Numbered from the stretch's first letter, positions 1-64,000 are shown. The stretch is 64,000 bases of DNA from Bacteroidota bacterium (GCA_004322215.1 SCSM01000002.1:1-64000); one strand, 5' to 3'. The notes: generated from the letters alone by a model not told the origin. Made by a program: numbers and translations.

Positions 1-265
1 TAGATATATTAATAGATTAAGCGAGAGAGTAGTATGGTTCTGGCAAATGTTCTCACACTTTCAAAAGAGTAATGAAAAATGTAAGAATCTATGTGTAATT
101 AATTATTAGATTTTATATAAATAATTTAAAGGTGTGCGATAAAGAATCCTTTATCACGCAAATCAAACTTAAAAATTTAATTTTAAAAATCCAAAATATT
201 ATTGTTTCTTTGCACATAAATTAATAATTTAAAAGATTATAAACAACATAATCAGAGGTATTAAA
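1..265. other. Left-edge stretch upstream of the cNMP-binding protein
   Basis: No gene is convincingly supported here. One plus-strand frame is open from base 2 to a TAG at 107-109 (36 codons, no start inside the window). It could be the tail of a gene lying mostly outside, but the short translation shows no motif I recognise. Bases 110-265 are AT-rich and presumably hold the promoter of the next gene. Confidence 0.3.
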
Positions 266-925
266 GTGAGTTTTGTTAGTTTACTGATTCATCTTGCTAA
301 TGTAAGTTATATAATTGGCTCCGGTTTTAAAAAAATCATACTGCTAAGAATTTTCTTCGTAATCGGCTGCGCTCTTGAAGCGATTTATTTATTACTAATT
401 TCACCTAAAGATTTATGGGCGGGAATCTTATGGACAACACTTATCATGCTCGTGAATATAGTTATGATAATCATGTTTATTTATGAAAAAGGAACTTTCA
501 GATTAAATGAAAACGAGAAATTCCTATTCCAAAATGTTTTTTCTAAAATGGATAAAGTAAATTTTAGAAAGTTGCTAAATGAGGGTAATTGGTTAAGCAT
601 GCCAAGAGGAGATATTCTCATGTACGAAAACCAAACGACAGATTATTTAATGCTGTTGTTTCAGGGAACAGTAGAAATTTTAGTAGCCGATAAACAGGTA
701 GCAGTACTATATCCGGGAAGTTTTGTCGGTGAGATGAGTTTCTTGTCAGGTGAATTGACGACTGCAACTGCAAGAGCCATTTCTGATGTAAAATTATTCA
801 CATGGAAAAAAACAGAATTACTGAAGCTTTTAGCTAAAAATCAGGAATTAGACAAAGACATGAGATTTGTTTTTAGTTCAGACCTTATAGCCAAACTGAC
901 AAATAGAAATAAACAGGAAAATTAA
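266..925 (+). CDS. Membrane protein with C-terminal cyclic-nucleotide-binding-like domain (Popeye-like layout)
   Basis: The 219-residue protein has about three hydrophobic helices in residues 1-75 and a cNMP-binding (Crp/cNBD) fold in about 90-215. The phosphate-binding-cassette region GSFVGEMSFLSGELTTATA (about 152-170) is recognisable. By eye alignment to CAP the usual Arg-Ser-Ala is Thr-Thr-Ala, so the arginine that holds the cyclic phosphate appears to be missing. The start is GTG, chosen because AGAGG lies 8 bases upstream. A three-helix membrane part followed by a cNBD resembles eukaryotic Popeye proteins and bacterial relatives. The gene converges, with a one-base gap, on an operon encoding two adenylate cyclases and a metallo-hydrolase, so a cAMP-sensing role at the inner membrane is a reasonable inference. 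Ligand and output are unknown. Confidence 0.8.
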   Translation: MSFVSLLIHLANVSYIIGSGFKKIILLRIFFVIGCALEAIYLLLISPKDLWAGILWTTLIMLVNIVMIIMFIYEKGTFRLNENEKFLFQNVFSKMDKVNFRKLLNEGNWLSMPRGDILMYENQTTDYLMLLFQGTVEILVADKQVAVLYPGSFVGEMSFLSGELTTATARAISDVKLFTWKKTELLKLLAKNQELDKDMRFVFSSDLIAKLTNRNKQEN

Positions 926-926
926 A

Positions 927-1772
927 CTAATCAAAAATATATCTGTATCCTTGTTTAGCTAATCCGCCAAAATCGGATATATTATGCTTTTTCCAGTCGT
1001 CTCCGTAATGCATTAAATATATCTTTTTCTTTATAGTTTTTGGTAATTGTCTGAGTTGCTGCACTGAAGCATGTACGGGATTAAGTTCAAATGATGAATC
1101 ATGGAAAATAACTTCGGATTTATGTCCATACAAATCAATTAGAGATTTATCAAATTTTGTATCTGCAGTGAACAAGACTCTGTTATCAACAAAAATCCCG
1201 AAAGTCAAAAAAGCGTCAGCAAATGTTTCAGCATTTTCCGGAATGTGAAGTGTTCTGAACATCTCTATTTTTATACCCTGAAAGTCTGTACCTACTATCA
1301 ATCTTGGTGATTCTGAAATTACTTTTGGTTTTACATGTTCGAAATAATCGGAAAAAGTCAGGGGTTTCCCGCTTTTATTTGTCTCGTTCCATTCCATACC
1401 CCCGCGTAAAGACATTTCCCAAAGTATATTTCTATACTCTGAAGTTGAAATTAATTTGAGTTTATTATTATGGGTGTTGTTTACACTATATCTTTTTGAT
1501 AGTGCTAAATACTCCAAACCACCAATATGGTCTGCATGGCTATGTGTTATTAAAATGTTCTCAATGTCCAATACAGCAAGTCCGGCTGATTTTCTGAGTG
1601 CTTCGGGACCTGTCATTCCAAAATCAACGAGGATATGTGTATCTCCTTTAATCATTATGCAATTGTTATGGAAAAGTTTTTTTCCAAGTGCTGTCCCTGT
1701 GCCAATAAAAACAAATTCAAGATTTCCTTTGTTCTTTAATTTTAATGGGTTATTACATTTTAATATTTTCAT
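927..1772 (-). CDS. Metallo-beta-lactamase-fold hydrolase (RNase Z / cyclic-nucleotide phosphodiesterase-like)
   Basis: A 281-residue soluble protein with the metal-binding signature HSHADH at residues 77-82. Further likely ligands are a histidine near 178, an aspartate in LFTADTKFD near 204 and a histidine in YLMHYGDD near 256. The N-terminal GTGTALG with an early loop is typical of the RNase Z-like branch of the fold, which includes tRNA 3' processing enzymes and class II cyclic-nucleotide phosphodiesterases. The sequence alone does not decide the substrate. It is the last gene of an apparent operon after two adenylate cyclases (50-base gap), so cAMP hydrolysis is an attractive but unproven role. 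The gene has no signal peptide and is probably cytoplasmic. Confidence 0.8.
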   Translation of the reverse strand: MKILKCNNPLKLKNKGNLEFVFIGTGTALGKKLFHNNCIMIKGDTHILVDFGMTGPEALRKSAGLAVLDIENILITHSHADHIGGLEYLALSKRYSVNNTHNNKLKLISTSEYRNILWEMSLRGGMEWNETNKSGKPLTFSDYFEHVKPKVISESPRLIVGTDFQGIKIEMFRTLHIPENAETFADAFLTFGIFVDNRVLFTADTKFDKSLIDLYGHKSEVIFHDSSFELNPVHASVQQLRQLPKTIKKKIYLMHYGDDWKKHNISDFGGLAKQGYRYIFD

Positions 1773-1822
1773 AAATTTTCAATTTCTTGTTATCTGTTTT
1801 TAAAAAAATACAATCTAATAAA

Positions 1823-4492
1823 TTATTTCAAAACCATATCTTTTAAAAACCAGGTTTTCATTTTCCCTTTACCTTTGATTTCCATTTCTCCTCGTTCTTC
1901 AAATTCAAATTCATGAATATTGTCCCCATTTCTACACTTGTATTTAGATATTTCTTCGAAGAAACGGTTAGAAACATGGATTTTGCCGGGTAATCCGTTT
2001 TTTTCCATTCTGGCTGCCGTATTAACAGTATCACCCCACAAATCATAGATGAATTTCTTCTCACCAATTATCCCTGCTACAACAGAACCGCAGTCAATGC
2101 CACATCGAAAATGTAATTCTTCATTATTGAGTTTCACTTTTCCATTCATTTTTTCCATTGACTCAATTGCAAACAACGAAGCCAATAGTGCATGTTCGTT
2201 TTTTGGTTCGGGGATTCCTGACACTGCCATATAACAATCACCAATGGTTTTGATTTTCTCTAATCCATACTTACCGGCTATGTGGTCGAATTCTGTGTAT
2301 AATCTGTTTAGAACATCAACTATATTTTCAGGTGATGAATAACTGCTTTTCTTAGTAAATTCTACAACATCCATGAAAACTACGCTTGCTTCATCAAAAT
2401 GGTCTGCTATAGTTGTTTCGCCTTCTTTAAGTCTTCCGGCTATTAGCGGTGGGAGAACATTAAGAAGCAAATGTTCGGATTTTTCCTGTTCTTTCTCAAT
2501 GATTTCTTTCTGTTCAGTTATTTGTTTATTTTTTTCCTCAAGGTTTTTATTTGCTCTCTTCTTATTCCTGAAGAAAAGGAAAAGTACAACAGTTAAAACA
2601 GATAATAATCCAATTCCACCGAACAGGGAATTGCGAACAACATTTTGATATTGTTTGTCCTTGTTCAAAAGCTCAATTTCTTTCTTGGATTTTTCTGATT
2701 CTGCGACCTTCTTCTTCAAAGCGATTTCCTTAATCTCCTTGTCTTTAGCAAGAAGTGCAAGTTCATTGTTCTTCTTATTTATTTCAAGATTTTTCTTTTG
2801 CAATTCTAATGTTTGAATTTGCTCTCTGCTGCTCATCAATTCAAGCTGTTCTTTCTGACGGGCAAGCTCAGATTCCTGCAGTTTCGTCCTTTGAGCCAGC
2901 AGTTCATTTTCTTTCTGCTTCAATTCAATCTCCCGGGATTGCTCTATAATTGCTATTTTCTTTTGTGTTTCTTCAGAATAAATCGAATCTTTTAAAATAA
3001 TTACTTGTTGCAATACTTCGAAAGCTTTTTGGTTGTTACCAAGTTCTTTGTAAGATGCTGTTAGATATATAAGACTATTTTTATAATTGTCCAATTCGCC
3101 AAGTTCTTTGAACCCTGTAGCAGCTTCTTCTTCATAAGCAACAGATTTTTCCAAATATGCAACTCTTCCAGATGTATCATTCTTTGACGTATCGATTGCT
3201 AAATAATAATAAGTGCCTCCTATGTGTAAGAGAGAAAATGAAATTCCGCTTTTTGCTCCTGATTCTTTAAACATATACAAAGATTTCTCATAATACTCCA
3301 ATGCTTTATCATATTCTTTTAAACCATTGTAAGCTACACCAATATTTTGAAGTTTAATAGGTATCGCTCTTTTATCCCCGCTTTCTTCGTCAATTGCCAA
3401 AGCATTCTTATAATACTCCAGTGCCTTTGTATAATTTCCCAAATAGATATTAGCATTTCCCAAAAAATTCAGACTAATAGATATACTCAATGTGTCATTT
3501 TCTTCATCTGAAATTTTCAATGCTCTTTCAAAATACTCCAATGCCTTTTTAAAATCAGATAAATCCAAATACACTTTACCCATATTGCAAAGCCAACTTG
3601 CCATGCCTCTTTTGAAATTTAATTCCTCAGATGTTAATAAAGCTTGTTCATAATATTCCTGAGCTTTTTGTAAATTCGATAAGGAATAGTTAGCAATACC
3701 ACTATTGCCAAGCCATTTTGATATACATGATTTGCAATTTATCTGATTTGCAACCTTTAAAGCTTTCTCATAATATTCAAGGGCTTTATTATGTTCTGAT
3801 AATTGGCTGTAGCTCAATCCGATAAAACCGAGCACATTGGATATATTCTTATCATCACTATTTTCTTCGAAAATTTTAAGTGCTTTATTATAATAAATAA
3901 GAGCTGAATCATTTTTGCTTTCCTTTAGTAATATATTCCCTAAATCCCAGTATGTTCTTCCGATTCCGCTCATATATTCAATCTCAAAATTAATTCTCAT
4001 TGCTTCTTCGAGATATTTTCTTGCTTCATCGAAATTATTTTTAGCGATATAATTTTCAGCCAAACCTGAAATATTATTTGATATGCTGAACTTGTCACCA
4101 ATTTTATAATTAATACTAAGAGATTTCTCAAAATTATCAATTGATTCGGCAAATTTACATTGCAAAAACAATACAGAACCCAACTGGTAATACCCATCTG
4201 CTAATCCTTTATCCCATTTGAGTGACTGAGCGAGTGTGATTGCTTTTCTTGAGTAATTAATGGATGAATCCATTTGATATTCTCTGAATTGTTCCGACAA
4301 ATCATTGAATAATTTTACCCTGTTCGAATCCATACCTGTTTTACTAATTTCTAAATATAAACTGTCAATAATCTGTGGTATAGTTCTCGGAGTTTCAAAT
4401 CCTTTTTTTGCGTGCTGCTTTTGAGCAGGATTATCAATTATGTTAATTAAAATAATTAATAATAAAATTACAAGAAAGAATAATTTTTTCAT
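1823..4492 (-). CDS. TPR-repeat class III adenylate cyclase (membrane-bound)
   Basis: An 889-residue receptor-type cyclase: N-terminal signal or anchor (1-21), about ten tetratricopeptide repeats (40-480; recurring ALEYYEKAL-type helices), a long charged coiled coil (about 500-610), one transmembrane helix (about 618-640), then a class III nucleotidyl cyclase domain (about 700-885). Both metal aspartates are present (FMDVVEF; IGDCYM). The substrate-selecting pair is Lys (EKIKTIGD) and Asp (YDLWGD), and the transition-state Asn/Arg lie in VNTAARM, so cAMP rather than cGMP is predicted. The TPR region probably lies in the periplasm and senses a protein or peptide signal. It follows a paralogous cyclase by 21 bases and precedes the metallo-hydrolase by 50 bases, suggesting one operon. 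Confidence 0.9.
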   Translation of the reverse strand: MKKLFFLVILLLIILINIIDNPAQKQHAKKGFETPRTIPQIIDSLYLEISKTGMDSNRVKLFNDLSEQFREYQMDSSINYSRKAITLAQSLKWDKGLADGYYQLGSVLFLQCKFAESIDNFEKSLSINYKIGDKFSISNNISGLAENYIAKNNFDEARKYLEEAMRINFEIEYMSGIGRTYWDLGNILLKESKNDSALIYYNKALKIFEENSDDKNISNVLGFIGLSYSQLSEHNKALEYYEKALKVANQINCKSCISKWLGNSGIANYSLSNLQKAQEYYEQALLTSEELNFKRGMASWLCNMGKVYLDLSDFKKALEYFERALKISDEENDTLSISISLNFLGNANIYLGNYTKALEYYKNALAIDEESGDKRAIPIKLQNIGVAYNGLKEYDKALEYYEKSLYMFKESGAKSGISFSLLHIGGTYYYLAIDTSKNDTSGRVAYLEKSVAYEEEAATGFKELGELDNYKNSLIYLTASYKELGNNQKAFEVLQQVIILKDSIYSEETQKKIAIIEQSREIELKQKENELLAQRTKLQESELARQKEQLELMSSREQIQTLELQKKNLEINKKNNELALLAKDKEIKEIALKKKVAESEKSKKEIELLNKDKQYQNVVRNSLFGGIGLLSVLTVVLFLFFRNKKRANKNLEEKNKQITEQKEIIEKEQEKSEHLLLNVLPPLIAGRLKEGETTIADHFDEASVVFMDVVEFTKKSSYSSPENIVDVLNRLYTEFDHIAGKYGLEKIKTIGDCYMAVSGIPEPKNEHALLASLFAIESMEKMNGKVKLNNEELHFRCGIDCGSVVAGIIGEKKFIYDLWGDTVNTAARMEKNGLPGKIHVSNRFFEEISKYKCRNGDNIHEFEFEERGEMEIKGKGKMKTWFLKDMVLK

Positions 4493-4513
4493 TTCAATTC
4501 TTTAGAATAATAT

Positions 4514-6568
4514 TTAAGAATATTTTTGGAGGAACCAGGTAATCATCTTCCCCTTTCCCTTTATCTCAATTTCTCCTCTTTTTTCAAATTGATACTGACT
4601 TCCGGTTAATGTCTCTTTGAATCTTTCTGTAACCTGAATTTTTCCCGGGGCACCATATTGTTCCATTCTCGAAGCAGTATTAACAGTATCACCCCATAAA
4701 TCATAAATGAATTTATTTTCCCCGATTATCCCGGCAACGACGGGACCACAGTCAATACCTACTCTGAACCTTATAACTTTTCCATCAGTTGATGTATGGT
4801 TTTTCATTTTATCCAATACCTCAAATGCAAAATCCGCCGCTGCTTCAGCATGTTTCTCGTTTGGAATAGGTACACCGGATGCAGCCATATAACAATCACC
4901 GATTGTTTTGATTTTTTCAAGATTGAATTTAACTGCAATTTTGTCAAATTCAGTATAAATGCTATTTAGAATTTGAACAACAGTTTCAGGTGTATTTACT
5001 GAAGAATTACTTGTGAAATCCACCTGGTCAATAAAAACAACCGATGCCTCATCGAAATGATCAACGATTGTTTGTTCTCCATCTTTTAGCCGTTTGGCTA
5101 TAGAAGCAGGTAGAGTATTTAATAACAGATTTTCTGATTTTTCTTGCTCGTATGATATTATTATATTCTTTTCAGCAAGTAACCTATTAGCTTTTTTCTT
5201 ATTCCTATAATTCAGATAAATGTAAAATGCGAGAAGTAATAATAGCGCTGAACCGATAATAAATGATATCATAATTATATTCAGTGTTTTCTTCTCTTGC
5301 ATGGTAACGGCATCCTTTTTATCCTGTTCGTATTGAGTTTCAATTTTGTTAATATTATCAATTTTTTCCCGATTCAGCATGCTATCTTTAATCTTATTAT
5401 ATAATACATTATATTTATAAGCAGCTTTGAAATTATTTTGTTTTTCAGATATTACTGCTAATGATTTATAAACATAACCGATGAATGATAAATTTTTTAA
5501 TTCATTTGCCTTCGATTTGCATAACATGAAATAATGCTCTGCTTTTTTTATGTTTCCTGTTTCAATGTAAAAATCACCAATATACCTATATGCCCAATAC
5601 TTACCCTCATTGTTATTTTCCTCTTCTACGATTTCATTACCTTGAATGAAATAAGATTCTGCCATAACGTAATTTGACTTAAATTGATAAATTTGACCGA
5701 TATTCAGATATAATTCATACGGCACATTTTCTCCGGATTTATTATAGATGTTCAATGCTTCATTATAATAATTCAACGCATAATAATTACTATCAATATT
5801 TTGGTAATATACACCTAAATTAATAAGACATTTTGTTATCTGGATGTTCCTGCCAAGTTTTTTGTTTATGTTTATTGCTCTGTCAAAATAATTTTTAGCT
5901 CTTGTTATGTTATTTTGAATTATGTAGATATAACCTATATTAGTTAGAGCATCAGCTACACAACTGCTGTCATTATTTTGCTCGGATATTTTAAGTGCCT
6001 GAAACAATACTTTCATTGCTTCAGAATAATTACTATTAATTATATATAGTTCTCCGATTTTGCTATAAAGCAAATTTGACACTCGTTTATTTTCTTTTAA
6101 TTCTTTGAAAATATTCAGTGCGGAATAATAATAAAATAGTGACTTGTTGTAATTATTTATCTTGTGATAGTTATCACCGATTTTTGTAAATATTGATGCT
6201 TCACCTTTTCTGTCTTTTTTTACCTTGAAAATATTAATTGCATTTTGAATGTATCTTAATTGATAAACTGAATCTTTTTTTGCTAAATAAGAAAATGCAT
6301 AATTTATCATTGATACTGCAAGTAATGAATCATTATGAATTAATTTAGATAATTTTATGGCTGAATCGGAAAAAAATCTTGCTGAGTCAGGATTTGAGTT
6401 TATATATTTAAATGATTTACGATTTAAATTATTTATAATGTCAACTTTATCTCTCGTATTTTTTAATTTATCTGAATCCTCAATTTTCACATCCTGCTTG
6501 CATAAACAAGTCAAGTTAAACATTGAAAGAATCAATGAAAATGAAAAAATTATTTTTATCAATTTCAT
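4514..6568 (-). CDS. TPR-repeat class III adenylate cyclase (paralogue)
   Basis: A 684-residue protein with the same plan as its downstream neighbour but with a shorter TPR region (about 100-400) and no long coiled coil. It has a signal peptide (about 1-23), a transmembrane helix near 428-452 and a cyclase domain from about 505. The catalytic set is complete: metal aspartates in FIDQVDF and IGDCYM, Lys in EKIKTIGD, Asp in YDLWGD, Asn/Arg in VNTASRM. These residues predict adenylate cyclase activity. Its cyclase domain is close to that of the neighbour while the TPR parts have diverged, consistent with tandem duplication and divergence of the sensor. It is the first gene of the inferred three-gene cAMP operon. 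Confidence 0.9.
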   Translation of the reverse strand: MKLIKIIFSFSLILSMFNLTCLCKQDVKIEDSDKLKNTRDKVDIINNLNRKSFKYINSNPDSARFFSDSAIKLSKLIHNDSLLAVSMINYAFSYLAKKDSVYQLRYIQNAINIFKVKKDRKGEASIFTKIGDNYHKINNYNKSLFYYYSALNIFKELKENKRVSNLLYSKIGELYIINSNYSEAMKVLFQALKISEQNNDSSCVADALTNIGYIYIIQNNITRAKNYFDRAININKKLGRNIQITKCLINLGVYYQNIDSNYYALNYYNEALNIYNKSGENVPYELYLNIGQIYQFKSNYVMAESYFIQGNEIVEEENNNEGKYWAYRYIGDFYIETGNIKKAEHYFMLCKSKANELKNLSFIGYVYKSLAVISEKQNNFKAAYKYNVLYNKIKDSMLNREKIDNINKIETQYEQDKKDAVTMQEKKTLNIIMISFIIGSALLLLLAFYIYLNYRNKKKANRLLAEKNIIISYEQEKSENLLLNTLPASIAKRLKDGEQTIVDHFDEASVVFIDQVDFTSNSSVNTPETVVQILNSIYTEFDKIAVKFNLEKIKTIGDCYMAASGVPIPNEKHAEAAADFAFEVLDKMKNHTSTDGKVIRFRVGIDCGPVVAGIIGENKFIYDLWGDTVNTASRMEQYGAPGKIQVTERFKETLTGSQYQFEKRGEIEIKGKGKMITWFLQKYS

Positions 6569-6736
6569 GACATTAGTATTTGGACTATCAAATAAACTAA
6601 ATTAAAAAAAAACTTTTATTATTTAATATTTTATTTTGTAATTTTAACCAAGTTAATTTCAACTCTTAAAGTTTGTATTTGAAAGAATTTAATATTTCAT
6701 AATAAACGATTTTTCAAATTTTTTTAGGAGTACGTG

Positions 6737-7480
6737 ATGAAGAAATCGGAAATCATAGTTATTTGTCTTGTCTGTGCAATTTTTTTACTACAAGCAATTG
6801 TCATTTTAACCAGTCCCATAAAAATAATAATTGAGGACGAAAGAACACCCCGGATGGAATCTGATTCTACAAAAGGTGTACCAATAAGAGCGGATACCGG
6901 TGGCGAAGATATTTGTTTAACAGGAACATCTTCGCAAAAGGATAAAATCTTTTTAAGAATTCAGGAAACTACCGGGTATCCCTTAATGGTTATAATTGAA
7001 GGAGTATCCGAAGGCAGATTGGAACCTTATGATTATATGTGCAAAATGTATGATTATGCTGACCCTTTTCCATGTAAACATGTCCTTTTAAAAGCTGTCA
7101 TACCTACTGACCCGGATAGCCAGAATTATCATGCAAAAGTTATTTTATGCAGTGCAAATCCGTTTGCATTAAACACCTTATTGCCTGATGGACAAAATAC
7201 ATCTCATACTTTTGATTTTCCATCAGTTCCCAATGAACGATATTATTTTATTGTTATACAAAATCAGGTACCTCCTCCACCGGCAGTTCCAATTGACCCA
7301 ATAATAAAGGTTGCCATTAATAATGTGGGAGGGGCGCCTTATGAGCTCGAATCTTATCCAATAAGCAATACAAAAATATTATACTATCATGCATTCTCGT
7401 CAACAGCTGTACAATATACACTTACTCATGTTTCGGGAAATAATGTTTTGATTAATGTTTATTCTTATAATAAATATTAG
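6737..7480 (+). CDS. Secreted or membrane-anchored protein of unknown function
   Basis: I do not recognise this family. The 247-residue product begins with a lysine pair and a hydrophobic helix (about 7-27), then a soluble, probably extracytoplasmic domain with several cysteines (in DICLTG, MCKMYD, PFPCKH, ILCSAN) and a proline-rich linker PPPPAVPIDP near residue 195. The ATG at 6737 is preferred to the GTG three bases earlier because AGGAG at 6726-6730 is then correctly spaced. It stands alone between a divergent cyclase operon and a strong terminator. Confidence 0.7.
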   Translation: MKKSEIIVICLVCAIFLLQAIVILTSPIKIIIEDERTPRMESDSTKGVPIRADTGGEDICLTGTSSQKDKIFLRIQETTGYPLMVIIEGVSEGRLEPYDYMCKMYDYADPFPCKHVLLKAVIPTDPDSQNYHAKVILCSANPFALNTLLPDGQNTSHTFDFPSVPNERYYFIVIQNQVPPPPAVPIDPIIKVAINNVGGAPYELESYPISNTKILYYHAFSSTAVQYTLTHVSGNNVLINVYSYNKY

Positions 7481-7504
7481 TATCTGATAATTCATTGTTT
7501 ATGC

Positions 7505-7540
7505 AAACTACCACCATAACATTGGTGGTAGTTTTAATTT
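7505..7540 (+). terminator. Rho-independent terminator after the secreted orphan
   Basis: An 11-bp perfect stem (7505-7515 with 7524-7534, core CTACCACC/GGTGGTAG) and an 8-base loop, followed by TTTT and more T-rich sequence. It lies 25 bases after the stop codon of the preceding gene. Confidence 0.8.
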
Positions 7541-7644
7541 TCTTCATACTTCTCATTTAATTAAATATATTTATCTTTATTTTCAAATTGCAACTTTTTT
7601 TATATTATAACGTATTCAAATAAAACAACTTTTTAAGGAATGTT

Positions 7645-8103
7645 ATGGATAGAAAATTTTACCGTTCTAAACAGGATAAGGTGATTGGTGGTGTTGCAGG
7701 AGGAATTGCCGATTATTTCGACATTGACCCTGTTATCGTAAGAATAGTATTCGTCCTGGCTGCACTTGGCTGGGGAGTCAGTATTCTTGCTTATATTGTC
7801 TTATGGATAATAATACCCGAATCACCCGAACCATACAAAATGAAAACTCCGGAAGAAATGGAAGTCGAAGCAGATTATTTTGCAAAAGTCCATGCTGACA
7901 GAGATAAAAAAAGGACAAATATGAAGATTATCTTTGCAGTTTTTTTGATTGTAATTGGATTGACATGGTTTTTAGGGAATATTTTTGAATTTGTCAGTTT
8001 CCACCATGTATGGCCGTTGGTTATGATTGCTCTGGGAATCCTAATTTTAATTAAAGCACCATTGTTCGGAAACCACAGGAGGGTTAATCATCATGAAATT
8101 TGA
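7645..8103 (+). CDS. PspC domain membrane protein
   Basis: The 152-residue protein starts with a PspC domain: YRSKQDKVIGGVAGGIADYF, DIDPVIVRI, then a helix and LWIIIPE. Two further hydrophobic helices follow (about 92-108 and 117-135). PspC proteins are inner-membrane partners in phage-shock-type envelope stress responses. The stop lies 11 bases inside the next gene, whose ribosome-binding site AGGAGGG (8077-8083) is within this coding region, so the two are translationally coupled. Confidence 0.9.
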   Translation: MDRKFYRSKQDKVIGGVAGGIADYFDIDPVIVRIVFVLAALGWGVSILAYIVLWIIIPESPEPYKMKTPEEMEVEADYFAKVHADRDKKRTNMKIIFAVFLIVIGLTWFLGNIFEFVSFHHVWPLVMIALGILILIKAPLFGNHRRVNHHEI

Positions 8104-9046
8104 TAAAGATAAAATTAAAACTTCTTCAATTTTTTGGGGAGTTTTCCTGATTTCACTGGGATTGTTCTTTTTGATGAATGAGTTTAATTTATGGAATTAT
8201 GATTTGAGTGTCATTCAATATTTTTGGCCGCTCCTGCTTGTTATTTGGGGTATTTCAATATTGAAAATACCCGGTATTGTAAAGAAAATACTTGCATCAT
8301 TAGCAGCAATACTTCTTGCACTTTTTATTATGAGCTTAGTTACTCACCACTGGAGCTGTAATGTCAATCACAGTATTGTTTCTATCTTTGATGATGACGG
8401 TTCGGAAATACCCGATGATTCGGTGAAGTACGGAAAAGTACTGAATTATCCTTATGATTCGTTATGCAAAGCTGTAACCCTGAATTTCGACGCAGGCGCC
8501 GGTTCTTTTAAAATTAAAGATACATGTTCAGATATAATGGAAGTTTTTTCGTATAGTAAGTTGGGTGATTTTCAATTGAATAATACCGGAACCCGGGAGA
8601 ATATGATTCTGAATCTCGATATGAGCATAGACAAATTCTGGAAAAAAAATAAAATGAAAAGAAAAGCCGTCATCAGCTTGAATCCAATTGTAATCTGGGA
8701 TTTGAACCTCGATATAGGTGCATCAAATTTTGAATGTGATTTGACAAATTACAAAATGAAAACACTGAACGTTGACGGTGGTGCATCGAATATCGAAATT
8801 AAATTAGGTGATATATATGATACAACTGATGTAAATATTGATGTTGGTGCCTCAAATATTGAAATTTCTATTCCTTCTACCTCTGCATGCCGGATAATAA
8901 CGAGTACCGGATTGTCAAAAAAGGATTTCAGCGGTTTTAATAAAAATGAAGATAATTATACTACTGAAAATTTCAATAAAAGTAAAAAAATCATTTATTT
9001 GAATTTGTCCGGTGGTGTTTCTAGTTTTGAAGTAAACAGGTACTAA
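8093..9046 (+). CDS. LiaF-like / toast-rack envelope protein (DUF5668-type N-terminus)
   Basis: The 317-residue protein has three hydrophobic helices in residues 12-90, matching the LiaI/LiaF-like transmembrane module, then an extracytoplasmic beta-repeat domain. Repeats are visible as LNFDAGAGSFKIKD, LNLDIGASNFECDL, LNVDGGASNIEIKL and VNIDVGASNIEIS, the signature of the toast-rack or adhesin-like fold paired with PspC and LiaF proteins. It overlaps pspC by 11 bases and has a strong Shine-Dalgarno sequence. A role in sensing or adapting to cell-envelope stress is inferred from the family and the pairing. Confidence 0.85.
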   Translation: MKFDKDKIKTSSIFWGVFLISLGLFFLMNEFNLWNYDLSVIQYFWPLLLVIWGISILKIPGIVKKILASLAAILLALFIMSLVTHHWSCNVNHSIVSIFDDDGSEIPDDSVKYGKVLNYPYDSLCKAVTLNFDAGAGSFKIKDTCSDIMEVFSYSKLGDFQLNNTGTRENMILNLDMSIDKFWKKNKMKRKAVISLNPIVIWDLNLDIGASNFECDLTNYKMKTLNVDGGASNIEIKLGDIYDTTDVNIDVGASNIEISIPSTSACRIITSTGLSKKDFSGFNKNEDNYTTENFNKSKKIIYLNLSGGVSSFEVNRY

Positions 9047-9226
9047 ATAATTAACGATTAGCAATTGACTTTTTGTAATTAATATAATGTAAACCAATAT
9101 TTGCCAGATACTTAAAAAATCATATTATTTTATTTATTTTCAATTTATATTTTTTATAAAATAAAATTTGCAATCGAAAGTTTTTCTTAGTATATTTTAA
9201 TGAGCTGAAAATATTAAAAGTGATTG

Positions 9227-10039
9227 ATGCAGCATTTTTATTACAAGTTTATTATAAGGTTAGTATTGATTTTATCAGCTTATAATATGCTAAGAACAGA
9301 AGACACAGCAAATGTGCCGTTAAATAAATATAAACATTTTACCTCTATCGCATGTATTTACACCGGATTCGGATTTGCTACAAACTCCTTGAGATTTTTT
9401 GAAAATTACAATTCATTTTTTAATAAATATATTGGGCAATTTAAAGTAACTCCGGTTTTAGGACTTGCATTAAAGTTCAATTTTCACACAGACTATAGAT
9501 TAGGTATAATCGTTGATTATATAGGAGCCGGGTTAAACGATTATTATATTGAGAATTTTATTAAATATGAAAGGAATTATTCGAGGGGGGTAGGTGAAAA
9601 ATTTAATATCACTTCAATACCGATTATTTTTATTGCTGAAATCAATCCCATTCATCAGCAATTCCAGGGATATTTCGGAATTGGAGCAGGAATAGTTTAT
9701 AGTTCAATTGAATGGAATGAGAATATTTCATCTGATTGGTCAGATGATTTGCGAGTGAGCTCGGAGGTGATTAAAGAGAAAAAAATTTATCCGGCATTTA
9801 AGATTTATACAGGAGTTGAGCTCGGATTTGACAAGCATCCGGGTTCGAATTTCTTAGGAAGCTTAATAATTGAAACTGGTTATACATTAATGTTGAGGTA
9901 TATTGAAATTTATTCTAATTTATCCAAACAATTTTCTCCGGCACCGGAGAGCTGGAGTAACAGTTTTGCAGTATTTCCGGGTTATATAAATTTATCAATT
10001 GGTTTGTCATTCAATTTTCAAAGGAGGGGTACAAAATAA
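9227..10039 (+). CDS. Outer-membrane beta-barrel protein, unknown role
   Basis: The 270-residue product has a hydrophobic N-terminal segment (about 5-20) and a body of alternating aromatic and glycine-rich strands (KVTPVLGLALKFNF, GYFGIGAGIVYSS, YINLSIGLSFNFQ), ending on a phenylalanine-rich strand typical of small PorT/OmpX-like barrels. The ATG at 9227 is preferred to the adjacent TTG. There is no clear Shine-Dalgarno sequence. No partner gene suggests a function. Confidence 0.7.
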   Translation: MQHFYYKFIIRLVLILSAYNMLRTEDTANVPLNKYKHFTSIACIYTGFGFATNSLRFFENYNSFFNKYIGQFKVTPVLGLALKFNFHTDYRLGIIVDYIGAGLNDYYIENFIKYERNYSRGVGEKFNITSIPIIFIAEINPIHQQFQGYFGIGAGIVYSSIEWNENISSDWSDDLRVSSEVIKEKKIYPAFKIYTGVELGFDKHPGSNFLGSLIIETGYTLMLRYIEIYSNLSKQFSPAPESWSNSFAVFPGYINLSIGLSFNFQRRGTK

Positions 10040-10158
10040 TTACGAATAATAAATTATGAATTACAAATTGAAAGATATTTAAAATGAGATTTGTAATTTA
10101 TAATTGTTCGATTCTTTCTCATTATTAATTATTTGTTTTAAATTTTATCGGAGGAAAT

Positions 10159-10446
10159 ATGAAAACAAAAATAACGTTCAGACACGTCAAATCACAACCG
10201 GAATTACAGGAAGCGGCATTAGAAGCAGCAGAAAGATTCGAAAAATTCTACAACGGAATTACCAGCACAGATATAATTTTCAAAAATGAAGCCGATAAAA
10301 CTGTTGAATTCACCGTAAGGGTACAGGGCAACACTTTAATTGCCAAAGAAACCTCTGACGAATTTCATAAAAGTCTTTATGTGGCTTCTGACAAAATGAT
10401 TAGACAATTACAAAAAAGGAAGGAGAAAGTTTATCATAGCATTTAA
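10159..10446 (+). CDS. hpf: Ribosome hibernation-promoting factor, short form
   Basis: The 95-residue protein matches the short HPF/RaiA family, which binds the 30S decoding centre and inactivates or dimerises ribosomes in slow growth. The beta-alpha-beta-beta-beta-alpha pattern is visible, with a conserved core VEFTVRVQGNTL and a basic C-terminal helix (MIRQLQKRKEKV). It has no long-form C-terminal dimerisation domain. A strong GGAGG (10150-10154) precedes the ATG. It is followed by a perfect terminator, so it is probably monocistronic. Confidence 0.9.
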   Translation: MKTKITFRHVKSQPELQEAALEAAERFEKFYNGITSTDIIFKNEADKTVEFTVRVQGNTLIAKETSDEFHKSLYVASDKMIRQLQKRKEKVYHSI

Positions 10447-10488
10447 TAAATCAGAAATAATAGAATTAATTTTATAAATAAAAACACC

Positions 10489-10516
10489 AAGGGGCTTAAT
10501 AAGCCCCTTTTTTTTA
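10489..10516 (+). terminator. Rho-independent terminator of hpf
   Basis: A 9-bp perfect stem AAGGGGCTT/AAGCCCCTT with a 3-base loop and a run of eight T. It lies about 40 bases after the hpf stop. Confidence 0.93.
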
Positions 10517-10598
10517 TTTTCCATTGAGATAAGAAATCATTAATATTGCAAAATTCAATGAGTTCTTAGCTTAAAATTACTCATAAAAAAGGCTTGAA

Positions 10599-11618
10599 AT
10601 GAAACAGTTTGAAGATTTAAAAATATTGCAGCAGAAAAAAATTTCTGTTGAACAACTTTGTGAATCGCCTATAAAATTAGAAAAACTTACGGGTGGTACA
10701 GGCATTGATAATAATATTGTAGATAAAAATATATACAGGCCTCAACTCGCATTGACCGGCTTTGTAGATTTGTTTAATTATAAACAGGTTCAGATACTCG
10801 GTAATACAGAAATATTTTATCTTAAGAGTTTATCGAAAGAAGAAAGAATAAAGGCGTTTGAAATAATATGCCAATTTCCTATTCCATGCATGATTCTGAC
10901 AAACAACCACAAGCTCGAACCGGAATTACTCCAGATAACAAAGAAAAATAAAATTGCAATTTTAAATACACCGTTTGAGACTACTAAGGCAACTTATTTA
11001 TTATCTGAATTTCTCGATGACCAGTTCGCCCCTCAGGCAGTAGTTCACGGTTCTTTTGTTGATGTGTATGGTGTCGGAGTCCTTTTTATAGGGAGAAGCG
11101 GTATCGGAAAAAGTGAAATTGCACTCGACCTCGTTGAAAGAGGTCATCGTCTTGTAGCTGATGACGTGGTAATGTTAACTAAAAAGCGTGAATCAATTAT
11201 CATGGGAACAGGAACCAGTCTCGTTAAGCATTTTATGGAGATTAGAGGATTGGGTGTACTCGATATTCGGCAAATGTTCGGAATCCGTTCTATTCGTTTC
11301 CAAAAACGGCTTGAGATTATCGTTGAACTGCTCGAGTGGAATGAAGCAGTTGAATATACGAGGACAGGTCTGGACGAGGAACCCACTGAAGTTATGGGAA
11401 TTGAAATATCCACCGTTAAACTTCCTATTTTCCCCGGTAAAAATATTACTGTTATAGCAGAAGTTGTCGCCATTAATTATTTGCTAAGAACCTACGGTTA
11501 TAATGCTGCAAAAGTTTTTTCCGATAATCTGCAATTGGAAATAACTAAGAATATTGGTCCCAAAACTGCGTTTCAGGACCAAAGACATATCTCGTTTTTC
11601 CAAAGTGATAATGAGTGA
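10599..11618 (+). CDS. hprK: HPr kinase/phosphorylase
   Basis: The 339-residue protein has the HprK N-terminal domain (1-130) and a C-terminal P-loop kinase domain. Visible are the Walker A GRSGIGKSE (about 165-173), the following GHRLVADD segment, and the HprK signature MEIRGLGVLDIR near 208-219. The enzyme phosphorylates or dephosphorylates HPr-type proteins on serine. No ptsH, ptsI or sugar permease is nearby, as is common for HprK in bacteria lacking a complete sugar PTS, where it serves regulation. It is a single-gene unit between the hpf terminator and dsbD. Confidence 0.95.
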   Translation: MKQFEDLKILQQKKISVEQLCESPIKLEKLTGGTGIDNNIVDKNIYRPQLALTGFVDLFNYKQVQILGNTEIFYLKSLSKEERIKAFEIICQFPIPCMILTNNHKLEPELLQITKKNKIAILNTPFETTKATYLLSEFLDDQFAPQAVVHGSFVDVYGVGVLFIGRSGIGKSEIALDLVERGHRLVADDVVMLTKKRESIIMGTGTSLVKHFMEIRGLGVLDIRQMFGIRSIRFQKRLEIIVELLEWNEAVEYTRTGLDEEPTEVMGIEISTVKLPIFPGKNITVIAEVVAINYLLRTYGYNAAKVFSDNLQLEITKNIGPKTAFQDQRHISFFQSDNE

Positions 11619-11763
11619 TGACAATTACTGATTAAATTTAATATTGGTAAACTCTAATAATGTGTTAAATATTATAACACTTATCATTTTATATAAAACA
11701 TTGATTTTTCAATAACGTCTTATACTAATAATTTTTTCGAATTTGTTAAATACAGGAAATTAA

Positions 11764-13770
11764 ATGAAAATCAAATACTTGCTATTGTTCGGATTAATTT
11801 TATTTTTAATTAATCTATCTTATGGTAAAGATGAAAAGCATGTCAAATTTATAGCTCAGCCATCAAAAACTGAAGTTAAAATCGGAGAAAAGTTCAGCGT
11901 TTTGCTTACTATGAAACTCGATAAGTTTTGGCATACTTATAGTCTAAAAGAGCAATTAAATTCAGAAGGCATAGGTCCTACAAAAACTGAAATCACTTCA
12001 GGTCCAAAAGAATTTGTTTCAAATGTGAACAAAATCAAATCTCCAAAACCCAAAACCGAATATGACAAAGGTTTTGAGATGAATCTTGAAATGTATTATG
12101 GTAAAGCTGAATTTGAAATAATCCTGAAAGCAAAAAAAGATTTGAATTTCATTAAAGACAAAGCATATATTAATGTTTATCTTGAACTATGTGATACGGT
12201 CAGATGTTTGCCGCCGGAAGATTATAGAGTAACAATCGGGAATCTGGTGTATACTCCTTCTATGGGATTAATTGATGAGTCGGATTCTAATGAATTTGCG
12301 ACTAATGATAATGTAGCTGACAGTACAACAAAATCAGGAATAACAACTAAAGAAATTAATAATAAAAGTAAAGTGAATGAAACTGATTCTCAAAAGGAAA
12401 TCGAATCAAAAAAAAGTGAAGGTATTTTATCATTCCTGTGGTTTGCAATGACGGCAGGTGCTTTTGCTTTATTGACTCCATGTGTATTTCCTATGGTTCC
12501 AATAACAGTATCATTCTTTACGAAAAGGGCAGAGAAGAAAAAAGGAAAAGGTCTTCGTGATTCTTTTGTATATGCTCTTGGGATAATCACAACATTCACA
12601 GCACTGGGTTTTATTCTTGCCTTGATATTCGGAGCAACGGGGATACAGGATTTTGCAACGAATCCCTGGATTAATATTTTCATAGCGGGTATATTCATAG
12701 TTTTTGCATTTAATTTATTCGGCGCATTCGAGATTCAGTTACCGACGGGATTGATGAATAGATTGAATATGAAGAGCCAGGGGAGCGGAATAACAAGCGT
12801 TTTGCTTATGGGTTTGACTTTTTCGCTTACGTCATTTACATGTACCGTTCCTTTTGTAGGTTCTGCGCTGATTTCCGCATCGGGTGGTGAGTGGTTTTAT
12901 CCGATTATCGGGATGTTGGGATTTTCAACTGTGTTTGCTGCACCATTCTTTTTACTTGCATTATTCCCGACTGCAATGCAATCGTTACCGAAGGCAGGGG
13001 GATGGATGAATAATGTGAAGGTTGTGATGGGATTCCTGGAAATTGCTGCAGCAATGAAATTCATCAGTAATGTTGATTTGGTTTGGGGACTGGGAATAAT
13101 GCCGAGGGATTTATTCATTGCGATTTGGATTGCATGTGGTTTGTTGATTACAGTTTATGTGCTGGGGATTTACAGATTGGCGCATGATTCGGCGGTGGAG
13201 AGCGTGAAATCGATGAGAATACTTTTTGCATTAATATTTGCAGCGATTACTTTTTATTTGATGTCGGGATTGTTCGGAAAGCCATTGGGTGAGCTGGATG
13301 CTTTTTTGCCGCCACCGGATTATGAACAGATTATCGGGAGAGAGCCGGCGAATTCAAGGAATAATATTAATGATTCAAATTTATATAATGCAGTTGAAAA
13401 GGGAAAAAAGATTAATGGAGATGAGTGGCTGAGCGATTATAAGTTTGCTGTGACTGAAGCAAAGCGGCTTAATAAGCCATTATTTATTGATTTTACGGGA
13501 TACACTTGTACGAATTGCAGGTGGATGGAAATTAATATGTTTGCGAAGCCCTCGGTGAGCTCATTGATTGGAAATTTTGTTAAGGTGCGGTTATATACAG
13601 ACCGGAGGGGAGAGCCATACGAGGGGAATAAGCGGATGCAGATGGAGAGGTACGGTTCGATAGAGTTGCCGCTATATGTGATACTGACGGCTGAGGAGAA
13701 GGTTATAGGGACAAAGGCGTTCACGCGTGACGAAAATGAATTTGTCAGATTTATGAAAAAAGCATTGTAA
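11764..13770 (+). CDS. dsbD: Thiol:disulfide interchange protein DsbD
   Basis: The 668-residue protein carries a signal peptide (1-21), an N-terminal DsbD-alpha-like periplasmic domain (about 25-165, cysteines in LCDTVRCLPPED), a low-complexity linker, a multi-helix CcdA-like membrane domain (about 220-520; redox cysteines in LTPCVFPMVP and SFTCTVPF), and a C-terminal thioredoxin-like domain with DFTGYTCTNCRWME (CxxC near residue 580). It moves electrons from cytoplasmic thioredoxin across the inner membrane to periplasmic disulfide substrates. Base use changes along the gene: the first 700 bases are A-rich, and from about 12.72 kb the sense strand becomes strongly G-rich. No other cytochrome-biogenesis gene is adjacent. 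Confidence 0.95.
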   Translation: MKIKYLLLFGLILFLINLSYGKDEKHVKFIAQPSKTEVKIGEKFSVLLTMKLDKFWHTYSLKEQLNSEGIGPTKTEITSGPKEFVSNVNKIKSPKPKTEYDKGFEMNLEMYYGKAEFEIILKAKKDLNFIKDKAYINVYLELCDTVRCLPPEDYRVTIGNLVYTPSMGLIDESDSNEFATNDNVADSTTKSGITTKEINNKSKVNETDSQKEIESKKSEGILSFLWFAMTAGAFALLTPCVFPMVPITVSFFTKRAEKKKGKGLRDSFVYALGIITTFTALGFILALIFGATGIQDFATNPWINIFIAGIFIVFAFNLFGAFEIQLPTGLMNRLNMKSQGSGITSVLLMGLTFSLTSFTCTVPFVGSALISASGGEWFYPIIGMLGFSTVFAAPFFLLALFPTAMQSLPKAGGWMNNVKVVMGFLEIAAAMKFISNVDLVWGLGIMPRDLFIAIWIACGLLITVYVLGIYRLAHDSAVESVKSMRILFALIFAAITFYLMSGLFGKPLGELDAFLPPPDYEQIIGREPANSRNNINDSNLYNAVEKGKKINGDEWLSDYKFAVTEAKRLNKPLFIDFTGYTCTNCRWMEINMFAKPSVSSLIGNFVKVRLYTDRRGEPYEGNKRMQMERYGSIELPLYVILTAEEKVIGTKAFTRDENEFVRFMKKAL

Positions 13771-13782
13771 ATTAAAAAATAA

Positions 13783-13821
13783 TTGGCTAAACTCAGATTA
13801 AAAATCTGTAAGTTTAGCCAA
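13783..13821. terminator. Shared stem-loop between convergent genes
   Basis: An 11-bp stem TTGGCTAAACT (13783-13793) pairs with AGTTTAGCCAA (13811-13821). The apical part CAGAT/ATCTG extends it. Reading on the minus strand it is followed by TTATTTTTTAAT, so it best terminates the leftward T9SS gene, and it can also protect the dsbD mRNA end. Confidence 0.75.
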
Positions 13822-13845
13822 CAATAATAAATTTAAATTTTTTAA

Positions 13846-14370
13846 CTATCTGAATAAATTCAGAACACTTGTTTCTGCTCTATCATCTATTTCGAGCCGG
13901 CAGAAATAAGTACCACTTTGAAAATTTGTTGCATCCCAATCCATAGTATAATTTCCTGTTTGTTTAGTTTCATTTACAAGAGTTACGACTTTTTCTCCAA
14001 GTACATTGAAAATGCTTAAATTCACCCTGGAAATTCTGGTAATATCATACGAAATTGTTGTACTTGTATTGAAGGGATTCGGGTAATTTTGTCCAAGATG
14101 TTCTTCTGAAAACAGATTATTTCCTGTCTCATCATTAATACCAGTTGCATTAATGATGATTGTATTCCAAAATCCTGATAATACTTTATTTGTGGTTCCG
14201 GTACTAATATCAATCAACGGTTGTCCGACAGTTCCGTTAATATTATTGGCTCCGCCTGTTATCAGTGTTCCACCATTTCCGAGTACACTCGATGGAATAG
14301 TATACTGAGCAGTTAATTCCATTTGTGATGCTATAAACAAAATAAATAAGATAAAAATTGCTAATTTCAT
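13846..14370 (-). CDS. Small secreted protein with T9SS type A sorting domain
   Basis: The 174-residue protein has a signal peptide (1-22), a short glycine-rich region, and a C-terminal type IX secretion sorting domain (about 92-174: LGQNYPNPFNTSTTISYDI, VNLSIFNVLGEKVVTLV, SGTYFCRLE). It is essentially a sorting domain with a short passenger, so it should be displayed on or released from the cell surface. It follows the large repeat protein by only 12 bases, suggesting joint transcription. Confidence 0.85.
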   Translation of the reverse strand: MKLAIFILFILFIASQMELTAQYTIPSSVLGNGGTLITGGANNINGTVGQPLIDISTGTTNKVLSGFWNTIIINATGINDETGNNLFSEEHLGQNYPNPFNTSTTISYDITRISRVNLSIFNVLGEKVVTLVNETKQTGNYTMDWDATNFQSGTYFCRLEIDDRAETSVLNLFR

Positions 14371-14382
14371 ACTGAACTCCTG

Positions 14383-16326
14383 TTATTTACTAATATTAGA
14401 TGTATGACCCGGCTTTTTACTTGCGGAATTATTAGTGGGAATAACTGAATTCGATTCTTCCTTTTTCGGTTCTTCATAACCGATTCCCATATTTGCCGGT
14501 TTTCCCAATTCCTGCGGATAAAGGTATTTCCCGACTTCATTTCCTTTTTTATTTACTTCCACCTGTATTCTATGGGAATCTGCAAAGGCATCATGCCGGA
14601 CACCGGTTACCTGCCACGACACTTCCACATTTGGTTTGTCGGTTTTGATTTTGAATTGATTATTCTTAATCTTTTCACCTATTATTGCCTGGGCAAACTG
14701 TCCAACAACTGTCAACTGGTATCTGAAATCCTTATTCAATGACTGGAAATAGTTTGGTAATGACACAGTCGCTTCACCGTTTGCATCGGTAACAATATTA
14801 CCATTGTAGATGTTCATCATGTCGGGTGATTCAACAAAAGAATGATAAAGGAATTTGTTGGCAGGGTCGAGAGGATGGTCTATCTTAAACGAACCACCTC
14901 CTTTAGACAGAGTTCCTGTTACGTTCACATTCCCATCGAAGTATCCTGCATATCCGGTGAGAAGGTTGTTGTTAATACCTCTCACTCCGTAATTCGTTCC
15001 CGTCGCTATTCCACGGATACCTTCCCCAGGGGCACTCAACCATGCTTCCGTACTATTATCTGTGTTTTTAGTCTTTATCACAGAATATCCACCTGTACTC
15101 GTTGCATATATTGCATTATTATTTCCGCCATCAATCTCAAGCTTTCTTGTAGGTGCTGTTGTTAAACCAATTCCAACATTACCAGATGCATATAAATTCC
15201 CGTCAAACCAGCCAGCGTAACCTGCTACATCATTATTAATACCGCGAATGGCATAATTAGAACCTGTGGCAATACCTCTTATTCCCTCAAGCGGCGCACC
15301 TAACCATGCCTCAGTATTTGAAGATGTATTCTTGCACTCGATTGCAGAATACCCACTTGCAACTGTTGCATAAATTGCAGTGTTCGATGGAGAGTTAACT
15401 TCCAATTTATTAGTAGGGCTCGTCGTTCCTATACCTACATTCGTCCCATTATTATATATCACATTGTTTGCAACCCATCCCGAGCCGTCATTCCTCAATG
15501 TTTGTCCGCTTGTCCCTGTTGGCATAACCAATCCTGGAGCCAGTTTCGCCAAAGTCACTTGACCGTCACCTATCTTCGCAGTCGAAATAACACCAACCCC
15601 TATCACCGGATTCGGATAAGTACCCGCCAGATCGCCTCCAGCTGCTCCACTTGGTGCAAGCGACACTCCCGGTCCGATTTTTAGTTGTGTAACTGAACCG
15701 TCTGCCAATTGTGTTGTTCCAACCCCCCCATCTGCTATGGATAGCGAGACATCACCGGCAGTACCACCTCCTGACAAACCTGTTCCAGCGGTCACTCCTG
15801 TAATATCGCCACCGCCACCACCAGGTGTCGCCGATATTGTCAGCGTGTTTCCGCTCGGTGTAATGCTTACATTACTTCCTGCTGTCAGTATAACGTCATC
15901 TTTTAGACCATTTATACTTTTCACAACTTGTCCGTTCATAATCGAGCGTGTCATCATACTATAAGCAGATGATGTCAATTTTATTCTTGGTGTAAGTTCC
16001 GGACCGCTTGCAACTGATATTCCTAACCAATATGGTTTGTCAAATGATAATGATAAAGGTGAAACGCTCCCAAGATTTACATTAAATATACCTTTCGTAA
16101 CAGTAACTGATTGTACCTCCTGCCAGAGTGGAGTTCCACCCGCTACAACATCGTAAAGCTTGAAATCCAGATTATAATTTCCATCGCTGACAATACTTCC
16201 CCCACCGTCTGTCAACATTCCCTGGTAACTAATATTATTTGGTATTTGTGCTATGCTTTTACTATCTGCAAACAAAATGACAAAACACATAGCAATTGCA
16301 AAATACATAATCTTTTTTATCCTCAT
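14383..16326 (-). CDS. Secreted tail-fibre-like repeat protein
   Basis: The 647-residue protein has a signal peptide (1-26) and an N-terminal domain [18 protein letters not shown] ... GIFNVNLG common in Bacteroidota surface proteins. A glycine-rich fibre-like middle follows, then two tandem ~90-residue repeats (about 296-385 and 386-475; each starts NVGIG, contains [15 protein letters not shown] and ends YFDGN or WFDGN). After these come a beta-sandwich region and a Lys/Ser/Asn-rich tail. I see neither an intramolecular chaperone peptidase nor a T9SS sorting domain at its C-terminus. The adjacent small T9SS protein is likely co-expressed. Adhesion or surface structure is inferred. Confidence 0.75.
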
Positions 16327-16696
16327 AACCCAATCCTCCTAAATATAAAATTTAAATTTTGGTATTTATAAAGAATTATTACGATTAATTAAATAAATAA
16401 TTTTGTTAAGCCACAATTTCAATTGTTTACTTTTTGAATTTTTATTATAAATAGTTGAATACTTTTATATTATGTTTATTATTAAGAAATATTTATTTTT
16501 TATTTGAGAGGTTCTTTTTAAATTAGAACGGGATGATAATAGTATCAGGTTGATTTGGATGATTTTATAAATGTTGAAGTTGATTTTAAAATGGGATTTG
16601 AGTAATAAATAAAATAGAAAATTTAAGATTTGATAAAAAATTAATATTTGTCAAAAATTTTCGGCTATAATAATAACAAATCGAAGGGAGAGATTT
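16327..16696. other. Divergent intergenic region (370 bp)
   Basis: AT-rich spacer between the leftward repeat protein and the rightward protease, presumably holding both promoters. GGAGGA at about 16335-16340 (minus-strand sense) is the ribosome-binding site of the leftward gene, and AAGGGAGAG near 16683 that of the protease. A TAATTTTG box occurs at 16398-16405 on the plus strand but lies far from the protease start. Nothing else is recognised. Confidence 0.5.
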
Positions 16697-19600
16697 ATGA
16701 GATGGGATTTTTACTGCTTGTTGTGCATTTTCTTAGTTGCATTATCATTGGAATTAATTTCGGCTGAGAAATGGTCGAAACTGAATTTCCCTGATAATAT
16801 TAACGGAGTAATAACATCGCTCGATGTCAGAGGAGATAATATCATGGTGGGAACTGACATGGAGGGATTTTTCGTTTCGAGAGACAAGGGGAGAACATTT
16901 TCTAATATGGGTGATTCGCTAAGGGGTAAAAGGATTAGCGAGATTGTTGAACGAAGGAGCCATTTGTATGCGGTTGCGGACAATAATATATACAGGTCTG
17001 ATGATGGTGGATTGAATTGGATTCTCATCGGGTTGAATGAGCCAACACAGGAAATCATCAAGTGTATTTTCATTAGTGAGAATGAAGAAATATTGGTTGG
17101 AACTAATCAAAATTTGTATTCGACGGAGAATGGGGGTAAATCGTGGGAAGTTCTGACGACGGAGCTGAAGCAAGTGAATTGTTTGGCAGTGACGATGAAT
17201 GAGAAGGGATTGATATTTCTTTCATTTTCGAGGGGTGGTGAGAGGATAGATTTGTACAGGACATCGGACCATGGTAATAACTGGGAAGAGAAAGAGAAGG
17301 GAATTGAAACTCTGCCGCAGGTAAGTTCGTTTTCATTGCGGGGGAACAACGTTTATGCTTCGATTTATTATAATGTGTATTTGACGGGGAACGATGGGGA
17401 GGACTGGATTAAGCTGCCGGGAGGATTTCAGTACCCGATTGATAAGGTGGAGGTGAGCAGGGATGAATATTTGGTGGCGAGAATGGGGAAGCGGATAAGT
17501 GTTTATGATAAGGAAAAGGGGGAGTGGCGACAGGATGATGGTGAGATGGATTTCAAGGATACGATAAGGGTGAGCGATACGGATGATGAGGATAATGTTT
17601 TTATAGGAACGGATAAAGAGATATGGATGAGTTTGGGTGACATTAAGATTTTTGTGGATTTTTACCCGGGTTATAATATAATAGTGAAGGACATGAATGA
17701 TGAGTGGATTAGTAATAAGTTGTTTTATGTGATAAAGAACGGTTACAATGTTGGTTCGGTTACGACGGACGGAACGGGTAGATTCAGATTGTTTGTGAAT
17801 GCGGGTGATACGATTAAGCTGGAGCATTATCCGGGCGGGACTGCGGCTGTTAAGCCGGGTCATAATAGCTGCAACGGGAATACGATGTATTATGAGATTC
17901 TGGATAATGGGAAATTCGACGGAACGGGGGAGAGGAGTTATTTCGGATTGGATGGGGATTTGAATCCGACGATTATATGCGACCATACTACGATTAAGAT
18001 GAGTTTGATAGTGTCGGTGCAATGGGATGCGAAGAGGGCATACCTGGATTCGCTTGCAGATTGGTTCAAGGAGTTGTCGAATTATTATTATGATGTAACA
18101 GACGGTCAGTTGTTTTTCCATCAGATTGATATATATGATAAGGGGCAGAAGTGGAATGATTGCGATGTGAGGGTGTGGGCTGATAATATGGTTTGGCCTA
18201 ATGCTTCGGTGGGAGGAATTTTCAGCAGTAATGCAGACCACCATGCGAATATGCCGAGAAAATGGTATGGAGACAGTGACCCGTCGAGAAACGGAACGGC
18301 GAGGAATGACTGGCTGACTACGCCAAACGGGAATCACTGGACAACAATGGGGCATGAACTGGGGCATTATATGATGGGTTTTTATGATGAATATGTTTAT
18401 GTGGGAAGTGACGGGAGCGGTTTGCCATCGGGATATAATTACGGTTATATGGATTACCAGTATCCGAACGGGGGAGTGTGGTCAACGGAGATGTCGAATG
18501 CAACGAGGTATCCGAATAATACTTATAAGATAACAGCACAGTGGGTGTATAACGGGGGCGATTGCTGGACTGATTTTGAAGGAGATTATGAGAAGGAATA
18601 TAATGGTGTGTTCTGTCCGATTATCAGGCCTGCCGAAAGGACAAATTTAGGTGGATTAACATATTTACCGGGACCAAACATTAATGTAGGGAATAATTTA
18701 ATCGAGAATATTTACGATGCCAATAACTCAGCAGGCGATGTGAATATCACTGTACTCGACCCGAACATGACTGTTCTGACAAGAGCAAAAGTTGACCTAT
18801 ACAAGCCAATAGGCATTGTCACACTAGTGATGAAAGAAGGGCAGGCGGCGGACGATGGCAATTTCAAAGTCATCGGCGCCAATGTCGGTGATGCAATCAG
18901 GGTTTCGCATTTTCTCAAAATCGCGCCCTATTTCACCTATACTTACACTTATGATGTTACTGCTGTTACATCTGCAACAAAATCGCAGGACCAAATTCAG
19001 CAGGATGAATACATACCAATTATTTTGCAGCAGGTCAACGGCACATTCAACCAGGTCAATACATGGGAATTCGATAATTTCGGAAATCTCAATTTCAAAT
19101 CTTATGTCAACAAGGAATTTTCGCAGGATGCAAAACTCGAAGTGACGACAGGTCAGGATATTTTAGAAAAGAAAGACATGGTTTTTAATAAAGGAAAACT
19201 CGAGTACAATTGTTATTTGGATGAAACAATGAAACCGGAGGGTGTCTTGTCTATCGATGCATCCGATGATTCACAGATGCCGTTCTATATACCGATGAGC
19301 TATAATGTATCGAGCTTTTCACCGATTATATCCGGACCGGACGGCGATGTCAATCTTTATCTCGACCAGAGAAATTCGCAAATCACAAAATTCGGAATAC
19401 TGACATCCGGCTCCCAGACAAGCAGGAAAGGTCTCGATGACGATGCCGAACAATCCGGCAATGTTCATTCAATCTCTACTCATCCATACCCGGTCAGTAC
19501 TGAAATTCCCTCGATACTTCAAATCGGTTACTCTCCCGATGAGTTGAAGAACAAATCGCAATCCCTGTTAAGGATATTCAAATGGGATGTATCCTCATTA

Positions 19601-19987
19601 ATCTGGAAGAAGCTCGGAGGCATGGTTGATTCGTTGCATCATTACGTCAGGGTGCCAATTACAGAAACGGGAACATTCGCAGTGTTTACATCAAATAATC
19701 CCGAAGCAGTGGATGAGGGTTCCTTGTATTATAATATTCAAATTTCACCGAATCCATGCAATGACTATACGAATTTATCAATTACAAATATGAAAGATGA
19801 AATCGCAACAATCACTCTAATCGATTTATATGGAAATGAAATTTCAGTTCTCTCCGAAAGTAATTATTTACCAGCCGGAATGAACAAACTCGAAATCAAT
19901 ACATCGGCACTTGCATCGGGAACTTATTTCATTCGGCTGAGATTAGGAACAAATTATCAGATATTGAAAATCGCTGTGGTGAGGTAA
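16697..19987 (+). CDS. Secreted zinc metalloprotease with BNR-type repeats and T9SS sorting domain
   Basis: The 1096-residue protein has a signal peptide (1-23) and sortilin/BNR-like beta-propeller repeats (about 25-315; Asp-box-like SRDKGRTF, SDDGGLNW, STENGGKSW, SDHGNNW). A small beta domain and a metalloprotease region (about 400-650) follow, with HELGHYMMGFYDEY near 551-564: HExxH plus a downstream Asp-Glu, resembling CLCA-type zinc peptidases. Then come beta-sandwich domains and a C-terminal T9SS sorting domain (about 1015-1096; ISPNPCNDYTNLSI, SGTYFIRLRLG). It is expected to be exported and surface-attached. Base composition flips from strongly G-rich to C-rich on the sense strand near 18.6 kb, at the end of the protease domain, suggesting a composite gene. 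It ends in a perfect terminator. Confidence 0.85.
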   Translation: MRWDFYCLLCIFLVALSLELISAEKWSKLNFPDNINGVITSLDVRGDNIMVGTDMEGFFVSRDKGRTFSNMGDSLRGKRISEIVERRSHLYAVADNNIYRSDDGGLNWILIGLNEPTQEIIKCIFISENEEILVGTNQNLYSTENGGKSWEVLTTELKQVNCLAVTMNEKGLIFLSFSRGGERIDLYRTSDHGNNWEEKEKGIETLPQVSSFSLRGNNVYASIYYNVYLTGNDGEDWIKLPGGFQYPIDKVEVSRDEYLVARMGKRISVYDKEKGEWRQDDGEMDFKDTIRVSDTDDEDNVFIGTDKEIWMSLGDIKIFVDFYPGYNIIVKDMNDEWISNKLFYVIKNGYNVGSVTTDGTGRFRLFVNAGDTIKLEHYPGGTAAVKPGHNSCNGNTMYYEILDNGKFDGTGERSYFGLDGDLNPTIICDHTTIKMSLIVSVQWDAKRAYLDSLADWFKELSNYYYDVTDGQLFFHQIDIYDKGQKWNDCDVRVWADNMVWPNASVGGIFSSNADHHANMPRKWYGDSDPSRNGTARNDWLTTPNGNHWTTMGHELGHYMMGFYDEYVYVGSDGSGLPSGYNYGYMDYQYPNGGVWSTEMSNATRYPNNTYKITAQWVYNGGDCWTDFEGDYEKEYNGVFCPIIRPAERTNLGGLTYLPGPNINVGNNLIENIYDANNSAGDVNITVLDPNMTVLTRAKVDLYKPIGIVTLVMKEGQAADDGNFKVIGANVGDAIRVSHFLKIAPYFTYTYTYDVTAVTSATKSQDQIQQDEYIPIILQQVNGTFNQVNTWEFDNFGNLNFKSYVNKEFSQDAKLEVTTGQDILEKKDMVFNKGKLEYNCYLDETMKPEGVLSIDASDDSQMPFYIPMSYNVSSFSPIISGPDGDVNLYLDQRNSQITKFGILTSGSQTSRKGLDDDAEQSGNVHSISTHPYPVSTEIPSILQIGYSPDELKNKSQSLLRIFKWDVSSLIWKKLGGMVDSLHHYVRVPITETGTFAVFTSNNPEAVDEGSLYYNIQISPNPCNDYTNLSITNMKDEIATITLIDLYGNEISVLSESNYLPAGMNKLEINTSALASGTYFIRLRLGTNYQILKIAVVR

Positions 19988-20012
19988 TTTAAGAATTTAA
20001 TTCAGTTTATTG

Positions 20013-20042
20013 AAGGGACACAATTTTGTGTCCCTTTTTTTT
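20013..20042 (+). terminator. Rho-independent terminator of the metalloprotease gene
   Basis: An 11-bp perfect stem AAGGGACACAA (20013-20023) with TTGTGTCCCTT (20026-20036), a 2-base loop and a following run of T. It starts 26 bases after the protease stop codon. Confidence 0.9.
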
Positions 20043-20135
20043 ATTCTCATTATGCACGAAATAAAATTAGTTCTCTTTTGTCATTCCAAAATTTGTTTAG
20101 AATCCAAATCGAATAATCTTGTTTTTTTTAAGTGT

Positions 20136-20281
20136 GTCCTGTTTTGTCACGTTTTGCCTCACTTTTTTTTATTTTTACATTGCTCTTTAGAAATAAAATT
20201 GATTTGTAAGGAGTTGGAATATTACGAATATGGAATATTTGTCCTATTTTGTCTCATTTTGTCCTATTGATGTCCTATTTG
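20136..20281 (+). repeat. Two clusters of 10-bp-periodic GTC..TTTT repeats
   Basis: Cluster one, 20136-20165, reads as units GTCCTGTTTT, GTCACGTTTT, GCCTCACTTT. Cluster two, 20241-20281, reads GTCCTATTTT, GTCTCATTTT, then GTCCTATTGAT and GTCCTATTTGAT. The repeat unit is about one DNA helical turn. The terminator stem just upstream also contains GTGTCCC-T-run. Function is unknown. Confidence 0.55.
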
Positions 20282-20323
20282 ATGTGACAATTTAAAACAA
20301 GATTTTTGGTTATGCAATCATTC

Positions 20324-20343
20324 GGGCAATTCGTGAATTGCCC
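20324..20343. repeat. Perfect 9-bp intergenic hairpin
   Basis: GGGCAATTC (20324-20332) pairs with GAATTGCCC (20335-20343) around a 2-base loop, followed by CTAC. The CCCCTAC end resembles the palindromic family seen at 34463, 40244 and 42080. Confidence 0.7.
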
Positions 20344-20616
20344 CTACATTTTTCCTATATTGGTTTGTCAAAGAACGAGCGGGACAAAGATAAGCCGGAA
20401 GGGATGATATAAAAATAAAATGGTTTTAAAAATATGTCAGAACTATGATTTTTGTGATTTATGTGATTATCGTTATTAATATTTTACGCAAAGATCGCAA
20501 AGAAATATGCAAAAGTTGCAAAGAATTTTTTCACACAAAGCTGCTAATCGTCTGAACAGGATTAAGTAGATTATAGGATTGCAGGATTTTTCACATAGAG
20601 CCGCATTTCTAAATAA

Positions 20617-20871
20617 TCAAGCTAACTCAGGTTCGAGGGTTCTGATTGAAAATAATTCGTTATTTGAAATTGATTTGATTTGCGATTCGGCAACATCAAT
20701 TGTTGTTAATGTTTCACCAAGAGCATTGAACATTTCAAGAGTATAGCCATGTTCCTTTATTTTGTCATTTGGCACATAATGTTCTACAATAGTTCCTACG
20801 TCACCTTTTTTGAAGAGCGTACCTTCGATATCGGTAGTCAAAGCAACTTCTGTATATAATTTAAATTTCAT
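20617..20871 (-). CDS. DUF4926 domain protein
   Basis: The 84-residue protein matches the DUF4926 pattern: a start like FKLYTEVALTTDI, a hydrophobic-charged KKGDVGTIVEHYV and a central GYTLEMFNALGETLTTIDV, forming a small beta-rich fold. Its start is one base after the stop of the upstream DUF6883-type gene, and its ribosome-binding site AAGGAG lies inside that gene, so the two are translationally coupled. DUF6883/DUF4926 pairs recur in bacteria; a toxin-immunity or toxin-antitoxin relationship has been suspected by context but I cannot show it here. Confidence 0.75.
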   Translation of the reverse strand: MKFKLYTEVALTTDIEGTLFKKGDVGTIVEHYVPNDKIKEHGYTLEMFNALGETLTTIDVAESQIKSISNNELFSIRTLEPELA

Positions 20872-20872
20872 A

Positions 20873-21148
20873 TTATTCTCCTTTTAAAGGATATAAAGTA
20901 ATAAACTTTGTTTTATTTGACGAATACTCCATAAACCAAATTGTTTGAATTTTTATTTCAATATTCATTAGTGTATTTAACTTACCAATAATTGAATACA
21001 TTTTTCCATAAGGATTTGTTCTTTGAAATTGTGCATCCAGAGATAATATCTGATTCCTTATATCATCAATCAGTTTATGATAATTTGATCGAGTTTTATT
21101 GTTAAATTTTAGTATTAATTGTTGAATGACAAAGATAAATATTATCAT
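20873..21148 (-). CDS. DUF6883-like protein, possibly N-terminally truncated
   Basis: The 91-residue product ends with the features of DUF6883: an Asn-Pro-Tyr-Gly-x-x-Tyr segment (NPYGKMYSIIGKLNTLMN) and a C-terminal strand pair around IQTIWFMEYSSNKTKFITLYPL. The usual N-terminal part of that family (a Lys-rich stretch with a His-Pro-x-Gly-x-x-Lys motif) is not visible. Instead there is a hydrophobic stretch MIIFIFVIQQLIL. Upstream sequence is repeat DNA, so 5' truncation is possible. AGAGGTG about 12 bases upstream could serve the present start. Confidence 0.6.
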   Translation of the reverse strand: MIIFIFVIQQLILKFNNKTRSNYHKLIDDIRNQILSLDAQFQRTNPYGKMYSIIGKLNTLMNIEIKIQTIWFMEYSSNKTKFITLYPLKGE

Positions 21149-21384
21149 TCAAAATTTTTCACCTCTTTCCGTACATTGTAATCAATTACGAATTACGAAT
21201 TATGAATTACGAGTGAGGGAGATATAATCCCTACGGGATAAGTGTGGGTGCGGGTTCCCAATTTTCTATAGACATGTAATCGCTATGCGATAGAAATGAT
21301 ATATTGATAATATTAGGATAAAACGCTATGGATTCTGAACCAAGTTCAGAATGACAACGGAAATTAGTAATTGGTAATTAGTAA
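21149..21384. other. Repeat-rich spacer downstream of atpG
   Basis: No gene. Bases about 21180-21215 are a run of ATTACGAATT-type units, a low-complexity repeat also seen near 10040, 35670 and 47605. One copy of the TTCTGAAC palindrome lies at 21330-21356. The region separates the end of the leftward atp operon from the leftward DUF pair. Confidence 0.55.
21330..21356. repeat. TTCTGAAC-type palindromic repeat
   Basis: ATTCTGAAC (21332-21340) pairs with GTTCAGAAT (21344-21352) and is followed by GACAA. The same unit recurs at 22438, 22478 and, decayed, at 47711. Confidence 0.75.
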
Positions 21385-22275
21385 TTACTTCTTGAGTGCT
21401 TCGGCGCCGCTGACGATTTCGAGCATTTCTTTTGTAATTGCCGCCTGGCGTGCTTTGTTAAAAACAAGCTCGAGGTATTTAATTAAATCGTGTGCATTGT
21501 TTGTGGCGTTTTCCATTGCCATCATACGTGCCGCCTGCTCTGCGGCGTTGGATTCGAGCAGTGCCCTCCACATCTGGATGTCGAGGTGCTTTGGAAGAAG
21601 CTCATCGAGGATTTCTTTTTGCTGTGGCTCGAAAATATAATCGAGCTTATATTTTTCTTCTGCTTTTTCATCTTTCCTGGGTTGTTCGATTGGGAGTAAT
21701 GTGATATTAGTCGGAACCTGGCTAATCAGGTTTTTAAATTCATTGAAAAATACGATTACTTTATCGAATTTATTATTAATGAAGCCATCGGAAACCATTC
21801 CGACAATTTCTTTTGCTGTTGAGAAATCAAGTTTTTGAAATATTCCGGGATATTCCCTAATGACATTCACATTCTGTCTTTTGAAAAAACTGCAGGCACG
21901 TTTACCGACTGCAATGACGGAAATATCAGCATCAGGATATTCTTTTGGGATTTCATTGTGAATGAAATTATTTGCAATTCTGAAAAGATTAGTGTTAAAG
22001 CTGCCGCATAAGCCCCTGTCGGAAGTAACAACTACAACGGCAATAGAATTTACGCTTTTATGTTTCTGAATTAAAGGATTTGAATATTCTTCGCCGACTG
22101 AAGCAACGAGATTAGAAAGCACATCGGAAAGTTTTTGCACATAAGGTCTTGCAGACCAGATTGCTTCCTGTGCACGCCTCATCTTTGCGGCGGAAACCAT
22201 TCTCATTGCCTGTGTAATTTTTGCTGTGTTCGATACAGCAGTAATCCTTCTTCTTATATCTCTTAATGTCGGCAT
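21385..22275 (-). CDS. atpG: ATP synthase F1 subunit gamma
   Basis: The 296-residue protein is the central rotor stalk of F1. The N-terminal helix (RDIRRRITAVSNTAKITQAMRMVSAAK) and the C-terminal helix (ending TKEMLEIVSGAEALKK) are the two coiled-coil arms that insert into the alpha/beta head. The middle SDRGLCGSFN is the family signature. It is the last atp gene here and is separated from the rest of the operon by hldD and a 230-base spacer with three palindromes. Confidence 0.97.
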   Translation of the reverse strand: MPTLRDIRRRITAVSNTAKITQAMRMVSAAKMRRAQEAIWSARPYVQKLSDVLSNLVASVGEEYSNPLIQKHKSVNSIAVVVVTSDRGLCGSFNTNLFRIANNFIHNEIPKEYPDADISVIAVGKRACSFFKRQNVNVIREYPGIFQKLDFSTAKEIVGMVSDGFINNKFDKVIVFFNEFKNLISQVPTNITLLPIEQPRKDEKAEEKYKLDYIFEPQQKEILDELLPKHLDIQMWRALLESNAAEQAARMMAMENATNNAHDLIKYLELVFNKARQAAITKEMLEIVSGAEALKK

Positions 22276-22390
22276 TTCTTATCCTAATTCACAATTAATA
22301 ATTCACAATTAAATAGTCGAAAGAAAAATTTTTTATTTATAATTTTAAATTTAAAATGAATTTTTAATATTTAATTTTCATTTATTCCTT

Positions 22391-22505
22391 TTGTCATGCT
22401 GAATTCATTTCAGCATCCATAGGTTTAATTCCAAGTGGATTCTGAACCAAGTTCAGAATGACAATTTTCTATTCAATGGATTCTGAACAAAATTCAGAAT
22501 GACAA
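22391..22505. repeat. Cluster of three palindromic repeats between hldD and atpG
   Basis: Copy A: ATGCTGAA (22396-22403) with TTCAGCAT (22409-22416). Copy B: 22438-22464, arms ATTCTGAAC and GTTCAGAAT. Copy C: 22478-22505, a variant of B with loop change (GAACAAAATTC). B and C end in GACAA. In the operon transcript each would fold as a hairpin between hldD and atpG. Confidence 0.8.
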
Positions 22506-23456
22506 TCATTTTGATAAATGATTGTCTATGTAATCTTTTATACTTTCTTCCAAAGAACGAAACTCTGCTTTTAATCCTGTTGCTTTTAACTTCGTCATAT
22601 CTGCCTGAGTGAAATTCTGATACTGATTTTTTATTGATTCAGGCAATTCGATATATTCTATATTCTGTTTTAATTTCATTGCTGAAAAAACTGCATTTGC
22701 CAAATCATTCCAGGTACGTGCAACACCGGTTCCGAGATTGTAGATACCTGCGAAATCAGGTTTATTCAATATTTCCCAAATTATTTCATTACAATCCTTG
22801 ACATAGACAAAATCGCGTTTCTGCTCTCCATCCTTGAAATCCGGGTTGTTCGATTTAAAGAGCTGAACCTTTCCTTTTTTTTTGACCTGGCAGAAGGATT
22901 TATAAACCATACTCGCCATATCTCCTTTGTGGTATTCATTCGGACCGAATACATTGAAGAATTTCAAGCCAGTGAAAATCTTGTCATATCCTTTATTGAT
23001 GACCCACAAATCGAAAAGGTGCTTGGAAAAACCATAGATATTCAAAGGACGAAGCATATCGAACTCATTATCGGAATATCCGTTTTCACCGCTACCATAA
23101 GTCGCTGCACTGCTTGCATAGATAAACCTGATTTCGTTTGCAATAGCAAACTCGGCTAATTCCACACTATAGGCGAAATTATTGTCGAGCAGGTAATCCG
23201 CATTTTTTTCAGTTGTCGAAGAACAAGCACCAAAGTGAATAATCGCTTCAATTTCTTTTCCGTAAAAACCGGTTTTTAAACGGTTTCTGAATTCAGTTTT
23301 ATGTATATAATTCAGGAATATTTTTCCCACAAGATTTTTCCATTTGTTCCCTTCTCCGAGATGGTCAACAACGAGAATGTCGCTTCTGTTCATGCTGTTG
23401 AGCTTTTCAAGGAAGCAGGAACCAATAAAACCGGCACCTCCTGTGAGTACAATCAT
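22506..23456 (-). CDS. hldD: ADP-glyceromanno-heptose 6-epimerase
   Basis: A 316-residue short-chain dehydrogenase-type epimerase: NAD(P)-binding GGAGFIGSCF (about 6-15), ASSAATYG (catalytic Ser region, about 115), Tyr-x-x-x-Lys in NIYGFSKHLFD (about 140), KFFNVFGPNEYHKGDMAS (about 165), which is characteristic of HldD/RfaD. It makes ADP-L-glycero-D-manno-heptose for the lipopolysaccharide core. Its ATG overlaps the atpA stop in TAATG, so it is coupled to atpA translation. This position inside an ATP synthase operon is unusual. Confidence 0.93.
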   Translation of the reverse strand: MIVLTGGAGFIGSCFLEKLNSMNRSDILVVDHLGEGNKWKNLVGKIFLNYIHKTEFRNRLKTGFYGKEIEAIIHFGACSSTTEKNADYLLDNNFAYSVELAEFAIANEIRFIYASSAATYGSGENGYSDNEFDMLRPLNIYGFSKHLFDLWVINKGYDKIFTGLKFFNVFGPNEYHKGDMASMVYKSFCQVKKKGKVQLFKSNNPDFKDGEQKRDFVYVKDCNEIIWEILNKPDFAGIYNLGTGVARTWNDLANAVFSAMKLKQNIEYIELPESIKNQYQNFTQADMTKLKATGLKAEFRSLEESIKDYIDNHLSK

Positions 23457-25012
23457 TATCTACCTAATGTTTTTTTGAATAATGCCGTGAAATCATCAGC
23501 AGCTTTTCTTAAGCCGGTAACAACTTCCTCGTTCAATTCTTTCTTCTCAACAAGAAGATTAAGAATATTATTATAATTACTTTCCATATACTGGAAATAT
23601 TCCTCTTGAAATCTAACAAGTGATACAAGCGGTAATTCATCCAGATATCCATTAGTAGCCGTCCACATAAGTGCAATTTGCTTATCAACCGGAATCGGGC
23701 TGAATTGTTTTTGCTTAAGAATCTCAGTTAATCTTGCACCTCTTGTAAGCTGTGCCAGTGTTGCTTTGTCAAGGTCAGAACCGAACTTTGCAAATGCTTC
23801 GAGTTCACGGTACTGGGCAAGGTCAAGTTTCAAAGGACCAGCTACTTTTTTCATTGCCTTATTTTGAGCATTACCACCGACACGCGAAACAGAAATACCT
23901 ATATTCATAGCCGGTCTGATACCTGCGTTGAACAGGTTTGGTTCGAGATAAATCTGCCCGTCTGTAATAGAAATCACATTGGTCGGAATGTATGCAGCAA
24001 CGTCACCTGCCTGAGTCTCAATAATTGGCAATGCAGTAAGAGTTCCACCACCTTCTTTATCGGAAAATTTTGCTGCACGTTCAAGTAATCTGCTGTGAAG
24101 ATAGAAAATATCACCGGGGTAGGCTTCGCGCCCCGGGGGTCTTCTAAGCAGGAGTGATACTTGCCTGTAAGCTGCAGCTTGTTTGGACAAGTCATCATAG
24201 ATAACAAGCGAGTGCATTCCGTTATCCCTGAAAAATTCACCCATAGAGCAGCCGCAATATGGTCCGATGAACTGCAATGGTGCGGGGTCGGCGGCATTTG
24301 CCGCGACTACTATTGTATAATCCAAAGCACCGAATTCCTGGAGATAGGAAACAACGTTTGCTACTGTAGAACCTTTCTGACCGATAGCAACATAAATGCA
24401 GTAAACAGGATTTATACCGTGTTTTTTTGCCTCTTCGGTATGAGTATATTTTTGGTTAATAATAGTATCGAGTGCAATTGCGGTTTTTCCGGTCTGACGG
24501 TCTCCGATGATTAATTCTCTTTGTCCTCTTCCGATTGGAATTAGGGCATCAATCATCTTCAAACCAGTCTGGAGGGGTTCTTTCACCGGCTGCCTGAAAA
24601 TCACGCCCGGTGCTTTTCTTTCGATTGGCAGTGATTGAGTTGTATTAACCGGACCTTTCCCGTCAATGGGAAAACCGAGTGGATTTACAACTCTTCCGAG
24701 CAATTCTCTTCCGACAGGAACAGAAGCAATCCTTTTTGTTCTGCGGACAGTATCGCCTTCTTTAATACCTCTGTCATCGCCAAAAAGCATAACACCAACA
24801 TTATCTTCTTCGAGGTTTAAAACCATTCCGAAGACACCATTAGGGAATTCGACAAGTTCCGATGCCATCACTTTACTTAATCCGTACACACGGGCAACAC
24901 CGTCGCCAACCTGCAGGACGGTACCAACTTCATAAATATCCGCTTCCTTTTCGTAGCCGGAAATTTGTCTCCTCAGGATTGCAGATATTTCTTCTGGTCG
25001 AACATCAACCAT
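23456..25012 (-). CDS. atpA: ATP synthase F1 subunit alpha
   Basis: The 518-residue protein has the N-terminal beta-barrel, the P-loop GDRQTGKT (about 170-177), the signature [13 protein letters not shown] near 365-378 and a helical C-terminal domain. Length and motifs are normal for a catalytic-head alpha subunit, which binds nucleotide non-catalytically. It lies 94 bases after atpH and overlaps hldD by one base. The catalytic beta subunit gene atpD and atpC are not in the window. Confidence 0.98.
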
Positions 25013-25106
25013 AATTTTTCCTTTTTATTAATATTTTAAATTTATCTTCTTCTTTTAACTTTCTCCCTTCCTTGAGGAAGGTATAAGAAACACTCTTCCA
25101 ATTTAT

Positions 25107-25646
25107 TTAATCCGCAGAAAGTTTCTTATATAAAATTTCAAGCTGGTTCCTGATTGAAGCATCATAGACCCAGTCCTGGATTTTTACGAGTAATCCACCT
25201 TTCAGAGATTTATTTATCTTAAAATCAGAAAAAACTTTTTTATTAGTATTCTTCTCGATTTTATTTGTGATTTTATTTTTAATTTCATCCGATAATTCGA
25301 CAGCTGATTCTATTTCAATTGGCAAAATGTTATTTAATTCATCATATTGAACTTCATATTGATAACATATATCAGGAAGCAAACTTTCCCTTCTTTTATC
25401 AGTGAGAAGGATAACGAAATTCATAGTCAAAAGATGAACTCTGTCTTTTAGAAGTTCTTCATAGATTTTCTTTTTACGCCAGAATTGCACGACCGGACTG
25501 AATGTCAGTGTTTTCAATTCCCTCGATTGTTCGATTGTATGTCTAATATACTTCAGGTCGGAAAATACAATATCAGTTAATCCTTCCTTGATAGCAATTT
25601 CGAGCAATGCACGTGCATACCTGGATGATACTCTCTGTTCTGTCAT
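25107..25646 (-). CDS. atpH: ATP synthase F1 subunit delta
   Basis: The 179-residue OSCP/delta subunit joins F1 to the peripheral stalk. Visible are the N-terminal helical domain start RVSSRYARALLEIAIKEG, the central MNFVILLTDKRRESLLPDI, and the C-terminal signature LKGGLLVKIQDWVYDASIRNQL. It lies 31 bases after atpF in the usual F-H-A order. Confidence 0.96.
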   Translation of the reverse strand: MTEQRVSSRYARALLEIAIKEGLTDIVFSDLKYIRHTIEQSRELKTLTFSPVVQFWRKKKIYEELLKDRVHLLTMNFVILLTDKRRESLLPDICYQYEVQYDELNNILPIEIESAVELSDEIKNKITNKIEKNTNKKVFSDFKINKSLKGGLLVKIQDWVYDASIRNQLEILYKKLSAD

Positions 25647-25677
25647 TTTAATATTATTTTATATTATCAATTCACAA

Positions 25678-26172
25678 TTAATTAGTCGGAAGTTTTTCAA
25701 TGTACGAATCAACGATTTTATAATGCTTCTCTTTATCGAGCGTTTCATCGAGAATTTTTTCTGTTGCTGCAACAACTAACCCGGCAACTTCAGTTCTCAA
25801 TTGCTTAATAGCTGATTCTTTGTTTCTGTCAATTTCACGAATTGCTTCATCAACTTTTTGTTTCTTGATTTTATCAGCTTCTTCGGAAGCTTTTTTAATT
25901 AATTCTTCTGCCTGGGTTTTGCCTTTGTGGATGATGTCTGCCATTTCCAACTGTGCTGAACTGAGTTTTTCTTCGCTTTCTTTCAGAATTTTCTTTGCCT
26001 GTTCATTTGCTTTATCAGCATTTTCGATAGCATCCTTTATTCTGTTTTCACGTGCAGTCAAACCGTTCAAAAGGGGTTTTGTCCCAAATTTTATTAAAAT
26101 AGCCAAAAAAATCAGGAAGCTGAAAATAGTCCAAATCATCAGCCCCGGCTCAATGTCCATTATTCTTTCCAT
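25678..26172 (-). CDS. atpF: ATP synthase F0 subunit b
   Basis: The 164-residue peripheral-stalk subunit has one N-terminal membrane helix (about 8-27), the conserved KFGTKPLLNGLTARENRIKD, then a long charged helix (35-150) that forms the stator dimer. It has a single copy; no b-prime gene is adjacent. The intercistronic space to the upstream atpE is 126 bases and holds a hairpin. Confidence 0.96.
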   Translation of the reverse strand: MERIMDIEPGLMIWTIFSFLIFLAILIKFGTKPLLNGLTARENRIKDAIENADKANEQAKKILKESEEKLSSAQLEMADIIHKGKTQAEELIKKASEEADKIKKQKVDEAIREIDRNKESAIKQLRTEVAGLVVAATEKILDETLDKEKHYKIVDSYIEKLPTN

Positions 26173-26255
26173 TTTGAACCTTAAGATAAAATTTTCAATT
26201 TATTTTTTTATTTATTTGCTGAAATAAGTTCAGCTAATTTTTCAAAACATTTACA

Positions 26256-26281
26256 ACTCCACCGCCGTAAAGCAGTGGAGT
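26256..26281 (-). promoter_or_regulatory. Intercistronic hairpin between atpE and atpF
   Basis: ACTCCAC (26256-26262) pairs with GTGGAGT (26275-26281) around a 12-base loop, 18 bases after the atpE stop in transcript order. There is no T run, so it is not a terminator. It could stabilise the upstream atpE message. Confidence 0.5.
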
Positions 26282-26298
26282 GGTATTCATAAAATTAA

Positions 26299-26520
26299 TT
26301 ACTTCATTACAACGAGTAACATACAAATAACGCAGGAGAACAGAGCGACACCTTCGATAAGTGCGGCTGCGATAATCATAGTAGTACGTGCATCGCCTGC
26401 AACTTCCGGTTGTCTTGCCAATGCTTCGAGGGCTGCTGCGGCTAATCTGCCGATACCTAAGCCAGCACCTAATACTGTAATACCTGCGCCAAGTCCTGCT
26501 CCAAGTGTTCCTAAATCCAT
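26299..26520 (-). CDS. atpE: ATP synthase F0 subunit c
   Basis: A 73-residue two-helix proteolipid. Helix 1 has the glycine-repeat GLGIGRLAAAALEALARQPE, the loop is RQPE, and helix 2 carries the ion-carrying Glu in AALIEGVALF. The sodium-type ligands are absent by eye alignment (Ile at the helix-1 Gln site, Gly-Val after the Glu instead of Ser-Thr), so a proton-coupled ring is predicted. Confidence 0.97.
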   Translation of the reverse strand: MDLGTLGAGLGAGITVLGAGLGIGRLAAAALEALARQPEVAGDARTTMIIAAALIEGVALFSCVICMLLVVMK

Positions 26521-26602
26521 TTTAATTCCTCCAATTCATTATTAAAAAAAAAAATTTATATAAATAATAATCTAATAATTCAAAATTTAAAATTCAAAAT
26601 TT

Positions 26603-27688
26603 CTAATGAGCATGTTCCTCATGTGCATGCTCTCCAATTGCCAAACCAACAAAAACTGCTGTCAGTGTTGTAAAAATATATGCCTGAAGGAATGCTACCA
26701 ATAACTCTAATATGTACATAAAAATTGAAAATCCAACTGAAATCGGTGTTATTGCTAATCCGACACCAAGACCATTTGACAATTTGAAAAAGAAAATCAA
26801 ACCGATTAGTGATAGTAAAACAACATGTCCGGCAGTCATATTTGCAAATAGACGTATCGTCAATGCGAATGGCTTTACAAACATTGATATTATTTCTATT
26901 GGTATCATAATAGGGCAGAGCCAAATCGGCGCACCACCTAATAAATGCTTTAACCAATGACCAATACCTGCTTCTTTGATAGCTGTAATATTAATTACAA
27001 AATATGCTATTATTGCTAAACCTCCAGTTACTGCTAACGCACCTGTAGCCGTATGTCCCCCGGGAATAAGCCCGAGTACATTACACAAAAGAATGAAGCA
27101 GAATAATCCGATAAAGTATGGCAGCAATGTTTTCGCTGATTTCACAGTACCGACGTTAGGCAATACAACTTCATCTCTCAAATACACAACGAGTGATTCA
27201 AGTGCATTTTGAAATCCAGACGGTGCTTTTGTTGGATTCTTCTTATATTTTCTTCCAACCCATCCGAATAAGAATACAACAACAATAATTGCAATCCATT
27301 CAAAAACTACAAGCGATGTAACCGATAAATCCATACTCACCGGCTGATTGTCCATCGCTCTCCTGATTGGGGGATGGAAATGTCCGTGTGCATCCTGGTG
27401 CATGGTGAAAAGCTTTTGCTCAACCATACTGCTGGATGAAGAATAAGCATGGAAGCCAACTTTAGAATCATAAATTATAACAGGCAGTTCTGAAATATCT
27501 GCATTGAAAAAGGAAATATGACGATGATTACCCAGGTTTCCAAGTAAAGTAGGGAATACATCTCCCGGCGTTAATTGTCCACTTTCGTGAGTAATGTGTT
27601 GAGCAGGTTGATTCGGCTGCACTTCATTAGTTGTATGTTGCGGATTTCCCTGAGAATCAGTTTGATTGAAGTAAATATTTCCCGTCAT
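26603..27688 (-). CDS. atpB: ATP synthase F0 subunit a, long N-terminal form
   Basis: The 361-residue protein carries an N-terminal His/Gln-rich extension of about 115 residues before the first membrane helix, then the usual helices. The essential arginine lies in FALTIRLFANMTAGH (about 280) and the C-terminus is histidine-rich. Long N-termini are known in Bacteroidota and Chlorobi a subunits. It overlaps the upstream small membrane gene by 4 bases (ATGA). Confidence 0.95.
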   Translation of the reverse strand: MTGNIYFNQTDSQGNPQHTTNEVQPNQPAQHITHESGQLTPGDVFPTLLGNLGNHRHISFFNADISELPVIIYDSKVGFHAYSSSSSMVEQKLFTMHQDAHGHFHPPIRRAMDNQPVSMDLSVTSLVVFEWIAIIVVVFLFGWVGRKYKKNPTKAPSGFQNALESLVVYLRDEVVLPNVGTVKSAKTLLPYFIGLFCFILLCNVLGLIPGGHTATGALAVTGGLAIIAYFVINITAIKEAGIGHWLKHLLGGAPIWLCPIMIPIEIISMFVKPFALTIRLFANMTAGHVVLLSLIGLIFFFKLSNGLGVGLAITPISVGFSIFMYILELLVAFLQAYIFTTLTAVFVGLAIGEHAHEEHAH

Positions 27689-27999
27689 GTCTTATCCTGT
27701 TTTCTTGTGCTGTCCTTGCTTTTGAGCAATCCAGCCCTGTTATTCAAATATAAAATTTCACTAAAAATTAAAATGAAAGCCGAAATTAAAAATGTAAGTC
27801 CGAAAACTAATTTATTTATATCAACATATAATAATACAATAAGTACTGCAGCAGAAACCAAAAAATATCTTATAACAAGTGAACCGAAAATTATTCTGCT
27901 GAAATTTTTACTATCTTTTTTTAAACCAATTCTGGCTGTGATTACTGCCGCTAATGTATTAGTCAGACATATTAAAACAGCCAGTAAAAATGATTTCAT
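27685..27999 (-). CDS. AtpI-like small membrane protein of the atp operon
   Basis: A 104-residue protein with about four hydrophobic helices (5-24, 37-60, 63-90) and a basic C-terminus. No sharp motif is seen. Position directly before atpB with a 4-base overlap, size and topology fit the variable AtpI-type assembly proteins for the c-ring. Confidence 0.65.
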   Translation of the reverse strand: MKSFLLAVLICLTNTLAAVITARIGLKKDSKNFSRIIFGSLVIRYFLVSAAVLIVLLYVDINKLVFGLTFLISAFILIFSEILYLNNRAGLLKSKDSTRKQDKT

Positions 28000-28039
28000 T
28001 ACAAACTAAATATTAAATATAACACTCTATTTTATCATT

Positions 28040-28061
28040 GGGATTTAAAATTATAAATCCC
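28040..28061. repeat. GGGATT-type hairpin within the atp operon
   Basis: GGGATTTA (28040-28047) pairs with TAAATCCC (28054-28061), followed by TAC. It resembles the GTAGGGATTCAAAA palindrome at 34463 but is less complete. Confidence 0.5.
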
Positions 28062-28068
28062 TACATTT

Positions 28069-28314
28069 TTATAATTTGTAATTATTTTTTTTCTTATTTG
28101 CGTTCATTGCTGTTCTCAAAAAAGAAACCATTGCTGCAACTACTCCGAAAAACAGGAAGCCGATTAACAACCATGGTTTAGTATTAAATTGCTTATCAAG
28201 CCACCAGCCGAGAAATCCGCATAGAACAATTGTTAAAACCATCTGCCATCCCATTATCAAAAAAGGAGATAGCTCTTTCAGCGCTTTGCTGTCTTTGCTT
28301 CGGATAAGCCGCAA
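28069..28314 (-). CDS. atpZ: AtpZ/AtpI-family F0 accessory protein
   Basis: The 81-residue protein has two membrane helices with the AtpZ hallmark between them: LCGFLGWWLDKQFNTKPW, then LLIGFLFFGVVAAM. AtpZ and AtpI help assemble the c-ring and may move magnesium. The start codon is TTG, preceded by GGAAGGCGGA at 28322-28331 (minus-strand sense). It is the first gene of the atp operon, 36 bases from a good -7 box. Confidence 0.8.
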   Translation of the reverse strand: MRLIRSKDSKALKELSPFLIMGWQMVLTIVLCGFLGWWLDKQFNTKPWLLIGFLFFGVVAAMVSFLRTAMNANKKKNNYKL

Positions 28315-28349
28315 ATTAATTTTCCGCCTTCCATACTTTATATATCATA

Positions 28350-28381
28350 CAAAAATACTTGATTTACAAAACTTAAACAAA
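28350..28381 (-). promoter_or_regulatory. Bacteroidetes-type promoter of the atp operon
   Basis: On the minus strand TTTG (28378-28381), a 20-base spacer and TATTTTTG (28350-28357) match the TTTG / TAnnTTTG consensus of the Bacteroidetes primary sigma factor. It lies about 36 bases before the TTG start of atpZ. Confidence 0.7.
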
Positions 28382-28529
28382 CCGAACACGCAAATATATT
28401 CCATTTTTTGATTTTGTAATCATTGTATTGCTATAGATTAATAAATTATGGAGTAAAAATGAATTCAATATTGAATATTAAAATTACGGGATAATTTAAG
28501 TGTAAAATTAATTCGTGTATTTTTTTTTG

Positions 28530-28602
28530 TGATCCCGGCAGGACTCGAACCTGCGGCCCTTTGATTAAAAGTCAAATGCTCTACCACCTGAGCTACGGGA
28601 TC
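28530..28602 (-). tRNA. tRNA-Lys (anticodon TTT)
   Basis: A full cloverleaf: acceptor stem GATCCCG/CGGGATC, D arm GCTCAGGTGGTAGAGC, anticodon arm with loop CTTTTAA, T arm GCAGGTTCGAGTCCTGC. CCA is not encoded. It lies between the atp promoter and dxs. Confidence 0.97.
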
Positions 28603-28657
28603 TGAAATTTACAAGATTACAAATTTACGAAGATTTTGGGTTATGTCAAAGTTAATA

Positions 28658-28791
28658 ATGAATAGCCACGACTTTTAAGTCGTGGTTAACTTTATTTTAT
28701 TCATACAGGATTGAAGCACTGATAATATTGGACTAAAGTCAAAGGTTATTGTTGAGAAGTATCCCACTATCTGAAGATAGAGGCTATTCAT
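28658..28791. repeat. 134-bp MITE-like element with terminal inverted repeats
   Basis: Ends ATGAATAGCC (28658-28667) and GGCTATTCAT (28782-28791) are exact inverted repeats. Next to the left end is a hairpin CCACGACTT / AAGTCGTGG, and next to the right end CTATCT / AGATAG. No ORF is inside. The layout resembles small non-autonomous elements or paired REP sequences. Confidence 0.6.
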
Positions 28792-28815
28792 AATGGATTT
28801 AATAAAAAGTCAGTT

Positions 28816-30759
28816 TCAGTCAGCGATTTCGTGTATGTGTTCCATTTGCAGGTTTTCGCTGATGCCGAGCATTTCAAGAACGATTGATGTGATGCCATCG
28901 GCATCGAGCTTTAATTCGTGAAGTAATTCTGCCTGAGTTCCGTGGTCAATAAATTTATCGGGCAAACCGTGGACTCTCACATCAATATTTTTGTACTGTT
29001 TTGAGCTGATGTATTCCAATACAGCAGAGCCAAAGCCACCTTTTGCTTGTCCATCCTCAACAGTGAGAATTTTATCGAACCGGTAACACATTTCATCGAG
29101 CAGTTCAGTATCGAGGGGCTTAATAAACCGTGCATTGACGACTTCTGTCGATACATCATATTTCATAAGATAAGATGCTGCTTTTTCAGCTTCATGTACC
29201 ATTTTTCCGATTGCAATAATTGCAATATCTTTTCCTTCGATTAATTTTTCACCCTTACCGAGAGGAATTGATTTCATACTTGTGATTGGAACTCCCAGTC
29301 CTTTGCCCCTGGGATACCTGATTGCCACAGGACCTTTTGTATAATTGTATATTGCAGAATACAACAGATTCCTGAATTCCTGTTCATCTCTTGGTGCGGC
29401 TACTACAAGATTCGGAATTGGTCTTAAATAAGCCAAATCGAGAATACCATGATGAGTGGGACCATCTTCACCGACTAAGCCAGCACGGTCAATAGCAAAT
29501 ACAACATGAAGCTTTTGCAGTGCACAATCGTGAATAATCTGGTCGAATGCTCTCTGAAGGAATGTTGAATAGATTGCACAAACCGGTGTCATTCCCCCGG
29601 TAGCCAGACCGGCAGCATAAGTGACGCCGTGTTCTTCTGCAATCCCTACATCAATTACTTTTTCAGGATATTTTAATTCTAATATATCCAGTCCGGTTCC
29701 TTCTACCATAGCCGCAGTAATAGCCACAATCTTCGGGTCATTACCGCAAAGCTCAACCATTGCTTCACCAAATACTTTAGAATAAGATGGAGCAGGTTTT
29801 GTGTTAATAGTAATTGCTTTTCCATCAGATTTATCAATTTTAGCTATAGCATGAAGCTTTGATGAATCATTTTCTGCGGGTCCGTATCCCTTTCCTTTTT
29901 GAGTAAGAATATGAAGCAGTATTGGACCGTGAACATCCTTTATGGAGTTCAACATATTAACTACCTGTCGCACATTATTTCCATTAATAGGTCCGAAATA
30001 GTTGAAACCGAGTGCTTCGAATAATAAACCCGGTGTAATAAATGCTTTAACACTTCCCTCAATTCTGGATGCAGCGAGACGGATTCTGTCACCGAGATGC
30101 TCCATTCTACCAGTAATATCCCAAATGTTTTCTCTTAGTTTTTGTACGGTTGCAGTTGCATATAGTTTATTAAAATAATTAGAAAGTGCAGAAACATTTT
30201 CAGAAATTGAAATATCATTGTCATTTAAAATTACTGTAATGTCCCTTTTTTGAACACCACAGTTGTTCATTGCCTCGTAAGACATACCGCCTGTCATAGC
30301 CCCATCGCCCATAACAGCAACCACTCTGAATTTCTTTTTCATCAAATCCCTCGCTGTTGCAATGCCGAGAGCGGCTGATATGCTCGTACTGGCGTGTCCG
30401 GCACCGAATACATCAAATTCACTTTCTTTTTGTTTCAGGAATCCGGAAATTCCACCTTTTTGCCTGATTGTGTGAAGCAGGTCTCTTCTTCCGGTTATTA
30501 TTTTGTGAGGGTAGCCCTGGTGACCGACATCGAATACGATTTTATCATTAGGTGTATTATAAACATAATGCATCGCCACAGTTAATTCGACAACACCCAA
30601 ACCAGCACCGAAATGACCGCCGGTTTTGGTGATTACATCAACCATATAATCACGCACTTCATCGCAAACCTGTGGTAATTCGTTTAACTTAAGTTTTCTT
30701 AAGTCAGCCGGTGAATTTATGTTATATAAGTATTTATATTTCTTCTTTTCTTCAATCAT
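28816..30759 (-). CDS. dxs: 1-deoxy-D-xylulose-5-phosphate synthase
   Basis: The 647-residue thiamine-diphosphate enzyme makes DXP from pyruvate and glyceraldehyde 3-phosphate, first step of the MEP isoprenoid route. Features: the histidine of FDVGHQGYPHK (about 80), the ThDP-Mg motif GDGAMTGGMSYEAMNN (about 151-166), the central transketolase-like catalytic Glu in VGIAEEHGV (about 375), DRAGLVGEDGPTHHG (about 420) and the C-terminal transketolase domain. Length is normal. It stands alone, with no other MEP gene nearby. Confidence 0.97.
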   Translation of the reverse strand: MIEEKKKYKYLYNINSPADLRKLKLNELPQVCDEVRDYMVDVITKTGGHFGAGLGVVELTVAMHYVYNTPNDKIVFDVGHQGYPHKIITGRRDLLHTIRQKGGISGFLKQKESEFDVFGAGHASTSISAALGIATARDLMKKKFRVVAVMGDGAMTGGMSYEAMNNCGVQKRDITVILNDNDISISENVSALSNYFNKLYATATVQKLRENIWDITGRMEHLGDRIRLAASRIEGSVKAFITPGLLFEALGFNYFGPINGNNVRQVVNMLNSIKDVHGPILLHILTQKGKGYGPAENDSSKLHAIAKIDKSDGKAITINTKPAPSYSKVFGEAMVELCGNDPKIVAITAAMVEGTGLDILELKYPEKVIDVGIAEEHGVTYAAGLATGGMTPVCAIYSTFLQRAFDQIIHDCALQKLHVVFAIDRAGLVGEDGPTHHGILDLAYLRPIPNLVVAAPRDEQEFRNLLYSAIYNYTKGPVAIRYPRGKGLGVPITSMKSIPLGKGEKLIEGKDIAIIAIGKMVHEAEKAASYLMKYDVSTEVVNARFIKPLDTELLDEMCYRFDKILTVEDGQAKGGFGSAVLEYISSKQYKNIDVRVHGLPDKFIDHGTQAELLHELKLDADGITSIVLEMLGISENLQMEHIHEIAD

Positions 30760-30875
30760 TTTCGTTTCGTCATTTAAAACAAGTAACAGAGACGAATCAA
30801 TGTACTTTTATTCTTAATTTAAATATATTTCCACGGTTAATTATTCATTATTCAAAATACATTATTCATTAATTA

Positions 30876-32834
30876 TTATCTCGGGGTAATGACATAAATC
30901 TGAACCGTACGGGATAATTGTCTTCCAATCGGTGAATTATTATCAAATATTACTTCGTTTTCGCCAACACCATAGGTTTCATATTTTGCTTCTTTCACTT
31001 TTGACGATAGCAGGTCTTTCACAGCTATAGCTCTTCTTTCAGAAAGATTTTTATTATAATCCTCTTTTCCGATTTTATCAGTATAGCCATAAATTTTCAC
31101 TGTTGAATTAAATTTTATTTCAGGCAATATATTTTCTTCGATGATTGCTTTGTCTTTTTCTGAAATATCGGCATTATCGAAATCAAATAAGATTAAACTG
31201 TACTTGGAGATAGTTTTATCCGGTAATTCCTCGGATTTTTTTCGAATAAATGAAAAATATTCTGTCGGAATAGAGCCGGAGACAGTTCTTTTCAGGTCTT
31301 TTGCATTTGTTGCACTCAGAACGTAATCTAAAGGTATCTGGCTTTTTTTAAGTTCATTAGGAATAATGACAAATTGAATGGGATGAATATCGCCGCTACC
31401 TTTAACATTTCTGATTGTCTGACCCGCCTGCTCGATTTCAAACTGCCAGGATGTTACAGAATCAGTAGAATTGATATATGGAATAAATTCGACAAGATTT
31501 GGCTCAGCAATGGTTTGGCTTTCACCTTTCGAAATAATCGGTGCTAATATCTTCGGATTTGAACTGGATAATTCAATTCGTCTGTTTTCAGCATCTCCTT
31601 CGGGAACAGTCTGTGCAGATGGTTTTTCAGGCAATCCACCTGTTTTTATATTAATTTTTTCAGGATTTATTTTATATATATTCACAAGATATTCTTTTGC
31701 AAATTCTGCCCTACGTAAAGGAAGCTGCGATTCCGGCTTTTCTTTTTTATTATCAATCGTTCCTGTAATCGTCAAATCTGCATCAGGATTTTCAGACATC
31801 CTTTTACCGACAATGTCTAAAGTTTTAACATTGATTTTCATTGCATCCGGCTCTACCATATCAATTTTGAATTCACCTTTTTCGGATTTACCGGTTAAAA
31901 TTTGAGTGCTATCAGAAGGTGCTGGTTGGTTTTCATCGCAGAAAATATAGGGTACAAGCGGGAACAACTCAGTGTATTGGACATCTTCGACACGAATGTT
32001 CTGCAATGGATGTTTCTGTCTTTCCTTATCATAATAATTGACTTCCCTGAAACCGATTTCAAGATTTGAGTAAGTTTCATTTTGTTTTTGTTTTGATTTT
32101 TCCAAACTAAATGTGAGAATTACACCAACTCTTAACTGCGGTATATCCCAGGTTGTGAAATCCCTGTTGCCGGAAACATGATTAAATGGTATCCTGTATG
32201 AAATTTCCGGTATCAGATAAGAATTGTCATTTATATTAAATATATAACCGGCACCAATCGCACCCGAGAATCTCAATGTCGCATTTGGTATGGCATCATT
32301 TCGAGAAACGGTACTTTGTGCAGGTAAAGGTGACATTTGAGTTTGCTTGAATGTATATTTTGTCGAAATAGGAATACCGAATTCTAATCCGGCGAGGAAG
32401 TACAGTCTTTTCCACGGGAGTAAATTATGAAATTGCATTACAGGAGAAATTTCAATGTAATGCAAATCGGCTGACATTGTATTGGAAGTTAAAGTATCAG
32501 GTGAGCCGAACCTTTCTATTTTTGACAATTCACCTTTTAACCCATTGTAACCAATCCTTCCGGAAATTGTAAAAGTTTCATTTAAAGGGTAATTACCAAT
32601 AAACCCAAGATGAAACCAAACATTTGTATTATTTTGATTAAAGTTGATATTTTGGTTATTTGATGGAAAAATAAATGATGGTGTGTGCATATTAAAATTC
32701 AATCCACCATAGATACCGAGATTAGCCGGCATGACGAAATTGCTGTCTTGTGAGAACAGGTTTGTTCCTGAAAGTATAAGCACGAATAATGTGCAAATAA
32801 TTATATAGCTCCCCTTTAAAAGTGTTGTTTTCAT
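30876..32834 (-). CDS. OmpA-family outer-membrane protein with tandem periplasmic domains
   Basis: The 652-residue protein has a signal peptide (1-28, ending GTNLFSQ), a beta-barrel of about 220 residues, an OmpA-like domain remnant in the middle (ADLTITGTIDNKKEKPESQL, RAEFAKEYLVN, NRRIEL near 400-430), a beta-sandwich, and a C-terminal OmpA peptidoglycan-binding domain (LFDFDNADISEKDKAIIEE; YGYTDKIGKEDYNKNLSERR). It should anchor the outer membrane to peptidoglycan. An alternative ATG at 32858 would lie only about 16 bases from a TATATTTG -7 box and adds eight residues before the signal peptide, so the ATG at 32834 is preferred. Confidence 0.88.
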   Translation of the reverse strand: MKTTLLKGSYIIICTLFVLILSGTNLFSQDSNFVMPANLGIYGGLNFNMHTPSFIFPSNNQNINFNQNNTNVWFHLGFIGNYPLNETFTISGRIGYNGLKGELSKIERFGSPDTLTSNTMSADLHYIEISPVMQFHNLLPWKRLYFLAGLEFGIPISTKYTFKQTQMSPLPAQSTVSRNDAIPNATLRFSGAIGAGYIFNINDNSYLIPEISYRIPFNHVSGNRDFTTWDIPQLRVGVILTFSLEKSKQKQNETYSNLEIGFREVNYYDKERQKHPLQNIRVEDVQYTELFPLVPYIFCDENQPAPSDSTQILTGKSEKGEFKIDMVEPDAMKINVKTLDIVGKRMSENPDADLTITGTIDNKKEKPESQLPLRRAEFAKEYLVNIYKINPEKINIKTGGLPEKPSAQTVPEGDAENRRIELSSSNPKILAPIISKGESQTIAEPNLVEFIPYINSTDSVTSWQFEIEQAGQTIRNVKGSGDIHPIQFVIIPNELKKSQIPLDYVLSATNAKDLKRTVSGSIPTEYFSFIRKKSEELPDKTISKYSLILFDFDNADISEKDKAIIEENILPEIKFNSTVKIYGYTDKIGKEDYNKNLSERRAIAVKDLLSSKVKEAKYETYGVGENEVIFDNNSPIGRQLSRTVQIYVITPR

Positions 32835-32873
32835 AATGCTGCAATGAATGTTTAACATTTTTAATAAATTTTA

Positions 32874-32881
32874 CAAATATA
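32874..32881 (-). promoter_or_regulatory. TATATTTG -7 box upstream of the OmpA-family gene
   Basis: Exact match to TAnnTTTG on the minus strand, about 40 bases before the preferred start. No clear TTTG is seen 20 bases further upstream. Confidence 0.5.
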
Positions 32882-33000
32882 TCAAAAAAAGATGATAATT
32901 TTATGTTAATTTGTATTACTTTAATTAAAGATAAAATAGTTTTTTGATTAATCAGTTATTATCATAAATGAACATTCAAAAATCTAATTTGGGAGAAATT

Positions 33001-33657
33001 ATGAAAAAAAATCTGAAATCTTTTTTGATTCTTTTACTTTTTGGATTATTTATTTATTCACGTGCCGATGCAACAGGATTTGGCTTTTATCTTGGTCTTT
33101 CGACACCTAACGACCAGATTAATAATGTGTATAATAGTTCCAAACTTGATAATGGTGTTTATGATATGTTCAGGCAGGGAACAAAGCTTGGTTATCACAT
33201 TGGTGCGAAACTACGTGTTGGAATGTCGGATAATTTATATTTTGTCGGAGGCATAGCTTATCATAAGTTTCCTCAGACAACAATTGATGTTAAGGACCCT
33301 ACAAGAAATGATACTGTTATTGCAACACTGCAAACATCCCAAAACGTTATTCCGATTACTGCGGGAGTCAATTTCTTTCTGATAAAGCAATTCATCGGAT
33401 TATATGCTGTCGGTGAACTATCCTACAATTACGTTTCAAGTTCTGTTGATTATAATCAGGGTTCTATACCATTGTCTATTTCCAAAAGTCCAACCGATAG
33501 CCGTATTGGATTCGGCTTAGGCGCAGGTGCTGATTTTGACATTAAACTGATAACTTTGAATCTCGAAATAAAATATAATTATATAAATCTTATAGGACAA
33601 AAACCGGGTGAGGAATCGAAGGCATTTGTTTCTGTTTCCTTAGGGGCAATATTTTAA
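33001..33657 (+). CDS. Outer-membrane beta-barrel protein
   Basis: The 218-residue protein has a signal peptide (1-24; LILLLFGLFIYSRADA) and amphipathic strands (FGFYLGLS, LYFVGGIAYHKF, GFGLGAGADFDIKL) ending in VSVSLGAIF, typical of OmpX/OMP_b-brl proteins. The ATG at 33001 follows GGGAG at 32991-32995. An upstream ATG at 32968 would put eleven polar residues before the signal peptide and is less likely. Function unknown. Confidence 0.8.
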   Translation: MKKNLKSFLILLLFGLFIYSRADATGFGFYLGLSTPNDQINNVYNSSKLDNGVYDMFRQGTKLGYHIGAKLRVGMSDNLYFVGGIAYHKFPQTTIDVKDPTRNDTVIATLQTSQNVIPITAGVNFFLIKQFIGLYAVGELSYNYVSSSVDYNQGSIPLSISKSPTDSRIGFGLGAGADFDIKLITLNLEIKYNYINLIGQKPGEESKAFVSVSLGAIF

Positions 33658-33684
33658 TTAGAAAATAATATATTATTTTATTTG

Positions 33685-33715
33685 AAGCATCTCAAAATAT
33701 GGGATGCTTTTTTTT
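33685..33715 (+). terminator. Rho-independent terminator
   Basis: AAGCATCTC (33685-33693) pairs with GGGATGCTT (33701-33709), with one G-T pair, followed by TTTTTT. It is 28 bases after the barrel gene stop. Confidence 0.85.
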
Positions 33716-33793
33716 ACTTATTATGAAACTTATAAATACATTAAACGTAATTTGCACTGTAATTGTATAATAAGTTTTATAAATGAGGAATAA

Positions 33794-34438
33794 ATGAAAA
33801 GAATTGTAATTATACTAATCGTTTTAGTATTATTCTATCCGTTGACCACAGAAGCAGCATTACTCTGGCAGGATACGGATGAATCGGAGACTTTGTTTGG
33901 CAATGGTGAAATCACTCATGGTGGATATGGTGCTCCTGAATTGAAACTAACTCAGATACAGGGTGAACTGGGATTGATGGTTGGAGGTCGCGGTGGCTGG
34001 ATTATCAACAGCACCATTTCACTTGGAGGAGGTGGTTACGGATTAGTAACTTCACATCAAATTGCCGGCTACAAACCACCATTTGATACGACTGCATATC
34101 TTAGAGTTGGATATGGCGGTTTATTTGTTGAATACATCAATAATTCAAACAAGCTTATCCACTTTACAGTTAATACTCTGATTGGTGCAGGAGGAGCTTC
34201 TTATACTAAAGAATTTCATGACGGAATGAACTGGGATAATAATAATTGGATTTATGAATCAACACCATTTTTTGTGGTTGAGCCGGGTGCGACTATTGAT
34301 TTGAATGTAGCAAAATTTTTCAGAATATCATTAGGAGCAAGCTACCGCTTTGTCTCAGGTGTGGACTTATCACGTACAACGAATAAGGATTTGTCGGGTC
34401 CATCGGCAAACCTTGCATTCAAATTCGGGAAATTTTAA
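33794..34438 (+). CDS. Exported glycine-rich protein, probable small barrel
   Basis: The 214-residue protein has a signal peptide (1-21, ending TTEA), then glycine-rich alternating strands (GELGLMVGGRGGWII, TISLGGGGYGLVTS, FRISLGASYRF) and a final strand ANLAFKFGKF ending in phenylalanine, as in outer-membrane proteins. No family is recognised. It converges on the CpoB-like gene, with two palindromes between them. Confidence 0.65.
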   Translation: MKRIVIILIVLVLFYPLTTEAALLWQDTDESETLFGNGEITHGGYGAPELKLTQIQGELGLMVGGRGGWIINSTISLGGGGYGLVTSHQIAGYKPPFDTTAYLRVGYGGLFVEYINNSNKLIHFTVNTLIGAGGASYTKEFHDGMNWDNNNWIYESTPFFVVEPGATIDLNVAKFFRISLGASYRFVSGVDLSRTTNKDLSGPSANLAFKFGKF

Positions 34439-34462
34439 ATAATTTTTATTAATAAAAAAAAT

Positions 34463-34490
34463 GTAGGGATTCAAAATTTTGAATCCCTAC
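34463..34490. repeat. Perfect 28-base palindrome (GTAGGGATTC family), terminator-like
   Basis: The arm GTAGGGATTCAAAA is followed directly by its exact reverse complement. On the minus strand it runs into a stretch of T (34454-34461 complement), so it can end the leftward gene. Related copies lie at 40244 and 42080. A separate hairpin, TGTCAGGTG/CACCTGACA, lies at 34518-34538. Confidence 0.85.
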
Positions 34491-34547
34491 AAAACCGTTG
34501 TAATTTCGTTCAATCCATGTCAGGTGTTGCACCTGACACAGAAACCG

Positions 34548-35588
34548 TTAAAGTTGCTGAAGCATTTTCCTGGCTTTTGGTAAAAACTCGCTTGTCGGAT
34601 ATTTTTCCACAAAAACCTGGTAAGCCCTCCTTGCTTCGTCCAATCTTCCTGATTTTACCTGTGCCTCAGCGAGCATGATTTGGGCATTATCCTTTTTAAC
34701 AGGTATTCTCGAAGCAATTACTTTCCGGTAATAGCCAATTGCCTGTTCGTATTGCTTCAAGCCGTAATAGGATTCGCCCAAAAGAAAATTATAATTATTG
34801 ATTTGTTCGGGGTCTTTTTCTGTTGCAACAAGCTTGTTTAATTTTCTTATTGCATCCTGGTAATTTTTAACTGATAAATCTTTTTCTATTGCTGAGTAAG
34901 TTATATTTTCATTTGCAGCATCAGATGTTTCTTCTTTATAAATAACCTGTGGTGTTGATTTAATAACCGGCTTTTCATTATTTACATATTTGACAGGAGT
35001 ATTGATTCTCTGAACAGGTTTCTTATGATATATTATCGGTGTAACAGCCGGTTTTTCTACTGATTTTACTTCAGGTTTCAATTCCGACTTATTAGCAACT
35101 TGCTCATCAGGTAAAATAATATTTGATTTTGCTACACTTGGATTATTTGTATTTTCAGGAATTACACCTTTGATAGCTTCCTGTGGTTTTGCAATGCTAC
35201 CGGCTAATGCATTTTTAATATCGGCAAGAGTTGCTTTTATTTCGGTAATATCATTCTGCATACCCGAAATAGTAGTTTTCATCACCTGTTGATCATCGCT
35301 CAATGATTTAAGCTGCTGCTGTAAAGTAGGTAATTTGACACTCGTATTAACTGAAGATTGAGAAACATTAAGCGATTCAGCATCGGGAAGGGCATCCTGC
35401 CTGTTTTCATCCTGAGTTTTTGATGCTGAATTTTGTTCTGTCACCGGTTTCTTAACAGATGTGCGGCTTCCCTGCCGAACACTCCTCGATATTGAACATC
35501 CGTTAAGACCTAAAATCACCAAAATGGTGATTATTATTATACAAGTGTATTTTATTCTACATCCGCCAAACATAATCAATTCCTTCAA
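34548..35588 (-). CDS. TPR lipoprotein, CpoB/YbgF-like
   Basis: The 346-residue protein begins with a membrane segment and a lipobox (ILGLNGCS, cysteine near 31), then a Ser/Thr-rich and Pro/Lys-rich spacer with a short coiled coil (about 85-125: QQQLKSLSDDQQVMKTTISG). The C-terminal part (about 235-346) has tetratricopeptide repeats YGLKQYEQAIGYYRKVI and GRLDEARRAYQVFVEKYPTS. The coil-plus-TPR plan matches CpoB/YbgF, which coordinates cell-wall synthesis with the Tol-Pal system, but no tol or pal gene is adjacent. The start could also be the internal Met at residue 6. Confidence 0.75.
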   Translation of the reverse strand: MKELIMFGGCRIKYTCIIIITILVILGLNGCSISRSVRQGSRTSVKKPVTEQNSASKTQDENRQDALPDAESLNVSQSSVNTSVKLPTLQQQLKSLSDDQQVMKTTISGMQNDITEIKATLADIKNALAGSIAKPQEAIKGVIPENTNNPSVAKSNIILPDEQVANKSELKPEVKSVEKPAVTPIIYHKKPVQRINTPVKYVNNEKPVIKSTPQVIYKEETSDAANENITYSAIEKDLSVKNYQDAIRKLNKLVATEKDPEQINNYNFLLGESYYGLKQYEQAIGYYRKVIASRIPVKKDNAQIMLAEAQVKSGRLDEARRAYQVFVEKYPTSEFLPKARKMLQQL

Positions 35589-35827
35589 AACACAGAGCTA
35601 CTCTCATTATTTCAAATTTTTCACTCAAATTCTACAAGGGGTATTTCAATGTTTGTGCCAGAATCAATTATGAATTACGAATTACGAATTAACAATTAAA
35701 ATTATTGATTTTCACCTCTTAAATGAGAGATTAAGAAGTGTGTAAATAAATCTTGTATTTAATAATTTTATTCTCTAATTTTATCGTTGGATTTTAATCT
35801 TGTTAAATTATTAATATAAGGTTTACA

Positions 35828-37048
35828 ATGAGAAATATCCTTTATCTAATCGTATTTTCTTTTTTGCTCTTTATCAGTTCTTGTTCTGAATCAACTGAAA
35901 ATATTCCAGTGAGGCAATTAACTAATGATGAAAAACAACTTGTTTCTTCAGGAAATAATTTCGGATTGAAGCTATTCAGGGAAGTAAACCGCGAAGAAGG
36001 GGATAAAAATATTGTTATTTCTCCACTAAGTGTATCAATGGCTCTTGGTATGACTGTAAATGGAGCGGCTGGCTCGACACGTGATTCCATGCTTTATACA
36101 CTTGATATGATTGGTTTAACCATGGACCATGTGAATAGTTCGTACAAAAGCCTTATAAATCTTCTGCTACATATAGACAGTAAAGTTCAATTTGAATTAG
36201 CAAATTCGATATGGTACAGAAATACATTTCCTTTTGAGCAAAGTTTTTTCAATTTATGTGGAAATTATTTTAATGCTCAGGTTACAGGATTGAATTTTGA
36301 TGACCCGGCTTCTAAGGATATTATCAATAATTGGGTTAACACTAATACAAAAGGTAAAATCAAAGAAATAATTGATAATATTAATCCATTAAGTATGATG
36401 TTCCTTATCAATGCAATTTACTTTAAAGGCAACTGGTCAAATAAATTTGATACAAACAAAACAAAGGATAACAAATTTTATCTTATTGATGGCTCAAGTA
36501 AAGATTGCAGAATGATGAATCAAAAAGCTTATCTTCCATACTTTTCAAATGAAGAATTTCAGGCAGTGGATTTACAATACGGAAATAAAAATTATAGTAT
36601 GACAATCTTCTTACCCAAATCAGATAAAAATATTAATGATTTCATAAATGAACTTACTGATGATAATTACACCGAATGGCTGACAAGATTTACATCTGAT
36701 TCAGTTACTATCTCAATGCCAAAATATAAAATCGAATATGAATTAAAACTTAACGATGCATTGAAAAATCTTGGTATGTCAATAGCATTTGAGGATGGAA
36801 AAGCTGATTTTACAGGAATGTCAGAATTAGGAAGGTTATTAATCATTTCGGAAGTCAAGCATAAAACATTTATAAAAGTAGATGAAGAAGGAACTGAAGC
36901 TGCTGCCGTTACATCTGTCGAAATGGGACCAACATCTCTTCCCGGGGATATTATCATTAGAATCGACAGACCATTTGTATTTGTAATACGCGAGAAAAAT
37001 TCGGGAAGTATTGTATTTATAGGAAAAATTGTAGAGCCGTTGAATTAG
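35828..37048 (+). CDS. Serpin family protease inhibitor (lipoprotein)
   Basis: The 406-residue lipoprotein (lipobox FISSCS, cysteine near 20) has the whole serpin fold: NIVISPLSVSMALGMTVNGAAG (about 60-80), FLINAIYFKGNWSNKF (about 195), SEVKHKTFIKVDEEGTEAAA (about 340-360), FVFVIRE and VFIGKIVEP at the end. The hinge EEGTEAAAVTSV has small residues as in inhibitory serpins. By gap-free eye alignment with antitrypsin the scissile bond is Thr-Ser in GPTSLP, suggesting an elastase-like target. It is likely anchored to a membrane and may protect the cell from its own or foreign proteases. It has its own spacer and is not in an operon. Confidence 0.93.
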   Translation: MRNILYLIVFSFLLFISSCSESTENIPVRQLTNDEKQLVSSGNNFGLKLFREVNREEGDKNIVISPLSVSMALGMTVNGAAGSTRDSMLYTLDMIGLTMDHVNSSYKSLINLLLHIDSKVQFELANSIWYRNTFPFEQSFFNLCGNYFNAQVTGLNFDDPASKDIINNWVNTNTKGKIKEIIDNINPLSMMFLINAIYFKGNWSNKFDTNKTKDNKFYLIDGSSKDCRMMNQKAYLPYFSNEEFQAVDLQYGNKNYSMTIFLPKSDKNINDFINELTDDNYTEWLTRFTSDSVTISMPKYKIEYELKLNDALKNLGMSIAFEDGKADFTGMSELGRLLIISEVKHKTFIKVDEEGTEAAAVTSVEMGPTSLPGDIIIRIDRPFVFVIREKNSGSIVFIGKIVEPLN

Positions 37049-37121
37049 AAAGAATTCTTACATTTAATTGAACAAGGATTTGTTTTATCCAGAATTCCTT
37101 TTCAGGTGTCATTTCAATTGT

Positions 37122-37129
37122 TATTTTTG
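37122..37129 (+). promoter_or_regulatory. TATTTTTG -7 box upstream of the YCF48-like gene
   Basis: Exact match to TAnnTTTG, 30 bases before the ATG. A TTTT stretch lies about 20 bases upstream where TTTG is expected. Confidence 0.4.
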
Positions 37130-37159
37130 TAAATAATTGAAAACTTTTGTGAGGTATTT

Positions 37160-38446
37160 ATGAAAAGTATTATTTCTCTTTTCATTTTGTTTTGCTTTCT
37201 TTTCATCATAACTGCCAAAGCTAAATGGGAAAGGATTAGTCCAGAGGGATTGTATCTTAATTTGTATGGCGTGCATTTTATTGATGCAGATACGGGTTAT
37301 GTTACAGGATGGAATGATGTTAATACTGCGAGAATATTGAAAACGACTAATGGAGGCAAGGATTGGCAGGAAATTATTCCTCCGGCTTCATATATTTTTG
37401 GTGTTAATGCAGTCGGATATAATAAAATTTATGTTGTTGGATACAATGCCACAACAAATTGTGGCTTGCTTTTTAAAAGCACGGACGCCGGTATAAGCTG
37501 GAACAGCATTCTTTTTAATGGTTCACCTAATCCTTCGAGTTTCGGTTATTACACTTATGAGCCGATTAACAACACTACAGCACTTATGTCAGGTTATCAG
37601 GGTTCGATTGTGAAGACAACTGATGCTGGCGAAACCTGGGCAGCTACAAATACTAACACATCTGATGTATTTCGTGTTTTGAATTTTGCAAATGAAACTA
37701 TTGGCTATGCAGCGGGAGGTGAGGGCTTTTCTTTTAATCTCATTAATGCAATTTATAAAACAACCGATGGCGGAAATAATTGGTTTGTAATTCGTCCCAG
37801 GTCTAATGATATATCAATAGGGAATATTCAATTTATAAGTCCAGACACAGGTTTTGTATTTGGTTATTATAACGGCAGCGCATCGATTTTGAAAACTACT
37901 GATGGAGGAAACAGCTTTTCACCAATCTATACCGGAGGAAGCAACCTCGGATTTCAATCGGGTGATTTTTTAAATTCAAATCTTGGGATTGGAGTAGGTG
38001 ATAACGGATTGATTTTGCTGACTAAAGATGGCGGTAAAACCTGGACTGAAGAAAAGGGGATTACTACTGAAGTAATGATTTGGGCTCATTATGTTGATGA
38101 AAAAACCTGTTATGTTGTCGGTTTAAATGGTGAGATGTATAAATATACGGATGATGAAACTGAAGTAATTGAAACAAAAAAAAATTTAAATGATGATGCA
38201 TTAATATCGCCCAATCCTTGTACATCTTTAACTTATATTAAATACAGTGTGCCAGAACCTTCAACAGTGAAATTGAAGATTTATGATTCTTTCGGTTCAT
38301 TAGTATCTGTTGTTTTGGATGAATTTCAGAATGAAGGAATGAAATCAGTTCAAATAAATGTCGAAAATTTAACATCTGGTGTATATTATTATCGTCTAGA
38401 ATCTGGAAATCGAATTAGTTGTGGAAAGATAGTCATTGTAAAATAA
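37160..38446 (+). CDS. Secreted YCF48/BNR-repeat protein with T9SS sorting domain
   Basis: The 428-residue protein has a signal peptide (1-21), a beta-propeller of YCF48/photosystem-stability-factor-like repeats (recurrent LKTTNGGKDWQ, FKSTDAGISW, VKTTDAGETW, YKTTDGGNNW, TKDGGKTW; about 30-340) and a C-terminal T9SS sorting domain (about 350-428: ISPNPCTSLTYIKYSV, LKIYDSFGSLV, SGVYYYRLESG). Such proteins are common surface proteins of the FCB group with unknown ligand. It has no partner gene. Confidence 0.85.
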   Translation: MKSIISLFILFCFLFIITAKAKWERISPEGLYLNLYGVHFIDADTGYVTGWNDVNTARILKTTNGGKDWQEIIPPASYIFGVNAVGYNKIYVVGYNATTNCGLLFKSTDAGISWNSILFNGSPNPSSFGYYTYEPINNTTALMSGYQGSIVKTTDAGETWAATNTNTSDVFRVLNFANETIGYAAGGEGFSFNLINAIYKTTDGGNNWFVIRPRSNDISIGNIQFISPDTGFVFGYYNGSASILKTTDGGNSFSPIYTGGSNLGFQSGDFLNSNLGIGVGDNGLILLTKDGGKTWTEEKGITTEVMIWAHYVDEKTCYVVGLNGEMYKYTDDETEVIETKKNLNDDALISPNPCTSLTYIKYSVPEPSTVKLKIYDSFGSLVSVVLDEFQNEGMKSVQINVENLTSGVYYYRLESGNRISCGKIVIVK

Positions 38447-38554
38447 TAATATCGAAAATATAATAGAATACTGATTACATGAATTTAACTAATATTCGCT
38501 GATTAGTGGAAATTCGTAAAATCAGTAACATTAGTGTTCCATTTTTATTTTTTA

Positions 38555-38953
38555 TTATTTTCTTCCATTTTTAGAATAGGGTTTCAGTGATGATATGATT
38601 GATTTTGCGTGGTCAAATCCGCCATTAATTATTGATATACTACGTTCACCATCATAATATCCATCGAGATGTAGTGAATGATAAACACTATTTAAGTGGT
38701 CAAGCAGTTTTTTATCAATTACCGATAAAGTTGATTGATAATATTGAATTGATTTTCTTCCTTTTCTTTTTGGAATATTCTTGTAGTCAAATAGAATATC
38801 CAAAGCTTTCAGAGCCCCTGAATAGGCAATTCCGCAGGCAGATTTTACGTGCTTTTCATCTTGATAAAATTTGCCTTCTTTACCTGCTTTACTTAAAGTC
38901 TCTGAAGCGTTATCAATATAACGTAAAGCCTCTTTATATGGATTTTCGTACAT
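38555..38953 (-). CDS. DUF5618 (HEPN-like) helical protein
   Basis: The 132-residue all-helical protein matches DUF5618 by its pattern: NPYKEALRYIDNASETLSKA, HVKSACGIAYSGALKALD, RKSIQYYQSTLSVIDKKLLDHLNSVYHSLHLDGYYDG. Its bundle resembles HEPN-type proteins, but I do not see the Arg-x4-6-His nuclease motif. No partner lies next to it. Function is unknown. Confidence 0.75.
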   Translation of the reverse strand: MYENPYKEALRYIDNASETLSKAGKEGKFYQDEKHVKSACGIAYSGALKALDILFDYKNIPKRKGRKSIQYYQSTLSVIDKKLLDHLNSVYHSLHLDGYYDGERSISIINGGFDHAKSIISSLKPYSKNGRK

Positions 38954-39119
38954 AATAAAATCTCAAGTTATCTTTCTTCATACAAAATTACGGATTTATT
39001 AAAATTAAATTGCACTTTAAATTAAACTATCTAATAATTGGTAAATATTCAACTTGTGTTTTGCTACTCTTTTGAAAAATCATAAATTGAAATTTATTTT
39101 TAAAACAATTTCATTATTA

Positions 39120-40238
39120 ATGAAAATACTTATATTCAATTGGCAGGACATTAAGAATCCCTTTGGGGGTGGGGCAGAGGTGCATCTGCACGAGATATTC
39201 AAACGCATAGCTGCTAAGGGACATGAGGTTACACTTGCTTGCTGTAAATTTGATGGCTCAACTGATGAAGAAATCATTGATGGAATAAGGGTTATTCGCA
39301 AAGGCAGCAGAAGCGTTTTCAATTTTTATGTGAGAGGACTTTACAAAAAAATAACCCGAGAAAATAAATTCGATTTAGTAATTGATGATATAAATAAGGT
39401 CCCGTTTTATACACCATGCTTTGTGAAAGAGCCAATGCTGGCTATCAGCCATCATTTTTTCGGGAAAGCGATTTTCCATGAAGCAGGTATTTTTTCCGGC
39501 TCTTATGTTTATCTTTCTGAAAAATTAGTGAACAGAATTTATCGCAAAACTCCGTTTGTAGTTGTATCAGACAGCACATTAAATGAATTTATTGAAAGGG
39601 GATTCAAAAGGGAGCAATTTTCTATTGTTCATAATGCAATAGAGCAGGAGCGGTTTCCGATGAAAATTTCTCCTAAGTTTGAAAAGCCGACAGTAGTGTA
39701 TTTCGGAAGACTGAAAAAATACAAAAGCGTTGACCATCTCGTTAGGGCATTTGCATTAATTGTAGACAAAATACCAGATGCAAGATTAGAATTTATAGGC
39801 AGGGGAAACTTCCAACCGGAACTGGAGCGGATAACACGTGAATTAGGAATTGAGAACAGGACAAAATTTTATGGTTTTGTCAGCGAAGAAGAAAAAATAG
39901 AAATACTAAGCAAATCACACATTGTTGTAAATACTTCAATAAAAGAGGGCTGGGGAATAACCAATATTGAAGCAAATGCATGCGGAACTCCGGTTATATC
40001 AGCGAATGTACCCGGTTTGAGAGATTCTGTGAAAGCAGGTGTTTCCGGATTGCTTTATGAATACGGAAATATCAAGCAATTATCCGAACAAATGCTTTTA
40101 CTATTGACTAATCAATCAGAATTGATGCGTCTTTCAGAAGGTGCAGTCGAATGGGCTAAAACATTTTCGTGGGATAATTCTGCTGAATTGATGTTGAAAC
40201 GGTGCGAAGAAATAATAAATAAAAATAAACCTTCATAA
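39120..40238 (+). CDS. GT4-family glycosyltransferase
   Basis: The 372-residue GT-B enzyme has an N-terminal acceptor domain starting MKILIFNWQDIKNPFGGGAE with the Gly-rich loop and HLHEIFKRIAAKGHEV. The C-terminal donor domain has VYFGRLKKYKSVDHLVRAF (about 200), KFYGFVSEEEKIEIL and the Glu-rich SIKEGWGITNIEANACGTPVIS (about 280-302). It uses a nucleotide sugar to build a surface glycan. The ATG at 39120 is chosen because the fold begins there; an upstream in-frame Met at 39054 would add 22 atypical residues. It is monocistronic. Confidence 0.9.
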   Translation: MKILIFNWQDIKNPFGGGAEVHLHEIFKRIAAKGHEVTLACCKFDGSTDEEIIDGIRVIRKGSRSVFNFYVRGLYKKITRENKFDLVIDDINKVPFYTPCFVKEPMLAISHHFFGKAIFHEAGIFSGSYVYLSEKLVNRIYRKTPFVVVSDSTLNEFIERGFKREQFSIVHNAIEQERFPMKISPKFEKPTVVYFGRLKKYKSVDHLVRAFALIVDKIPDARLEFIGRGNFQPELERITRELGIENRTKFYGFVSEEEKIEILSKSHIVVNTSIKEGWGITNIEANACGTPVISANVPGLRDSVKAGVSGLLYEYGNIKQLSEQMLLLLTNQSELMRLSEGAVEWAKTFSWDNSAELMLKRCEEIINKNKPS

Positions 40239-40243
40239 AATTT

Positions 40244-40271
40244 GTAGGAGTTCAAGATTTTGAACCCCTAC
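40244..40271. repeat. Palindrome of the GTAGGG family between convergent genes
   Basis: GTAGGAGTTCAA (40244-40255) pairs with TTGAACCCCTAC (40260-40271), one mismatch and a 4-base loop. It lies between a rightward glycosyltransferase and a leftward T9SS gene and may end both transcripts. Confidence 0.75.
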
Positions 40272-40297
40272 AGTATATCATACAATTCAAATTTATT

Positions 40298-41932
40298 TCA
40301 TTTCGCTATTTGCAACAATTTTGTTTCGGTATTAATTCCTGATTTAATTCTCAAGTAATAAGTGCCATTCTGAAAAGAACGAGTATTCAGTTTATATTGT
40401 TGAGAATATATATCACTTTTCTCAATAATTTTTTCTCCAATGAGGTTGTATAGTTCTATTTTGTCAATATTCAAAGAATTGTTCGATAAAATATTGATTA
40501 TATCGGAGGCAGGATTGGGATAGAGGAGATAGTGATTTTCAGGTGAATGATTTTCATCGTTTATTCCTAAAATCAAATTGTTGTAAAAGAAGTTTTGAGT
40601 ATATCTTGCCAGATTTACAAGCTTTGTGAAATCAGGTTTAGTTGTAGTAAATTTCTGAATTCCAATTACTGAATCTGGTATTGCAAAAAGAATAGATAAT
40701 GCAACTTTTAATGTGTCTCCAGGTAGCATATTGAAAGGTCCAGTAGAGAATAATAATCTCATATCTCCCTTCTCTTCGGTTGTATCTACTTTATTACTTG
40801 AAATTCGAGCATAATTTTGTTCGTCTTCAAATCCATCCTCCTCAATGCGCCAATTTTTATATGATTTTAAACCAAGTTGTTCTGATGGTAAATATACCTT
40901 CTTGTCTTTTCTTAGAAAATAATCATTATCAACAGCAGGAGTCATCAAATATGAAAATCCCATAATACCGTTAACTCTGTTACCCAAATCAAGAGTATCA
41001 TCCCAACAGATAACCATGTTTAGAGTTCTGTCATCTTTATATAGTTGAGAATGATCATCTTGGGCATTTACCGCAGGAATTTTCCCAATATCGAAATCAT
41101 AAACTGGTGCAAACCAACAATCATAAAGTGTGTCTTGAGAAAAATTGATAATATTATAATAAATTATTACCACATCTTTCAATAAATCATTTGCCCAAGT
41201 AAAAATTCTTTGCTCGACCTGTAATTTTAAGGGATAGCCCAATAGTTCTCTTATCTCCCTACCTCCATCGAACCTGTCTAAGTCAGTGTCTTTATAAGTT
41301 GAAAAAATATCTTCATCAGATATATAAGCAGGTCCAAATAAGTAATTGTCACGATTACGTTTTGAAATATCAGATTCATAAGTTCCAAGATAAAGTCCTT
41401 TTGATAATAAATCATCGGGTTCAATCCACAGGGGCCAATTTGGTCCATCTGTAATGTAATAAGGGACACCGGAAAATTTTCTAAAATCAGTTGAAAAGTA
41501 ATTCCTGTATGTACTAGTGTCTGTTGTATCAAGAGATTCACCATCATCAATTCTACCGGGAACAAACCAAGAACCGCCGGAATTAGGGTTATAAGAAATT
41601 TCGACTAATTTGTTTGGAATTACTTCACCCGGAAGATATTTCTTACCTCCAAACCAAAATCCACCAGCATATATATACTGGTTAACTGAACCTCGGGGCC
41701 AGAATGTGCCACCTGAATTAGTTAGTATATTATTACCGACAATCCCAAAATTACTTGAATAAAATTCTACATTACTTACAGTGTTTTTTTGATTGTCACA
41801 AAATCCAACCGGCGCTCTTAATGTTGATTCGGTTTTTTTTCCTGACTTGCCGTTTTTGGGAGAAGAAGTATCCGGGCAGAGAAAAGTAATAATAATTACA
41901 ATTGCAAATAAGGTTGTAAAGGACTTTTTCAT
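40298..41932 (-). CDS. Secreted protein with T9SS type A sorting domain
   Basis: The 544-residue protein has a signal peptide (1-24), a body rich in aromatic, glycine and aspartate residues without a fold I recognise, and a C-terminal T9SS sorting domain (about 465-544: YLLYPNPASDIINILS, IELYNLIGEKIIEKS, NGTYYLRIKSG). It should be exported to the surface. The passenger contains SVNQYIYAGGFWFGGKKYLPGE and similar segments found in large hypothetical surface proteins of this phylum. No operon partner. Confidence 0.8.
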   Translation of the reverse strand: MKKSFTTLFAIVIIITFLCPDTSSPKNGKSGKKTESTLRAPVGFCDNQKNTVSNVEFYSSNFGIVGNNILTNSGGTFWPRGSVNQYIYAGGFWFGGKKYLPGEVIPNKLVEISYNPNSGGSWFVPGRIDDGESLDTTDTSTYRNYFSTDFRKFSGVPYYITDGPNWPLWIEPDDLLSKGLYLGTYESDISKRNRDNYLFGPAYISDEDIFSTYKDTDLDRFDGGREIRELLGYPLKLQVEQRIFTWANDLLKDVVIIYYNIINFSQDTLYDCWFAPVYDFDIGKIPAVNAQDDHSQLYKDDRTLNMVICWDDTLDLGNRVNGIMGFSYLMTPAVDNDYFLRKDKKVYLPSEQLGLKSYKNWRIEEDGFEDEQNYARISSNKVDTTEEKGDMRLLFSTGPFNMLPGDTLKVALSILFAIPDSVIGIQKFTTTKPDFTKLVNLARYTQNFFYNNLILGINDENHSPENHYLLYPNPASDIINILSNNSLNIDKIELYNLIGEKIIEKSDIYSQQYKLNTRSFQNGTYYLRIKSGINTETKLLQIAK

Positions 41933-42071
41933 ATCGTCACCTAAGCAATAGTTAATAAAAGTGTTGATAGATTTATTTTATTAAAATATAGTCCCGATTT
42001 AATACATTCTATAAAAATTTTTATTATATAATTCTAAGACACAACTAAGAATGGAAAAGTTACAACTTTGA

Positions 42072-42103
42072 TAAAAAAAAGGGGTTCAAAATATTGAACC
42101 CCT
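42072..42103 (-). terminator. Terminator of the lysA unit (palindrome family member)
   Basis: AGGGGTTCAA (42080-42089) pairs with TTGAACCCCT (42094-42103) around AATA. On the minus strand it is followed by eight T. The arms match the 40244 and 34463 palindromes. Confidence 0.9.
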
Positions 42104-42128
42104 GCTTGAAAATATTTATTTTTATTTT

Positions 42129-42650
42129 CTATTCGTGAAATGAATTTACCATCTTGACATAATCCGGTTTCAGCTTGTTTTTATTTTCTTCGAGTGTCCA
42201 GGAAATGATTTTATAAAAGTGTGTAGGAGATTCGACTACGGTAATAAAATACCAAATCGGATTGCCGTCAAACATTGCAGAAACTTCTGCTTGAACTGCA
42301 CTATTTGGTCCGATTTTGATTCTTTTTGTGCCAGTGAATTTTTTGTTCTCTAATCCGGAAGTGAAGTCAGTAATGAATCCATCATAAAAATCCTGGGGGT
42401 CGGTGAATCTCATTCCGAGTGAGTCCAGTTGGGCTTTGTTATCTTCGATGACAATAACATACGCTTCCTTCAATGTATTTTGATATTGGAGCGACGCTGA
42501 TTTGTTAAGCTCAGTTGTTGCAGTCATGTAATCAGGAATATTGAGATAATAAGTATGTCCGACTTTAATTTCATTAAATTTTGATTGTGCCACACTTAAT
42601 ATTGGAATGAGCAATATTACCATTATGAATATTGTAAATAATTTTTTCAT
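42129..42650 (-). CDS. Exported protein of unknown function
   Basis: The 173-residue protein has a signal peptide (1-21, ending LSVAQS) and one compact alpha/beta domain (GHTYYLNIPDYMTATTELN ... YKIISWTLEENKNKL ... MVNSFHE) similar in general plan to small PsbP/DcrB-like periplasmic proteins. I do not recognise it with certainty. It starts 20 bases after the lysA stop with GAGGGG as ribosome-binding site, so it is probably co-transcribed with lysA. Confidence 0.7.
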   Translation of the reverse strand: MKKLFTIFIMVILLIPILSVAQSKFNEIKVGHTYYLNIPDYMTATTELNKSASLQYQNTLKEAYVIVIEDNKAQLDSLGMRFTDPQDFYDGFITDFTSGLENKKFTGTKRIKIGPNSAVQAEVSAMFDGNPIWYFITVVESPTHFYKIISWTLEENKNKLKPDYVKMVNSFHE

Positions 42651-42670
42651 AAAAACCCCTCGTTTATTGT

Positions 42671-43903
42671 TTATAAATCAATTACTATTTGCTTGTTCAA
42701 CAGGTCATTCATGTCTTCTCTCTCCCTGATTAGATAATCATTGCCTTCGTGAATCAAAACTTCTGCCGGACGGAACCTCGAGTTATAATTCGAGGACATC
42801 GAGAAGCAATAAGCACCTGCATTTTTGAAACATAAAATATCACCTTCGCTAATTTCGTTTATTTTTCGGTTCCATCCAAATGTATCGGTTTCGCAAATGT
42901 AACCGACAACAGTATAAAGACGCGGTTTTGCTTCCGGTTTGGAGACGTTAATTATTTGATGGTATGCGTCATAGAACATAGGTCTAATCAAATGATTCAT
43001 CCCTGTATCGAGACCTGCAAACATTGTAGAAGTCGTTTGTTTGATTACATTCACTTTTGCAAACAGATATCCAGCTTCGCTTACTAAATATTTACCGGGT
43101 TCGAACATTAATGTTAATTCTTTTCCGATTTCTTTACAAAACTGATTGAATCGAGCCGATAATGTTTCACCAAGTTGATTAATATCGGTTTCATAGTCGT
43201 CAGGTTTGTAGGCAACTTTAAAACCGCTTCCGAAATCGACATATTTTACAGAATCGAATTTTTTAATAATTTCAAACAGTATATCAGCACCCTGCATGAA
43301 TACATCAACATCAAGAATATCGGACCCGGAGTGCATGTGAAGTCCTTCGATTATGAGATGGCTCGATTTGACAATTCTTTCAACATGTGGCATTTGGTGT
43401 ATTGAAATTCCGAATTTGGAATCAATGTGTCCAACACTAATTTTATCGTTGCCGCCAGCCATGATATGGGGATTAATTCTGATGCAAATGGGATATTTAT
43501 CACCGTAAGCAAGTCCGAATTGTTCGAGCGTTGATATATTATCAATATTAATTCGCACTCCTTCTTTCACAGCAAGATTGATTTCTTCCATTGACACGCA
43601 ATTCGGTGTGTAGATAATATCTTTTGGGTCAAATCCTGAGCTGAGACCAAGCCAAACTTCCTGTATTGAAACAGTGTCGAGGCCTGCACCCAATTTATTA
43701 AAAAATTTCAGTACACTTATGTTAGTTAATGCTTTGCAGGCATAATTTATTTTAATATGAGTGGATTTGAACGCATCCGCCATTTTTTGATATTGTTCCT
43801 GCATTTTTGCAGTGTCATAGACATATAGCGGACTTTCGTACTTGTCGCATAATTCAAGTACATCCGCTCCTGATATGGTGAATCTATTATTAATTAGCTC
43901 CAT
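42671..43903 (-). CDS. lysA: Diaminopimelate decarboxylase
   Basis: The 410-residue fold-III PLP enzyme decarboxylates meso-diaminopimelate to L-lysine. The PLP lysine is in INYACKALTN (about 54), HMHSGSD (about 190) and the glycine loop VDFGSGF (about 225) bind the cofactor, and the active-site VGYICETDTFGWNR (about 345) carries the catalytic Cys from the partner subunit. Length is normal. It heads a two-gene leftward unit with a TATATTTG promoter box upstream. Confidence 0.95.
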   Translation of the reverse strand: MELINNRFTISGADVLELCDKYESPLYVYDTAKMQEQYQKMADAFKSTHIKINYACKALTNISVLKFFNKLGAGLDTVSIQEVWLGLSSGFDPKDIIYTPNCVSMEEINLAVKEGVRINIDNISTLEQFGLAYGDKYPICIRINPHIMAGGNDKISVGHIDSKFGISIHQMPHVERIVKSSHLIIEGLHMHSGSDILDVDVFMQGADILFEIIKKFDSVKYVDFGSGFKVAYKPDDYETDINQLGETLSARFNQFCKEIGKELTLMFEPGKYLVSEAGYLFAKVNVIKQTTSTMFAGLDTGMNHLIRPMFYDAYHQIINVSKPEAKPRLYTVVGYICETDTFGWNRKINEISEGDILCFKNAGAYCFSMSSNYNSRFRPAEVLIHEGNDYLIREREDMNDLLNKQIVIDL

Positions 43904-43946
43904 AATAAATATAATTTAGATTAAACTTAACAAATCAAAAAGTTTG

Positions 43947-43974
43947 CAAATATAAGGAAAAAAGTTTAATCAAA
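43947..43974 (-). promoter_or_regulatory. Promoter of lysA (TTTG / TATATTTG)
   Basis: On the minus strand TTTG (43971-43974) and TATATTTG (43947-43954) are separated by 16 bases, a little shorter than usual. The box lies 44 bases before the lysA ATG. Confidence 0.5.
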
Positions 43975-43998
43975 AGATAGATTTGAGGATATAAACTG

Positions 43999-44604
43999 TT
44001 AATTGGTTTTGTATTCAACTAAAAATTTTTTTGAAACTAAATCTAAATCTAATTTATTATCACTATATGTTAATAAAGTTTCAATATAAATCTCACCAAT
44101 ACCGGGTGAAATGTAATAGATTTCTTGTGTCATTCTATCTGAAAATGATCTATTAATTTTGTATTTATAGCAATGAAATTTTCCTGCAGGCACTTCGACT
44201 AATGTATCTGTAGATTCAATATTAGCAATTCCGAAATTACTGTTAAAAATTTCACCGGCAAATCCGGGATATTTAAAAACCATTGTTGATTCGATAGGTT
44301 GAGGAGAATAATCATAAATGAAATAAAATCCATCTGATTTATTCATACATTCAGTAATAAGATCTCCATTTATAAATCCGTATATTTTTCCAATTTTTAT
44401 ATTGTCTTCCGATACAATTTTTAATGTATCATTATATGAGCCATGGTATTGTCCCAATGTGTCATATCCATCATTTCTATAAACCCAATAATTACCAAGG
44501 GCTAATGGTATAATATAATTTGAATTATTTGTATTTGTAGAATTGTCTTGACATCCAATCGAAATAATTAGACTAATAATAAGAAGAAATAATTTTGTTT
44601 TCAT
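43999..44604 (-). CDS. Lipoprotein of unknown function
   Basis: The 201-residue product has a lipoprotein signal (1-18; ISIGCQ, cysteine 18) and a beta-rich domain with LGNYWVYRNDGYDTLGQYHG and PGIGEIYIETLLTYSD. The pattern of a Tyr-Trp-rich first strand followed by VEVPAGKFHCYKYKI recurs in many small FCB lipoproteins. Function is not known. It is monocistronic. Confidence 0.75.
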   Translation of the reverse strand: MKTKLFLLIISLIISIGCQDNSTNTNNSNYIIPLALGNYWVYRNDGYDTLGQYHGSYNDTLKIVSEDNIKIGKIYGFINGDLITECMNKSDGFYFIYDYSPQPIESTMVFKYPGFAGEIFNSNFGIANIESTDTLVEVPAGKFHCYKYKINRSFSDRMTQEIYYISPGIGEIYIETLLTYSDNKLDLDLVSKKFLVEYKTN

Positions 44605-44632
44605 ATCATCACCTAAAAGAGTTTTAAGTACA

Positions 44633-44640
44633 CAAATATA
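44633..44640 (-). promoter_or_regulatory. TATATTTG -7 box upstream of the lipoprotein gene
   Basis: Exact TAnnTTTG on the minus strand, 29 bases before the ATG. No matching TTTG upstream. Confidence 0.5.
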
Positions 44641-44717
44641 ATAAAAAAAGTTTGAAAGTTTTTTATTTGGGAAATAGAAATGAAGAAATTAAAAATGATA
44701 TATAAATGTAATATTTT

Positions 44718-44882
44718 TTAATGTATTAAGTTTGATTCTATTATCAATTGAACTGCTTCTTTGAGATTCTCTTTGACTTCCTGAATCGTCTTGCCTTGTG
44801 AATGTACTCCTGATAATTCTTTAACTGTTCCGGCATACCACTCTCCGGATTTAACAATGAATGCTGTGAATTGTTTTTCCAT
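44718..44882 (-). CDS. Small HicB-family antitoxin-like protein
   Basis: A 54-codon ORF, translated by hand: it begins MEKQFTAFIVKSGEWYAGTV, continues through KELSGVHSQGKTIQEVKENL and ends with KEAVQLIIESNLIH. The pattern of a beta hairpin with Trp-Tyr, then Gly-x-x-Ser-x-Gly-Lys-Thr and a helix, matches the RNase H-like HicB antitoxin core. It lacks a DNA-binding C-terminus. No HicA mRNA interferase ORF is visible on either side, so it is a solitary HicB. It was too short for a 60-codon cut-off. Confidence 0.7.
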   Translation of the reverse strand: MEKQFTAFIVKSGEWYAGTVKELSGVHSQGKTIQEVKENLKEAVQLIIESNLIH

Positions 44883-44969
44883 AATTCATATTAAATAAAT
44901 TAAAATATTTAGTTTAAAATTGTAAGCGAATTTCTTGATTATGTATTTTTTAAATTATTTATATGATAT

Positions 44970-45158
44970 TCATAACAACTGGTAAAAAACATACCAGTTA
45001 AAATAGAACGCTGATGCCCAGCAGGCAAATACCATAACTGAAACAATAGCTACTCTTGCGGCTAATCTTAAATACAGCTTTGATAATTCAGAAAATGCTT
45101 TCCTGTTGAATACTATAATGGCAATTAGTGTGAAAAAGCCAAGTAATATATAAAGCAA
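44970..45158 (-). CDS. Small two-helix membrane protein
   Basis: The 62-residue product has two hydrophobic helices (1-19 and about 36-58) separated by a basic-acidic loop FNRKAFSELSKLYLRLAARV. No family is recognised. Its place between TA genes may be chance. Confidence 0.45.
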   Translation of the reverse strand: MLYILLGFFTLIAIIVFNRKAFSELSKLYLRLAARVAIVSVMVFACWASAFYFNWYVFYQLL

Positions 45159-45290
45159 TTCTGCTGTGGATTCAGTAAGATATTTTTCCCATATTAAAGA
45201 TAGTCAGTTGAGTACGAAGAATACAAGCAGAATGATGCTATTAGTTTTCAGGATTTGTTTCATAAAACATCTTTATAATAAAAGTCAATA

Positions 45291-45635
45291 CTATTCAAAT
45301 TCAGATATAATATGTTCGAGATTTTTAATCAATGGTGGTAAATCATCTGTTGCTATACCCCATAAAATATCATAATTGATATCAAAGTATCCGTGTATTA
45401 GTCTATTTCGAACACTTTTTATTTGTTTCCAAGGTATTTCAAGATATTTATCAATAACATCCGAAGATATAGCTGAGGCGGCTTCACCAATAATTTCAAT
45501 TAATTTCAAAATTGAAAGTACCAGCATTTCATTATTATCAAGATCAGACCGAGTTTGATTCTTCAAAAACCTAGATGCCTTTTGCGCGGCTTCAAGCATG
45601 TGTTTTAATCTTATTAAATTTTTATGCGTATTCAT
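45291..45635 (-). CDS. hepT: HepT-type HEPN toxin (DUF86)
   Basis: The 114-residue helical HEPN protein carries the RNase motif Arg-x4-His-x-Tyr in SVRNRLIHGYFDINYDI. In known MntA/HepT systems HepT cuts RNA and is silenced when MntA attaches AMP groups to the Tyr of this motif. Start at ATG 45635 is preferred; an upstream frame start at 45653 would lengthen it by six residues. It overlaps the mntA gene by 14 bases, in antitoxin-first order. Confidence 0.88.
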   Translation of the reverse strand: MNTHKNLIRLKHMLEAAQKASRFLKNQTRSDLDNNEMLVLSILKLIEIIGEAASAISSDVIDKYLEIPWKQIKSVRNRLIHGYFDINYDILWGIATDDLPPLIKNLEHIISEFE

Positions 45636-45942
45636 AATCTTTTTCAGAATCAAAAATAGTAACAGCAGAATTTATCACTTCTTCTCTGAAATATTTGCTT
45701 AAATCTTCTTTTGTCTTTAAATCAACTTTTTGTGCTAATAATTCACTTAATTCTATTTCCAATCCTGCAAATTGAAATAAGCTGGGATATTTCCCATGAT
45801 AAAATTCTACTAGTATATCAATATCACTTCTACCGGGTTCAAAATCGTCATTCAATACAGAACCAAACAAGGATAATTTTTTTATATGATTTTCCCTGCA
45901 AAATTCTTTAAGTGTATCATTAGGAAGATTGATATTATTCAT
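45622..45942 (-). CDS. mntA: MntA-type nucleotidyltransferase antitoxin
   Basis: The 106-residue minimal nucleotidyltransferase has the motif FGSVLNDDFEPGRSDIDILV, with Gly-Ser and paired Asp residues that hold magnesium and ATP. MntA neutralises HepT by adding AMP to its tyrosine. It overlaps hepT by 14 bases and the preceding antitoxin-like gene by 4 bases (ATGA), so the three are one translational unit. Confidence 0.9.
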   Translation of the reverse strand: MNNINLPNDTLKEFCRENHIKKLSLFGSVLNDDFEPGRSDIDILVEFYHGKYPSLFQFAGLEIELSELLAQKVDLKTKEDLSKYFREEVINSAVTIFDSEKDYEYA

Positions 45943-46148
45943 TCTGTCAGGTCTTTCATTAAGTCAGAAACAGAGCCTCTGCGAACAATCCCTTCCTGAT
46001 AGTCTTTCTCTCCCTGAATAACGTCATTAATAATCTCATTCCGTTTTCTTTCGATTATCCTTTTATTAATTACATCAGCAAGCACTTCCTGTTCTTCAGG
46101 TGGAAGCTCATCAACAGTATCAACAATGTCATTAAATGTCATATTCAT
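45939..46148 (-). CDS. Antitoxin-like helical protein preceding MntA/HepT
   Basis: The 69-residue protein, MNMTFNDIVDTVDELPPEEQ followed by EVLADVINKRIIERKRNEI, is a small helical protein like the orphan antitoxins usually paired with RelE/ParE-type toxins. The ATG at 46148 follows AAGGGA and begins the family core; an earlier in-frame start at 46208 would add 20 residues. Here its partner position is taken by MntA, with a 4-base overlap. I see no RelE-like gene. Confidence 0.7.
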   Translation of the reverse strand: MNMTFNDIVDTVDELPPEEQEVLADVINKRIIERKRNEIINDVIQGEKDYQEGIVRRGSVSDLMKDLTE

Positions 46149-46230
46149 AAATTCCCTTAAATAATCCAAAATTCTGACGGAATTTATTAGATTAAATTTT
46201 ATAATCAAAATAATATTTCTAAAATTAACC

Positions 46231-46238
46231 TAATTTTG
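46231..46238 (+). promoter_or_regulatory. TAATTTTG -7 box upstream of murD
   Basis: Exact TAnnTTTG 29 bases before the murD ATG; no clear -33 TTTG. Confidence 0.45.
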
Positions 46239-46267
46239 CAATCATTATTTTAATTAATCGAGAAAAT

Positions 46268-47605
46268 ATGTACTACACAATAATTGGTGCGGCACGAAGC
46301 GGACTTGCGGCGGCTTTACTTGCTAAGTCGGCAGGGCATGATGTTTTTGTTTCTGAACTGAAACCTGAAAATGATTGTAAAGAAGCGGTTGAACAACTTA
46401 AAGAAGCAGGGATTGGTTATGAATTTGGTGGTAACACAGAAAAAGCTTTGGAAAATTCTGATTGTATTATTACTTCACCTGGAGTACCTCGCAATGCATG
46501 GGTTATTGAAGAAGCGGACAAAAGAAGAATTCCTGTTATAAGTGAATTGGAATTTGCATGGCAGTTCTGTCAGAACAATCCCATGATTGCTATTACCGGA
46601 ACAAATGGAAAAACAACTGTAACAACTCTTACTGCATACATACTCAATCAGGCTGGAAAAAAGGCTCTCGCTGTTGGAAATATCGGCACACCGCTCTCGG
46701 CAATCGTGAGGGATTTGGATTTAGATACGATATTAGTAGTTGAAGTAAGTAGTTATCAATTAGACAGGATAAGAGAATTTAGACCTCATGTTGGAATAAT
46801 TTTGAATATAACTCCAGACCATCTGGCTTATCACGGAACTTTCGAAGATTATGCACAAACAAAGTGGAAAACTTTTTCAAATATGACTGAAAAAGATTTT
46901 GTAATTTTGAATGCCGACGATGCAGCAACGTTGGCAAATAGGACGCAGACCAAGGGGGAAAATGCTTACTTTTCCATGTCGCCCGTGCAATACGGCGTCT
47001 ATGCAAAAAAAGGCAAATTGGTTATGCGGTTTCCAGAGCATAATAAAGAGGAGGTCATCATGCAGCTTGATGAGATTCGCCTTCCCGGCGTGCATAACGT
47101 CTATAATTCTATGGCAGCAGCCCTGGCAGCTCGTTGCTTTGAGGTACGTAATGAAAACATTCGCGATTCTCTAATGAGTTTCGAAGGTGTGGAGCATCGT
47201 CTTGAGTTTGTTAGAACTCTGAATGGTGTTGATTACGTAAATGATTCAAAGGCAACGAATATTAATGCTACCTGGTATGCACTTTCGAGTTACACTAAAC
47301 CGCTTATTTGGATTGCAGGAGGCAGAGGGGATAATAATGATTATTCATCCCTGGATGAACTCGTGATAAAGAATGTTAAGTGCGTTGTGGCAATTGGGGA
47401 AGAAACTGACGCGATTTTCAATCATTATTCATCAATGGTTAGGTGTATTAAAGCAGATTCAATGGAATCGGCTGTTCATAATGCAAGAGATTTTGCAGAA
47501 ACAGGGGATATTGTTTTATTCACTCCTGCATGCAAGTCATTTGACATGTTCATGAATTTTGAGCATAGGGGAGAGGTGTTTAAGCAAATTGTAAACAATT
47601 TGTAA
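46268..47605 (+). CDS. murD: UDP-N-acetylmuramoyl-L-alanine:D-glutamate ligase
   Basis: The 445-residue Mur ligase adds D-Glu to the peptidoglycan precursor. It has an N-terminal Rossmann domain (YTIIGAARSGLAAALLAKSAG), the ATP loop AITGTNGKTTVTTLT (about 109-123), the central EVSSYQLD (about 159) and the C-terminal domain with VEHRLEFV and NDSKATN. Codon use is not uniform: bases about 46912-47200 use CGC/CGT arginine and C-ending codons, unlike the flanks, suggesting gene conversion. Next gene is ftsW after 305 bases, so the usual mur-fts cluster is broken. Confidence 0.97.
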   Translation: MYYTIIGAARSGLAAALLAKSAGHDVFVSELKPENDCKEAVEQLKEAGIGYEFGGNTEKALENSDCIITSPGVPRNAWVIEEADKRRIPVISELEFAWQFCQNNPMIAITGTNGKTTVTTLTAYILNQAGKKALAVGNIGTPLSAIVRDLDLDTILVVEVSSYQLDRIREFRPHVGIILNITPDHLAYHGTFEDYAQTKWKTFSNMTEKDFVILNADDAATLANRTQTKGENAYFSMSPVQYGVYAKKGKLVMRFPEHNKEEVIMQLDEIRLPGVHNVYNSMAAALAARCFEVRNENIRDSLMSFEGVEHRLEFVRTLNGVDYVNDSKATNINATWYALSSYTKPLIWIAGGRGDNNDYSSLDELVIKNVKCVVAIGEETDAIFNHYSSMVRCIKADSMESAVHNARDFAETGDIVLFTPACKSFDMFMNFEHRGEVFKQIVNNL

Positions 47606-47710
47606 TTACTAATTACTAATTACGAATTGTGGATATATTTGATTGAATAATCTCTTATAATCCCAAATTGAATAGTAAAATAAATAAGTAGATGGACTAT
47701 AATAATAAAG

Positions 47711-47780
47711 TTATTCTGAACTTGGTTCATAATCTACTTAGGTAGATTCTATGGATGCTGAAATGAATTCAGCATGACAA
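47711..47780. repeat. Palindromic repeats of the TTCTGAAC / ATGCTGAA families
   Basis: A decayed TTCTGAACTTGGTTCATAA unit at 47711-47734 and an intact ATGCTGAA-ATGAA-TTCAGCAT unit near 47755-47775, in the opposite orientation from those near hldD. Confidence 0.65.
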
Positions 47781-47819
47781 TATTGTTTGTTGAAATAACG
47801 GCAGCTAAATGATTGCAAA

Positions 47820-47858
47820 ATGGGAAAGAGGATAGGGCATATTGAGTGGATATATTAA
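47820..47858 (+). other. Duplicated ftsW 5' end forming a 12-codon ORF
   Basis: ATGGGAAAGAGGATAGG and the following bases match the ftsW start at 47911 (28 of 30 bases). Translation is MGKRIGHIEWIY then TAA, against MGKRIGHIDWYI in ftsW. No Shine-Dalgarno is clear. Confidence 0.7.
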
Positions 47859-47866
47859 TTGAATAA

Positions 47867-47896
47867 TCCCCCTTAGTCCCACTTTAATAAGGGGGA
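47867..47896 (+). promoter_or_regulatory. Hairpin between the leader-like ORF and ftsW
   Basis: TCCCCCTTA (47867-47875) pairs with TAAGGGGGA (47888-47896) around a 12-base loop. It ends 14 bases before the ftsW ATG, followed by AAAA and GGAG. Confidence 0.65.
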
Positions 47897-47910
47897 AAAA
47901 TGGAGTAAAT

Positions 47911-49083
47911 ATGGGAAAGAGGATAGGACATATTGACTGGTATATTCTATTACCAATAGTGGGGCTGATGTTTTTCAGTATTGCCTTTGTGTATAGTGCC
48001 AGCGCTCCATTTGCGGAGCTTAAATTCGGCTCCAAAGAAACATTGTTTCTTAGCCATTCGATTAGAATCGGATTGGGTTTGCTTGCATTATTATTTTTCT
48101 CAAGAATTGACTACCATTTAATAGCAAAGTTGTCGAAATTCTTACTTATTGTTGCCATTGGATTACTCGTATTTGTATTATTCGGCGGGGAAGAAGTAAA
48201 AGGTGCTTCAAGGTGGGTGAATCTCGGTTTTTTCAGGTTTCAGCCGTCGGAACTTGCAAAGTATGCTTTGATTCTTCATCTATCAGTTTTGCTTACAAAG
48301 AAACAGGATTATATTAAAGATTTTAAACAGGGAATGATGCCACTTCTGATTTGGAGCGGTATCGTTACCTTTTTAATTTTATTACAACCGAATCATTCAA
48401 CAGCATTAATTATTCTCGTAATTTCAATTTCAATGATGTTCATCGGGAATGTGAATCTTTTTCATCTTGGTGGCTTATCTCTCGTTGGCTTTGCAATTCT
48501 GACTTCGTATGCAATTGTAGCTAAGTACCCAATTCAAAGGGTTTCTGCTTTTCTGGGTTTATCGAAATCAACAGAAGTTGTCGAAGTATTCAATTATCAG
48601 TTGCAACAATCTTTAATTGCCTTGGGAAATGGAGGAGTCATTGGTTTGGGACCCGGACAAAGCAGGCAGAGTGCTTTATTTTTACCTGAATCTTACGGTG
48701 ATTTTATCTTCTCGGTTATTGGCGAAGAATACGGTTATATAGGGGCTGCAATTATAATTATTGTATTTTTAATTATACTTTGGCGTGGAATGATAGTTGC
48801 CAAAAATGCACCCGATTTACTTGGATATTTTTTATCATGCGGCATCATAATTACCTTGTCAATTTATGCTTTGGTGAATGCTTGTGTAAATTGCGGATTA
48901 TTACCGACAACAGGTTTACCGATGCCTTTTATCAGCTACGGAGGTACTGCTGTCATCTTCCATGGTGCAGCAGTCGGTGTCCTGTTGAATATTTCAGCAC
49001 AGGCGGGAGTTTATCCGAAAGATGAAAAGCAGGTTATTGAAGAACCTGATTCTGAGGAGCAACCTACTTTGTTTGAAGAATAA
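47911..49083 (+). CDS. ftsW: Peptidoglycan glycosyltransferase FtsW
   Basis: The 390-residue SEDS protein has about ten membrane helices and the family signatures GASRWVNLGFFRFQPSELAK (about 93-112), ALGNGGVIGLGPGQSRQ (about 236-252), LPESYGDFIFSVIGEEYGYIG and TTGLPMPFISYGGTA (about 337-351). SEDS proteins polymerise lipid II; context after murD favours FtsW (division) over RodA. A C-terminal acidic tail follows. Ribosome-binding site GGAG at 47902-47905. Confidence 0.92.
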   Translation: MGKRIGHIDWYILLPIVGLMFFSIAFVYSASAPFAELKFGSKETLFLSHSIRIGLGLLALLFFSRIDYHLIAKLSKFLLIVAIGLLVFVLFGGEEVKGASRWVNLGFFRFQPSELAKYALILHLSVLLTKKQDYIKDFKQGMMPLLIWSGIVTFLILLQPNHSTALIILVISISMMFIGNVNLFHLGGLSLVGFAILTSYAIVAKYPIQRVSAFLGLSKSTEVVEVFNYQLQQSLIALGNGGVIGLGPGQSRQSALFLPESYGDFIFSVIGEEYGYIGAAIIIIVFLIILWRGMIVAKNAPDLLGYFLSCGIIITLSIYALVNACVNCGLLPTTGLPMPFISYGGTAVIFHGAAVGVLLNISAQAGVYPKDEKQVIEEPDSEEQPTLFEE

Positions 49084-49137
49084 AAAAACCGATACATATA
49101 AATTGCACCGGTTTGAATATTTTACAATTTCATTTAA

Positions 49138-49851
49138 TTATGGCTTTTTAAATATAGCATCATCAATAGCTGTATTTAACTCGATTTTCTCAAATAACAT
49201 TGAAATTTCCATACCCATTGCATTCATTACGACTTTCGTTGGCATTTTAATATTCTGAAAGTCTTTATAGTCTAAGAAATTTGTTTCGACTTCCATGTTG
49301 TTGCCCATTTGATTAACAGTTGATTTCATTTTTACAGGTAAATATGTCTCATTGTTAACCCAAAGAGTAGATTCATTTGTATTATTTACTATTTTCATCT
49401 TATAACAGCTTACACCATTAACGTCATCCTTGCCTAACAAATCTATTTTAATACCTTTTTCCTTATAATTATTAACAGGACCTTCGAAAATATCGTTCAT
49501 TCTTTTCATTTGTTCAATTGTTGCGGAATCCATCGGCTGGGCATCGTTACTTCCTGTCATTGGATTTATCATCCATCCCTTCTGCCCGTCAAAAGTCTGA
49601 ATTATTTTTTGTCCCATCATGTCCTGTTCGGACCTGAACATATTCGGCTTTTTGAAAAATTGAATAAATGCAATGCTCTGTCCCATCATCGAGGTTGTCC
49701 CAGTCATTTTCCAGTTTAGTATTTTTGTATAAGCTTCAGAACCACCGCGGCTTTTATTCATATTATTGACAATATCATCGACAGTTTGTGAATAAGCAAA
49801 ACATGAAATGAAAGTCACCATTAATAATGTGAAGAAAATTTTCCTTAACAT
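49138..49851 (-). CDS. LolA-like outer-membrane lipoprotein-sorting family protein
   Basis: The 237-residue exported protein has a signal peptide (1-21, ending FAYSQ) and the VDDIVNNMNKSRGGSEAYTKILNWKMTG opening, then a half-barrel of strands (FIQFFKKPNMFRSEQDMMG, KIIQTFDGQKGWMINP, CYKMKIVNNTNESTLWVNN). This matches the family of LolA/DUF4292-type lipoprotein carriers. It lies downstream and convergent to ftsW, so no functional link is implied. Confidence 0.75.
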   Translation of the reverse strand: MLRKIFFTLLMVTFISCFAYSQTVDDIVNNMNKSRGGSEAYTKILNWKMTGTTSMMGQSIAFIQFFKKPNMFRSEQDMMGQKIIQTFDGQKGWMINPMTGSNDAQPMDSATIEQMKRMNDIFEGPVNNYKEKGIKIDLLGKDDVNGVSCYKMKIVNNTNESTLWVNNETYLPVKMKSTVNQMGNNMEVETNFLDYKDFQNIKMPTKVVMNAMGMEISMLFEKIELNTAIDDAIFKKP

Positions 49852-50077
49852 AAATTACTCCAAATAATATGTTTAAAATTATTATAACACAAAGTTAATT
49901 AATATTTTTTCAAAAAAATAATTTAATCTTATCATCAATTTAATGAATTTTAAAATTTGTAAATAATTAATCAGTAATAATAATATGATTTCTTTATTAA
50001 ATAATAATTATTTGTTAGGAAAAATTTTGTTATCTTAGTTTTAATGAAAAATAATTCATTTTCATAAAAGGGATAAA

Positions 50078-50920
50078 ATGGCTTGGTTCCAGAGAACAAA
50101 AGAAAATATTCAGGAAAAAGGACAATTAGAGATGCCTGACGGTTTGTGGGCAAAATGTCCTGAATGTTCTGAAGTGATTTTCAAAAAGCAGCTTGAAGAT
50201 AACTATTACATGTGTACTAAATGTAATTTTCATTTCCGAATTGGCAGTGATGAATTTATAAAGATAATTCTCGATGAAGGTAGTTTTATCGAAACCGAAA
50301 AAAATGTAAAATCAGTTGATGCATTAAATTTCACGGATTCTAAACCGTATGTGGTCAGGTTGAAAGAAAATTATTCAAAAACCGATATGAATGAAGCGCT
50401 GACCGTCGGACATGGTAAAATTGATGGTAGGCAAGTATCATTCGGGTGTATGAATTTCGGATTCATCGGTGGGAGCATGGGTGCTGTTGTCGGTGAAAAG
50501 TTTTACAGGGCAGCAAAATATTCACTCGAAAAAAAAGTTCCACTTATAATTGTCAGCGCAACCGGAGGTGCAAGAATGCAGGAAGCGGCATTGTCATTGA
50601 TGCAGATGGCTAAAACGAGTTCAATATTATCTTCACTTGAAGAAGCTAATATACCCTACATATCAATATTAACTGACCCGACCACCGGAGGTGTAAGTGC
50701 TTCTTATGGCATGCTTGGTGATATTATCATTGCTGAGCCGAATGCTTTGATTGGTTTTGCTGGTCCTCGCGTTATCGAACAAACAATAAAAAGAAAATTA
50801 CCCCAGGGTTTCCAGAAAGCTGAATTCGTTCTCGAACACGGCTTTGTTGATATGGTAGTCAAAAGAAGTGAATTGAAAAAAACACTATCTGATTTGATTG
50901 ATTGGTTCGGTTTTAATTAA
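50078..50920 (+). CDS. accD: Acetyl-CoA carboxylase carboxyltransferase subunit beta
   Basis: The 280-residue subunit has the four-cysteine zinc ribbon (CPECSEV and CTKC, about 27-49), then the crotonase-like carboxyltransferase domain with FGFIGGSMGAVVGEK (about 127-141), SATGGARMQE (about 163) and DPTTGGVSASYGMLGD (about 200). It transfers CO2 from biotin to acetyl-CoA with AccA; accA is not adjacent. Upstream TTTG and TATCTTAG with 16-base spacing could be a weak promoter (50011-50038). Confidence 0.97.
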   Translation: MAWFQRTKENIQEKGQLEMPDGLWAKCPECSEVIFKKQLEDNYYMCTKCNFHFRIGSDEFIKIILDEGSFIETEKNVKSVDALNFTDSKPYVVRLKENYSKTDMNEALTVGHGKIDGRQVSFGCMNFGFIGGSMGAVVGEKFYRAAKYSLEKKVPLIIVSATGGARMQEAALSLMQMAKTSSILSSLEEANIPYISILTDPTTGGVSASYGMLGDIIIAEPNALIGFAGPRVIEQTIKRKLPQGFQKAEFVLEHGFVDMVVKRSELKKTLSDLIDWFGFN

Positions 50921-50958
50921 TTGAATTAATAAATATCAAATTATCTTACTATTAAATC

Positions 50959-51015
50959 TTAACACAAGATTAACATTACATTTATTTTCCCTTCATAGTG
51001 CAACACTAATTTTGT
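50959..51015 (+). promoter_or_regulatory. Pho-box-like promoter upstream of the TonB receptor
   Basis: TTAACA at 50959-50964 and 50970-50975 (11-base period), a third half-site TTCATA at 50992-50997, shared TTTATTTTCCC between them, and TAATTTTG (-7) at 51007-51014. It aligns without gaps to 56176-56232. The TTAACA repeats spaced by 5 bases resemble PhoP-type Pho boxes of other phyla. The ATG is 39 bases after the -7 box. Confidence 0.72.
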
Positions 51016-51053
51016 ACCCGATATGATACTCAACAAATCTTAATAGGGTAAAA

Positions 51054-53993
51054 ATGGATTTAACAAATAAAAAAGTATTTCAGCAAAAAATATATTCGAT
51101 AAAAATATATTATATTTTATTAAACTTATTATTTGTTTACATTTCATTTGCTGAATCTACTCAATCAATTATTATTGGTAAAGTCGTTGACGGTGCAAGC
51201 GGTGATGTTATGAGGGGTGCCAGCGTTTATGTAGTAGGTACGAAATGGGGTGCCAGGACTGACGTTAAAGGAGAATTTAAAATCCACATACCTACTCCTG
51301 GAAGTTATACAATTAGATTTAGCTATATAGGTTATGAAGCAATAGAATTACAAAATATTGAAGTCATTTCAGCCAAAACAATAGATTTATCTTCAGTCGC
51401 AATTAATCCGCAATCAAATCTGACAGAAGAAATAACCGTACAAAGTGAAAGGATTATGAGCGGTGAAGGAGCAGTGCTTGCACAAAGGAAGAATGCGGAA
51501 CAAGTTAGTGACGGTATCAGTTCCGAAGAAATAAAGAGAACTGCTGACGGAGATGCAGGTCAATCTTTAAGAAGAATAACCGGAGTTACTCTTGTAGGAG
51601 GTAAATATATTTTCATAAGAGGTGTGAGTGAAAGATATAATAATACATTATTAAACGGTACATCTCTCGCTACAAGCGAACCTGATAAAAAAGCATTTGC
51701 CTTTGATATTTTTCCATCTGAGTTTCTTGAATATGCAAGCATTACCAAATCTTATACTCCAAATCTTCCGGGAAATTTCGCAGGTGGTCTTGTCCAGTTA
51801 AATACAATTGAATTTCCACAGGGCTTTAGTGTTAAACTTAGTACATCACAATCATTAAACGATAATATTACATTTAAGGATAATTCATTTGTGACTTTTA
51901 CTCCAGCTAATAATGATTTATTCGGATTCAATTCAAGAAATATTTCAATTCCTGATGGTTTGCCATCATCGCCGTCGGATATGAGTAAATTATTATATTC
52001 TGAAATTAAGTCACAAGATTTGAATACAAGATATGAATCTCAGCAAAAATGGGAACAATTAGGGAACGATTTTAATAATCAGAATTGGAAAAGGGATACT
52101 TTAACTGCACCATTAAACGGTACATATAAACTGACATTTACAGATATATTTGATTTGGGAGGTAATGATTTCGGTATTATTGCATCAGGATTGGTTAGCG
52201 GCGATTATATTAATAATCAAATTAGCCGGGGAGTACTGTTGTCTGATGGCGGATATAAATTTTATGGAGATGGTTTTCAATCAACTTATACGAAATCAAT
52301 AGGAGGAATACTCAACTTTGCTTATAAAATCGGAACAGACAATTCAATTAGTTTTAAGAACATATATAATAATTCTGTTGATAATGAATTAATAAATATA
52401 AATGGGAAAAAAGAAGAATCATATCTTAAGCAAATTAGCTATGATAATGTTCAAAAAACTTTAATTGCAACTCAATTAGCAGGTGAACATTTATTACCTA
52501 TATTACAAAATTCAACTTTAAAATGGAATTTCGGTTATTCAAATTCCATTAGAAATGAGCCGGATTTCAGACGTCTTAGATATTCGAGAAATGATACGAC
52601 TCAACCTTATAGGATTGATATTGGAGACAATCCCCAAGGAAATGGAACATTGGCAGGACGTTACTTTTCAAATTTAAATGAAGATGCTTATTCCGGTGGA
52701 TTGAACGTTCTACTGAATTTTCATAATGTAAAAATTGAAGCCGGAGGACTATATGAACAAAAGAAAAGGCAATTTTTAGTAAGGTCTTTCACGATAATAA
52801 AGAGTGAGTCAATAATTAAAAACTTTTATGACACAACTTATGAACAAGACCTTGAAAACTGGACTGATGATTATATATATGAGCTGTTAAATACCGAGTC
52901 TCCACCTGAACAACTATTCGAAAATAAAAATTTCAATTTACATGGCTTCGGAATTTCAGAAGATTCTCATGAAAGAGATTCATACAGAGCCGATGAAAAT
53001 TTATTTGCGGCTTATTCAATGGTTGATTTTAAATTTGAAGTTTTTAACCGTAAATTAAGAATTATTAGTGGATTTCGAATTGAAAACAATCATCAAAAAC
53101 TGCAAAGTTATTTCCCTACTATCAATGAATCGGATTCAGCAAACGGTTATGTCAATTATGTAAATCAGAATGTAGTTGATTTTCTTCCTTCAATAAATCT
53201 TATATATGAATTGAATAAAAACATGAATCTTCGTATGTCGGGATCTAAAACATTGACAAGGCCCACTTTAAGAGAATATGCCCCATTTACCTTTTATGAC
53301 TTTAAAACCCAGGTAAATGTTAAAGGCAATCTCAAACTTAGGAGGGCAATCATTCAGAATTATGATATTCGATGGGAGATGTTTCCAAATCCCGGTGAAG
53401 TATTTTCAATTGGTGGTTTTTATAAAATTTTTGATAATGCAATCGAAGAAACAATTCTTCCGAGTCCTGCCGAAATATTCAGGTCTTATGACAATGCCAA
53501 AGGTAAAGCATATAATTTTGGCGTTGAATTGGAAGCAAGAATGGGGCTTGATAATATTACAAATCTCCTCAATAATTTTTCAATCAATGCAAATTTGGCT
53601 TTGATAAAATCAATAATTACCGTTTCGCAAATTAATGAAAATGATACAAGAAGTATGTGTGGACAATCACCATATACATTTAACATGAACTTGTTTTTTA
53701 ATAAACCCGAATGGGGTACTACTATGAATTTAAGTTACAATACTTTCGGTAAAAGAATTGTTCAGGTTGCCGATGTAACTAAATACCAATTCTCTGACCC
53801 TCACATTTATGAGTCACCGAGAAATGTAATTGATTTTACTTATTCGCAGGTATTATGGGATATTTTTGAATTAAAATTTACTGCAAAAGACCTTTTGAAT
53901 GAAAAATTAATTTGGGAACAGGGCGGACATCAAGTATTAACTAATCATTATGGTAGAGACTATTCCCTCGGATTAAGTTATAAAATTCAATGA
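51054..53993 (+). CDS. TonB-dependent outer-membrane receptor (phosphate-regulon candidate)
   Basis: The 979-residue protein has a signal peptide (about 14-34), a carboxypeptidase-like regulatory domain (about 40-125: IIIGKVVDGASGDVMRGASV, GEFKIHIPTPGSYTIRFSYIGYEA), a TonB plug (about 145-260: GQSLRRITGVTLVGGKYIFI, NFAGGLVQLNT) and a large beta-barrel to the end. Such receptors import large or scarce nutrients using energy from TonB. The gene sits downstream of a promoter that matches the pst promoter and 106 bases before a T9SS beta-helix protein, ahead of the phosphate operon. Uptake of phosphorus compounds is therefore inferred. No SusD partner is present. Confidence 0.92.
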   Translation: MDLTNKKVFQQKIYSIKIYYILLNLLFVYISFAESTQSIIIGKVVDGASGDVMRGASVYVVGTKWGARTDVKGEFKIHIPTPGSYTIRFSYIGYEAIELQNIEVISAKTIDLSSVAINPQSNLTEEITVQSERIMSGEGAVLAQRKNAEQVSDGISSEEIKRTADGDAGQSLRRITGVTLVGGKYIFIRGVSERYNNTLLNGTSLATSEPDKKAFAFDIFPSEFLEYASITKSYTPNLPGNFAGGLVQLNTIEFPQGFSVKLSTSQSLNDNITFKDNSFVTFTPANNDLFGFNSRNISIPDGLPSSPSDMSKLLYSEIKSQDLNTRYESQQKWEQLGNDFNNQNWKRDTLTAPLNGTYKLTFTDIFDLGGNDFGIIASGLVSGDYINNQISRGVLLSDGGYKFYGDGFQSTYTKSIGGILNFAYKIGTDNSISFKNIYNNSVDNELININGKKEESYLKQISYDNVQKTLIATQLAGEHLLPILQNSTLKWNFGYSNSIRNEPDFRRLRYSRNDTTQPYRIDIGDNPQGNGTLAGRYFSNLNEDAYSGGLNVLLNFHNVKIEAGGLYEQKKRQFLVRSFTIIKSESIIKNFYDTTYEQDLENWTDDYIYELLNTESPPEQLFENKNFNLHGFGISEDSHERDSYRADENLFAAYSMVDFKFEVFNRKLRIISGFRIENNHQKLQSYFPTINESDSANGYVNYVNQNVVDFLPSINLIYELNKNMNLRMSGSKTLTRPTLREYAPFTFYDFKTQVNVKGNLKLRRAIIQNYDIRWEMFPNPGEVFSIGGFYKIFDNAIEETILPSPAEIFRSYDNAKGKAYNFGVELEARMGLDNITNLLNNFSINANLALIKSIITVSQINENDTRSMCGQSPYTFNMNLFFNKPEWGTTMNLSYNTFGKRIVQVADVTKYQFSDPHIYESPRNVIDFTYSQVLWDIFELKFTAKDLLNEKLIWEQGGHQVLTNHYGRDYSLGLSYKIQ

Positions 53994-54099
53994 GGATTTT
54001 GATTATAAGCTATATGAATTTAAACATTATGAATTAACAAAAAAAATGGAACTCTTTTCTACTACAAAATATTTATTAATTATTAACCGGAGGTTTATT

Positions 54100-56106
54100 A
54101 TGAAATTATTGAAGAACCTAAGTATCATTTTGTTCTCTTTAATTATATTCGGGCAAATTGCTCAAGCACAACTAACAATAAAAACACCGCAGCCAAATGA
54201 CCGTATCAGATATGGCAGAAGTGTTTTAGTAAGTTGGGACACAAGTAATACATATAAAAGAACATTTAAATTTACATGGAGTCAGTCTCAATCTGGTACA
54301 TGGAGTCCACTACCATTGCCAAAGGGTAAAACCACATTTAAGGACAGCACAAAGAATCAGGCAACAGTTGGCTCGGTTTTAATTACTTTTCCAAACCAGC
54401 AAACTCTTTGGTTAAAGGTTGAAGATGTAAACGACCCGACTTTCTCAGCAATCGTAGGTCCTTTAACAGTTGTTATATCAAATCCTTCACGTATAGATGA
54501 ATATATACAAGGTACGATAACAAGTAATAAAACTTTAACAGCAAATAAGATTTGGGGATTAAAAGGAGTGGTATTTGTAGCATCGGGAGCAACATTAACA
54601 ATTGAACCCGGAACAATAATAATGGGTGGAGTAGGAGAGACATCTGCATTGTGTATAAACCGCGGCGGTAAGATTATTGCAGACGGTACACCTTCAAAAC
54701 CGATAGTATTCACAAGCGGAGTCGTAGCAGGAAGCAGAGACCGTGGCGATTGGGGTGGCTTGCTGATTATGGGTAAAGCACCAACAAACCTTGTAGAAGC
54801 ACCGATTGAAGGCGGTATAGCAGACGATGCCAATACGAGAGTTAACGGATGGTTCGGAGGCAATGACCCGAATGACAATAGTGGTATATTGAGATATGTC
54901 AGAATTGAATTTGCAGGCATAGCAGAATCGCCTGACAACGAATTAAACGGATTAACACTTGGTGCAGTCGGTGCAGGAACAACAATTGACCATGTCCAGG
55001 TTTCATACTCGAATGATGACAGCTATGAATGGTTCGGAGGCACAGTCAATTGTAAACACCTGATTGCATACAATGCAATTGACGATGATTTCGATACAGA
55101 TAACGGATTCAGCGGAATTGTACAATTCGGATTAGAAAAAAGATTGACCGATGTTGCAGACCAATCTAACAGCGAAGCATTTGAGAGTGATAATGATGCA
55201 AGTGCATCTGAGAAACAACCTTTTACGAAAGCACTATTTTCAAATATAACAGTTATTGGTCCCGTTCAGGATACAAGCTGGCAAAAGGGTTCAGGTGTAA
55301 GTGGAACAAATACATTCCATTCAAAATTTCTTACGGCAGCACAGATCAGAAGAAATTCGAGAATGGGACTTGCTAATTCGGTAATACTGGGATGGCCCGC
55401 AGGTGTTGAATTAACAAATCAAAACTCAGTCAGAGCCGCAGAAAATGATTCAATCCTAGTCAGGTATAATGATTTTTACGGGATCAAGGGGAATAAATTC
55501 TTTTATTTCGGTGGAGGTACAAATCCTACAGCAGGAGTTGACCAAAACTGGTTAAGCAAACCGGAGTTCGGGAATAATTTCACAAATGGTTCAGGAATGG
55601 TAGATGGACTTGCACATATAATAAATGCATTTAATATGGCATCATTCAATCCATTGCCGACAGCTAATGCCCCATTTATGACAACAGCAAAATTCGATTA
55701 TGGAAGATTGACAGACCCATTTCTCGAAAAAGTGAGTTTCCGTGGTGCCTTTGGTACTGATAGATGGGATTTGGGCTGGACTGAATATGACCCGATTAAT
55801 AAAGAATATAAAGTTACTGCAGTAGATGAAATTCAAAATTTATATGAAAGTAAAATTCAGATTTATCCCCAGCCGGCAAATAAAATCTTAAACTTAAAAT
55901 TTAATTCTCTCAAGTCACAAAATCCAATTATAAAGATTTTGGATATTAACGGGAATGAAATAAAAGAATTTAATATTGAACAATCTTTTTATGGTAAATC
56001 AGATGAGTATCAAATAAATACTGAAGATATTCCAAGTGGAATTTATATTTTAGAGGTAGTTACAACAAATGAAATAACCAACCAAATGCTTATCATTATA
56101 AAATAA
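54100..56106 (+). CDS. Secreted right-handed beta-helix protein with T9SS sorting domain
   Basis: The 668-residue protein has a signal peptide (1-22), an Ig-like domain (about 23-130; ITIKTPQPNDRIRYGRS is similar in style), a parallel beta-helix (about 135-390: GATLTIEPGTIIMGG, GGKIIADGTPSKPIVFTS, WGGLLIMGKAP, LRYVRIEFAGI, IDHVQVSYSNDDSYEWFGG) and a C-terminal T9SS sorting domain (about 585-668: IQIYPQPANKILNLKF, SGIYILEV). The ATG at 54100 follows GGAGG. It follows the TonB receptor by 106 bases and ends in a 14-bp terminator, so the two form a transcription unit of the inferred Pho regulon. Surface capture of phosphate compounds is a guess. Confidence 0.85.
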   Translation: MKLLKNLSIILFSLIIFGQIAQAQLTIKTPQPNDRIRYGRSVLVSWDTSNTYKRTFKFTWSQSQSGTWSPLPLPKGKTTFKDSTKNQATVGSVLITFPNQQTLWLKVEDVNDPTFSAIVGPLTVVISNPSRIDEYIQGTITSNKTLTANKIWGLKGVVFVASGATLTIEPGTIIMGGVGETSALCINRGGKIIADGTPSKPIVFTSGVVAGSRDRGDWGGLLIMGKAPTNLVEAPIEGGIADDANTRVNGWFGGNDPNDNSGILRYVRIEFAGIAESPDNELNGLTLGAVGAGTTIDHVQVSYSNDDSYEWFGGTVNCKHLIAYNAIDDDFDTDNGFSGIVQFGLEKRLTDVADQSNSEAFESDNDASASEKQPFTKALFSNITVIGPVQDTSWQKGSGVSGTNTFHSKFLTAAQIRRNSRMGLANSVILGWPAGVELTNQNSVRAAENDSILVRYNDFYGIKGNKFFYFGGGTNPTAGVDQNWLSKPEFGNNFTNGSGMVDGLAHIINAFNMASFNPLPTANAPFMTTAKFDYGRLTDPFLEKVSFRGAFGTDRWDLGWTEYDPINKEYKVTAVDEIQNLYESKIQIYPQPANKILNLKFNSLKSQNPIIKILDINGNEIKEFNIEQSFYGKSDEYQINTEDIPSGIYILEVVTTNEITNQMLIIIK

Positions 56107-56116
56107 ACCTAACCCT

Positions 56117-56147
56117 AAAAGGTGTGCTAACCATTAGCACACCTTTT
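56117..56147 (+). terminator. Strong terminator after the beta-helix gene
   Basis: AAAAGGTGTGCTAA (56117-56130) pairs perfectly with TTAGCACACCTTTT (56134-56147) around CCA and is followed by ATTATTTTT. It separates the TonB unit from the porin-pst unit. Confidence 0.92.
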
Positions 56148-56175
56148 ATTATTTTTAATAAAGATTGATAAAAGA

Positions 56176-56232
56176 TTAACAGAATCTTAACAATACCTTT
56201 ATTTTTCCTTAACACTATTAACCTAATTTTGT
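56176..56232 (+). promoter_or_regulatory. Pho-box-like promoter of the porin-pst operon
   Basis: TTAACA at 56176-56181, 56187-56192 and 56209-56214; TTTATTTTTCC between the second and third; TAATTTTG (-7) at 56224-56231. The spacing of all elements equals that upstream of the TonB receptor (offsets 0, 11, 33, 48). The porin ATG is 51 bases after the -7 box. Confidence 0.78.
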
Positions 56233-56282
56233 CTGACTTAAATTAATAAGCTAAAAATTAATTCAAAAATCAGAGGAGACAA

Positions 56283-57389
56283 ATGAGGCAGAGTTCTTTT
56301 AGAATCACAATTCTTAATTATATATTATCATTCTTACTAATACCATTTACATATCACACAATTCTCAGTGAAGATAAAATAGTCAAGGATGATTTTAAAT
56401 TTAATGTCTTAAGCTACTTATCATATCAGGCGGAATTATCGAACGGAGAATTAAAAAATAATCAATTTATGGAAAACAGGGCATATCTGACCGTTAAAAA
56501 GAATATTTTTGACTGGCTCGGATATAGAACAACTATTGATGCTTACCAGGACGTAAACGGCAATATACTAGTCAGATTTAAATACATTTATGCAAATTTT
56601 AAATTCAACGATTTTGGATTTTTCACAAAACCGAATATCGAATTTGGACAGGTCCACACCGCTTGGCTGGATTTCGAAGAGCATCTGAATTATTACCGTA
56701 TGCAGGGGACAATGTTCATGGAAAGGGCAGGTCTTTTCAATTCTGCAGATTTCGGAGTTACCGCTTCGACGCTTCTTGGCGGTGAAATGAATGACGAATA
56801 TAAGAAAACTGTTAATAAAGAATATGCTGGTAAATTTGGAAGTTTTGCTCTCGGTATTTATAATGGTGGAGGTTATAGTGCAATAGAAAGTAATAAAGGT
56901 AAAACAATTCAGACACGGTTAACAATACGTCCTGTTGCTGAAATTTTACCCGGATTGCAATTATCATATCATGGAATATTTGGACAAGGTAATATTGCGA
57001 AAGGTGATACAGTACCTGACTGGGTAATGAATGCGGGTATGTTATCATTCGAAAATCAATACTTTACATTTACAGGTCAATTCGAATCAGGAAAAGGTAA
57101 TTTTAAAGGTAATTTTATTGATTCTAAGAATGAAGCGATAAAAAATCAGGGATATTCTGTTTTTGCAGAAGGTAAACTTAGTGAAAATTTCAGAGTTATC
57201 GGAAGGTATGACCATTTCGACCCAAATACTGATAAAGATAAAGATGCTGATAATAGGGTAATTATTGGATTAGGTTATAATTTCGGTAATGATAATATTT
57301 TGTTGCTCGATTTTGATAAAAGGTTTTTTGAAGATAAAAGTAAAGCAGATGTCAATATAGCTAAATTGACAATGCAGGTAAATATTTGA
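56283..57389 (+). CDS. Phosphate-selective porin-like outer-membrane protein
   Basis: The 368-residue protein has a hydrophobic N-terminal segment (about 8-27) and a 16-strand-type barrel of alternating residues (FKFNVLSYLSYQAEL, GYRTTIDAYQD, YVFAEGKLSENFRVIGRYDHF, VIIGLGYNFGNDN). The style matches PhosO/P-like and related porins. It is the first gene of the pst operon, 44 bases before pstS, behind a Pho-box-like promoter. It likely lets phosphate cross the outer membrane. Confidence 0.75.
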   Translation: MRQSSFRITILNYILSFLLIPFTYHTILSEDKIVKDDFKFNVLSYLSYQAELSNGELKNNQFMENRAYLTVKKNIFDWLGYRTTIDAYQDVNGNILVRFKYIYANFKFNDFGFFTKPNIEFGQVHTAWLDFEEHLNYYRMQGTMFMERAGLFNSADFGVTASTLLGGEMNDEYKKTVNKEYAGKFGSFALGIYNGGGYSAIESNKGKTIQTRLTIRPVAEILPGLQLSYHGIFGQGNIAKGDTVPDWVMNAGMLSFENQYFTFTGQFESGKGNFKGNFIDSKNEAIKNQGYSVFAEGKLSENFRVIGRYDHFDPNTDKDKDADNRVIIGLGYNFGNDNILLLDFDKRFFEDKSKADVNIAKLTMQVNI

Positions 57390-57433
57390 AAAATTAACAA
57401 TTAATAATTAACAATATCTATTTAGGATAAAAT

Positions 57434-58504
57434 ATGAAGAAAATAAGTTTAATAATAATAGCTTTAATGATAGTATTGACTTTGCAAACTAATAGTCAAA
57501 ATATTAAAGCATTGAAGGAAAAAGCAATGGGAACATCCGAAATTCTCGGGGCTGGTGCAACTTTCCCGTTCCCTTTCTATTCGAAAGTATTCGATGAATA
57601 TAATAAAATCAAAGGAGTAAAAGTAAACTACCAGGCAATCGGTTCAGGAGGCGGAATCAAACAGTTGACAAGCAAAACTGTTGATTTCGGAGCGACTGAC
57701 GCTTTTATGGATGGAAAAGAACTTAACGAAGCCGGTAAGCCGATTGTGCATATTCCTACCTGTCTTGGAGCCGTAGTTGTAACATACAATATACCCGGTA
57801 ATCCGAAATTGAAATTAACAGGTGATGTTGTCTCTGCCATTTTTTTAGGACAAATAACAAGCTGGACTGATAAAAGAATAACTTCACTAAATAAAGGTGT
57901 AAAACTACCAAATCAAAAAATTGTCGTTATTCACCGTTCTGATGGCAGCGGTACTACATTCATTTTCAGCGATTATTTAACTAAAGTCTCAAAGGAATGG
58001 GAATCAAAGGTTGGTAGAGGAAAATCACTCGATTGGCCCGTTGGCTTGGGTGGAAAAGGTAACCAGGGTGTAGCGGGATTGGTGCAGCAAACTCCAGGTT
58101 CTATAGGATATGTTGAGCTTGTTTATTCTAAGAGCAATAATATGCCTGCTGCGTTAATCAAAAATTCATCGGGAAATTATATAGAGCCAACAATGAATTC
58201 GGTCAGCTTATCTGCTAATATTGATTTACCGACAGACACACGTGTTTCATTGACAAACAGTAATTCCGCACAAGGTTACCCGATGAGCAGTTTTACCTGG
58301 TTAATTTTATATAAGGAATTGAATTATAATAACAGGGATTATAAACACGCAAAGGTACTTGTTGACTTGATTTGGTGGTTGGTTCATAATGGGGAGAAAT
58401 ATGCACAGCCACTTAATTATTCTCCATTACCGCAACAGGCACTGAAAAAAGCCGAGACCATATTAAAATCAGTTACATATAACGGGAAGCCGATATTAAA
58501 GTGA
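57434..58504 (+). CDS. pstS: Phosphate ABC transporter substrate-binding protein
   Basis: The 356-residue periplasmic binding protein has a signal peptide (1-21) and the phosphate-binding loops GAGATFPFPFYSKVF (about 37-51), IGSGGGIKQLTSKTVDFGATDA (71-92) and HRSDGSGTTFIFSDY (about 159-173). It delivers phosphate to PstCAB. It overlaps pstC by 4 bases (GTGA). Confidence 0.97.
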   Translation: MKKISLIIIALMIVLTLQTNSQNIKALKEKAMGTSEILGAGATFPFPFYSKVFDEYNKIKGVKVNYQAIGSGGGIKQLTSKTVDFGATDAFMDGKELNEAGKPIVHIPTCLGAVVVTYNIPGNPKLKLTGDVVSAIFLGQITSWTDKRITSLNKGVKLPNQKIVVIHRSDGSGTTFIFSDYLTKVSKEWESKVGRGKSLDWPVGLGGKGNQGVAGLVQQTPGSIGYVELVYSKSNNMPAALIKNSSGNYIEPTMNSVSLSANIDLPTDTRVSLTNSNSAQGYPMSSFTWLILYKELNYNNRDYKHAKVLVDLIWWLVHNGEKYAQPLNYSPLPQQALKKAETILKSVTYNGKPILK

Positions 58505-59379
58505 ATTTCAAAATAAATAGAGACAAATTATTCAGAGCCATATTATATGGCTCTGCATTTTTTTTAATTGTCCTCATATTTGGATTTTTTATCACATTCA
58601 TACTTGAATCTTCGGAATCATTAACAAAATTCGGATTTGGTTTTATCACCGGTAAACAATGGGACCCTGTTGACGGGCATTTCGGAGCTTTGCCATTTTT
58701 ATCAGGAACGCTGATTACATCTTTTTTGGGCTTGATAATATCATTTCCCATATCATTAATGATTGCTGTGTTTTTGAGCGAATATTTTTATAAAGGATTT
58801 TTCCATAATGTTATAAAAACCGCAGTAGAACTTCTTGCGGGAATCCCCTCGATTGTATTCGGGTTTTGGGGATTATTCGCACTTGTGCCATTGATAAGGG
58901 AGTTTCAATTGTCAATTGGAATTGAACCTTATGGAGTAGGAATCTTCACTTCTGCAATTGTACTGTCAATAATGATTATACCATATACTGCATCAATATC
59001 GAGGGAAGTTATTTCGATGGTGCCGACAGATGTAAAAGAAGCTGCATATTCACTTGGTGCGACAAAATTCGAAGTAATACGGAAAATCATTTTACCTTAT
59101 TCCGGTTCGGGGATTTTTGCAGGTGCATTGTTGGCTTTGGGAAGAGCATTAGGAGAAACGATGGCAGTTACTATGATTATAGGTAATTCTAACAGTATGC
59201 CCACATCAATTTTTTCTCCGGGTAATACAATGGCATCTGTAATTGCAAATGAATTTACAGAGGCAACTGACAGCACTTATGTGTCGGCATTAATTGAAAT
59301 AGGATTGTTGCTATTTCTGGTAACAGCACTTATAAATTTGGTTGGAAAATATATTATTAAGAAAACTGTTCAATTTTAA
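58501..59379 (+). CDS. pstC: Phosphate ABC transporter permease PstC
   Basis: The 292-residue inner-membrane protein has about six helices and the permease EAA-type loop VKEAAYSLGATKFEVIRKIILP (about 178-199), with GRALGETMAVTMIIGN after it. The start is GTG within the pstS stop overlap. It pairs with PstA. Confidence 0.96.
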   Translation: MNFKINRDKLFRAILYGSAFFLIVLIFGFFITFILESSESLTKFGFGFITGKQWDPVDGHFGALPFLSGTLITSFLGLIISFPISLMIAVFLSEYFYKGFFHNVIKTAVELLAGIPSIVFGFWGLFALVPLIREFQLSIGIEPYGVGIFTSAIVLSIMIIPYTASISREVISMVPTDVKEAAYSLGATKFEVIRKIILPYSGSGIFAGALLALGRALGETMAVTMIIGNSNSMPTSIFSPGNTMASVIANEFTEATDSTYVSALIEIGLLLFLVTALINLVGKYIIKKTVQF

Positions 59380-59404
59380 ATATATATAAAATGTTGAATG
59401 CATA

Positions 59405-60310
59405 ATGAATAATGAACTGACACAAAATATTGACATAAATACAGATAAAATTTCTTTCTTAATAAAAGAGAAAAAAATTAAATCCAGAATTATTAAGGAT
59501 AAAATTTTCAAGTATATCACAATTGCAGGTGCTTTATTTGTTTCGTTAATATTAGCATATATACTTTTTTATGTCGCAAAGCAGGGGATAAGTTCAATAA
59601 ATTGGAATTTTATTATTGAACTGCCTAAACCTCCAGGTGAGTTCGGAGGCGGAGTATCCAATGCAATAGTAGGTACACTAATAATGATTGCACTATCTGT
59701 AATAATTGCAGTTCCCTTATCAATTGCAATCGGAGTATATTTATCAGAGGACAGGAAAACAAAATTATCTTACTGGGTGAGAACCGGATTGGAAATATTG
59801 CAGGGTATGCCTTCGATTTCAATTGGTATTGTGGTTTATGTTTGGGTTGTGCTTCAGATGGGCAGTTTCAGTGCTTTGTCCGGTGGAATAGCACTTGCTA
59901 TTATGATGCTTCCGGTGGTTGCAAAATCAACGGAAGAAACCTTGAAAATGGTCCCTTATTCCCTTAAGGAAGCATCATTGGCTCTTGGTGTTCCTTATTA
60001 TAAGACCATACTAAAAGTTGTTGTTCCTTCCGGATTAAGTGGAATTCTGACAGGGATTCTTATTGCGGTTGCAAGAGTAGCCGGCGAGACAGCTCCTTTA
60101 TTATTTACATCATTTGGCAATCCGTTTATGAATGTGAATATGATGAAGCCGATGAATTCACTGCCACTGGTTATATTCAACTATGCAAGCAGTCCATATA
60201 AAGAATGGCACTCGCTTGCCTGGGGAGCTTCTTTTTTATTAATGGTTATGATTTTAATTTTAAATATTACAGCAAAAATTATTTCGAGAAAATGGAAAAT
60301 CAAGTTTTAA
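59405..60310 (+). CDS. pstA: Phosphate ABC transporter permease PstA
   Basis: The 301-residue permease has a long charged N-terminus (1-38), about six helices and the loop [22 protein letters not shown] (about 188-209) followed by [17 protein letters not shown]. Its last 19 bases overlap the pstB start. Confidence 0.96.
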
Positions 60311-61050
60311 ACATACAAAATTTTAGTTTTTATTATGGTGAAACTCAGGTATTGAAAGATATTAATCTTTCAATAGAAAAGAATCGCGTTACAGCAATTA
60401 TGGGACCATCGGGATGCGGAAAAACAACTTTAATAAGAGCAATCAACAGAATGCATGAATTGACAGAGAATACGAGAACTGAAGGGATTATTAAGCTTTA
60501 TAATGAAGATATTTTTGAGCTTGACCCGATTACTGTAAGGCGTAAAATCGGTATGGTGTTTCAAAAGCCGAATCCTTTCCCTACAATGAATATTTATGAT
60601 AATGTCATTGCCGGATATAATCTTAATGGGATAAAGCTAAAAAAAAGCGATAAAGATATTATCGTTGAAGATTCATTGAGAAAATCCGCACTTTGGGATG
60701 AGGTGAAGGATAATTTGTATAAGAAGGGAACATTTCTTTCAGGTGGACAACAACAGCGGCTTTGTATAGCACGTGCTTTGGCTATGAAACCTGAAATTCT
60801 ATTACTTGATGAACCGACATCTGCATTAGACCCCAAAGCCACTTCACATATTGAAGAATTAATCAAGGAACTGAGAAGTTATGTAACTATGTTGATTGTT
60901 ACTCATAATATGGGACAGGCAGCAAGAATTTCAAATGACGCTGTTTTTTTATATCTTGGAGAATTGGTTGAACACGGAAAAACGAAGAAGTTATTTACAA
61001 CTCCTCAGGATAAACGTACTGAGGAGTATTTAACCGGGAAATTCGGATAA
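60292..61050 (+). CDS. pstB: Phosphate ABC transporter ATP-binding protein
   Basis: The 252-residue ATPase has Walker [10 protein letters not shown] (about 36-44), the PstB-typical [22 protein letters not shown] (Q-loop), LSGGQQQR (signature, about 150) and Walker [13 protein letters not shown]. Start at ATG 60292, 19 bases inside pstA; a frame start at 60205 would add residues that read as pstA shadow. Confidence 0.97.
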
Positions 61051-61254
61051 AATTAAAAATTATCAAATATCAATAAATTATTAATTTTTAAAAATTTAAT
61101 GAAACAGAATTTAATTCAAATAATAATTGACAAAAATAAGCAAAACAAGTGTTTTGTTGCATTTTTATCATTTTAATATTATATATTAAAAAATTCATTG
61201 AAAATTGAAAATTCAGGGAAGTTATAAATAAATGAAAATAATTGGAGTGGATTG

Positions 61255-61950
61255 ATGTTAGAAGAACAATTAAATAAATTAAAAGCAAAGATTGTGGGTT
61301 ATGCCTTCCACGTTGAGTCAATGCTTAATAAATCAATCAAAGGATTGGTTGAAAAAAACAATGAATTATTGGATGAGGTAATCAAACACGATGAAAAATC
61401 TGCAAATAAACAAGAAATGAATATTGATAAAAATTGTGTAGTGATAATTGCTCAATACAGCCCTCTTGCTGTCAACCTGAGAACTATTCTCATGATTATG
61501 AAAATGAATAATGACCTCGAAAGAATGGCTGACCATTGCGTAAATATATGCAGAAGTGCACTGGATTTAGTTGATGAGCCAAATCAGTTAAATATACTAT
61601 CTACTGTTCAGGCAATTTCAGAACAGGTTAATAAAATGTTAAAAGACAGTATAAGCTCTTTTATAGAAAATGATATAAATTTAGCTAAGGATGTTTGTAA
61701 CAGGGATAGAATCGTAGATGAGGCAAAAAATAACCTGATGACAGAGCTAATCGGAATTATGCATAATGATAAATCCTTAATTAATGTTTCATTGCAGTTC
61801 ATTGATATTACACGTAATCTCGAACGTATTGCCGACTTAACGACAAATATTGCTGAGGATGTGGTTTTTGCAATTGACGGAGAGGTTATCAAACATCATA
61901 AAAAAGAAAAACAAAATGAAGTGGAAGATAGTACAGAACATTTGGTTTAA
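61255..61950 (+). CDS. phoU: Phosphate signalling protein PhoU
   Basis: The 231-residue protein has the two PhoU helical bundles with the repeated metal motif (NNDLERMADHCVNI near 83-96, TRNLERIADLTTNIAEDV near 183-200) and a charged C-terminal tail. PhoU links Pst to PhoR and damps the Pho response. ATG at 61255 with GGAG at 61244-61247. It follows pstB by 204 bases that hold a short CAAAACA hairpin at 61141-61156. Confidence 0.95.
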   Translation: MLEEQLNKLKAKIVGYAFHVESMLNKSIKGLVEKNNELLDEVIKHDEKSANKQEMNIDKNCVVIIAQYSPLAVNLRTILMIMKMNNDLERMADHCVNICRSALDLVDEPNQLNILSTVQAISEQVNKMLKDSISSFIENDINLAKDVCNRDRIVDEAKNNLMTELIGIMHNDKSLINVSLQFIDITRNLERIADLTTNIAEDVVFAIDGEVIKHHKKEKQNEVEDSTEHLV

Positions 61951-61964
61951 ATTTAAAATTAAAA

Positions 61965-63728
61965 ATGAGTAAAATATTTCTAAAAATATTCATTGGATTT
62001 CTAATTCTGATTGTTGCTTTAACAACGCTATTCATAGTCTTTTCTTATTATTCTGTCAGAGAACAATATCTCGAAACATTAACTAATCATCTTAAAAATT
62101 TGAATTACTTGCTTAAAAGTAAAATTGTGCAAGACGTTGAAAATAAGAATTATTCGGTGTTGGATTATTACATAAAAAAACTGGGAAAAAATATTGAAGC
62201 AAGAATAACAGTAATTCTTCCTGACGGATTAGTAATTGCAGATTCAGAGAGAGACCCTTCGAAAATGGAAAACCATGGTACTAGAACAGAGATTGTACAA
62301 GCGATAAACAATGGATTTGGTTCATCACTCCGATACAGTCACACAATTCACGAAGATATGCTCTATGTTGCATTACCAATAATGAAAGAAGGAAAAATCA
62401 TTGCTGTTTCAAGAGTCAGTATGCACACCAAAGACATTGACAAATTATACTCACAGCTGAGAAACAGTATTGTAACGATTGCTATTTTGTTGACACTGCT
62501 TTCCCTGATAGGAATTTTATTATTCTCACTTAGCTTTACCAAACCAATTAAATCATTAGTAGAATCCTCAAAAAGAATTTCATCCGGAGATTTTGATACC
62601 AAACTATTTCTTAAACGAAATGATGAGTTAAAAGTTCTTGCTGACAGTTTCAATGAAATGACAACAAAACTAAGTGCATCATTTAAAGAAATAAAAGAAC
62701 AAAAGGAAGAATTAAGCCAGTTAATTGCCGGTTTGCAGGAAGGGCTGATTGTAATTGACAAACTCGGAAAAATTACCTTATCAAATAAAAGTTTTGAAAG
62801 AATTATAGGGAAAGCGAATATTCTCGGTGTTGATTATTGGACTGTTCTGCAGGATACTAAAGTTGCAAAACTTATTAAACAATTAAAATCGCAATTTAGA
62901 AGCATCACAAAAGAAATTAGAGTTGATGACGGATATTTCCTATGCAGTGGCAGCTACATCGAGCCCAAAGAAGAAATCATTTTGATTTTTTATAATATTA
63001 CAGACAGGAAAAATCTCGAACTGGTGAAAAAAGATTTCATTTCAAATGCATCACACGAGTTAAGAACTCCTTTGACATCAATAAAAGGTTACGTTGAGAC
63101 TTTGCAAACGGAAATTGACGAAAAGCATAAACCATTTCTCGATATTATTGAAAAAAATACTGATAGAATAATAAGAATAGTTGAGGATTTGACAATCCTA
63201 TCCGAATTGGAAGAAAAGAAGCAGGAACCTGAATTTCAGGAGGTTAATCTAATTGATATTTCAAAAAATATCATTAAAATATTCGAGCAATCAGCTTCAG
63301 CAAAAGGTTTGATTCTGCAATTCAACTACGACGAAAATCTTCCTCCGATTAAAGCAGACTCATTCAAAATTGAACAGTTATTAATAAACCTGATAGACAA
63401 TGCAATAAAATATACAAATGAAGGTACAATTCAATTAAATATCACAAATGAAGTAGAGGAAGGCTCACAACCTTCCCCAAAAGATAATGTTAATAATAAT
63501 ATAATTATTGAAATCAGCGACACAGGTATCGGAATACCCAAAGAACATCAATCCAGAATATTCGAAAGATTCTATACCGTAGATAAATCCCGTTCAAAAA
63601 AGCTTGGTGGCACCGGCTTGGGCTTATCTATTGTTAAGCACATAGTACAATTGCACAATGGGGAAATCAAGGTAGAGAGTGAGTTGGGCAAGGGGACAAG
63701 GTTTATTGTTTTATTGCCAGTTTCTTAG
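61965..63728 (+). CDS. phoR: PhoR-type sensor histidine kinase
   Basis: The 587-residue kinase has TM1 (about 5-27), a periplasmic domain of about 135 residues (ARITVILPDGLVIADSERDP: Cache-like), TM2 (about 168-188), HAMP (189-240), a PAS domain (about 260-350), H-box SNASHELRTPLTSIKGYVET (His near 364), N-box LINLIDNAIKYTNEG (about 470-484) and G-boxes DTGIGIPKEHQ and GGTGLGLSIVKH. It follows phoU by 14 bases. No response regulator is adjacent. Its stop overlaps by 4 bases with the convergent mutS2 stop. Confidence 0.93.
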   Translation: MSKIFLKIFIGFLILIVALTTLFIVFSYYSVREQYLETLTNHLKNLNYLLKSKIVQDVENKNYSVLDYYIKKLGKNIEARITVILPDGLVIADSERDPSKMENHGTRTEIVQAINNGFGSSLRYSHTIHEDMLYVALPIMKEGKIIAVSRVSMHTKDIDKLYSQLRNSIVTIAILLTLLSLIGILLFSLSFTKPIKSLVESSKRISSGDFDTKLFLKRNDELKVLADSFNEMTTKLSASFKEIKEQKEELSQLIAGLQEGLIVIDKLGKITLSNKSFERIIGKANILGVDYWTVLQDTKVAKLIKQLKSQFRSITKEIRVDDGYFLCSGSYIEPKEEIILIFYNITDRKNLELVKKDFISNASHELRTPLTSIKGYVETLQTEIDEKHKPFLDIIEKNTDRIIRIVEDLTILSELEEKKQEPEFQEVNLIDISKNIIKIFEQSASAKGLILQFNYDENLPPIKADSFKIEQLLINLIDNAIKYTNEGTIQLNITNEVEEGSQPSPKDNVNNNIIIEISDTGIGIPKEHQSRIFERFYTVDKSRSKKLGGTGLGLSIVKHIVQLHNGEIKVESELGKGTRFIVLLPVS

Positions 63729-64000
63729 AGTAGGTCTATAAAAGTCACTCCGGCTCCTCCTTCTACCAATGTTCCTTCTCTAAAACTAAGATTTGAAGGA
63801 TGATTAGCAAGAAACTCATGAATTGCCTGTCTTAATGCACCTGTGCCTTTACCATGAATAATTTGTATTGTGTTGATGTTCGACATAATTGCATTCGATA
63901 TAAATTCGTCCAACTCACGCAATGCCTCTGCGGCTCTTTTACCTCGTAAATCAATTGATGAACTGATGTCAAACCTGATATGCTCTGAAATTGTCGTTGA
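63725..64000 (-). CDS. mutS2: Endonuclease MutS2, C-terminal Smr domain (partial)
   Basis: Only the last 91 codons are in the window; the rest lies to the right. They encode the Smr domain: SIDLRGKRAAEALRELDEFI, then the helix and strand with IIHGKGTGALRQAIHEFL and a final GGAGVTFIDLL. The family cuts branched DNA or collided-ribosome mRNA. The end of the gene overlaps phoR by 4 bases, stop against stop. Confidence 0.9.
   Translation of the reverse strand, partial: STTISEHIRFDISSSIDLRGKRAAEALRELDEFISNAIMSNINTIQIIHGKGTGALRQAIHEFLANHPSNLSFREGTLVEGGAGVTFIDLL

What the first reader, a model, noticed from the sequence alone, without database searches (positions are those of the whole stretch)
50959..56232. 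Two gap-free matching promoters define a Pho box on Bacteroidetes-type promoters
The 57-base regions before the TonB receptor and before the porin-pst operon align with no gaps: TTAACA at 0 and 11, TTTATTTTYCC, a third half-site at 33 (TTCATA / TTAACA) and TAATTTTG at 48. TTAACA-N5-TTAACA is like the PhoP site of Bacillus, while the -7 box is Bacteroidetes-type. The half-sites take the place of a -33 box, as expected for an activator. I know no described Pho box of this exact form in this group.
Basis: partly seen in the sequence, partly recalled or inferred. Interest (0 to 1): 0.7.

Follow-up and report, generated by a model that had tools for sequence, protein, structure and literature searches.

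The report
Phosphate-starvation switch shared across Bacteroidota
Two genes for scavenging phosphate in an uncultured Ignavibacteria-like bacterium carry the same DNA switch, four repeats 11 bases apart just ahead of the promoter, and the same switch stands before dozens of phosphate and phosphorus-free-lipid genes in relatives, so it is almost certainly the landing site of their phosphate regulator.

Summary
The promoters at 50959 (TonB receptor) and 56176 (porin-pst-phoU-phoR) align without gaps, 43/57 identical; the best of 1000 shuffled pairs gave 36. The array has four half-sites with an 11-base period (offsets 0, 11, 22, 33) plus TAnnTTTG at 48. A profile built only from other genomes' porin-pst promoters ranks exactly these two sites first in the 4.2-Mb genome (E 5.5e-9 and 1.5e-7; next 0.057). 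The array is kept before 19 of 19 family TonB-receptor orthologues chosen by protein homology. A second profile gave 75 hits at E<1e-3 in 122 genomes; a column-permuted control gave 1. Genes below held-out hits are a textbook Pho regulon: PstS, OprP-type porins, phytase-like proteins, phosphatases, a PhoB-PhoR operon, ornithine-lipid synthase OlsF and, elsewhere in the phylum, BtaA. A PhoB orthologue (C20:229682) tracks the box within the family (Fisher p 0.0015). Conclusion: an authentic PhoB-type Pho box replacing the -33 element of a Bacteroidota-type promoter. Its mechanism is known; the exact architecture, its breadth and the predicted regulon are the new part. Binding and induction are untested.

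The parts
50959..50964 (+). Pho half-site 1 (TTAACA) of the TonB-receptor promoter
50970..50975 (+). Pho half-site 2 (TTAACA)
50981..50986 (+).
50992..50997 (+). Pho half-site 4 (TTCATA)
51007..51014 (+). Bacteroidota-type -7 box TAATTTTG, 9 bases after half-site 4
51054..53993 (+). TonB-dependent receptor (CarbopepD_reg_2, plug, barrel)
   Evidence: Pfam/NCBIfam; orthologues over the family
54046..56106 (+). T9SS-sorted surface protein (Por_Secre_tail) with an Ig-like domain and a predicted right-handed beta-helix; follows the receptor in nearly all orthologous loci
56176..56181 (+). Pho half-site 1 (TTAACA) of the porin-pst promoter
56187..56192 (+). Pho half-site 2 (TTAACA)
56198..56203 (+). 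Pho half-site 3 (TTTATT)
56209..56214 (+). Pho half-site 4 (TTAACA)
56224..56231 (+). -7 box TAATTTTG
56283..57389 (+). outer-membrane porin, first gene of the pst operon; 16 predicted strands, general-porin fold; phosphate selectivity not shown, no Pfam match
57434..58504 (+). pstS
   Evidence: TIGR00975
58501..59379 (+). pstC
   Evidence: TIGR02138
59405..60310 (+). pstA
   Evidence: TIGR00974
60205..61050 (+). pstB (the listed ORF starts inside pstA; the PstB match begins near 60307)
   Evidence: TIGR00972
61252..61950 (+). phoU
   Evidence: TIGR02135
61965..63728 (+). phoR-type sensor kinase (sCache-like, HAMP, PAS, HisKA, HATPase)

Best explanation
Both promoters carry an authentic Pho box. 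Under phosphate limitation PhoR (window 61965-63728, released from Pst/PhoU inhibition) phosphorylates the PhoB orthologue encoded apart at G000 C20:229682-230347. PhoB~P binds head-to-tail as two dimers on four 11-base half-sites (TTAACW-N5-TTAACW-N5-TTWAYW-N5-TTMAYA). The last half-site ends 9 bases before a Bacteroidota-type -7 box (TAnnTTTG), in the space where the -33 element would lie, so PhoB takes over from a missing -33 box and recruits the primary sigma factor. This turns on the porin-pst-phoU-phoR operon and the TonB receptor with its T9SS-exported beta-helix partner. Shown here: the sequence array, its genome-wide specificity, its conservation, its placement before phosphate genes, and co-occurrence with the PhoB orthologue. 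Inferred: PhoB binding, dimer stoichiometry, sigma contact and low-phosphate induction.
For: Held-out genome scan: the profile from other genomes' porin-pst promoters puts exactly these two sites on top. 19 of 19 TonB-receptor upstream regions chosen by protein homology have the half-site array (p<=0.018 each against shuffles, 16 at the floor of 0.002), and 15 of 19 have TAnnTTTG at +9. 75 hits at E<1e-3 in 122 genomes against 1 for a column-permuted model of equal information. Genes after held-out hits: PstS, Porin_O_P and homologues, phytase-like, purple acid phosphatase, metallophosphoesterases, OlsF (655.9 bits, cut-off 620), BtaA, glycosyltransferases, PhoB-PhoR, TonB receptors. The PhoB orthologue is in 46 of 53 family genomes at >=54% identity and at <=45% outside the family; PhoB and box co-occur 41/5/2/5, Fisher p 0.0015. 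In G053 the box precedes the phoB orthologue (59% identical), followed by phoR. Three same-genus relatives carry two tandem copies of the promoter before porin-pst. In F. johnsoniae, Pi depletion induces PhoB, TonB transporters, a beta-helix-type lipoprotein beside one of them in the phoBR operon, a phytase, PlcP, a glycosyltransferase and a T9SS protein (PMC8115612).
Against: No expression or binding data exist for this organism. The own genome shows only two strong boxes, and none before its phoB. Both PhoB scores are below the NCBIfam equivalog cut-offs (232/296 and 219/270). Five family genomes with PhoB lack a strong box, and two less complete ones have a box without detected PhoB. Site selection with the second profile includes the -7 box, so its fixed offset there is partly circular; only one search tests it freely. 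Outside the class, hits are weaker and mixed. TAnnTTTG by itself is not enriched before genes in this window (9 sense, 8 antisense).
Confidence: 0.93

Rival explanations
1. The repeats are the site of another OmpR-family regulator (for example an ArcA- or WalR/YycF-like one), not of PhoB; phosphate genes would be targets only by association.
For: OmpR-family regulators share direct repeats of about 11 bases, and the Riemerella PhoP motif was noted as ArcA-like (PMC9603813). The own genome encodes two more full-length PhoB-like regulators, C14:21825 and C2:92367.
Against: Downstream genes are specifically phosphate and P-free-lipid genes. The C20 regulator has the best PhoB score, and its orthologue in G053 is itself behind the box in an operon with phoR. 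C14 scores best to YycF and sits with its own kinase; C2 scores best to a heavy-metal regulator family.
Confidence: 0.05
2. Chance similarity of two AT-rich promoters, or a recent duplication of one promoter.
For: TTAACA and TAATTTTG are AT-rich, and bare TTAACA-N5-TTAACA occurs 5 times in the genome.
Against: Shuffles never approach the identity. The array is kept before both genes in other genera, where spacers and flanks have diverged. The permuted control fails.
Confidence: 0.01
3. The array marks an alternative (ECF-type) sigma-factor promoter rather than an activator site.
For: Bacteroidota carry many ECF sigma factors (PMC7366714), and the -33 TTTG is absent here.
Against: Four in-phase 11-base repeats reaching about 60 bases upstream are not a sigma-factor element; the -7 box is the primary-sigma consensus (PMC7366714); a PhoB orthologue co-occurs.
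Confidence: 0.01

Closest known systems
E. coli PhoB Pho box (CTGTCAT-N4 direct repeats)
   Same: Head-to-tail 11-base repeats, tandem boxes at strong promoters, activator site replacing the upstream promoter element about 10 bases before the -10/-7 box (repeat unit: PMC4415409; promoter position from general knowledge).
   Different: Half-site letters TTAACA instead of CTGTCAT; Bacteroidota -7 box TAnnTTTG instead of the sigma70 -10.
Bacillus subtilis PhoP box (TTAACA-like repeats, N about 5)
   Same: Practically the same half-site and 11-base period, usually four repeats for activation (from memory).
   Different: SigA promoter; low-GC Gram-positive; spacing to the -10 region more variable (from memory).
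Riemerella anatipestifer PhoP (Bacteroidota) DAP-seq motif
   Same: Most conserved letters TTTAACA; targets include a TonB-dependent receptor and the phoPR operon itself (PMC9603813).
   Different: In the passages read, not described as a four-half-site array at a fixed distance from TAnnTTTG; 583 peaks and a claimed virulence role.
Flavobacterium johnsoniae Pho regulon (proteome/transcriptome)
   Same: Low-phosphate induction of a TonB transporter with a neighbouring beta-helix-type lipoprotein, T9SS proteins, a phytase, PlcP and a glycosyltransferase (PMC8115612).
   Different: No binding site was reported in the passages read; there phoB and phoR are together, here phoR is in the pst operon and phoB lies apart.

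Membership tests
Pho box (PhoB/PhoP operator) | Direct repeats with an 11-base period | tested here: met
   Four half-sites at 0, 11, 22, 33 in both promoters and across relatives
Pho box (PhoB/PhoP operator) | Placed before pst and other phosphate-acquisition genes, enriched genome-wide | tested here: met
   Own genome top two hits only; held-out hits in 122 and 395 genomes before phosphate genes; permuted control 1 hit at E<1e-3 against 75
Pho box (PhoB/PhoP operator) | Cognate PhoB and PhoR encoded in the genome | tested here: met
   PhoR at window 61965-63728; PhoB orthologue C20:229682, best to TIGR02154 but below cut-off; co-occurrence with the box
Pho box (PhoB/PhoP operator) | Bound by phosphorylated PhoB | not testable with these tools
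   Needs footprinting or a gel-shift assay
Pho box (PhoB/PhoP operator) | Genes induced by phosphate limitation | not testable with these tools
   Needs RNA-seq; similar gene types are induced in F. johnsoniae (PMC8115612)
Bacteroidota primary-sigma promoter | -7 box TAnnTTTG at a fixed place | tested here: met
   TAATTTTG in both; A49, T52, T53 and G55 invariant in 23 promoters; offset +9 in 15 of 19
Bacteroidota primary-sigma promoter | TTTG near -33 | tested here: not met
   No TTG 17-27 bases upstream of the -7 box in either promoter and no conserved G there in 23 promoters; [quoted passage not shown] johnsoniae either (PMC7366714)
OprP/OprO phosphate porin (PF07396) | Match to the Pfam family | tested here: not met
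   Window porin has no Pfam hit even at E 10; its model is a 16-strand barrel like general porins. Porins behind the box in some other genomes do match PF07396

The most novel reading that the evidence does not exclude
The four-half-site array with a fixed 9-base gap to TAnnTTTG is the ancestral Pho promoter of the Bacteroidota/Ignavibacteriota lineage. It defines a regulon that includes an uncharacterised TonB receptor/T9SS beta-helix surface pair, a new kind of phosphate (probably organic-phosphate) capture system, and phosphorus-free membrane lipids (OlsF ornithine lipids, BtaA betaine lipids).
Probability: 0.5. Interest if true: 0.6.

Novelty: new variant of a known kind. Interest (0 to 1): 0.48.

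Why it matters
It gives a searchable, statistically strong Pho-box definition for a group with almost no cultured genetics, turns many unannotated outer-membrane genes into predicted phosphate-starvation genes, and predicts phosphorus-free lipid remodelling in Ignavibacteria-like bacteria. It also offers a clean system for asking how an OmpR-family activator substitutes for the -33 element of the divergent Bacteroidota primary sigma factor.

Tried and rejected
Chance similarity: rejected by shuffles, held-out scan and permuted control. Bare TTAACA-N5-TTAACA as the defining motif: rejected; three of five genome sites lack the rest of the array. More weak sites in the own genome: none scores near the two (next E 0.017), and no box lies before phoB. 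Weak profile-1 hits in the genus (E>0.005) are short partial matches, several of them inside genes. TAnnTTTG enrichment within the window alone: inconclusive. Beta-helix partner: Foldseek gave no match at E<=0.001, but VIA-align put pectin-lyase-type beta-helices on top (Z 18.9 to AlgE4 A-module, 282 residues, rmsd 4.5); a shared fold shows no function. One letter of the permuted control alignment was mistyped, which does not affect its use as a control. Papers: no Pho box for Ignavibacteria found in the library; subscription journals and RegPrecise were not searchable.

Full report
Observation. The two promoters read as stated. From 50959: TTAACA-N5-TTAACA-N5-TTTATT-N5-TTCATA-N9-TAATTTTG. From 56176: TTAACA-N5-TTAACA-N5-TTTATT-N5-TTAACA-N9-TAATTTTG. 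They are identical at 43 of 57 positions without a gap; 1000 dinucleotide-shuffled pairs of the same two intergenic regions never exceeded 36. The long pattern with up to three mismatches occurs twice in the 4.2-Mb genome, at these two places, and its backward control never. The short TTAACA-N5-TTAACA occurs five times, so the specificity lies in the whole array.

Correction to the anatomy. Relatives show that there are four half-sites with an 11-base period, not three. In G092 the porin-pst promoter reads TTAACA-caatc-TTAACA-attct-TTAACA-ttccc-TTCATA-caatgatgt-TAATTTTG, so the window's TTTATT at offset 22 is half-site 3. The column profile of 23 promoters has its information in four blocks at 0, 11, 22 and 33 and in nAATTTTG at 48-55. 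No TTTG is found near -33, and half-sites 3 and 4 occupy that space. In the three other genomes of the genus the whole promoter is duplicated in tandem, 68 bases apart, before porin-pst.

What lies downstream. 51054-53993 is a TonB receptor; 54046-56106 a T9SS-sorted protein; 56283 a porin, then pstS, pstC, pstA, pstB, phoU and a PhoR-type kinase. The T9SS protein follows the receptor in nearly all orthologous loci. Its model is beta-rich, and VIA-align places right-handed beta-helices on top (Z 18.9 to the AlgE4 A-module over 282 residues, rmsd 4.5), although Foldseek alone gave no match at E<=0.001. The window porin has no Pfam match, but its low-confidence model (mean pLDDT 61) is a 16-strand barrel like general porins.

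Held-out test in the own genome. A sequence-only profile (R1) was built from seven porin-pst promoter copies of four other genomes. The same model finds the TonB-receptor promoter in the three sister genomes (6.7e-8, 1.6e-7, 1.7e-4), though none was in training.

Test free of motif selection. TonB-receptor orthologues were chosen by protein homology. Scored with the half-site part of the porin-pst profile only, 19 of 19 upstream regions contain a significant array (16 at the floor p 0.002, the rest <=0.018), and the best TAnnTTTG lies at +9, among 35 possible offsets, in 15 of 19 (10 uniquely).

Regulon test. A second profile (R2, 23 promoters) gave 102 hits at E<=0.01 and 75 at E<1e-3 in 122 genomes of the order, about two thirds of the latter not training sites. 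A column-permuted model of the same information gave 14 and 1. Genes starting mostly 20-60 bases after held-out hits are: PstS (several families), OprP-type porins (Pfam PF07396 or homologous to such), phytase-like proteins, a purple acid phosphatase, metallophosphoesterases, choice-of-anchor I, sensor kinases, the PhoB-PhoR operon, bifunctional ornithine-lipid synthase OlsF (five genomes; the one scanned scores 655.9 against a cut-off of 620), glycosyltransferases and TonB receptors. In 395 genomes of the phylum the form TTAACA x4 - N9 - TAnnTTTG recurs before TonB receptors, porins, PstS and a GT21/HpnI-like glycosyltransferase in other families of the class, and in weaker form before TonB receptors, PstS, BtaA (DUF3419), a PhoU-like DUF47 protein and a PAP2 protein outside it. 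In one genome the box stands directly before a homologue of the window's T9SS protein (G373).

The regulator. The best PhoB of the own genome is C20:229682-230347 (232 bits to TIGR02154 and 219 to the Bacteroidota PhoB model, both below cut-off). It is 59% identical to the regulator of G053 that has a Pho box in front and a PhoR-like kinase behind. Orthologues at >=54% identity are in 46 of 53 genomes of the family, while other families of the order have only <=45% matches. Box and PhoB co-occur within the family (41 both, 5 PhoB only, 2 box only, 5 neither; Fisher p 0.0015), with genome incompleteness as a partial confounder. Outside the family only one genome of the order has a hit at E<=0.01.

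Literature. Pho boxes are 11-base direct repeats whose letters vary between bacteria (PMC4415409). Bacteroidota primary-sigma promoters have TAnnTTTG at -7 and TTTG near -33 in B. [quoted passage not shown] johnsoniae (PMC7366714). PhoB is needed for pstC expression in B. fragilis (PMC3547664). Riemerella PhoP binds a motif with conserved TTTAACA, a TonB receptor among its targets (PMC9603813). F. johnsoniae under Pi depletion induces a TonB transporter with a neighbouring beta-helix-type lipoprotein, T9SS proteins, a phytase, PlcP and a glycosyltransferase, but not its OprP (PMC8115612). No Pho box for Ignavibacteria was found in the searchable library.

Mechanism and limits. The most likely working is classical: PhoR to PhoB~P, two head-to-tail dimers on four half-sites, the last one 9 bases before the -7 box, replacing the missing -33 contact. 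Array, specificity, conservation, gene content and co-occurrence are shown. Binding, stoichiometry, sigma contact and induction are inferred. The finding is a well-supported new variant of a known kind, not a new mechanism.

Noticed in passing
L009 1288-1421, L010 2696-2829, L011 1252-1385: The porin-pst promoter is duplicated in tandem (two full four-half-site promoters 68 bases apart) in three same-genus genomes; only one copy is recognisable in the window.
   Followed up: partly
window 54046-56106: T9SS-exported Ig-plus-beta-helix protein conserved directly downstream of the TonB receptor across the family; resembles in kind the Pi-induced beta-helix-type lipoproteins of F. johnsoniae.
   Followed up: partly
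L156, L158, L160, L161, L168 (OlsF); L132 (BtaA); L123 (GT21, HpnI-like): Genes for phosphorus-free lipids stand behind the same box, predicting membrane lipid remodelling under phosphate limitation in this group.
   Followed up: partly
window 61965-63728 and G000 C20:229682-230347: phoR is in the pst operon while phoB is encoded apart on another contig, without a Pho box of its own.
   Followed up: yes
L046, about 150 bases upstream of the receptor: The TonB-receptor promoter of G087 seems to carry a longer array of half-sites, including TTCACA repeats, than four.
   Followed up: no
L213, L215, L218, L224: A small unannotated gene (131-133 aa) with a TTAACA array in front recurs in several genomes of one other family of the phylum (f35).
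   Followed up: no
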